The notes beneath the pieces were generated by a model. It saw only the letters and a list, made by a program, of their open reading frames with translations, was not told where the DNA came from and did no database searches. Shown here piece by piece: positions 1 to 26,213 of a DNA stretch of 26,213 bases. The DNA is from a virus. The stretch is taken from positions 1 through 26,213 of IMG/VR virus record IMGVR_UViG_3300031569_000035, one strand, 5' to 3'. The position numbers were made by a program, and so were the translations under genes. Every line of letters starts with the position of its first letter. Within the stretch, counting starts at the first letter, position 1.

Positions 1-442
1 GTGAGCCTGCCTGTAGGCGCTGCTGTGAACCTTGTAGACCTGCCTGTTGATTCTGCATACTAGCTTGGCGAGCCATATCTTGAGCGTTCTGATAACCTGT
101 CTGGCGCAAGCCTGAAGCTGTACGTGCCGCTTGATCCGCATAAGCTCGGTTAGTCTCTGCCTCTGCAATGCCGTGGCGTGAACCACCAAACGCATTAGCT
201 GCACCTGCTTGTGCACCGCCAACATTCTGCTGCATCTGTCGCGCTCGTTCAATATCGGATAGAGACTGATTAACAACCTGATTTTCATACGGGTTCGTGT
301 ATTGCTGCAGGTTTGCTTGGCTTGGTGCGCCAATAGCCATAGGACGGTAACCCATCTCTGACGCTGCGCCCATTCCTGCCTTTTGTATGCCTTGAGCTGC
401 TGCTGTGTTGACGTTAAAACCGCCTTGCTGTGGTGCTGCCAT
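1..442 (-). CDS. Virion-associated Gln/Ala/Gly-rich protein (partial, C-terminus off the left edge)
   Basis: An open frame starts with ATG at 442 (AAGGA about 10 nt upstream) and runs off position 1 with no stop, giving 147 visible residues. It is rich in Gln, Ala and Gly, with an N-terminal low-complexity part followed by NPYENQVVNQSLSDIERARQ and then AFGGSRHGIAE. That NPYE/VVN/DIERAR/GGSRHG pattern is familiar from structural proteins in the tail modules of aquatic podoviruses and siphoviruses. The helical Gln-rich stretch suggests coiled coil. It lies 29 nt downstream of another virion protein and is probably co-transcribed with it. A role in DNA ejection or tail assembly is inference only. 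The function is not established. Confidence 0.75.
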   Translation of the reverse strand, partial: MAAPQQGGFNVNTAAAQGIQKAGMGAASEMGYRPMAIGAPSQANLQQYTNPYENQVVNQSLSDIERARQMQQNVGGAQAGAANAFGGSRHGIAEAETNRAYADQAARTASGLRQTGYQNAQDMARQASMQNQQAGLQGSQQRLQAGS

Positions 443-471
443 GATCTTATTCCTTAACTTAAATTAGTAGA

Positions 472-1464
472 CTATCTGCCGCTGCCGCCAGAAATACCAC
501 CATAACCTGAAGACGCTGCCTTACCGCCACCGCTATATGTACTACCGCCGCCGATATACTCACCCTCACCTCCATTGCCACCACCACTTTTAATAACAGG
601 AGAAGGTAATGGATATGTAGTTGCGCTTAGGTTTAGGTTTTCTAAATACCTAGCGTTAGTGTCAGCTTGTGCCTCTTCAGCGAGTCTAGCCGCGTAACGA
701 TCAGCTCCTGCGTTCATCTGAGATAAAGCCTCTGCCTGAGTCATTGGAGCATCGCCTAAGCCTCTAGCGTTAAATAGAAGCCCTTGTGCGCCATCTACCG
801 CCCTATCAACTCCACCAAAAATAGTATTGCCCAAGCTTTCAGTCCAAGGTATATCCCTTCGACCACCTTCACCAAAGCTCATATCTCGGTAATCAATTAC
901 ACCATCACCAGAAATATCCTCTGTAGGGTTGCTGTAACCGTATGGGTTGTATTGGTTGTTAACGCCGTAATAAGCTCCGTCAGAAGAGTTTGCTAGGCCA
1001 CCAGCTACAGCGGACATATTGCCACCCTTAGCGTAATTAGTATTCATTACTTGCTCTACAGTAGGAGCGTAATTATTCTTTGCTGGAGCGCCTGTAACTG
1101 GGTCAATAAACATATCTGCCATAGCTTGATACTGAGCAGGTCTATTAGCTTTAAGCTGGTCAACCGATTCCTGAAACATAGGCGCACTAGAGTAGCCCTG
1201 AATGCCACCAGCGAATGTCTGAGCTTCTGGAATGCCTGCAGTAGCGTCAAAGCCTTGTGGGGCCAATCCAAAGGCACTTGCTGCGCCTCCAGTAGATTGC
1301 ATAGACTGCTGCTGCATAGGCGAGAAGGCTGCTACGTCTGGGCCGTAGTATGGTACATAGCCGATTTGAGACACATCACGGCCTTTGTTGATATTCTCGA
1401 TAGCTGCATTTTCCAGCCATGCAGGAATCTCTGTGGTGCTTGTTGTTGAACCGCCTTTTGACAT
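472..1464 (-). CDS. Virion/tail-module protein with an EF-hand-like calcium loop
   Basis: This 330-aa protein begins at ATG 1464 behind GAGGTTC. The N-terminus (MSKGGSTT, then EIPAWLENAA and IGYVPYYGPDVAAFSPMQ) matches a virion protein type common in aquatic phage tail modules, usually of unknown function. The C-terminal about 40 residues are Gly/Ser-rich, suggesting a flexible tail. Residues 183-194 read D-I-S-G-D-G-V-I-D-Y-R-D, a full 12-residue EF-hand/dockerin-type loop with acidic or Ser ligands at loop positions 1, 3, 5, 9 and 12, Gly at 6 and Ile at 8. Calcium binding is inferred from the loop alone. It lies 2 nt after the preceding stop in the structural operon. Assignment as structural is likely; the exact role is unknown. 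Confidence 0.8.
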   Translation of the reverse strand: MSKGGSTTSTTEIPAWLENAAIENINKGRDVSQIGYVPYYGPDVAAFSPMQQQSMQSTGGAASAFGLAPQGFDATAGIPEAQTFAGGIQGYSSAPMFQESVDQLKANRPAQYQAMADMFIDPVTGAPAKNNYAPTVEQVMNTNYAKGGNMSAVAGGLANSSDGAYYGVNNQYNPYGYSNPTEDISGDGVIDYRDMSFGEGGRRDIPWTESLGNTIFGGVDRAVDGAQGLLFNARGLGDAPMTQAEALSQMNAGADRYAARLAEEAQADTNARYLENLNLSATTYPLPSPVIKSGGGNGGEGEYIGGGSTYSGGGKAASSGYGGISGGSGR

Positions 1465-1466
1465 GC

Positions 1467-1823
1467 CTAGAACCTCTTCTCTAATAACACTAGCTGAGAC
1501 TTCCAGCCGTCATTTTGTAATGCCTTAACCCAACCTTTGCGACCTGTCATAGTAAGACTTTCGCAACCTTGGTCTATGGCCCATTGTACCACTGATTCGT
1601 GCATACCCAAAATTTCATTCAGGTCTCCACCACCAAGAAAGACATGTAGAACCTTCTTCCTTGGATATGCTGTAATTTCTGTAACAAGGCATGAGTCTTT
1701 AGCAGGCCATAATTGCATACGACCTTCTGTGATCGCTTCTGCAATATCCTCGAATAAATGAGTACCACCACCATACTCTAAAGCCGCATCAATCCATCCT
1801 CTACAACGCTCTAGCTCATTCAT
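1467..1823 (-). CDS. GNAT-like virion-associated protein (T7 gp13-type)
   Basis: This 118-aa protein has a compact alpha/beta look. A strand segment (VTEITAYPRKKVLHVFLGGG) is followed by a helix, HESVVQWAIDQGC, and then LTMTGRKGWVKALQNDGW. The GRKGW turn and the closing strand resemble the acetyltransferase-like fold of small proteins found among internal virion or tail genes of podoviruses, such as the T7 gp13 group. A catalytic acetyltransferase role is not implied: the usual acetyl-CoA loop is reduced to GRKGW. The start ATG overlaps the previous gene's stop (ATGA), so the two are translationally coupled. The family call rests on remembered motifs, with moderate certainty. Confidence 0.65.
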   Translation of the reverse strand: MNELERCRGWIDAALEYGGGTHLFEDIAEAITEGRMQLWPAKDSCLVTEITAYPRKKVLHVFLGGGDLNEILGMHESVVQWAIDQGCESLTMTGRKGWVKALQNDGWKSQLVLLEKRF

Positions 1824-2485
1824 AGTTGACGTATTCTAGCTGCTGTAAGAACAATACTTGGAGTCGATGGTGCAAACGCTGTAGCAGGAACCGCCTCAAG
1901 CTTAATAGCCAAGCTATCACTTGCCCACATAATCTCTAGGTAATCACCTGCAAAGACGTTAAAAATCTGTGTACGACTCAAAACTGTAGTTGTGTCATTC
2001 TCTTTGATCGATACTTTGATAGTAGATCCCTGAGCGTCCACGCCATTAACTCTAGGCCAAAACCATACTGTTTTTAAGCTGGCGTTGCTTGACGTTAACT
2101 GTGCTGAGAAAGATAGCATGTAGATACCCGCATCAGCGAATACAACTCTTGATGTTGGTGTGCCTAACGCAATATCCTCAGCAGAGCTTGTAGAGTCTAA
2201 TGGAATTGTTGTTGCTGTGTTTATCGTAGTGATTGTAGCGTCTGTAGTTCTTGTAAAAGCACCATAGCCACCCCTTAACACAATAGGCACGTACTCACCA
2301 TCCAGCGATACTACAGGCTGTGATTCTATCTGATCCCATAGCAATACACCGTCTTCTGCTGCCGATTCATCAGCAACCTTAAAGCGTAATGAGCTACGAG
2401 TCCTAGCAAGCCACAACGATGTACGCTGCGCCCACTGAGGCCAGTTATCATTCAGGAGCTTTGGTGGTACATCTAAGATGCTCAA
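1820..2485 (-). CDS. Beta-rich virion protein with C1q/TNF-like C-terminal part, TTG start
   Basis: This 221-aa protein starts at TTG 2485, set by a strong AAGGAGG about 7 nt upstream. The TTG shares bases with the TGA stop of the upstream gene. The N-terminus (PPKLLNDNWPQWAQRTSLWLARTRS) is helical. From about residue 75 on it is nearly all beta strand, with ADAGIYMLSFSAQLTS, WFWPRVNGVDA and FAGDYLEIMWASD. These recall C1q/TNF-like beta sandwiches, which are common in aquatic phage head or tail decoration proteins. It lies between a tail protein and a GNAT-like protein. Structural assignment is likely; attachment to head or tail is undecided. Confidence 0.7.
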   Translation of the reverse strand: MSILDVPPKLLNDNWPQWAQRTSLWLARTRSSLRFKVADESAAEDGVLLWDQIESQPVVSLDGEYVPIVLRGGYGAFTRTTDATITTINTATTIPLDSTSSAEDIALGTPTSRVVFADAGIYMLSFSAQLTSSNASLKTVWFWPRVNGVDAQGSTIKVSIKENDTTTVLSRTQIFNVFAGDYLEIMWASDSLAIKLEAVPATAFAPSTPSIVLTAARIRQL

Positions 2486-3963
2486 CGCTTGCCTCCTTGT
2501 TTGACTTCCAATCTGTTAATGCCAACACGCCAATCGCTAGTGCTAACGCCTTCAATCCGCATACGGATTTGTCTGCCAGTAAAACGTAGGCTAGTGGGGT
2601 TAGCCATGTTAAAAGGCCCATATGTTCTTTCCACATCGTTGGGATAGAATCGAGTTTTGAATATAGCGTCAACATCGCCCTGCGTTTTCTCATCTGGTAT
2701 CATCTGGGTAACCGACATAACATTCTCGCCGTCACCGATAGAGATTGGCCCTGACTCTACGAATGGTTCAACACCATCATAATTAAAGCCTATCTCGTGT
2801 TCATAAAGTTTCTTGTCTGTGGCAGAGGCGCTTATAGGGTAGCGGTATACGCCAGAGTCAACAGCAGCAGTTCTAGCCATCAAACCAATAGACCATGTAT
2901 TGTCGTTGTAGTTATACGCTACATAGCGGTCATTTTCGTTTGAGGCACCAGACGGATAGAACCACCATACCTCACCGTAAGTAGCGTTAGATACTGCTGC
3001 CACCTTACTGATCTGGCTTACGTTAATATCAGAAAACACATAATCTGATACGTCACATGGGATCTCTGTAACCTTACCGCCATTATAGCCATAGAATGAT
3101 CTACGCCCCATCCATATTGCGCCAATATCTACCACTGCTTTTGCACTAGCTGAGACAATGCCACATGATGTTCCTACGCGCTCAATACCATAAACGTAAG
3201 GTGGGCCACTATAGCTAGCAACATGAGCATCTGTATCGGTTAGTATAAGCGTCTGGTTCTGAACCTTAACGCCACACTGAATGCGTCCACTTGTCTGCAG
3301 CTCTAGATCACCTGCCTCGTTAGTGGCTGCTGGAGTCCATGTAGTGTTATCTTCACGGTCTGACCATTGTACTAATCGTGGGTTACCACCAGCACCAAGA
3401 GCCATTAAAAACCGCTCTTCAGTCACTACAATAGATCTACAACTGGTAGGTGCGTTAGCAATCACTACCGCTGGAGTACCTGTAACTAGCGACCATTCGT
3501 AAATTTTACCGTCTGCGTTAGAGCAGGCCACCATGTTTTCACCCCATGAGTCTAACGCCCATGAAGTTGCTGGTGTGATCGTAGACGCTTCTATACGAGC
3601 AATACCATAGTATTCTTGACCATAGAATGAGTTACCGTAGCCAACAGGGTTTAAGGCATCTTCAGTGCCAGCCACCAATCCTGCTGGGCTAATGTCATAC
3701 TGGGTTCCAGCCGAATTATAAATGTATAGCGCATTGTAAGTACCCGCACCAATCCAACGATCAGAGCCGTTATCTATCCATGCGTGTAAGCCACGAACCT
3801 TAGCGGCTGTAGCTGTGTCACTGCGAGGTCTCCACCCACCGATGGGCCGTAGGGTATTGTCATGCCAGCGTACTAGGTTGGAATCGCGCCAGCGCCCTGA
3901 CGATTGCAAGTCAGTACCGTTACGGTATATGCCTGCAGGTAAATCCAATTTGATTAGCGCCAT
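2482..3963 (-). CDS. Tail protein, possible nozzle/tail-tube component
   Basis: This 493-aa protein starts at ATG 3963 behind AAGGGA. The opening MALIKLDLPAGIYRNGTDLQ and RWRDSNLVRWHDNTLRPIGGW is a hallmark N-terminus of a large conserved tail-module protein in aquatic phages. The body is beta-rich and repetitive, with many W/Y/G turns (WIGAGTYNALYIY, MGRRSFYGYNGG, GEVWWFYPSG), which would fit a propeller. No transmembrane segment or enzyme motif is visible. The size and position between adaptor/fibre genes and virion proteins resemble podoviral nozzle proteins (P22 gp10 or T7 gp12 role). That role is inferred from context, not seen in the sequence. Confidence 0.75.
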   Translation of the reverse strand: MALIKLDLPAGIYRNGTDLQSSGRWRDSNLVRWHDNTLRPIGGWRPRSDTATAAKVRGLHAWIDNGSDRWIGAGTYNALYIYNSAGTQYDISPAGLVAGTEDALNPVGYGNSFYGQEYYGIARIEASTITPATSWALDSWGENMVACSNADGKIYEWSLVTGTPAVVIANAPTSCRSIVVTEERFLMALGAGGNPRLVQWSDREDNTTWTPAATNEAGDLELQTSGRIQCGVKVQNQTLILTDTDAHVASYSGPPYVYGIERVGTSCGIVSASAKAVVDIGAIWMGRRSFYGYNGGKVTEIPCDVSDYVFSDINVSQISKVAAVSNATYGEVWWFYPSGASNENDRYVAYNYNDNTWSIGLMARTAAVDSGVYRYPISASATDKKLYEHEIGFNYDGVEPFVESGPISIGDGENVMSVTQMIPDEKTQGDVDAIFKTRFYPNDVERTYGPFNMANPTSLRFTGRQIRMRIEGVSTSDWRVGINRLEVKQGGKR

Positions 3964-3965
3964 GT

Positions 3966-4403
3966 CTATCCCTTCAAGTAAATAGCAACCCCGAAGAGCG
4001 CTCCCATTATTAATAACAGTGTACCACCAATCTTAATGCCGATGGTGACGTTCTCTTCCAGTGCTTTGGCTCGCTGGTGTCGCCTACGCGCCTCAAGTCT
4101 TACCTGCTCCTTCTGATCCCTTGACCACTCCGCTTTAAACTGCACGAAGTTTGCGTATCCAAGTAGACCTTGTTTGTTGAGCATATACTTCAGCTCGTCT
4201 TCTTGCTTGCGTAATTGCTGCTGTGCCTGATAAGCCTCAAGTGCCGAACCTTTGCCTTTAGTAGCAACCTCTTTAGCTATATCGTTCTCAGCTTTGAAGT
4301 ATTTGCTAGTGGCATCAGCTACATCAAATAGCTCCTTACCATTAGATAAGGCTTGTTTAATAACTTTGAAGGCAGCATTGGCTATTGCGAGTTCAGCTAG
4401 CAT
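3966..4403 (-). CDS. Coiled-coil virion-module protein with C-terminal membrane segment
   Basis: This 145-aa protein starts MLAELAIANAAFKVIKQAL, a conserved opening of a small protein found with tail genes in many aquatic phages. Residues about 45-115 are charged and helical (QQQLRKQEDELKYML, then Arg/Lys/Glu-rich). Residues about 122-143 (IGIKIGGTLLLIMGALFGVAIYL) form one hydrophobic helix ending in Lys-Gly. One membrane anchor behind a coiled coil fits either an ejected protein or a lysis accessory protein. The location among tail genes favours the former. Its start overlaps the end of the upstream 60-aa frame by 7 nt. The function is unknown. Confidence 0.72.
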   Translation of the reverse strand: MLAELAIANAAFKVIKQALSNGKELFDVADATSKYFKAENDIAKEVATKGKGSALEAYQAQQQLRKQEDELKYMLNKQGLLGYANFVQFKAEWSRDQKEQVRLEARRRHQRAKALEENVTIGIKIGGTLLLIMGALFGVAIYLKG

Positions 4404-4579
4404 TTAGCCACCCAATGTAGCGTACTGTACGCGGTTGGCGAATAAGGCTTACTTGGAGGCTGTATACGCATGTAATCCTGCTTCCTTATTACCTGTGGCT
4501 CAGTAACCAACACCTGTCCCACTGGCGCTGTGGCAGGCGCTATGTGGGTTGGGTATAAGCTGGTTAAGTCTGACCACAC
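4397..4579 (-). CDS. Small proline-rich hypothetical protein, GTG start
   Basis: This 60-aa frame fills the gap between two tail-module genes. It begins at GTG 4579, directly after the TAA of the 76-aa gene, with no convincing Shine-Dalgarno, so translation would depend on reinitiation. It ends inside the start of the 145-aa gene. The sequence is rich in Pro, Thr and Tyr (HIAPATAPVGQVLVTEP, QPPSKPYSPTAYSTLHW) with no recognised domain. The snug fit on both sides favours a real gene. The missing ribosome site and short length keep it uncertain, and an internal ATG (MRIQPPSKPYSP) is an alternative start. Confidence 0.5.
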   Translation of the reverse strand: MWSDLTSLYPTHIAPATAPVGQVLVTEPQVIRKQDYMRIQPPSKPYSPTAYSTLHWVAKC

Positions 4580-4810
4580 TTAGGCAGCAACAGGCATCAG
4601 TGCTTTTAGCTCTTCCGCTGTACTCGCTGCTTCCATAGACACTTGCAATGCTGCATCATCTGTACGGATAACTTCACGGGCTGCTTCGGCTGCTGTAGCT
4701 TCTGCTGGGATGGTTGCTTTAATATCTAAAGGTGCAAAGGCTGCGTTGCGTGTGGCTCTACGTGAGTCGTGTGCAATTACCTTGGCTTTGGTCATGTCTA
4801 CTGTAATCAT
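4580..4810 (-). CDS. Small tail-module protein, possible fibre chaperone
   Basis: This 76-aa protein starts MITVDMTKAKVIAHDSRRA, with AAGGA about 9 nt before the ATG. The N-terminal pattern (TKAK-IAHD-RR-R---FAPLDI-ATIP) is common in small phage proteins located just after fibre genes. The C-terminal half is Ala/Glu-rich and helical (EATAAEAAREVIRTDD, then STAEELKALM). In many phages this position holds a fibre-assembly helper or a dispensable structural accessory. The chaperone idea rests on its place next to the 115-aa protein. A TATAAT string overlaps the start codon here but is part of the ribosome-site/ATG context and was not taken as a promoter. Confidence 0.65.
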   Translation of the reverse strand: MITVDMTKAKVIAHDSRRATRNAAFAPLDIKATIPAEATAAEAAREVIRTDDAALQVSMEAASTAEELKALMPVAA

Positions 4811-4850
4811 TATACTGTTCCTTCTAATGCTTCAATACGAGCGATTAATA

Positions 4851-5198
4851 TTAGTATGGTTTAGGGTACTTATCTTTAATGGATTGAATATCTGCTTTCC
4901 AACTGTCAATACCTCCATGAAAAATACTATCAAGCTGATCCTCCGTTGATGGGTATTCATGCACTCGCTTTGCTTTATAGTCAGCGTTATACCGTCCTAA
5001 AAACTCAGTAGCATTTAGAAAACCATCAAGCCTAACGAACTCACCTTCAACCTCGTCACTTGGAATCTCTTTTGACATATCAAAATCATCAGGTACTTGG
5101 TACTCGCTAAGATCTGCCTGAGAGTACAGTGCTGACTCACGCTTCTTTGAAGTGGTAACAACTCGATTTTCTTCTTTATTTACATATACAAATAACAT
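4851..5198 (-). CDS. Putative tail fibre assembly chaperone (XkdW-like C-terminus)
   Basis: This 115-aa protein starts at ATG 5198 behind AGGAG. Its C-terminus (EYPSTEDQLDSIFHGGIDSW, then IQSIKDKYPKPY) is the typical ending of small phage tail-assembly proteins encoded directly after a fibre gene: YPS-x2-DQLD-x3-HGG followed by I-x2-IK-x-KYPK. The N-terminal half is charged, with several Asp/Glu. It stands immediately downstream of the knob-bearing fibre gene at 5208-5951, as expected for a fibre chaperone. The family pattern is fairly firm. The exact client fibre is inferred from adjacency. Confidence 0.7.
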   Translation of the reverse strand: MLFVYVNKEENRVVTTSKKRESALYSQADLSEYQVPDDFDMSKEIPSDEVEGEFVRLDGFLNATEFLGRYNADYKAKRVHEYPSTEDQLDSIFHGGIDSWKADIQSIKDKYPKPY

Positions 5199-5207
5199 TC
5201 ATTTCTC

Positions 5208-5951
5208 CTAAAATGCTGACCAAGATGACCAAGTATTATTATACCGATTACGCTGGTAACGATGGTTGGTGCTGTAACCTATAGCCCATTGGGTCAGATT
5301 CCCCGAAGAGCTGTACAAAAAACAGAAGGAGTGAAAATATTGCGCCCCCGAAGGGCCATTAGTAGCAGTGCCTAGTAAAAGTGTTGCACCACTACCACTT
5401 CGAGCGTTTGTGGAGTGATTCCAATCTTGTGTTCCTAATGTAGAAGCTGCTCCAATACCACCTATTAATTGATAATCGGAATTGCCAGAACCAATTATAA
5501 GGTTGCCCCCTATACGTGTATCATTATTGTTAGGCTGAATTTCAAGTGGATACGAAACTGCTGTGCCATCTGTTCTTTGAGCAGCTATATAGCCCCAACC
5601 AGTGCCGTCAGCACCCATTACTAGGCCGTAATTATTACCAGATGTGATATTACCAAAACAAGCAGCACCAGTAGCAGCACCAGCAGCAGGGCCACCAGCC
5701 GTAGACAATCCTAATGCTACTTGGAGTCCTGCATTTGGAGAATTTGTGTTAACTCCCACGTTTCCTGTATTGTCTACACGTAGTCGCTCTACTGGGGTGG
5801 TTGTCCCTGTCTTAACGGTAAAAACACCTGCTGTACTTACCTCTGCACCAGATACATTATTCTCTGGGGTAATGTATGACGTTGCAGAGTATTTAAGATT
5901 TTTACCTGCTTCTAGGGTTATACCGTCACTACCGCTTATTACTGTAGCCAT
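5208..5951 (-). CDS. Tail fibre with C-terminal pyocin-knob-like receptor tip
   Basis: This 247-aa protein starts at an ATG overlapping the upstream TAA. Residues about 45-80 hold the fibre motif PVERLRVDNTGNVGVNTNSP, typical of trimeric phage fibre shafts. A Gly/Ala/Ser-rich middle follows. The last about 70 residues contain aromatic W-Y repeats: QDWNHS, then QWAIGYSTNHRYQRNRYNNT, then WSSWSAF. The final W-x2-W after RY-x-R-x3-N resembles the knob domain at the tips of pyocin and podoviral fibres, which contact surface sugars. It is followed by a chaperone-like gene. This is the best candidate in the window for the receptor-binding tip. Confidence 0.75.
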   Translation of the reverse strand: MATVISGSDGITLEAGKNLKYSATSYITPENNVSGAEVSTAGVFTVKTGTTTPVERLRVDNTGNVGVNTNSPNAGLQVALGLSTAGGPAAGAATGAACFGNITSGNNYGLVMGADGTGWGYIAAQRTDGTAVSYPLEIQPNNNDTRIGGNLIIGSGNSDYQLIGGIGAASTLGTQDWNHSTNARSGSGATLLLGTATNGPSGAQYFHSFCFLYSSSGNLTQWAIGYSTNHRYQRNRYNNTWSSWSAF

Positions 5952-6163
5952 TATGCACCCACCCCATCAGTCAAAGTAGCCTCATCAACAGACCATGCGT
6001 TACGGAATGTACGATCAGAAGGTACTACATCATCAGCTACAATCTTAAACTTCAAGCCTGTAGGTACGTCTTTCAAAGCAGTCTGTGCGTCAGTTAAGGA
6101 ACAGTTCGCTGCTGGTGTGATGACGGCTACACTGCCGTCTGTGTTTTGATATATGATTTTCAT
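5951..6163 (-). CDS. Conserved small tail-module protein
   Basis: This 70-aa protein starts MKIIYQNTDGSVAVITPA behind AAAGGA. It keeps a pattern seen in small phage proteins lying between fibre genes: MKIIYQN-x-DG-x-V at the N-terminus, KDVPTGLKFKIV in the middle, and DRTFRNAW near the end. The strands and the short Asp-rich turn suggest a compact beta fold. It overlaps the next fibre gene by its stop (TAATG), so it is translated in the same unit. A role in fibre folding or attachment is possible but unproven. Confidence 0.7.
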   Translation of the reverse strand: MKIIYQNTDGSVAVITPAANCSLTDAQTALKDVPTGLKFKIVADDVVPSDRTFRNAWSVDEATLTDGVGA

Positions 6164-6175
6164 TTGTTTGTTCCT

Positions 6176-6553
6176 TTAATTAGCGAATGCAACAACAGCA
6201 ACGTAAGGGGATGCGACGGCAACGGTATTTGACGTATACATTTCAACTTGACATTGTGTAGTGGATACAGGTATCACACTGGCGTTATGTTCTGCTGGAT
6301 TAGATGCAGAGTTAGCAGCATTAGCCACTAAGCAATAAGATGTATTTAAAAATGCTGTAGTAAAGTTGATCTTTGTATTATTTACATCAACATCAGTTAG
6401 ACTACTAACACCATAAGAGTCCAAAATAGACCCAGACACTTCACTAAAACAAACCCAAGCCTTAGCCATCCTCTGATCTAACGCTGGAATACTAGGCTCA
6501 GTCGTTGTGCTACCGTCTGCCGCTAGGAGTGTGCTTACTTTGATTGTAGACAT
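6176..6553 (-). CDS. Short tail fibre protein (MSTIK family, copy 1)
   Basis: This 125-aa protein starts [20 protein letters not shown] and continues with AWVCFSEVSG, ILDSYGVSSLTDVDVNNTKI and INFTTAFLNTSYCLVANA. The order is a short N-terminal anchor, a DG/T turn, then an AWV-x-F strand and GVSSLTD/INFTTA. It is the same as in the neighbouring 127-aa protein, so the two are paralogous fibre modules. Its start overlaps the TAA of copy 1's upstream partner (TAATG). Such small beta-rich proteins are common in aquatic phage fibre loci, probably as fibre subunits or alternative tips. That use is inference. Confidence 0.7.
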   Translation of the reverse strand: MSTIKVSTLLAADGSTTTEPSIPALDQRMAKAWVCFSEVSGSILDSYGVSSLTDVDVNNTKINFTTAFLNTSYCLVANAANSASNPAEHNASVIPVSTTQCQVEMYTSNTVAVASPYVAVVAFAN

Positions 6554-6936
6554 TATGCTTGGCCTCCCATTACTTGTGAGCTAATTATACTTACATCAGT
6601 CTTAGTGCCAGCGGCTATTGTGTGATCCCCATAAATAGCTAAAAGGTAGCCTGCTGTTGTGAAACTTGTGTTTTTACACAATGAAGCATACGTGGAGGCA
6701 TGTTCAATTGCAGAGGAAGCTGTAGCATAGTTAACATTAGCCATAGTTGTAGAAAAATTAATTGTGTACTGACCAACCCCGCCATCAGTAATACTGCTCA
6801 CATTCTCACTGCCCCTAATAGCCACTGTACCTGTGCCATTAAAGTTCACCCAAGCCGTAGGTATTAACTTCTGACCTTTAACCGTAGGGATTCCACCAGA
6901 GGCATTCTGTATATCGTTTGCCTTAATTGTACTCAT
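6553..6936 (-). CDS. Short tail fibre protein (MSTIK family, copy 2)
   Basis: The start chosen is ATG 6936 ([15 protein letters not shown]), which overlaps the upstream TGA as ATGA and has GGGTGAT just before it. A GTG at 6948 would add four residues but lacks a ribosome site. The 127-aa product carries [32 protein letters not shown] and [13 protein letters not shown], a pattern shared with copy 1 (AWV-x-F, VSSITD/SLTD, INF-TTA). Both are probably fibre-shaft or tip subunits made together. The duplication has diverged strongly in the variable central loops, as expected for receptor-facing proteins. Confidence 0.7.
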
Positions 6937-7448
6937 AAGATCACCCACGTTGAGCCACTAGCCACTGTAACTGTATAGCCTGAGTTGACCGTAATTGGCC
7001 CTACAGAGCTACCGTTCTCAGTGCCAGCGAATGTAATGTTTTCTGCTATGACTTTAGCGTTAGTTCGGATAACTGAATCAGTTCCTAAGCTTGGGCCACC
7101 ACCACCGATATCACCCCAGCCGTCAGCGGTGTAACCTTCAAATGATGACTCTGTTGTATTGTAGCGTAAACGACCATTAGCTGTACCTGTATCACGCTCT
7201 GCTGTAGTACCTTGTGATACTTGAAACGAGCCTGTTGACGTATTAGTTACGTTACCCGATAAAGCACCACCAGCTTTAGGCAAGGCGGCATTAGCTACAA
7301 TGATTGTAGCAGCTACAGCGTCAGCAGAAGCCTTCATCTGAGTGTCAACTAAGTCCATGTCGGTATTGATCTTAGTACCCCATGTGTCCTCTGAAGCACC
7401 TACTTCTGGCTTAGTTAAGCCATAGTTAGTTGTAGTTGTATCTGCCAT
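6933..7448 (-). CDS. Tail fibre protein with conserved N-terminal attachment motif
   Basis: This 171-aa protein starts [20 protein letters not shown] and continues [20 protein letters not shown], a well-known N-terminal motif of phage fibre proteins (NYGLTKP-x-VG-x-S, then W-x2-K-x-N). The middle has a Gly-rich pivot with a fibre hallmark: [20 protein letters not shown], followed by [16 protein letters not shown]. The C-terminus is strand-rich and ends [13 protein letters not shown], another ending typical of fibre domains. It lies right after the repeat fibre gene and is coupled to the next fibre gene by ATGA. Fibre identity is firm. Whether it forms one fibre with its neighbours is inferred. 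Confidence 0.8.
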
Positions 7449-7476
7449 TGCAAAATCCTGTTAATAATCTGGTTTA

Positions 7477-7482
7477 ATTATA
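7477..7482 (-). promoter_or_regulatory. Possible minus-strand -10 box (TATAAT) before the fibre cluster
   Basis: A perfect TATAAT on the minus strand sits immediately after the TAG stop of the repeat fibre gene and about 30 nt before the start at 7448. It lacks the TGn extension seen at the other junctions, and no -35 was recognised. It is kept as a weak candidate because of its position. Confidence 0.35.
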
Positions 7483-9390
7483 CTACAAATTCGACCACTT
7501 GGCGCTATCACTAGGCGACGCATTCCAATCTGCTGAATCTATAGGTAAGTTATCGTAAAATGCAACATCATTTGCGGCAGCATCCCACACTGATACATCT
7601 ACTGGTAAGTTATCGTAGGTTGCACTATCTGCTGGTATATCTTCATACCTATACCTACCTGTTGCCACCACTCCTGTTATTACGTTAATAGTGCATGATG
7701 CTGATAACACAGCGCCATTATTAGCCACAATGCCTGATACAGCATTAATGGAAGCCCTACCTGATAACGTAAACGAGGCTTTAGCTATAACGGAAGAAGC
7801 TGCAGTAATTTGTGCAGCACCGTTTACTAATCCTGAAGCACTTGCAGATGTGGAGCTAGAAGCCGCTATTAATGCGCCACTAATCAGTACGAGCGAAGGT
7901 AAAGCTGTTACAGCACTTGTAGCCGATACATCAGCACTACCACTAAGTAATAACTGACCATTAGCAGCCGCGTCAGATACAGCATTAACAGAGGCGCTAG
8001 CAGATAGAATTAAGCCTGCATTAGCCGTTACAGAGGACGCTGCGGTAATCTGTACTGCGTTACCACCTATTACCAAACCACTAGCAACTACAGAGCTGAT
8101 AGCATCTACCGAAGCACTGGCCCCGTTAAGTAGCTGTGGGGTAGCTGATACGCTTGATTCGGATGCAACAGAAGCCACGCCAGATAATGTAAGCGATGGC
8201 GCTGCACTTATACTTGAAGCTGCAGTAATTTGTGCAGAGGTATTGACTACCCGTACCCCGATAGCTGATACATTACTTGTAGAATCTACCGAAGCAGATC
8301 CCTGAAGGACACGTAAACCGTTAGCTGTTACAGAGCTAGTAGCGCTAATTAATGCACTATTAGCAGACACTAACTGAGGATCAGCAGTTGCACCACTTAC
8401 CGCATCTACCGAAGCAGAACCTTGTAGCACTGATAAACCACTAGCAGATACTGAGCTAACTGAATTAATTACTGCACTTCCACCGACCAGTAACTGAGCA
8501 TCGGCACTCGTACTGGATACAGAGGCAATAGCAGCACTACTAGATAGCACTAAAGCGGCTTTAGCAACAACCGAGGATACAGCACTAACCTGTGCATTGC
8601 CTTGGCTTACCTTAGCGCCTGTGGCAGTAACTGAGCTTGCAGATGCTAATACAGCACTACCGCCAACCAATAACTTGCCACTGGCAGATACGGTGGACGC
8701 GGAGCTAATAGAAGCAATGCCTGATAGGATAAGTGAGGCGTTAGCTACCGTTCCAGATACCGCATCAACCTGTGCCTGACCTTGACGTATTAACAACCCA
8801 GAAGACGTAACTGAGCTGCTAGCGCTTACTGTAGCGGCACTACTTACTAGGAGTTGAGGATCAGCAGATACAGAGCTAGCACTACTTATCGCAGCGGAGC
8901 TTTGATGTACACGTTCAGCGGTAGATGATACTGCACTGTCTGCGTTTATCGTAGCGGAACCAATTAGTACACGCTGAGAAGAAGCAGATACAGCACTAAC
9001 ACCGTTTATGGCAGCAATGCCTTGAAGCACTAGCTCAGATACAGCAGACGCACCACTTACAGCACTAATCAAGGCAGAACCTTGGCGTACTAACTTAGCG
9101 GTGGATGATGTTGCACTGACTGCATTTATTGTAGCGGAGCTTTGTAATATAAGCTGACCTGCAGCAGATATACTACTAACCCCGCTTACTAGAACAGAAC
9201 TGCTAGATACAATTTGACCTAACGCAGATACACCACTAACTCCACCTATTACAGCGGAGCCTTGATGTACTAACGTAGCAGCAGCAGTTAGCGAGGATAC
9301 GGCAGGTACAACAGCGCCAGCGTCTACATAAGAAGCTTGTCCGTATATATTTACGCCGTAATTAGCGGCTCCGTACCCTCTAACGGGCAT
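7483..9390 (-). CDS. Repeat-built tail fibre, 28 tandem 20-residue units
   Basis: This 635-aa protein has a short Gly/Tyr-rich N-terminus (MPVRGYGAANYGVNIYGQ), as in aquatic phage fibres. Residues 20-579 then form 28 consecutive units of exactly 20 residues without insertion or deletion. Residues 583-632 form five units of 10. Nearly every 20-mer has Ala or another small residue at unit position 7, Val/Ile/Leu at 9, Ser at or near 13 and Ala at 17. Charged residues are almost absent. A regular beta-solenoid or fibrous shaft is the natural reading. No enzyme motif is seen. No strong Shine-Dalgarno precedes ATG 9390, two bases after the upstream TAA. Fibre function is inferred from composition and neighbours. 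Confidence 0.8.
   Translation of the reverse strand: MPVRGYGAANYGVNIYGQASYVDAGAVVPAVSSLTAAATLVHQGSAVIGGVSGVSALGQIVSSSSVLVSGVSSISAAGQLILQSSATINAVSATSSTAKLVRQGSALISAVSGASAVSELVLQGIAAINGVSAVSASSQRVLIGSATINADSAVSSTAERVHQSSAAISSASSVSADPQLLVSSAATVSASSSVTSSGLLIRQGQAQVDAVSGTVANASLILSGIASISSASTVSASGKLLVGGSAVLASASSVTATGAKVSQGNAQVSAVSSVVAKAALVLSSSAAIASVSSTSADAQLLVGGSAVINSVSSVSASGLSVLQGSASVDAVSGATADPQLVSANSALISATSSVTANGLRVLQGSASVDSTSNVSAIGVRVVNTSAQITAASSISAAPSLTLSGVASVASESSVSATPQLLNGASASVDAISSVVASGLVIGGNAVQITAASSVTANAGLILSASASVNAVSDAAANGQLLLSGSADVSATSAVTALPSLVLISGALIAASSSTSASASGLVNGAAQITAASSVIAKASFTLSGRASINAVSGIVANNGAVLSASCTINVITGVVATGRYRYEDIPADSATYDNLPVDVSVWDAAANDVAFYDNLPIDSADWNASPSDSAKWSNL
7495..7644 (-). 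repeat. Five 30-bp coding repeats (10-residue units) at the fibre C-terminus
   Basis: Residues 583-632 of the repeat fibre split into EDIPADSATY, DNLPVDVSVW, DAAANDVAFY, DNLPIDSADW and NASPSDSAKW. The consensus is (D/N)-x-x-P-x-D-(S/V)-x-x-(Y/W), one aromatic per unit. Three residues, SNL, then close the protein. DNA-level similarity includes the twice-present string encoding YDNLP. Confidence 0.8.
7654..9333 (-). repeat. 28 x 60-bp coding repeats (20-residue units)
   Basis: This stretch encodes residues 20-579 of the fibre. Sample units are LVHQGSAVIGGVSGVSALGQ, LLVGGSAVINSVSSVSASGL and RVLQGSASVDSTSNVSAIGV. Units differ from each other at many positions, yet the 20-residue register never slips over 1,680 bp. 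The pattern is periodic at protein level and only imperfect at DNA level. Confidence 0.85.
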
Positions 9391-9391
9391 A

Positions 9392-9775
9392 CTATGTTAA
9401 CGTAATGTCAAACTCGCCAGCTTGGAAGCGGAAAACATCACCACTAGCTACGGTCTTACTGGCAGTTAGTGCTGTCTCAGCAAGCATATTACCAGCAGTT
9501 GCAGCGTCTAATACTGCAGTATGAGTAATAGTTCCCCAAGAGCCTGTAGCTGTTGCAAACTCTACAGCAGCAGTGTTATCAATCGCACCTGATACAGACG
9601 CATCAAAGGCCATAGCCTTGCGAGCGTAACCATTACCTGATACTTCTGTACCACCACCAGCAGCATTGGTAGCTGTAGTGTAGAGGCCAATATAGGCAGT
9701 TGCAGGTGGAGTGTATGTAGCATTACGGAACACATGGTCGAGAACTTCGTTTTCTAAAAAAGTAGTGAATGACAT
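9392..9775 (-). CDS. Tail fibre protein of the common 'MSFT-x-LE-x3-LDHVF' family
   Basis: This 127-aa protein starts MSFTTFLENEVLDHVFRNAT and continues TPPATAYIGLYTTATNAAGG and GTEVSGNGYARKAM. Near the C-terminus are ATGSWGTITHTAVLDAATAG and TVASGDVFRFQAGEFDITL. Pattern and length match a very widespread small phage fibre/tail protein: a short amphipathic N-terminal helix, then a beta sandwich. It lies between the adaptor and the repeat fibre, so it may link the fibre to the tail. That link is inferred from position. The family recognition is strong. Confidence 0.8.
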   Translation of the reverse strand: MSFTTFLENEVLDHVFRNATYTPPATAYIGLYTTATNAAGGGTEVSGNGYARKAMAFDASVSGAIDNTAAVEFATATGSWGTITHTAVLDAATAGNMLAETALTASKTVASGDVFRFQAGEFDITLT

Positions 9776-9776
9776 A

Positions 9777-10397
9777 TTAATAAGCCTTAATATTTAAGCG
9801 AAGGCCAGAGCCAGACGCGGTTGATTTACTGCTTGCGTCATTAACACGCTCTACAGCCGATGAATAGAGAGCTGCCCACGTTTGAGCGCGAGCATCTTCC
9901 TGTAAAAATGGTGCTGAATGGAGTAATGCCCCATACAGGTAAACGTCTGGATGATGTGTTAGTAGCCAGTTAGTAGCCACACTATCAGATAATGCAGGCA
10001 CTTTGGCATAGTATAACAGTATACCACTATAAGGCCCATCAGGGCTTGGCATGACCTCAAACTGGCCTGAGTTATGACCGTAGTAATTTGGGATACCTGT
10101 GGAGTCTTGAGTCTCTGCACGAACACGTTGCATCTCTGCTCGTGGTAGATAGCGTAGATCAGTAGTACCATTGTTCTCTAAGTGAAAACGGATAGTGGAT
10201 AACCAATCACTAGGAATGCCAGTGAACTGACCTTCAATTGAGGTCTCTGCCCTAGTCTCCATACGCCAGTGACGTATCTCATTATTGATAGACGACTCAG
10301 CCAAAGCAATGAAGTCTGGTACGTTAGCTGTAAGGTCATCACGGTTTAACCAACTCGCAATTGACGCTTTAAGCTCTGTGTATGTTGAAATAGCCAT
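9777..10397 (-). CDS. Head-to-tail adaptor (SU10 adaptor / P22 gp4-like)
   Basis: This 206-aa protein starts MAISTYTELKASIASWLNRD, followed by LTANVPDFIALAESSINNEI, the signature opening of SU10-type adaptor proteins (helical N-terminus contacting the portal ring). Later motifs are PSDWLSTIRFHLE, LRYLPRAEM, a strand pair GQFEVMPSPDGPYSGILLYY and LLTHHPDVYLYGALLHSAPF, all typical of this family. AAAGGT precedes the ATG. Adaptors bind below the portal after packaging and close the head. An extended -10 element overlaps the end of the upstream gene, so it may have its own promoter. The family call is confident. Confidence 0.85.
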   Translation of the reverse strand: MAISTYTELKASIASWLNRDDLTANVPDFIALAESSINNEIRHWRMETRAETSIEGQFTGIPSDWLSTIRFHLENNGTTDLRYLPRAEMQRVRAETQDSTGIPNYYGHNSGQFEVMPSPDGPYSGILLYYAKVPALSDSVATNWLLTHHPDVYLYGALLHSAPFLQEDARAQTWAALYSSAVERVNDASSKSTASGSGLRLNIKAY

Positions 10398-10420
10398 TAA
10401 GTTACCTTTAAGTTTTGCTT

Positions 10421-10429
10421 ATTATATCA
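10421..10429 (-). promoter_or_regulatory. Extended -10 promoter element (TGATATAAT)
   Basis: On the minus strand TGA-TATAAT forms an extended -10. The TATAA part includes the TAA stop of the 682-aa gene. Transcription would start near 10414, about 17 nt before the adaptor start. No good -35 is seen, which is tolerated by extended -10 promoters. Confidence 0.5.
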
Positions 10430-12470
10430 GTTCTTCTAAAGATTTCGGATTAAATATACCAGACTTAGGTATTTGCCCGTAATCATAGAAAGCCTCAAGA
10501 AGACCTTTAAGCATTTGTGGTGTAGCAAATTCACTATCACCTGTTGTTTGGTTTACTCTAAATGGCAGTATATCAGCACGATCATAGCCAGTATCATCCG
10601 AGAAGTTACTATCAAATTCCTGCTTATTCTTTAGGTAAGCTGACTCTTCTGGTGTTAGTAATGCGTCACGGCCTTGTGATAGTGCTAGCAATCCTTGAGG
10701 CTCTTGGCCTATCTCGTTACCCATGCTTAACAATCCTGCGCCTGCTGTTGCTACTGGGTTGGATGCTAGCAGATTGCTAGAGCCTGCTTTGGCTGGATCG
10801 AATCTAGCATTAACCGATCTAACATCAGGCTTATTAAAATAGCCAACAGTCTTATATCCATCTTCTGTAAGGCTTGCAGAGTCAAACCCCATCTTTGAGG
10901 CTATAGTCTTAAACTTCTCAACTGTGTCTCCTCCAACGGCCTCAGCATTTAACAAATGATGCCTTTTCATTACAGCATTATCAATACCTGTCCTGCTTAA
11001 ATGACTTTCTAGATCATCTATATCGTCATATATATCATCTTGCAGCTTAGATGGAAGCTTATCAAATCCTGACTGCCTTCCCATCTCTGCGATCAAACCT
11101 TGTGGCGTACTGTTTTTATTCATCAAGTCCATGTCAAAAGACTTTTCTGGGCGCTTTGAAACTAACTCCATCACATTAGAGCCACCTTTAACTCCGCGCA
11201 TACTTGCGTAGTCATCTGCAAGTCTTACATCTTCAGATACCCAGTTAATAGGCTGGTTAAATTCAGCAATATCTTTATCAGTCCCGTGATAAACAGGAGT
11301 ATCAACATCAAACCCCTGCTCCTTAGCCCTAGCCATGCGTGATGGTGTATCCATTAGCAAGCCCTTAGCCTTACCTAGAACACCAGCATCAGCATCATCA
11401 CTACCAGCCATAGCAGCCAAGCCCAGTATACCTGCGCCTGCTGTTGCTGCTGGATTAGATGCTAGAATGTTAGATGAGCTTGATTTAGCTGGATCAAACT
11501 TGGCATACTTAGATCGGATGTTAGAAGGATCAAATACTATCGTATGTACAGTGTCATCTTCGACATCCATACCATTAAATATATTACCCTTATGCTTAAT
11601 TGTATCAAAGCCAGAATCTTCTATAGCCTTACGATACACCTCGTTATTAATTAACTTTCCCTGATCGTTATCTGCGTACCATTCGGTAGTTCGCATAATA
11701 TCATCTAACTCTAAAGCTGTTAATCCATCAGAATCCATTGCAGCTTCATTTATGTTGCTCATTAGGTCGCTAGCATCAAACCCATACTCATCCGCTTGAT
11801 TACTCAAAGACAGCATGAAGTCAGCCAACTCACCTTGAGGCTCTTCGTAATTCATAGCGTCATAGTAACGCTCATCAACAAGGTCTTCTACAGCATCATC
11901 AAAATCACTTTTATCATCGTAATCATTAATGTCTAACTCATCACGGATCTCATCTGCCAAGTCATCACGATCAGGCAAGTCACGCTCATACTTCATAAAC
12001 GTATCTTCTTTAGTTCCTAAGTCGTAGGTTTTATTGCTTCGTAGTTTTATAGGGTAAACTGCACCAGAGTTATCGCCAGCAAGTTCTTTTGTTGCCACTC
12101 TTCGCTTAAAGTCATCGAATACTTCTGAGTTGCCAGATGATATAGACTTTGCTTCTTTGTTTGTCATTTGTGGGAACGCATTCAACAGATCGTCAAGCTC
12201 ATACCCATCAAGCTCGGAATCAATAGCGTCCATTCTTTGTTCTATTCGACTTGTTAGGTCTGGCCCTAACCCTGCATAATGTTCACTTGCATCATCAGCA
12301 TTTGAGGTAAAGTAATGACCTGCACCAAAATGACCTTCTGGGTTTAAAGTTCTAGCTTTACTAAAGTCATCAATATTATGAGTTGAGCCGTGAAAAACAT
12401 CATCGACAAAGCCCATTAATCCTGCTGAAGCTTTTCTGCCTGCTGTTAGTGGTGCGCTAAGTAATCCCAT
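10422..12470 (-). CDS. Polyvalent protein with two ADP-ribosyltransferase-like modules
   Basis: This 682-aa protein carries two ART-like modules. Module 1 (residues about 24-330) has VFHGSTHNIDDF with His27, GHFGAGHYFTSNADDASEHY, VYPIKL and VFDPSNIRS/AKFDPAKS. Module 2 (about 382-562) has PVYHGTDKDIAEF with His395, WVSEDVRLADDYA, a possible Glu435 in VMELVSKRP, and KPDVRSVNARFDPAKAG. Each ends with the same SSN(I/L)LASNP-x-ATAGAG(I/L)L tail. The C-terminus has DTGYDRADILPFRVN and ATPQMLKGLLEAF. Such modules occur in phage polyvalent proteins that may be packaged and injected to modify host proteins. Activity and packaging here are inferred. Its ATG overlaps the mini-gene stop (TAATG), with GGGAGG inside the mini-gene. 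It sits between TerL and the adaptor, where a portal might be expected. Confidence 0.75.
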   Translation of the reverse strand: MGLLSAPLTAGRKASAGLMGFVDDVFHGSTHNIDDFSKARTLNPEGHFGAGHYFTSNADDASEHYAGLGPDLTSRIEQRMDAIDSELDGYELDDLLNAFPQMTNKEAKSISSGNSEVFDDFKRRVATKELAGDNSGAVYPIKLRSNKTYDLGTKEDTFMKYERDLPDRDDLADEIRDELDINDYDDKSDFDDAVEDLVDERYYDAMNYEEPQGELADFMLSLSNQADEYGFDASDLMSNINEAAMDSDGLTALELDDIMRTTEWYADNDQGKLINNEVYRKAIEDSGFDTIKHKGNIFNGMDVEDDTVHTIVFDPSNIRSKYAKFDPAKSSSSNILASNPAATAGAGILGLAAMAGSDDADAGVLGKAKGLLMDTPSRMARAKEQGFDVDTPVYHGTDKDIAEFNQPINWVSEDVRLADDYASMRGVKGGSNVMELVSKRPEKSFDMDLMNKNSTPQGLIAEMGRQSGFDKLPSKLQDDIYDDIDDLESHLSRTGIDNAVMKRHHLLNAEAVGGDTVEKFKTIASKMGFDSASLTEDGYKTVGYFNKPDVRSVNARFDPAKAGSSNLLASNPVATAGAGLLSMGNEIGQEPQGLLALSQGRDALLTPEESAYLKNKQEFDSNFSDDTGYDRADILPFRVNQTTGDSEFATPQMLKGLLEAFYDYGQIPKSGIFNPKSLEELI

Positions 12471-12535
12471 TAGAGAAAATAACCTCCCTTCTTAGGCTTC
12501 TTTACAGGCTTCTTCTTTGGCTTAGTGGTTTTCAT
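12470..12535 (-). CDS. 21-residue Lys/Pro-rich mini-protein
   Basis: ATG 12535, behind GTGAGG, opens a frame of 21 codons ending TAA at 12470-12472. The product is MKTTKPKKKPVKKPKK followed by GGYFL, with nine Lys and four Pro. The TAA overlaps the ATG of the 682-aa gene, and the GGGAGG that serves that gene lies inside this frame. It may be a real basic peptide or a leader that couples translation. The Shine-Dalgarno, the nearby extended -10 and the overlap support translation. Function is unknown. Confidence 0.6.
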   Translation of the reverse strand: MKTTKPKKKPVKKPKKGGYFL

Positions 12536-12563
12536 GGCTATACCTCACAATAAATATAAGGCG

Positions 12564-12572
12564 ATTATACCA
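12564..12572 (-). promoter_or_regulatory. Extended -10 promoter element (TGGTATAAT)
   Basis: Minus-strand TGG-TATAAT lies a few bases after the TerL stop. A weak -35 (TTAAAG) stands 17 nt upstream of the hexamer. The start site would be near 12557, about 22 nt before the mini-gene ATG. It probably drives the 682-aa, adaptor and fibre genes. Confidence 0.55.
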
Positions 12573-12575
12573 TGA

Positions 12576-13886
12576 TTAAGCTAAACCTTTAATACCCCGC
12601 TTCAAGGCTCCACGATGCTTCTTCTTGCTACGTCCTAGATCACCAGCAGCGAATGCCTGAGCCATCTGTCTAAGTGCGTCAGCAGCCTCAGAGTGCCCCT
12701 CACTTTTGTCTGGTACGTGTGACCATCTCTGCTCACTATTTGACCACTTACGGCGATAGGCTTTGAGGTGATCTAAGCCCTTAGCGCATTTAACCTCATC
12801 AATGTACAGGTAAGGAAACATGTCAGACGTTTGTTGAATACCCCACAATAGATCCTGAATACGTGGAACGATACGCCAGTTAGATGATGGCATTAGTTCT
12901 TTAAGCATCTGTCTAGGTGACTTATTACTGATCTTGCCTTGGCGCTTATGGTCAGCATCATGTGGTAGATACATATCCTCGAACACTAGATCCAACGACT
13001 TAATCCACTTCACCGCATGGCTGTAACTTTCACCCCACGCTTCATAGAAGTCTATACACCTGAACTCTAGCCCTACCTTCTGAACTACCCAGATAGCACA
13101 ACCATCACTAGCACCAATGTCCCAGAATGTCATGCAAGGATGAGCCTCTACTACTGGTAGCTTACCTACCCTACCATCAGCCTGAGCCTTATTAATCTCA
13201 CGTAGCCAGAATGCTCCTTCAGGGAACTCTAAGAAGTCACCCTCCCATACATGCCCATAAGTATCAGGACGTAGCTCAAGGTCTTCTAATCGCTGGTTAG
13301 TAAGCACATCAGGCATCCACGGGTTATCCTGCCAGTTAATGTCTGTGATCTTGCAGGAGTCTGGAGTGTTTACGCGAAAGCGGTTGTGAGTAGCAGAGTC
13401 TTTAGATTGTGGGTTCCATATCACCCAGCACTCTGAATTCTCTTCACGTATCGATGGCAACAGCTTCATGTAAGCCTCTTCGCTCACTGTCTCTGCCTCG
13501 TCAATGAATGCCAGTATAATGCGGGCCTTTGACTTAATGCTGTCTATGTTGCGTGTTAAGCCTGCAAAGCTGTAGTTGATCCTACCGTCCTTGCTGCGAA
13601 TGTAATGGTCGCCACAATCGTAATAGTCGTTAAGGAATGGCACTGCTTGTATGGCTGACTTAATCTCTGCGAATGAACTCTCACTCAAGCTGTTCATGTA
13701 CTGGCGTAAGCATAGGATCTGTCCACTCTTACCAGACTTACCGAACTTGTAACCCCATACTGCAGTCATCATGGCAAAGGCTCGTGACTTAGCACCACCC
13801 CTGCCACCATACGCTGCTCTGTAACGTGCTTCGCCTTGGAATATAGGTACTAGCTTAGGAGGTAGCTCTATATCTACTGTAGACAT
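12576..13886 (-). CDS. terL: Terminase large subunit
   Basis: This 436-aa ATPase-nuclease pumps DNA into the procapsid and cuts the concatemer. Walker A is GGRGGAKS at residues 27-34. Walker B is IILAFIDEAE at 123-132, with Glu130-Glu132 as catalytic candidates. The C-terminal RNase H-like nuclease shows MTFWDIGASDG (first Asp), YLPHDADHKR and HSEAADALRQ (last Asp). The C-terminus is basic (KKKHRGALKRGIKG). Length and motif order fit the Terminase_3/PBSX-like group. It follows TerS and a small conserved gene by TAATG overlaps, so the three are co-translated. The type of genome ends cannot be told from sequence alone. Confidence 0.95.
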   Translation of the reverse strand: MSTVDIELPPKLVPIFQGEARYRAAYGGRGGAKSRAFAMMTAVWGYKFGKSGKSGQILCLRQYMNSLSESSFAEIKSAIQAVPFLNDYYDCGDHYIRSKDGRINYSFAGLTRNIDSIKSKARIILAFIDEAETVSEEAYMKLLPSIREENSECWVIWNPQSKDSATHNRFRVNTPDSCKITDINWQDNPWMPDVLTNQRLEDLELRPDTYGHVWEGDFLEFPEGAFWLREINKAQADGRVGKLPVVEAHPCMTFWDIGASDGCAIWVVQKVGLEFRCIDFYEAWGESYSHAVKWIKSLDLVFEDMYLPHDADHKRQGKISNKSPRQMLKELMPSSNWRIVPRIQDLLWGIQQTSDMFPYLYIDEVKCAKGLDHLKAYRRKWSNSEQRWSHVPDKSEGHSEAADALRQMAQAFAAGDLGRSKKKHRGALKRGIKGLA

Positions 13887-14128
13887 TAAGTAACCGCTTC
13901 ATAGGTCGCTGCAAATATATCAGGCTTACATGGATAGAACTCACCCTGCACACCTTTAATAATATAGTCACCAATATTTGCAACCATATCACCTTCCAGT
14001 GTGAAGATAACTAGATCATCCTTATCATTAGCAATGCCCCAGTCTGTATGCAGGAATGCTTCCATCTTAACTGCGCTTCCATCCCATATAACAGCATCAA
14101 TCACTACAGGTAGCTTTCTATATCTCAT
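13886..14128 (-). CDS. Conserved phage protein (MRYRKLPVVIDAV family)
   Basis: This 80-aa protein starts MRYRKLPVVIDAVIWDGSAV and ends TLEGDMVANIGDYIIKGVQG plus EFYPCKPDIFAATYEAV. This is a very widespread small phage protein: MKYRKKPV-x-IEA at the start, GD-(W/Y)-IIKG, then GEFYPCKPDIF. It is found in phages of many hosts with no settled function. Here it is locked between TerS and TerL with 1-nt overlaps on both sides, so its expression is tied to packaging. That neighbourhood does not by itself prove a packaging role. Confidence 0.85.
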   Translation of the reverse strand: MRYRKLPVVIDAVIWDGSAVKMEAFLHTDWGIANDKDDLVIFTLEGDMVANIGDYIIKGVQGEFYPCKPDIFAATYEAVT

Positions 14129-14496
14129 TACAAGTCACCGAATTCTTTAGCCACCAACTGTATCACTGTAGGAGAGGACATAGAGCCATCACTACTGACG
14201 TTATCGACCTTATCGCTTAACCCATGCTTGGTTAGCATCAGCTTACTAATACCGCCATTAAGATCACCTTTAAGGCTTCCATCAGTCAGCTCAAGGTACT
14301 GTAATTGCATGATTCTGTCTAAGATATCCGAAAACTCTTCCTTACCCTCTTCTCCAGCCCACTTATACATGGTTGAATTAGATATCTCTAATAGATACGC
14401 AAGCCCTATGTGAGTAGCTACTGCTCTCTCATTAGTCTGTATATAGGTGCGAGCTTTTTGCAGTATCTCAGGTGTGTACTTTGTTGGTCTTGCCAT
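14128..14496 (-). CDS. terS: Terminase small subunit (P22 gp3-like)
   Basis: This 122-aa protein starts MARPTKYTPEILQKARTYIQ. It continues with a HTH-like region (GLAYLLEISNSTMYKWAGEE), then FSDILDRIMQLQYLEL and NGGISKLMLTKHGLSDKVD. That order, especially SKLMLTKHG-(L/Y)-SDK, matches the GP3_package/P22 small terminase group. These proteins form a ring that recognises the pac site and recruits TerL. CGGAGACC precedes ATG 14496. An extended -10 lies 40 nt upstream, overlapping the end of the preceding gene, so packaging genes may have their own promoter. Confidence 0.88.
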   Translation of the reverse strand: MARPTKYTPEILQKARTYIQTNERAVATHIGLAYLLEISNSTMYKWAGEEGKEEFSDILDRIMQLQYLELTDGSLKGDLNGGISKLMLTKHGLSDKVDNVSSDGSMSSPTVIQLVAKEFGDL

Positions 14497-14536
14497 GATT
14501 GGTCTCCGCTATGGGGTGGACGTTAACGTAAAGGTT

Positions 14537-14545
14537 ATTATAGCA
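14537..14545 (-). promoter_or_regulatory. Extended -10 promoter element (TGCTATAAT) before terS
   Basis: Minus-strand TGC-TATAAT, with TATAA including the TAA stop of the small upstream gene. The start site would be near 14530, leaving a leader of about 34 nt before terS. No convincing -35 is seen. Confidence 0.55.
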
Positions 14546-14750
14546 CCATTGCTCTATATTCTTCTAGCGTCATACCAAGCTCTATAGCCTCCCTCATATC
14601 AGAAGCACCACAGCGAGCCTTATTCACAGCCTTAGCTCGTTCTAGCTCTAACCTAGCATTCTCTCTTACTATAGCCGCTGCCTCCGCTCTGGAGTAACAC
14701 ATCGACTGATACTCTTCTTCACTCATCCAAGTATTCCGTTCAAAAACCAT
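14538..14750 (-). CDS. Small hypothetical protein between primase domain and terS
   Basis: The frame is open from 14786, but the codons before 14750 overlap an extended -10 and have no ribosome site. ATG 14750 (MVFERNTWMSEEEYQSM, 70 aa) or ATG 14726 (MSEEEYQSMCYSRAEAAAIV, 62 aa) is more likely. If the -10 at 14760-14768 is used, the RNA would start only a few bases before 14750, giving an almost leaderless mRNA. The product is charged and helical (RENARLELERAKAVNKAR, then TLEEYRAMVL). No domain was recognised. Its stop overlaps the terS promoter element. Confidence 0.6.
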   Translation of the reverse strand: MVFERNTWMSEEEYQSMCYSRAEAAAIVRENARLELERAKAVNKARCGASDMREAIELGMTLEEYRAMVL

Positions 14751-14759
14751 AGATAGCAG

Positions 14760-14768
14760 ATTATACCA
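14760..14768 (-). promoter_or_regulatory. Extended -10 promoter element (TGGTATAAT)
   Basis: Minus-strand TGG-TATAAT with a TTGCAT 15 nt upstream as a possible but short-spaced -35. It stands about 35 nt after the primase-domain stop. The start site would be near 14753, directly before ATG 14750. Confidence 0.5.
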
Positions 14769-14801
14769 ATTGAAGATCCAATGCAATTTATAGCCATTTT
14801 G

Positions 14802-15194
14802 TTAAGCATTTGTCATAGCCCCATGACGCTCTTTAGCCAGCTTATACCGCCTATAGTCAGCTAGTGATTGCTCTCTACCTCCACGCTTATCGGCTTCATA
14901 GATCATCATGCAAACCTTATCAGTCTCAATGGTGGCCTGCTGCTCACGGGTAGGGCCAGTAGGTCGGCTGGAGTCTGGTGGGAATAGCTCACTAACGCTT
15001 AACCCTAATGACTCTACAATCTCCATGCCAGTAGCTCCACATGAGAAGCAATTCATTAGCACTGTACCATCTGGGCATTCCTTCACGCCCATGCTGGCAG
15101 TCCTGTCTCCATGTACAGGGCAGAGGGCTACCCACTTACTCTTGCCGTTAGCTTTAACGCCATCCAGCATCATTAGGATCGCTTCTACACTCAT
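14802..15194 (-). CDS. Stand-alone DnaG-type primase zinc-binding domain (CHC2)
   Basis: This 130-aa protein contains only the zinc-ribbon part of a DnaG-like primase. Cys25-Pro-Val-His28 and Cys49-Phe-Ser-Cys52 form the CHC2 site (LCPVHGDRTASMGVKECPDG and NCFSCGATGMEIVESLGLSV). Then comes a charged tail with no TOPRIM catalytic core. DnaG zinc domains read the priming trinucleotide. A free copy may pair with a catalytic subunit encoded elsewhere or act as a regulator. The start overlaps the upstream stop (ATGA), so it is coupled to the 100-aa and helicase genes. The domain call is firm; the working partner is unknown. Confidence 0.85.
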   Translation of the reverse strand: MSVEAILMMLDGVKANGKSKWVALCPVHGDRTASMGVKECPDGTVLMNCFSCGATGMEIVESLGLSVSELFPPDSSRPTGPTREQQATIETDKVCMMIYEADKRGGREQSLADYRRYKLAKERHGAMTNA

Positions 15195-15493
15195 AGTTGC
15201 TCACCATGCTTGCGTAATCTGTATGGCCCTGTGCTTAGGTCAGAGGATATTTGATTTAGGATTAAGTCAGCGATCATCTTCTCACTATTAACAACGTCCA
15301 TCAGATTGTCTAATCCTTTAACCTCGTCCTTAACCAGTTTATTAACCACCTGCTGTAACGTACACCAATACGTCTTCTTCTCAATAGTTTCGTACTTACC
15401 TGTTTTCTTGTTAACCTTACTAGATTTATGACTCTGAATTAATATCCAGTTATGTGCTTCTGCTTCAATGCGATACTCGTTTGAAATTTTCAT
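15191..15493 (-). CDS. Conserved phage hypothetical protein next to the helicase
   Basis: This 100-aa protein starts MKISNEYRIEAEAHNWILIQ and carries KKTGKYETIEKKTYWCTLQQ, then VVNKLVKDEVKG. The pattern (a short strand pair, a Lys-rich turn, then (Y/F)-x-(G/C)-TLQQ and a helix) is like small DUF5405-type proteins near replication genes in phages. That likeness is from memory and is loose. Both ends overlap neighbours by 4 nt, showing tight coupling with the helicase and primase domain. A replication accessory role is a guess from location. Confidence 0.65.
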   Translation of the reverse strand: MKISNEYRIEAEAHNWILIQSHKSSKVNKKTGKYETIEKKTYWCTLQQVVNKLVKDEVKGLDNLMDVVNSEKMIADLILNQISSDLSTGPYRLRKHGEQL

Positions 15494-16965
15494 GCTGCGT
15501 TACTCCGTTTGCTGTACCGTATTTGGGTACTTGTTATATATTTTCTAGTTTCATCACTTATGCCATCTACCATGTGAGGCTTGATAGCATTAGGCCATAC
15601 TCCGTAGCGTTCACGGTACTTGTGACTAGCCCAGCCACCGTCTTTATAGCCCTTACCTCTAGAGTACAGTAATAACTCGGAATAGAACACACTTTTGTCT
15701 TCTTTAGTTGCTGTTTTGTTTCTCTGCTCTGGCGTTAGCTTGGTTAGAATCTCACTGGTAGACTCTAGCTGCTCACGTATTGGAACTTCATAGCCACACT
15801 TGCAGCGTAGCCCAACCATCTGCTGCGTACATTGTGGGCAGTCTTTAACCTTAGATTCCTTCTTTTTCTTCACCAGCTTCTTCTCATCGAATCGTTGTGT
15901 ACCGTCATCCAGTACATCTGGCACAATATCCTCTGCAAAACCATGTCGAGCTACGTTACCTGCATGATCCAGATACACAGCCTTGTCCTTGCCATCTGAG
16001 GTACGCATAACCCTGCCTGCTCGCTGTACAAAGGTAATCAATGACTTGGTAGGGAAGCAATCGATAAGGCATGATACTTTAGGAGCATCGTAACCAGTGT
16101 TAAGTAACCGTGAGCATGAGAGTATTTTAAACTCACCACGATCATGCGCATCATAGATCATCTGGCGCTCTTCATCGTCCATGTATCCGTCGATATGCTC
16201 TGCCGATATACCTGCACCGTTGAATGTATCAACCAAGTGCTTTGAATGTTTAATGCTTGGAGCGAAGGCGATTGTCTGCCCGTTCTCGCCATGTTCTAGC
16301 CAGTTCTTTACTATGTCACCCACTAACCCTTTGTCGTCTTCTGTAGCGGCTGCTAGGCTGCTAGGATCATAGTCACTGCCACCAGTTCCTAATGCTTTAG
16401 TCTTAACACCTTTAAGGTTTACGTTACGTCCACCATAATAATCCACTGGGCATAGATAACCCTGATCCAGTAGTTCGCGTGGGGTGATTGGCACTATCAG
16501 ATCATCGTAATACTTACCCAAGCCCTTAGAGTATGGCGTGGCACTTAGCCCGATGAATGGTACGTTATTGTACGTGTCCATAATCTTGGTTAGCGAGGCG
16601 TAATGCGTTTGGCATTCATCCACTATGGCTAGATCAAACTCAGGCAGCTTAGGTCTACGTGCTAGCGTCTGGATGCTGGCTATCTGTATTGGTGCGTTAC
16701 GGTTGGTTAGCTCGTGGTTACCCTGTATAACACCGAACTCTAACCCGTGGTGGCTGAACGCTTCAAGGCTCTGCTGTACTAGCTTAATTCGATCACAGAT
16801 AAATATGCCCTTCTTGCCGCGAAGTACCGCTGACTTGAGTAGGGCTGCTGCAGTAATTGTCTTACCAAATGAGCAAGGCGCTGCAAGGATTGGTCGTTTA
16901 TTCCCTTTGCGTAGTGAAGCACGTAGCATCTCAATCGCTTTTTCTTGGTGTGGGCGTAGGTTCAT
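15490..16965 (-). CDS. RadD-like superfamily 2 DNA helicase
   Basis: ATG 16965 (MNLRPHQEKAIEML) is preferred: GTGAGA lies about 7 nt before it. A GTG at 16977 would add four residues. Counting from that longer start, motif I is APCSFGKT (33-40), motif II DECQ (121-124), motif III SATP (146-149), and motif VI QRAGRVMR near 326. A zinc ribbon (CPQC, then CKCG) follows near 385-400. The C-terminus (FYSELLLYSRGKGYKDGGWA, then HKYRERYGVWP) is typical of RadD/YejH-type helicases. RadD proteins act with SSB in recombination and repair. Here it probably serves replication or recombination of phage DNA. The Walker A has Cys-Ser-Phe where Thr-Gly-Ser is usual. It heads a four-gene overlapping unit. Confidence 0.88.
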   Translation of the reverse strand: MNLRPHQEKAIEMLRASLRKGNKRPILAAPCSFGKTITAAALLKSAVLRGKKGIFICDRIKLVQQSLEAFSHHGLEFGVIQGNHELTNRNAPIQIASIQTLARRPKLPEFDLAIVDECQTHYASLTKIMDTYNNVPFIGLSATPYSKGLGKYYDDLIVPITPRELLDQGYLCPVDYYGGRNVNLKGVKTKALGTGGSDYDPSSLAAATEDDKGLVGDIVKNWLEHGENGQTIAFAPSIKHSKHLVDTFNGAGISAEHIDGYMDDEERQMIYDAHDRGEFKILSCSRLLNTGYDAPKVSCLIDCFPTKSLITFVQRAGRVMRTSDGKDKAVYLDHAGNVARHGFAEDIVPDVLDDGTQRFDEKKLVKKKKESKVKDCPQCTQQMVGLRCKCGYEVPIREQLESTSEILTKLTPEQRNKTATKEDKSVFYSELLLYSRGKGYKDGGWASHKYRERYGVWPNAIKPHMVDGISDETRKYITSTQIRYSKRSNAA

Positions 16966-17305
16966 TATTATTCTCACTTTCTTCAGACAATACTCGTCAC
17001 TAGATGGTTTGGGACACCTATAGAAGTAACCCTAACCAACAGTATGCTATTTGCTTGATCCAATCACCGTAATTTGCATAAACCATTCAACGATCCTTGT
17101 TGAGCTGGTCTGCTCCCTACTATGTGTCCGCTTACTATGTTTGTACCTTGGCATTGCGCTGCTTCGGTCAGTCCCATCAATCCTGTGCGGTGATTGCTAT
17201 CCTACGTTTAAAGCCCTGTAGTTGGCATGAGCGTTGTTTTTTATTGCGGCAACACCAAATAAACCCGCATTTTATTGCTAGATTCGATGCCACGGAGAAA
17301 GAAAG

Positions 17306-17334
17306 TTGCGCTGGTATAACGCTTTTGATAAACT
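17306..17334 (+). promoter_or_regulatory. Plus-strand promoter candidate for a small RNA
   Basis: TTGCGC (17306-17311), a 17-bp spacer and TAAACT (17329-17334), with TGA directly before the -10 as an extension. Start would be near 17341. Box matches are partial, but spacing is ideal and a terminator follows about 110 nt later. Confidence 0.45.
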
Positions 17335-17340
17335 AACACC

Positions 17341-17456
17341 TGTGTTGGCGCTGGTTCTTTTCTGACTCTCGCTGGCTCGAATGAGGCTGTAACCTCTTCA
17401 CCAACACATTCTATTCTATAGACCTACCTGCTTAATTGCAAGTAGGTCTTTTTTTT
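17341..17456 (+). ncRNA. Candidate structured small RNA, about 116 nt
   Basis: The predicted transcript begins with TGTGTTGG (17341-17348), which pairs perfectly with CCAACACA (17401-17408) and closes a domain of about 68 nt. Inside, GAGG-CTGTAA-CCTC gives a small hairpin. The RNA then ends in a strong intrinsic terminator. No start codon with ribosome site is present. It runs antisense to the intergenic part of a minus-strand operon. The structure was read by eye; targets are unknown. It could instead be a leader structure of the minus-strand helicase mRNA, but the one-sided U-run argues for plus-strand use. Confidence 0.45.
17420..17456 (+). terminator. Intrinsic terminator, plus strand
   Basis: AGACCTAC (17420-17427) pairs with GTAGGTCT (17442-17449). 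One mismatch follows, then three more pairs (TGC/GCA) around a TTAATT loop. Eight T follow on the plus strand. The minus strand has no U-run after the stem, so it is directional. It also shields the convergent HTH-TM gene, whose stop lies just beyond. Confidence 0.85.
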
Positions 17457-17458
17457 AC

Positions 17459-17794
17459 TTAGAAAAAGTAACTGTACAATACTGCACCAGTAACACCACC
17501 AGCAAAGCTTAGTAAAAGGCCATACAGAGACTTCATATTAGAGGCCACCCCATCTAGCTTCTTGGTTTGAGTATTTACGGCTAACTCGTTTCGAGCCTGA
17601 TAGGTGCGCTTCTTAGCTGGTCTAATAACGTCACTATCTTTACCACTATGTTTAATCTTACTTAGCCTAACCTGTATAGCCACTTCACTTCTCTCTAATA
17701 TGCCTCCAATAAAAGCATTGTCATAGCCTTTGATTTTTAAGGTACTTAGCATAGCAAGGTCTGTTTTGCTCCAAGTTTTATTTGATTTATTCAT
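17459..17794 (-). CDS. HTH-like protein with C-terminal membrane anchor
   Basis: This 111-aa protein starts at ATG 17794, behind the GGAGTATTAAAA leader shared with erf. Residues about 8-48 (TWSKTDLAMLSTLKIKGYDN, then AFIGGILERSEVAIQVRLSK) follow the W-x6-L-x2-L-x4-G-x5-I-x2-LxRS-x2-A pattern of short DNA-binding helices such as GcrA- or SANT-like folds. A basic linker KKRTYQAR follows. Residues about 88-111 (SLYGLLLSFAGGVTGAVLYS, then YFF) form one hydrophobic helix. A DNA-binding head on a membrane tail could tether phage DNA to the inner membrane. That is inference. It follows the SleB gene by 15 nt. Confidence 0.65.
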   Translation of the reverse strand: MNKSNKTWSKTDLAMLSTLKIKGYDNAFIGGILERSEVAIQVRLSKIKHSGKDSDVIRPAKKRTYQARNELAVNTQTKKLDGVASNMKSLYGLLLSFAGGVTGAVLYSYFF

Positions 17795-17820
17795 TTTTAA
17801 TACTCCAGTTTATTTATAAA
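17790..17820 (-). repeat. 31-bp leader repeat, copy A (shared with erf leader)
   Basis: This 31-bp stretch matches 21257-21287 at 28 of 31 positions. On the minus strand it reads TTTATAAATAAA, CTGGAGTATTAAAAATGAA. It includes the ribosome site GGAG and the start codon, and its upstream half overlaps the last codons of the SleB gene. Confidence 0.75.
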
Positions 17821-18223
17821 AAATATGTTGTCCGACTTCAAGAACAACGGTCATATCGCCTGCCCAGTATGGGTTAACGTATGTTGCGTGATAGTGAGTA
17901 GCTCCCTCACTAATGTCTGTTACGGTTCCTGCAATGATGTGTTTAGCCAGTATCACCGACTCTAACATTGCCTTACCGTCTTGTGGGTTATCTGAGATAC
18001 CATCGCAGTACCAGCTAAACTGACAACGATTCCTAATGGGGTTTACCAAGTCCCATCCGTGATACTTAGCCTGCTGTACTACACCACACACTGTATCAGG
18101 GTAGCGAGGATCTGCTACACGATTCATCGTTACATAGCCTACTGCTATATTGCCTGCTAAAGTCTCTCCACGGGTCTCATGGTAGAGGTTCATTGCTAGG
18201 CACATTACCGCCGCGCTAATCAT
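17810..18223 (-). CDS. SleB-type cell wall hydrolase (Hydrolase_2), endolysin
   Basis: This 137-aa protein is almost wholly a Hydrolase_2 domain. It shows MNLYHETRGE with the catalytic Glu, then GNIAVGYVTMNRVADPRYPD and TVCGVVQQAKYH, CQFSWYCDG, and ATHYHATYVNPYWA. The family cleaves the glycan strand of peptidoglycan (lytic transglycosylase-like). No signal peptide or membrane segment is evident, so it needs a holin or another exit route. The start ATG 18223 overlaps the upstream TGA, with GGGAG before it. A second, chemically different hydrolase is encoded at 23538-23924, next to the holin. Identification is firm. Confidence 0.9.
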   Translation of the reverse strand: MISAAVMCLAMNLYHETRGETLAGNIAVGYVTMNRVADPRYPDTVCGVVQQAKYHGWDLVNPIRNRCQFSWYCDGISDNPQDGKAMLESVILAKHIIAGTVTDISEGATHYHATYVNPYWAGDMTVVLEVGQHIFYK

Positions 18224-18417
18224 GCCTTACTCCCTTGCTTAGTTAAGACTTCGCGCAGTTTAATTACTGGGCAATTATCCGAGTGCTTCATTCCATCAAG
18301 GCAATGGGCACAGCCATAAATATCATCTACGGCAAACGCCTCACCAAAAGGCTCAAGCGCCATTACTGAGTCTGTTAATTCCTGAAGCTCTACAACGTAA
18401 TTTCCGATCTTGCTCAT
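18220..18417 (-). CDS. Small hypothetical protein with Cys/His cluster
   Basis: This 65-aa protein starts MSKIGNYVVELQELTDSVMA, behind ACGGAGTATC. The middle has CAHCLDGMKHSDNCPVIKL: two Cys in C-x2-C, then His and a third Cys, a possible metal site missing a clear fourth ligand. It is coupled to the SleB gene by a 4-nt overlap. A UUCG hairpin stands just upstream of its ribosome site. Function unknown. Confidence 0.65.
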   Translation of the reverse strand: MSKIGNYVVELQELTDSVMALEPFGEAFAVDDIYGCAHCLDGMKHSDNCPVIKLREVLTKQGSKA

Positions 18418-18429
18418 TTGATACTCCGT

Positions 18430-18443
18430 GGGGCCGAAGCCCC
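18430..18443 (-). promoter_or_regulatory. UUCG-capped hairpin before a ribosome site
   Basis: In minus-strand mRNA GGGGC-UUCG-GCCCC forms a very stable 5-bp hairpin, followed by A and then CGGAG, the ribosome site of the 65-aa gene. There is no U-run, so it is not a complete terminator. It may set mRNA stability or translation between the 100-aa and 65-aa genes. Confidence 0.6.
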
Positions 18444-18447
18444 GTTA

Positions 18448-18750
18448 TTAGTTAGACATAAAACCTTGTGAAGCAAAAAAGCCGATGTAGCCACCACAAC
18501 GATAAAGTGCGTTCCAGTTGTTAAAAAGAAACACTGGAGAAAACCTGCCAGAGCTTGGGATGTAGGTAATAACATACTCCACTGGAGAGATTATTTTATT
18601 GTCAGGTAAATTTCCAATGCTAGCTATGTGTTCCGCTGTAATCTTATCAGCAGCTTTTACTGCAGATTCGTACTTGGCGTATGTTTTAACGCCAGATTTG
18701 TTCTCAGTAAGGATGCGCTCAATACGGTCTGTCATATTGCGTTCTAACAT
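18448..18750 (-). CDS. Hypothetical protein, first gene behind the operator-controlled promoter
   Basis: This 100-aa protein starts at ATG 18750 with AAAGGTGA six bases upstream. The N-terminal half is charged and helical (MTDRIERILTENKSG, AKYESAVKAADKITAEHIAS). The C-terminal half is strand-like and aromatic (VEYVITYIPSSGRFSPVFLF, NNWNALYRCGGYIGFFASQG). No family was recognised. As the first gene after a promoter with two operator-like palindromes it should respond most directly to the repressor. Downstream genes include a lytic hydrolase, so the unit may be a regulated lysis or late block. Confidence 0.6.
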   Translation of the reverse strand: MLERNMTDRIERILTENKSGVKTYAKYESAVKAADKITAEHIASIGNLPDNKIISPVEYVITYIPSSGRFSPVFLFNNWNALYRCGGYIGFFASQGFMSN

Positions 18751-18795
18751 AATTAATCACCTTTATTTATTTACTTAATTACTTAACTTGAGGTA

Positions 18796-18824
18796 ATAGT
18801 AAACCCATTCGTTTAGAATGTAAA
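18796..18824 (-). promoter_or_regulatory. Minus-strand promoter overlapped by two operator palindromes
   Basis: On the minus strand TTTACA (18824-18819, five of six to consensus) is followed after 17 bp by TACTAT (18801-18796, four of six). Transcription would start near 18789 and read into the 100-aa gene. Both boxes overlap the palindromes listed next. Confidence 0.6.
18800..18815. promoter_or_regulatory. Operator-like palindrome 1 (TAAAC-N6-GTTTA)
   Basis: TAAAC-CCATTC-GTTTA is a perfect 5+5 palindrome over 16 bp. It lies in the -10/spacer part of the minus-strand promoter and is matched by a second copy 21 bp away. The pairing indicates a dimeric HTH regulator, possibly the 70-aa Cro-like protein encoded at 19884-20096. 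Confidence 0.65.
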
Positions 18825-18836
18825 CCCTTTTGTTTA
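18821..18836. promoter_or_regulatory. Operator-like palindrome 2 (TAAAC-N6-GTTTA)
   Basis: TAAAC-CCTTTT-GTTTA has the same arms as palindrome 1 and overlaps the -35 box. Start-to-start distance is 21 bp, two helical turns, so two dimers would sit on the same DNA face. Flanks are shared as well (GTAAACCC and GTTTAG), giving direct repeats of about 20 bp. Confidence 0.65.
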
Positions 18837-18852
18837 GGAATTAATAGATAAT

Positions 18853-19425
18853 CTATTGTTTCTTTTTGAGTTTGAGCTTTGCTTTGAAGATTTGTTTGAT
18901 TCTACGGAGGTAGGTTATATCGTGTTTAACGGTATCGTTGTTATGTTCTAGGGCTTCAACCTTATCTAATCCGATACGCTCAATTAGCCTGATACGGTAC
19001 TCAACGACATTACCAGACAGGTAACGATTGCACTTGTGGCACTGCTTATGGCAGTTGTGCTGGTGGAAGGATAGATGCTTGGCTGCACCTCTGGAACGAT
19101 AGTGACCAGCATCCCAGTAGCCACCCAATCCATCATGGTCGCCTGAAGAATCACAACTTATACAGGGTAAGTCTCTGTCACGGTATCTAATGTATGCGTT
19201 AAAGGCTGCTTGAGCTTCTACACGCCATTCTGAGGCTGTTTTGACTGATTCCTTTAGTTTGGTAAGGGTTTGACGCTTGCGCTTGTCTGAGGCCACTCTA
19301 GCGCCCTTTTTGCCATGCTCCACTACACAATCCATAGAACAGAAAAAGCCCAGCGGAACCTTTATACCAGATTCGACTAGGCTGTATTCTTTGCATGACC
19401 TACACTTCTTTTTAGCGTTAGCCAT
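18853..19425 (-). CDS. ninG: NinG (Rap)-like recombination nuclease
   Basis: This 190-aa protein begins MANAKKKCRSCKEYSL. Cys8/Cys11 and Cys29/Cys33 form an N-terminal zinc site. Residues about 74-95 (AFNAYIRYRDRDLPCISCDS) and GGYWDAGHYRSRGAAKHL are NinG signatures. HQHNCHKQCHKCNRYLSGN (about 121-139) is the HNH-like metal centre. The C-terminus is highly basic. Lambda NinG (Rap) is a branched-DNA endonuclease acting on recombination intermediates. Here it is coupled to ninB (8-nt overlap), as in lambdoid nin regions. Identification is firm. Confidence 0.93.
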   Translation of the reverse strand: MANAKKKCRSCKEYSLVESGIKVPLGFFCSMDCVVEHGKKGARVASDKRKRQTLTKLKESVKTASEWRVEAQAAFNAYIRYRDRDLPCISCDSSGDHDGLGGYWDAGHYRSRGAAKHLSFHQHNCHKQCHKCNRYLSGNVVEYRIRLIERIGLDKVEALEHNNDTVKHDITYLRRIKQIFKAKLKLKKKQ

Positions 19426-19891
19426 TAGCTGCCTTGTAGGTTTCGTACTCTGCTAGCGTCTTGTCTGTGAACTCAACACCGTACTCAGAACCTTTAGCGA
19501 ATAGGTACTCAATAAACTCTGATCTCACATCCTTATTAAAGCCGCTGGTTGGTGGTCTACTGGGTATCATTGCCATACCGCATAAACTAGGTATCCATGC
19601 GTTACCTTCTTTTAATGGCAAGTCCATAGCTAGACGCTCTCTAGCGAAGTCAAACACTAAAAGCTCCTTCCATGCTTTGACGTTGTACCTATTACCGTTA
19701 GGCTTAACCTGTTTGGCAAAGTCACCCATCTGGGCATGGTAACACTTCTCCTGAAGCCTTGAGCCTTTGTCACGGCCTAGCGTTACAATAACAGCCTCGC
19801 CGCTCTTCAAGCCCTTATTAGCCATGTCCCAGACTTTAAGCATTTCTGCTTTGACGTTATCTACTGTAACAGTGAACTTTAGATCAGCCAT
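19418..19891 (-). CDS. ninB: NinB (lambda Orf)-like recombination mediator
   Basis: ATG 19891 is chosen because GGTGAG lies just before it. A GTG at 19900 would add three residues without a ribosome site. The product, 157 aa, keeps NinB marks: LQEKCYHAQMGDFAKQV, then AWKELLVFDFARERL, IPSRPPTSGFNKDVRSEFIE, and YLFAKGSEYGVEF. Lambda Orf loads recombination proteins on single-stranded DNA in RecFOR-like fashion. It lies between a Cro-like regulator and ninG and downstream of erf, a complete single-strand annealing and resolution set. Identification is strong. Confidence 0.9.
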   Translation of the reverse strand: MADLKFTVTVDNVKAEMLKVWDMANKGLKSGEAVIVTLGRDKGSRLQEKCYHAQMGDFAKQVKPNGNRYNVKAWKELLVFDFARERLAMDLPLKEGNAWIPSLCGMAMIPSRPPTSGFNKDVRSEFIEYLFAKGSEYGVEFTDKTLAEYETYKAANG

Positions 19892-20096
19892 TAGACTCAC
19901 CCATTGAGATAAATTCTGCCAGTGTGATGCTGAAGTAATTAGCCAGCTTACTAGCGAGTGATATCTTCATGTCCTTGCCTGTACGCCAGCGAATTACCTG
20001 CTGTGGATGTACTTCAAAGACTTTTGATAGCTCTGCACCTGTGATTTTAAACTTCGCTTGTGCTACTCTTAATGAGGCACCAGTGTCGATGTTCAT
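19884..20096 (-). CDS. Cro/XRE-like helix-turn-helix regulator
   Basis: This 70-aa protein starts MNIDTGASLRVAQAKFKITG. Residues about 21-38 (AELSKVFEVHPQQVIRWR) form the HTH, with the recognition helix around HPQQVIRWR. A helical dimer part follows (ISLASKLANYFSITLAEFIS). The size fits Cro or other single-domain phage regulators. AGGGG precedes ATG 20096. It may bind the paired palindromes at 18800-18836 or the direct repeats at 21348-21386. That link is inference. No CI-type two-domain repressor or integrase is in the window, so lysogeny cannot be judged. Confidence 0.8.
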   Translation of the reverse strand: MNIDTGASLRVAQAKFKITGAELSKVFEVHPQQVIRWRTGKDMKISLASKLANYFSITLAEFISMGESNG

Positions 20097-20114
20097 GCTT
20101 AATTCCCCTTTGTA

Positions 20115-20123
20115 TGGTATATT
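20115..20123 (+). promoter_or_regulatory. Plus-strand extended -10 (TGGTATATT) for a short RNA
   Basis: TGG-TATATT on the plus strand, just upstream of the anti-leader sequence and its terminator. No good -35 is seen. Start near 20130. Confidence 0.45.
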
Positions 20124-20129
20124 GATTTT

Positions 20130-20177
20130 AATACTCCAGAAGTACCTTGGCCCACCCTAAACAAGTGGGCCTTTTTT
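20130..20177 (+). ncRNA. Candidate antisense sRNA against GGAGTAT leaders
   Basis: A transcript of about 48 nt would start AATACTCCAG and end in the terminator at 20149-20177. Its 5' end (with the TTTT just before it) is the exact complement of CTGGAGTATTAAAA, which spans the ribosome site of the HTH-TM gene at 17794. Twelve bases match the erf leader (GGAGTATTAAAA), eight the 21421 leader, and seven the 18417 leader. It is also antisense to the 5' leader of the Cro-like gene. Promoter, 5' seed and terminator give the form of a classic bacterial sRNA. Expression is unproven. The matching string could be just a decayed leader copy. Confidence 0.45.
20149..20177 (+). terminator. Intrinsic terminator, plus strand
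   Basis: GGCCCAC (20149-20155), a 9-nt loop CCTAAACAA, GTGGGCC (20165-20171), then six T on the plus strand. The minus side lacks a U-run (AAGGTAC follows), so minus-strand readthrough from the SSB-like gene to the Cro-like gene is expected. Confidence 0.85.
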
Positions 20178-20184
20178 CGGTCTA

Positions 20185-20457
20185 CTAAAACGGAATATCG
20201 TCATCATCATCAATAGCATTATTTGTTGGCGATGGAGTAGATCTAGGTGCTGACCTCTGAGGCTGCTGTTCTTTTAGTGTGACAGCCAAGCTAAGTGCTG
20301 GTGACTGAGGGCTAGCACCTGCCTTTCGCTTCCATCCACTCACAAAGTAGTCCTTACCATCGACTAGGATAGATCCAGTAAAGTCTGGCTGCGTATCCTT
20401 AACCTTCTTGTCGTTACCCCAGATTGCACCACGGTTGTTGTTATCGTAATCACTCAT
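20185..20457 (-). CDS. Small SSB-like protein with acidic DDDDDIPF tail
   Basis: This 90-aa protein has a compact N-terminal part (NRGAIWGNDKKVKDTQPDFT, then GSILVDGKDYFVSGWKRKAG and SPALSLAVTLKE) with the strand pattern of a minimal OB-like or DUF736-like domain. A Pro/Ser/Thr/Gln linker follows. It ends AIDDDDDIPF, the acidic tip by which bacterial SSB proteins recruit partners such as RecO, PriA and RadD. Lying next to erf and with a RadD-like helicase in the same genome, it is probably the phage single-strand binding protein. The tip is seen directly; DNA binding is inferred. Confidence 0.7.
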   Translation of the reverse strand: MSDYDNNNRGAIWGNDKKVKDTQPDFTGSILVDGKDYFVSGWKRKAGASPQSPALSLAVTLKEQQPQRSAPRSTPSPTNNAIDDDDDIPF

Positions 20458-20458
20458 A

Positions 20459-20647
20459 TTAATGCACCTTATCTTCAGTTAGTTCGGCAAAGTCGCCTTC
20501 CAATATTTTAATTGCATGGCTAGCTAAAGCGTCTGCCACATATACTGCTAAACTATGCTCATTGTCATCTACAATCTCATAGTCAAATATAACTCCCATA
20601 GCATCACCATCCACTACATCTTTGATAGTAATAGTTACCTCACTCAT
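20459..20647 (-). CDS. Small acidic hypothetical protein
   Basis: ATG 20647 (MSEVTITIKDVVDGDAMGVI) is chosen, with AAGGGATG upstream inside the end of erf. A longer frame from 20707 lacks a ribosome site and overlaps erf. The 62-aa product is acidic: VIFDYEIVDDNEHSLAVYVA, DALASHAIKILEGDFAELTE. Two strands and a helix are likely. The final stop is 1 nt from the SSB-like start, showing tight co-translation. No family recognised. Confidence 0.7.
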   Translation of the reverse strand: MSEVTITIKDVVDGDAMGVIFDYEIVDDNEHSLAVYVADALASHAIKILEGDFAELTEDKVH

Positions 20648-20649
20648 AG

Positions 20650-21261
20650 CTACATCCCTTTCTTGCTGCGTACAAATTCTTGCTGCTTGCCAGTTAGCTG
20701 GCTCCATAGCTTCTGCTTTTCAACTTCATCCAACTCACCTAGCGCCTCATTCATTAGCGTATGCTCATCAGTAGACTCGGCATTAATAACCAATGCCATA
20801 CAATCTTGCATGAGTTTCTTGCTTACACGTTTCTGTGGAAGTTGTTCCGCAGAAGCTGGATCGTTACGATACATAGCCATCTCGCTATCATCATCTACGG
20901 CTGGAATACCAACAAGTGACTGTAGGGCATAACGGCGAGCGTAAGTTATTGCTGAACCAGCGCCCTGTGGAGTCACCTTATCCATAGGTAATAGGTACTC
21001 GCTTTGTATCCACTGCCCTGAACTGTGCATCAACATAGTAGCTACACCCACGCCTTTACCTCCCTCAGATGTTACTGGTAGCTGCACAAACGATAGGCCA
21101 TGATTAGCAAATGGCTGCTTGATTACCTTAATGACACTGGTTAGGTCTGCGTAGCTACTATTAAAGAAAGTGTTATTACTATCCTTAACAGCTCCACCCA
21201 TCTCTGCCTGTGCAAGACATAGTGCTGTAGCAAGGTCTGTAATTGATTCGCTTTGTTTCAT
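20650..21261 (-). CDS. erf: ERF-family single-strand annealing protein
   Basis: This 203-aa recombinase starts MKQSESITDLATALCLAQAE. Family marks are FFNSSYADLTSVIKVIKQPF, GLSFVQLPV, and residues 102-118 (GSAITYARRYALQSLVG), the strongest ERF signature. VDDDSEMAMYR follows. The C-terminus is helical and charged. ERF proteins anneal complementary strands, circularising genomes and driving phage recombination. It is the first gene of the minus-strand recombination unit, behind a strong promoter (TTTACA-17-TAGAAT) and the GGAGTATTAAAA leader. Identification is firm. Confidence 0.92.
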   Translation of the reverse strand: MKQSESITDLATALCLAQAEMGGAVKDSNNTFFNSSYADLTSVIKVIKQPFANHGLSFVQLPVTSEGGKGVGVATMLMHSSGQWIQSEYLLPMDKVTPQGAGSAITYARRYALQSLVGIPAVDDDSEMAMYRNDPASAEQLPQKRVSKKLMQDCMALVINAESTDEHTLMNEALGELDEVEKQKLWSQLTGKQQEFVRSKKGM

Positions 21262-21287
21262 TTTTAATACTCCGTTCTATTTATAAA
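21257..21287 (-). repeat. 31-bp leader repeat, copy B (erf leader)
   Basis: It matches the leader of the gene at 17794 (17790-17820) at 28 of 31 bases. On the minus strand it reads TTTATAAATAGAA, CGGAGTATTAAAAATGAA, holding ribosome site and start codon. Confidence 0.75.
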
Positions 21288-21295
21288 GCCCAACC

Positions 21296-21324
21296 ATTCT
21301 ATCTCTATTGAATTAGGTTGTAAA
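21296..21324 (-). promoter_or_regulatory. Minus-strand promoter of the erf unit
   Basis: TTTACA (five of six), 17-bp spacer, TAGAAT (five of six) on the minus strand. Start near 21289, about 28 nt before erf. The -35 is the same TTTACA as in the promoter at 18796-18824. A flanking imperfect dyad TTGTA...TACAA (21318-21337) overlaps it. Confidence 0.7.
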
Positions 21325-21347
21325 CAGTTGAGTACAAATTAAATACA

Positions 21348-21386
21348 AAAAGGTGTTGCAATGACATTAAAAGGCGTTGTATGATG
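21348..21386 (+). promoter_or_regulatory. Plus-strand early promoter with 21-bp-spaced direct repeats
   Basis: TTGCAA (21356-21361), 18-bp spacer and TATGAT (21380-21385) form the promoter for the plus-strand early genes. Two direct repeats AAAAGG(T/C)GTTG start at 21348 and 21369, 21 bp apart, one over the -35 and one over the -10. These are likely binding sites for a phage or host regulator. Confidence 0.6.
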
Positions 21387-21420
21387 GGTCATCGAATTAG
21401 CACTAACAAACGGAGTATTT

Positions 21421-21714
21421 ATGAAAATAATTATTTTATACGTAGCAGAGTCGACCATCCTTGAGACAAGAGATGACCTATTCACTGAGCTAGTAGTTAC
21501 TGGTAGCGTGTACATCAATAGCCACAGGGTTACAGTGTACGAGTTACTGGAAGATATGGACGTTGAAGATAAGGACTGCGTATTTGCCATGCTGCTAGTT
21601 GATAAGTCTGAGGCTAAATCTGAGGCTAATGAGCTGCTTTGGTCTAGGTTCTTAGCAGAGTACGATGATGAGGCTATTGAGAAGCACGTTATTGATGAAG
21701 GTGAGTCACTATGA
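21421..21714 (+). CDS. Acidic hypothetical early protein
   Basis: This 97-aa protein is the first plus-strand gene, starting at ATG 21421 behind CGGAGTATTT. It is strongly acidic: ELLEDMDVEDKDCVFAMLLV, EYDDEAIEKHVIDEGESL. A strand start (MKIIILYVAEST) and a helical end are likely. First genes of phage early units often encode host-takeover or anti-defence inhibitors. Acidic DNA-mimic proteins are one such class, but nothing here proves it. Its stop overlaps the next start by 4 nt. Confidence 0.7.
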   Translation: MKIIILYVAESTILETRDDLFTELVVTGSVYINSHRVTVYELLEDMDVEDKDCVFAMLLVDKSEAKSEANELLWSRFLAEYDDEAIEKHVIDEGESL

Positions 21715-21830
21715 GTAATAAAACAGACGAACAAAAAGAGCTAGCCATGTGGCTGGCAATGACGGACGAAGAGAAGGCTCAGTGGTACTGGGATCACCCA
21801 GAATCAATACCTGACAGTGAAGGAGGTTAA
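21711..21830 (+). CDS. 39-residue acidic early protein
   Basis: ATG 21711 overlaps the upstream stop (ATGA) and a frame of 39 codons ends TAA 21828-21830: MSNKTDEQKELAMWLAMTDE, then EKAQWYWDHPESIPDSEGG. It is acidic and Trp-rich. AGGAGG at its end serves the next gene. It is short, but placement and coupling support translation. Function unknown. Confidence 0.6.
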   Translation: MSNKTDEQKELAMWLAMTDEEKAQWYWDHPESIPDSEGG

Positions 21831-21832
21831 TT

Positions 21833-22030
21833 GTGACCATATACAGCGAGATGATTACAGCAAGCGTCAATAAAGCGCTCAAGAAAAGGCTACGCAAAGA
21901 GGCTAGGGGAGCAACTAATAATGAAGCTGCAAACCTATTCAGTAATGCAGCATTTACCAAGAAACGCCGTCACGTTGAAGATATGATCTTAGCGAAAAAG
22001 TTAGGCGTAAATATTGAGGATTTATTATGA
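21833..22030 (+). CDS. Basic hypothetical early protein, GTG start
   Basis: GTG 21833 is set by AGGAGG six bases upstream. The 65-aa product is basic and helical: MITASVNKALKKRLRKEARG, ATNNEAANLFSNAAFTKKRR, then ILAKKLGVNIEDLL. A nucleic-acid binder is conceivable from charge alone. It overlaps the next gene (ATGA). No family recognised. Confidence 0.65.
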   Translation: MTIYSEMITASVNKALKKRLRKEARGATNNEAANLFSNAAFTKKRRHVEDMILAKKLGVNIEDLL

Positions 22031-22218
22031 GTGCTAAAGATAGGCCAGTAAGCAAGATTTCAAACAAGAACTTTAACGATAACTTTGATCGTATATTTGC
22101 CAAAAAAGAAGTGCCAGTGGGTGAGGATACTCGGCCTAAAGATAGAGTTAAACAAGGTGTTAGCCCTAGCACTGTAATTGAAGAGTGGGACTGTACAAAA
22201 GGAGAACCCCATGAATAA
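22027..22218 (+). CDS. Hypothetical early protein
   Basis: The 63-aa product MSAKDRPVSKISNKNFNDNF, DRIFAKKEVPVGEDTRPKDR, VKQGVSPSTVIEEWDCTKGE, PHE is hydrophilic and probably partly disordered. The start overlaps the previous TGA. AAGGAG near its end serves the next gene, which overlaps it by 8 nt. No domain seen. Confidence 0.6.
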   Translation: MSAKDRPVSKISNKNFNDNFDRIFAKKEVPVGEDTRPKDRVKQGVSPSTVIEEWDCTKGEPHE

Positions 22219-22423
22219 CGCAGATAAACCAGCAATGCCACTACATGATGATGCGTTAGCTGGCTATGAAGGGCTGACCAAACGTGAGCACTTCGCAGGG
22301 TTAGCTATGCAGGGTTTGTTAGCTGGAGGATATTGCATTGAGGCTCCTCTAATGAAGCTTAACGAGATTCCAAGTGAAGCAATCACCTTAGCAGACGCTC
22401 TGCTAAAGGAGCTAGAGAGATGA
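22211..22423 (+). CDS. Conserved phage protein with GLTKREHFAGLAMQGLL motif
   Basis: ATG 22211 (MNNADKPAMPLHDDALAGYE) is chosen because AAGGAG precedes it. An in-frame TTG at 22178 would be longer without a ribosome site. The 70-aa product carries GLTKREHFAGLAMQGLLAGG and SEAITLADALLKEL. The GLTKRE-(H/Y)-FA-x2-AMQG(L/I) string is widespread in small phage early proteins next to DUF3310-type genes. The function is not known. Coupled downstream by ATGA. Confidence 0.75.
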   Translation: MNNADKPAMPLHDDALAGYEGLTKREHFAGLAMQGLLAGGYCIEAPLMKLNEIPSEAITLADALLKELER

Positions 22424-22746
22424 GTCTGCTATTTAAACCAACCATCGCTGCTACGTTTGAGCATATCAAGCCAGTGGTGCCAGTGGTAAAGATCAAGCCA
22501 AAAGTAATTGAGCCTACTATTATAAAGTTAGTATTAGATATAGATGGGCGTAATCAAAGTGCTTGGAGCTTGCATGATCTAAACATACTTGCTCACCTAC
22601 GAGCTTTGGGCGTGACCTTTGTTGAGTGTGGCAAGCACCTTAATCGGTCTACCAATTCATGCGGCAGTGCCGTACACACGCATAACCTTTATGATGCTAT
22701 AAAAGATAAAAGAAAAGAAATAATAAATGGAGCTTTAAATGGATAA
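22420..22746 (+). CDS. Hypothetical early protein with possible HTH
   Basis: This 108-aa protein has a Val/Ile/Pro/Lys-rich N-terminus (IKPVVPVVKIKPKVIEPTII). Residues about 48-100 then have a W-x-L-x-DL-x-ILAHLRALG-x-TF-x-ECG-x-HLNRS pattern, which resembles short DNA-binding helices (compare the 111-aa gene at 17459). The end is helical and basic (DAIKDKRKEIINGALNG). A regulator of phage or host genes is possible, but this is inferred from a loose pattern only. Both ends overlap neighbours. Confidence 0.6.
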   Translation: MSLLFKPTIAATFEHIKPVVPVVKIKPKVIEPTIIKLVLDIDGRNQSAWSLHDLNILAHLRALGVTFVECGKHLNRSTNSCGSAVHTHNLYDAIKDKRKEIINGALNG

Positions 22747-22987
22747 GATAGAACCAACATTTAGTGCGGATGAGCTAAAATCTAGTTCAATTAACCCTAG
22801 CCACTACAAGAGTCACCCAAGCGGTATTGAGTGTATTCAAATAACGCAGGCTATGTCATTTTGCTTAGGTAATGCTGTAAAATACATCTGGCGAGCAGAT
22901 CTAAAACACGATGATGGCGGTGTGGAAGATCTACTGAAGGCAGAATGGTACATTAAACGAGAAATTCAACGGAGAACTAACGAGTGA
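22739..22987 (+). CDS. DUF3310 family protein
   Basis: This 82-aa protein contains INPSHYKSHPSGIECIQITQ and AMSFCLGNAVKYIWRADLKH, then VEDLLKAEWYIKREIQRR. This is the complete signature of the DUF3310 group (NPSHY, GIE-x-I, GNA-x-KYIWR, EDL-x-KA-x-WYI-x-REI). Such proteins are common early phage proteins, sometimes annotated as nucleotide-kinase-like, with no proven role. The ATG overlaps the previous stop. Identification of the family is firm. Confidence 0.88.
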   Translation: MDKIEPTFSADELKSSSINPSHYKSHPSGIECIQITQAMSFCLGNAVKYIWRADLKHDDGGVEDLLKAEWYIKREIQRRTNE

Positions 22988-23139
22988 CACTTAAAGAGAA
23001 GTTGGCGCGGCAACAGCGTATAGATGATATTAAGACTGAAATATCTTACTACAATGCTGCGATAAGATCCGCGCCTAAGTTTGAATTGTATTACAATGGC
23101 AAGATAATGATTCTTGAGGACGAGTTAAAGGCTATTTAG
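22984..23139 (+). CDS. 51-residue coiled-coil-like protein, GTG start
   Basis: GTG 22984 overlaps the upstream TGA (GTGA). The 51-aa product begins TLKEKLARQQRIDDIKTEIS and ends YYNGKIMILEDELKAI. It is helical and charged, with a heptad-like spacing. Its last codons overlap the end of the holin gene on the other strand by 8 nt. It closes the early plus-strand unit. Confidence 0.6.
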   Translation: MTLKEKLARQQRIDDIKTEISYYNAAIRSAPKFELYYNGKIMILEDELKAI

Positions 23140-23536
23140 CTACGCCTTTTAGCTTCTCGACTGTACGCAAACCTGCTAACCCTAGCATTGCTATAGTCAG
23201 CTCCATCATAGCCTCTAACGGCAAATCTGGGCTTCCTCGCTCTGGTGCAATCCATTCAATAATAGGATTAAGTACAAATGCGAAGAGAAGCCCGAACCCA
23301 CAAACCCACATTAGGAATGGTCTAGCTCCTGCTACAAAGGTAGATCTATGGCTTGCTTGAACCTTGTTAATCTCTGACTGAGCTAGCATAGGCGCTTGTG
23401 CAAGCTTCTGCTTTAAAAGCTCACCTGCTGCACGTTCATCATCGCTAGTGAATAGCTTATCGATTACATTACCGATAGCTACTACTGGCTCAACTACGCT
23501 AGAACCACCACCTATTAAACCTGAAAACCAGCCCAT
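23132..23536 (-). CDS. Holin (holin_3TMs family)
   Basis: This 134-aa protein has an N-terminal hydrophobic start (MGWFSGLIGGGSSVVEPVVA) and a helical central part, then HRSTFVAGARPFLMWVCGFG, LLFAFVLNPIIEWIA and AMMELTIAMLGLAGLRTVEK. HRS-x-FVAG-(W/A)-RPF-x2-WV and MLGL-x-GLRTVEK-x-KG are signatures of the 3-TM holin group that also occurs in gene transfer agents. Holins form inner-membrane lesions that release or activate endolysin. It is preceded by the M15 endolysin with a 1-nt gap and is the last gene of the lysis unit. Identification is strong. Confidence 0.88.
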   Translation of the reverse strand: MGWFSGLIGGGSSVVEPVVAIGNVIDKLFTSDDERAAGELLKQKLAQAPMLAQSEINKVQASHRSTFVAGARPFLMWVCGFGLLFAFVLNPIIEWIAPERGSPDLPLEAMMELTIAMLGLAGLRTVEKLKGVAK

Positions 23537-23537
23537 A

Positions 23538-23924
23538 TTATCCCCCTAACTGAAAATGTGGCATGTCTTGGAAGCTAGTCCATAAGCCGCCCCACTCTAA
23601 CTTGTAACCTAGTTCGTTTGCCGCCTGCATCATCGCAACAGCGACTATTGCCAAATGCTCTTTTTCCCAACTGGCTTTGCCGTCAACGTAAGCGTACAAA
23701 TCCAATGCCCTGCCTGTTTGGTGGTAGCTCTTATTGGTGCGTCCATCAGCCTTTGATTTGCCTGCGGTGAACAGTGCGGCTTGATCTTTAACGGTACGCA
23801 AGCCACCAGAGTTAGGGATACCAAAATCAATAATACTAATCTGGATGGCACGATCACTTATCTCTATAAGCCTATGATCTACACCAGCTCTATTGTTTAA
23901 TGAGTTACTGCCTAATTTAAACAT
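23538..23924 (-). CDS. M15-family peptidase endolysin
   Basis: ATG 23924 (MFKLGSNSLNNRAGVDHRLI) overlaps the upstream TAA and has GAGG before it. A longer frame from 23987 is unlikely. In the 128-aa product YHQTGRALDLY gives zinc ligands His68 and Asp75. The final MPHFQL gives His123, with Asp120 nearby. SGGLRTVKDQAALFTAGKSK and KLEWGGLW complete the L-Ala-D-Glu/D-Ala-D-Ala peptidase pattern. It cuts peptide stems of peptidoglycan, a different bond from the SleB-type enzyme. No signal peptide, so holin-dependent. Identification is firm. Confidence 0.92.
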   Translation of the reverse strand: MFKLGSNSLNNRAGVDHRLIEISDRAIQISIIDFGIPNSGGLRTVKDQAALFTAGKSKADGRTNKSYHQTGRALDLYAYVDGKASWEKEHLAIVAVAMMQAANELGYKLEWGGLWTSFQDMPHFQLGG

Positions 23925-24214
23925 TAAGACCTCATCATGTAGCCGATACCAGCCACCGCCGTTGCAATCAGTAGTCGGATAAACCATTCACCAGCAGCCG
24001 TCTTATGGGTGTTACTTGCCACCGCTAGGTTGATGCTATCAATCTCGTTAGAGTGTTTATTTAACCTATTATCGTGGTGATCTAAGCGACTAGCTACAGC
24101 TACATGCTTCTCTTCTATTCGGGCTAAAGCGGTAACAACTACCGCCATATCGTCAATCTTACCAGTTAACCTATCAATACTTCCTTCTATTCTATCTAGT
24201 CGTTGCTCTGACAT
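23924..24214 (-). CDS. Coiled-coil protein with C-terminal TM helix, lysis accessory
   Basis: This 96-aa protein starts MSEQRLDRIEGSIDRLTGKI, a heptad-like coiled coil to about residue 65 (LARIEEKHVAVASRLDHHDN, RLNKHSNEIDSINLAV). Residues about 76-93 (WFIRLLIATAVAGIGYMM) then make one membrane helix, ending RS. Position directly before the endolysin and holin suggests a lysis accessory, such as a hemolysin XhlA-like or holin-partner protein. Spanin lipoprotein marks are absent. Preceded by an extended -10 at 24253-24261. Role inferred. Confidence 0.7.
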   Translation of the reverse strand: MSEQRLDRIEGSIDRLTGKIDDMAVVVTALARIEEKHVAVASRLDHHDNRLNKHSNEIDSINLAVASNTHKTAAGEWFIRLLIATAVAGIGYMMRS

Positions 24215-24252
24215 TGTGCGTCCATGTGTTTGTTAAGGTTAACTAAGTGTTG

Positions 24253-24261
24253 ATTATATCA
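24253..24261 (-). promoter_or_regulatory. Extended -10 promoter element (TGATATAAT) before the lysis cassette
   Basis: TGA-TATAAT on the minus strand, four bases after the stop of the phosphoesterase gene. Start near 24246, about 32 nt before the 96-aa gene. No clear -35. Confidence 0.55.
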
Positions 24262-24264
24262 GAT

Positions 24265-25431
24265 TTAAGATAGCTGACCTATACCAACTTTGTGGCGCTG
24301 TATCTCACCATGTATTTTATCAAAAACAATTGCGCTCATAGTACGCTTTGCACCATAACCACTGTCAGAATGCCAAGCATCGCCAGCAGGTAACGCTTGG
24401 AATGTCTCACAAAGCATACCGCCCAATTCAACAGAAGTCGCATGATGTACATGCCCCATTAATAGATGTTTATGCTCACACTGGCCCCATTCCTTAGATA
24501 AAGACCTAGCCGTGTACTCAAATGCCCTCTGAGGCTTCATGCGGTCGCCGTGGTGAGTCACAAGTAAGTTGTTGCCATAGGTTATGTGCTGGAACTTATG
24601 TGAGTTGTCTAACACCTGTATACGAGGTTCATTCTCGTAGAATGACTGCAGCATCACGTTCATGCAGCGAGATGTTGTATCGTTGTGGTTACCACGAACC
24701 ATCATCAAGATAACTTTGTTATGTGCAGCTAATAGCAGGTCAATTGATCTCCTATAGACTCTAACTTGAGCTGATATGGAATCACCATAGTCGCCATCCA
24801 TGTCCATATGGTTTTGGCCTGAACTGGTGGTATTTTGTAGGTTATCTGAGTGTCCGAAGTCCCCTAAATCCAACATTAAACCAACCTCAGAACCGCCAGA
24901 AGCTTGTATCAGCTTCTCAATAGCACCCACTGTTACGCGCTCTGCAATCTCTAAATTCCAATCTGAATCACCATTCCTAGCTGCGCTAACCTTCATTCCT
25001 ATATGTGCATCACCAATGACATAGGCCGTAAGATGCTCAGGAAGCTCTGTGAGAGGTTTTATAGGTAAAGGGGTATACTTGGGTAGATCATCAACTAAAC
25101 CCTCTGCAAAGGATTGTAGTGCGTCTTCTTGCGCTTGCTTCTTTAGGTCTGCAATAACCCACTGAAGCTTTGTTGTTCCTGTCTGCGTATCATGCAATGT
25201 TGATATGCGTTTGGCTGTATGCGTTGATGGCACTGAATGAACCATGCCGTGATCTGGAGACCAACCACGCTTAGACGCTTGACGCTTGACGGCCTGTAAT
25301 GACCTCTCTAGGGTACGTGGGTTAATATCTAAAGCCTTAGCAGCTTTGCTCTGGCTACCATGCTCTTGAATAGCGTCAATAACCTGACACTGGCGAGCAG
25401 TTGCAAATTCCTTCAATGATTCCAATTCCAT
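24265..25431 (-). CDS. HTH-metallophosphoesterase fusion
   Basis: This 388-aa protein has an N-terminal HTH (residues about 15-50: QVIDAIQEHGSQSKAAKALD, INPRTLERSLQAVKR) of the Fis-like/KorB-like kind. A linker follows, then a calcineurin-like phosphoesterase. Metal motifs are GDAHIG (Asp141, His143), DLGDFGHSD (Asp188/Asp191), RGNHND (247-251), THHGD (292-296) and GHVHH (326-330), all present. Relatives include SbcD/Mre11 nucleases and cyclic-nucleotide phosphoesterases. The HTH suggests a DNA substrate or target, but the reaction cannot be told from sequence. AAGGG precedes ATG 25431. It sits oddly between head genes and the lysis cassette. Confidence 0.85.
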   Translation of the reverse strand: MELESLKEFATARQCQVIDAIQEHGSQSKAAKALDINPRTLERSLQAVKRQASKRGWSPDHGMVHSVPSTHTAKRISTLHDTQTGTTKLQWVIADLKKQAQEDALQSFAEGLVDDLPKYTPLPIKPLTELPEHLTAYVIGDAHIGMKVSAARNGDSDWNLEIAERVTVGAIEKLIQASGGSEVGLMLDLGDFGHSDNLQNTTSSGQNHMDMDGDYGDSISAQVRVYRRSIDLLLAAHNKVILMMVRGNHNDTTSRCMNVMLQSFYENEPRIQVLDNSHKFQHITYGNNLLVTHHGDRMKPQRAFEYTARSLSKEWGQCEHKHLLMGHVHHATSVELGGMLCETFQALPAGDAWHSDSGYGAKRTMSAIVFDKIHGEIQRHKVGIGQLS

Positions 25432-25449
25432 GCCAAAACCCTTTACTGG

Positions 25450-25734
25450 TTAATATGAACCTTCCCATACTCGCAACTTATCAAACTCTCCGCTTAACAT
25501 CTTGCGTTTAATAACATCATCCATTGCTGGATCATCCCACGCAACACCAGCCTCCTTCAACCACTCATTGATCAACGCTGAATCTATAACGCCGATTAGT
25601 CTAGACTCACCAAACTCAGCATTACCATTTTGGCGCAATGCTTCTGCGCGTTCTAGCATCGGGTTCCAATCTTGTGTTTTCACATGAATCAGCTTGTCGC
25701 CGTCCTGAACCCACTTATCTGCTATCTTAGCCAT
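25450..25734 (-). CDS. Conserved protein following the capsid gene
   Basis: ATG 25734 (MAKIADKWVQDGDKLIHVKT) is chosen; TTGGAG lies just before it. A TTG at 25746 would be longer. The 94-aa product carries WNPMLERAEALRQNGNAEFG, ESRLIGVIDSALINEWLKEA, GVAWDDPAM and MLSGEFDKLRVWEGSY. This pattern is common directly after SU10-type capsid genes in phages, so a head-related role is likely, though none is proven. A terminator separates it from the capsid gene, allowing lower expression than the capsid. Confidence 0.75.
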   Translation of the reverse strand: MAKIADKWVQDGDKLIHVKTQDWNPMLERAEALRQNGNAEFGESRLIGVIDSALINEWLKEAGVAWDDPAMDDVIKRKMLSGEFDKLRVWEGSY

Positions 25735-25749
25735 TACTTTCTCCAAGGC

Positions 25750-25771
25750 AAAAAAAAGAGGCCGAAGCCTC
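25750..25771 (-). terminator. Intrinsic UUCG terminator after the capsid gene
   Basis: On the minus strand GAGGC-UUCG-GCCTC is followed by eight T. The stem sits 30 nt after the capsid stop. It should end most capsid transcripts, with readthrough into the 94-aa gene. Confidence 0.9.
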
Positions 25772-25800
25772 CTTTATTGTAACACATTAATGTGCTTTAT

Positions 25801-26213
25801 CTATGCTGTAGTACAATCAGCAATAAGACCTAATGCCTTCTCGTTACGAACAACAAGAGTACATTCGCCAACAACTTGACGCTTCTCGTTGTCGCCAGTT
25901 TTGGCAAGTGCTTCGTTCTTCATTGGACGTAGAGCGGCAAGTGCAAGCTTGTCTTTCTCAATGATCCAAACATCACGAGCGCGGTTGTTACGACTAGGGA
26001 TAAACGAAACGCTGCCCCAAGGAGTCATATACACGTTAAGCAAAGAAGATACTTCGCCAGTTGCGCCTGTGCTACGCTGGTTGTTATTACCTACAAAGCC
26101 AAGAGCCTTGTTCATCTGGAAGGATGATAGGTAAACAGAATCAGGCTTGCCGCCTTCTGCCCAAATGGTCTGCATAGCAAGATCAAAGTCTGCTTGAGAG
26201 AACACAGTCTGAG
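25801..26213 (-). CDS. Major capsid protein, SU10 type (DUF5309), partial
   Basis: Only the C-terminal 136 residues are in the window; the frame stays open to the right edge, so the gene starts beyond it. GTG 26205 is internal, not a start. Motifs are QTIWAEGGKPDSVYLSSFQM, NVYMTPWGSVSFIP, ARDVWIIEKDKLALAALRPM and KNEALAKTGDNEKRQVVGEC, then TLVVRNEKALGLIAD. The last two are typical of SU10-type HK97-fold capsid proteins. Followed by a strong terminator, as usual for a highly expressed capsid gene. The SU10-type adaptor at 9777 fits the same lineage. Confidence 0.9.
   Translation of the reverse strand, partial: QTVFSQADFDLAMQTIWAEGGKPDSVYLSSFQMNKALGFVGNNNQRSTGATGEVSSLLNVYMTPWGSVSFIPSRNNRARDVWIIEKDKLALAALRPMKNEALAKTGDNEKRQVVGECTLVVRNEKALGLIADCTTA

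Follow-up and report, generated by a model that had tools for sequence, protein, structure and literature searches.

The window, meaning the whole stretch of viral DNA analyzed here, is 26,213 nucleotides (nt) long and covers positions 1 to 26,213 of IMG/VR record IMGVR_UViG_3300031569_000035. Its minus strand carries an operon with the order erf-ssb-hth-ninB-ninG, and a candidate small RNA unit (20115-20177) lies on the plus strand, antisense to the ssb-hth gap. The features at the locus are as follows.

19884..20096, minus strand: hth, a small Cro/C1-type HTH gene, divergently adjoining the small RNA promoter
20115..20123, plus strand: extended -10 promoter element TGGTATATT, read from the sequence, with TGnTAnn[A/T]T at the same place in 37/37 homologous loci
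20130..20177, plus strand: predicted small RNA of ~48 nt, running from its putative 5' end through the last T of the terminator (covariance model match 20115-20178, 73.7 bits, the window itself being part of the model's alignment)
20130..20139, plus strand: putative seed AATACTCCAG, the complement of the GGAGTATT leader word, with CTCC in every member
20149..20177, plus strand: predicted intrinsic terminator, stem 20149-20155 / 20165-20171 plus T6, with compensatory changes in relatives
20185..20457, minus strand: ssb, located 3' of the small RNA gene; ssb mRNA carries the complement of the RNA

The sequence-only reading had described an extended -10, a 5' seed, and a terminator that together form a unit of about 48 nt in a minus-strand operon. 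Such a unit is present in the window sequence as claimed, and comparison with relatives strengthens and confirms the observation. AATACTCCAG starts at normal spacing from the extended -10, for which no fitting -35 was found in the window sequence, and a 9-base linker separates it from the GC stem. The terminator has the stem GGCCCAC/GTGGGCC, a loop of 9, and T6 at 20172-20177; a terminator scan missed it only because the scan was limited to loops of 8. Alone, the small RNA is predicted to form the terminator and, beyond that, no more than a weak 5' stem, and in the first group (below) the seed is open or only weakly paired in the predicted fold, as expected of a trans-acting small RNA. No Rfam family scored above its gathering threshold, the best subthreshold match (16 bits) being gone with a longer stretch, and a literature search covering part of the literature returned no description of this RNA. 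A minimal open reading frame (AUG CUC CAG UAA in some relatives) was rejected, as it is absent in the window and in forms starting at GCUCC, and no evidence pointed to a role as a replication primer.

The RNA is confined to the ssb-hth gap and stays upstream of the hth Shine-Dalgarno sequence (AAGGGGAA, which belongs to hth itself), and the ssb-hth intergenic RNA is a perfect complement of its entire length. The minus-strand copy of the leader word was also considered as the start of a longer HTH protein, with an in-frame ATC codon in the window, and this was rejected, as relatives have no start codon there.

The family consists of uncultured marine phages. Searches with the HTH protein and one DNA pattern yielded 37 homologous IMG/VR loci, counting only those that contain the region, and all 37 keep the unit at the same place and with the same layout on one strand: TGnTAnn[A/T]T, CTCC within a few bases, a GC hairpin, and T4-8, with the hth Shine-Dalgarno sequence directly adjoining. 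CTCC near the predicted 5' end is invariant in all members, while the linker drifts. No relative was seen to retain the terminator and lose the complementary segment, the pattern that the earlier reading had named as counting against it. A covariance model built from 19 of the loci, which match by construction, scores members at 52 to 88 bits. The terminator stem shows 19 double-sided changes with 100% of cells paired, and no shuffle was as high on those measures. At the sequence level, then, the unit looks like a free-standing gene, with a conserved extended -10 and a conserved terminator whose stem covaries.

Beyond these loci, profile scans of genome contigs with the HTH and Erf alignments, run as a search for hosts or prophages, returned no relative, and in named phages whose erf or HTH genes are similar (PHS3, Pq0, BA3, and 1.259.O) no match to the covariance model improved on E 0.55. 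Hosts of the closest named phages include Vibrio, Pseudoalteromonas, and Thalassomonas. A promoter-CGCTCC-terminator unit scoring 36.9 bits occurs at L058:8182-8243 and L075:3806-3867, with no erf, ssb, or hth match in the available part; these two were selected by a pattern of the same shape as the unit, and the four GGAG leaders there do not match the unit's seed.

Several leaders in the window are complementary to the seed and constitute its predicted targets.

17799..17808, minus strand: CTGGAGTATT leader of gene 17459-17794 (10 nt, best energy, -14.7 kcal/mol)
21266..21273, minus strand: GGAGTATT leader of erf (20650-21261, minus strand; 8-nt pairing, with covariation across relatives)
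21412..21419, plus strand: GGAGTATT leader of gene 21421-21714 (plus strand), which opens the divergent operon (8 nt)
18421..18427, minus strand: GGAGTAT leader of gene 18220-18417 (7 nt)
15501..15506, minus strand: weaker predicted target, GGAGTA leader of gene 15191-15493, replication initiation-like (6 nt)
18228..18233, minus strand: weaker predicted target, GGAGTA leader of gene 17810-18223, a cell wall hydrolase gene (6 nt; not kept in relatives)

These lengths are counted contiguously from the predicted start at 20130. The sequence-only reading had put the pairing at 14 nt for the 17794 gene and 12 nt for erf; both leader matches stand, and the lengths come down to 10 and 8 nt because the earlier count took in TTTT (20126-20129), which lies between the -10 and the predicted start and is probably outside the RNA. 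The briefer complementarity it had reported for the 21421 and 18417 leaders is also there, at 8 and 7 nt. The predicted duplexes are short (8 to 10 nt, -11 to -15 kcal/mol). Four copies of GGAGTATT occur in the window (17799-, 20130-, 21266-, 21412+) versus 0.63 expected, a count reached in 2 of 100 shuffles, and GGAGTAT occurs eight times versus 3.2 expected. Within the window alone, the leader matches are thus moderately beyond chance; it is their conservation and covariation in relatives that make the sequence case convincing. Separately, a GC hairpin of the type GGGGCTTCGGCCCC at 18421-18447 (minus strand) is followed directly by a CGGAGYATCA-ATG leader, before small genes, and similar intergenic modules of this hairpin and leader recur in L008, L031, L034, L038, and L053.

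The window and L009/L032/L033 have A immediately before CTCC; the others have G. At erf, ~1.1 kb from the seed, the leader reads GGAGTA in the A-seed phages and GGAGCA in nearly all G-seed phages, with L049 (GGAGTA, giving a G-U pair) and L044/L045 (GGAGG, so that the erf match is partly lost) as exceptions. On a tree of HTH and Erf, the A seed arose independently on two well-supported branches, and the erf base follows in both; these are the only two independent seed switches in the first group, too few for any sign test or tree-corrected analysis to give significance. The check on leaders that had been suggested with the original observation bears this out beyond erf. The first gene of the divergent operon (21421) has GGAGTA in the window and GGAGCA in most G-seed phages (the word is lost in L009/L032/L033), and the 15493 gene and its L050 orthologue have GGAGTAACGCAGC versus GGAGCAACGCAGC in otherwise matching leaders, that of L050 containing GGAGCA. 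G seeds tolerate U in leaders through a G-U pair and A seeds go with U, as pairing predicts. Complementarity in trans is thus kept by covariation, with exceptions: in L053 (9906-9970) and L054 (6873-6937) the seed is CGCTCC yet leaders read GGAGCA, a mismatch with erf one base beyond CTCC, at the base that obeys the rule elsewhere. L009, with an A seed, also keeps one GGAGCA leader. In the Erf proteins of L002 (3903-4592) and L036 (5020-5718), the ERF-family N-terminal part is not that of the window's Erf (20650-21261), and both keep the GGAGCA leader; the L002 protein has a C-terminal tail similar to that of the window's Erf, which would fit an exchange of the core.

More divergent erf phages carry their own version of the unit (L105, L107-L110, L123, L124, L137, L145, L147, L149, and L153). 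This second group was reached through Erf relatives with weak covariance model matches, L145, L147, L149, and L153 being found later. The unit sits in the same place, downstream of ssb and antisense, and adjoins another small protein of 59 to 62 amino acids (aa), which has no Pfam or PHROG match and which we read as HTH-like from its sequence. It has TGCTATACT or TGCTATAAT, a 5' hairpin (ACCTCT-ATCGCTCC-AGAGGT, with the compensatory change ACCACT/AGTGGT), and a terminator, with fold z-scores of -3.0 to -5.5. The seed is displayed in the loop of the predicted 5' hairpin, and this seed, UCGCUCC, matches GGAGCGA before erf, a DNA repair exonuclease gene, NinB, and others. A single phage, L095, has a unit with CCUCCUUA and the erf leader UAAGGAGG. 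Here the seed CCTCCTTA (L095:5950-6007) equals the 16S anti-Shine-Dalgarno sequence, opposite the erf leader TAAGGAGG, so this one unit is possibly an anti-Shine-Dalgarno mimic.

Leaders across the genomes follow the seed class: GGAGCA with TGCTCC, GGAGTA with TACTCC (including the window), and GGAGCGA with TCGCTCC, at erf and other genes. Among distinct leaders, taken as GGAG lying 4 to 10 bases ahead of an ATG with an open frame of 40 codons or more (a rule that admits some leaders that are not real), the two bases after GGAG are CA in 72/174 (TGCTCC), TA in 7/25 (TACTCC), and CG in 19/85 (TCGCTCC). Erf relatives with no detected unit show none of these enrichments (CA 11/133, TA 10/133, CG 3/133), and in the G-seed phages GGAG away from start codons is followed by CA in 14%. 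Perfect pairing of the erf leader with its own seed exceeded that with swapped seeds (summed length, 115 versus 89.7; P of about 5e-5, a value that ignores ancestry), and when each seed state was represented by a single phage, the true assignment of seeds to erf leaders ranked first among 120. Ribosome binding fails to explain the leader word, because the bases beyond GGAG add nothing to 16S pairing.

Taken together, these observations are best accounted for by a trans-acting small RNA of ~48 nt that would cover Shine-Dalgarno sequences and lower translation of recombination and replication genes, a reading to which we assign a probability of roughly 0.7. We infer that transcription of this phage-encoded RNA starts at an extended -10 promoter of its own and stops at its intrinsic terminator. 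The 5' seed, which in the window is AAUACUCC, would pair in trans with the GGAGYA Shine-Dalgarno leader found at erf, at 21421, and at several other genes, and the pairing would block 30S binding and so reduce translation of recombination and replication genes in several transcription units. Because the pairing covers the Shine-Dalgarno sequence itself, the simplest effect would be to deny 30S subunits access to erf, 21421, and similar genes. The pairing may be helped by a chaperone such as Hfq, and the T5-8 tail fits an Hfq-dependent small RNA. It is also conceivable, though speculative, that the ssb-hth mRNA, which has the full complement, occludes or soaks up the RNA, which would then act mainly once early transcription falls.

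Antisense action in cis alone is the alternative that fares best, and we consider it unlikely. The RNA could pair along its full length with the ssb-hth mRNA, much as OOP does with cII, and lead to cleavage or to uncoupling of hth, with the likeness of leaders a by-product. The perfect complementarity to the ssb-hth intergenic RNA fits this, as does the unit's place between ssb and a small HTH gene, which persists where the HTH gene belongs to a different family. However, such action leaves unexplained why the leaders of erf, 21421, and other genes change with the seed, why CTCC is invariant amid a drifting linker, and why the second group displays its seed in a loop, and the RNA stops short of the hth Shine-Dalgarno sequence.

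It is less probable still that a GGAGYA leader module has simply been reused across the genome, the minus-strand copy before hth being one more instance and its plus-strand complement coming free, with no acting RNA. The word is indeed repeated in many leaders, also beside intergenic hairpins. Yet in no relative does a start codon follow the copy upstream of hth at Shine-Dalgarno spacing, hth already has its own site, and the copy abuts a conserved promoter and a directional terminator on the plus strand. AT drift was rejected as the cause of GGAGTA, the GC content of the window (44.5%) being among the highest of the set. That the RNA is real and mainly targets host genes, sponges a host RNA, or activates rather than represses is equally improbable: PreS and VpdS do act on host genes (PMC12197685), but the coevolution here is with the phage's own leaders, and pairing over the Shine-Dalgarno sequence itself normally represses.

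The trans-acting RNA that we favor shares traits with several known systems. Like the OOP RNA of lambda, it is short, has its own promoter, and lies antisense within an early operon near a small regulator gene (PMC12197685). Unlike OOP, which acts in cis on cII and is defined by being antisense to the cII coding sequence, it covers only the ssb-hth gap; its conserved matches are leaders in trans, and the small regulator gene differs between groups while the match of seed and leader stays. The sar RNA of P22 and the c4 RNA of P1/P7 are phage RNAs that pair at a ribosome-binding region and block translation (PMC12197685), as is predicted here; they are antisense to ant and act on it, whereas the targets predicted here are many genes with a common leader word, with no antirepressor among them. 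VpdS of phage VP882 and PreS of lambda are likewise small RNAs that phages encode and that act in trans on several or distant targets (PMC12197685). For those two, Hfq dependence and targets were established by experiment, while here the targets are predicted from sequence; in addition, the known target of PreS is a host gene, whereas those predicted here are phage leaders. Self-directed phage RNAs covered in a recent review mostly act on one phage gene (PMC12197685).

Some bacterial small RNAs form a class with a 5' seed against the Shine-Dalgarno sequence, an intrinsic terminator with a long U tail, and pairing in trans at mRNA start regions. The phage RNA is predicted to share the 5' seed, the terminator with a long U tail, and the pairing in trans, and it differs in being much shorter (44 to 53 nt) and in having a predicted phage regulon whose leaders follow the seed. 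In our judgment, what is new is a phage regulatory RNA with one seed and many leaders of the same phage, rewritten together. We suggest only tentatively, and with some doubt, that the RNA and the common leader amount to an address code, in which one seed reads a word placed before many genes and rewritten in step by each lineage, such that each phage would control its own recombination and replication genes and spare or discriminate against co-infecting relatives with another word.

An RNA of 44 to 53 nt thus appears to govern how a whole set of recombination and replication genes is translated, by way of a common ribosome-site word. Such an RNA would explain the preference for GGAGCA or GGAGTA leaders, a choice not required for 16S pairing, and the natural compensatory changes between lineages already amount to a swap experiment.
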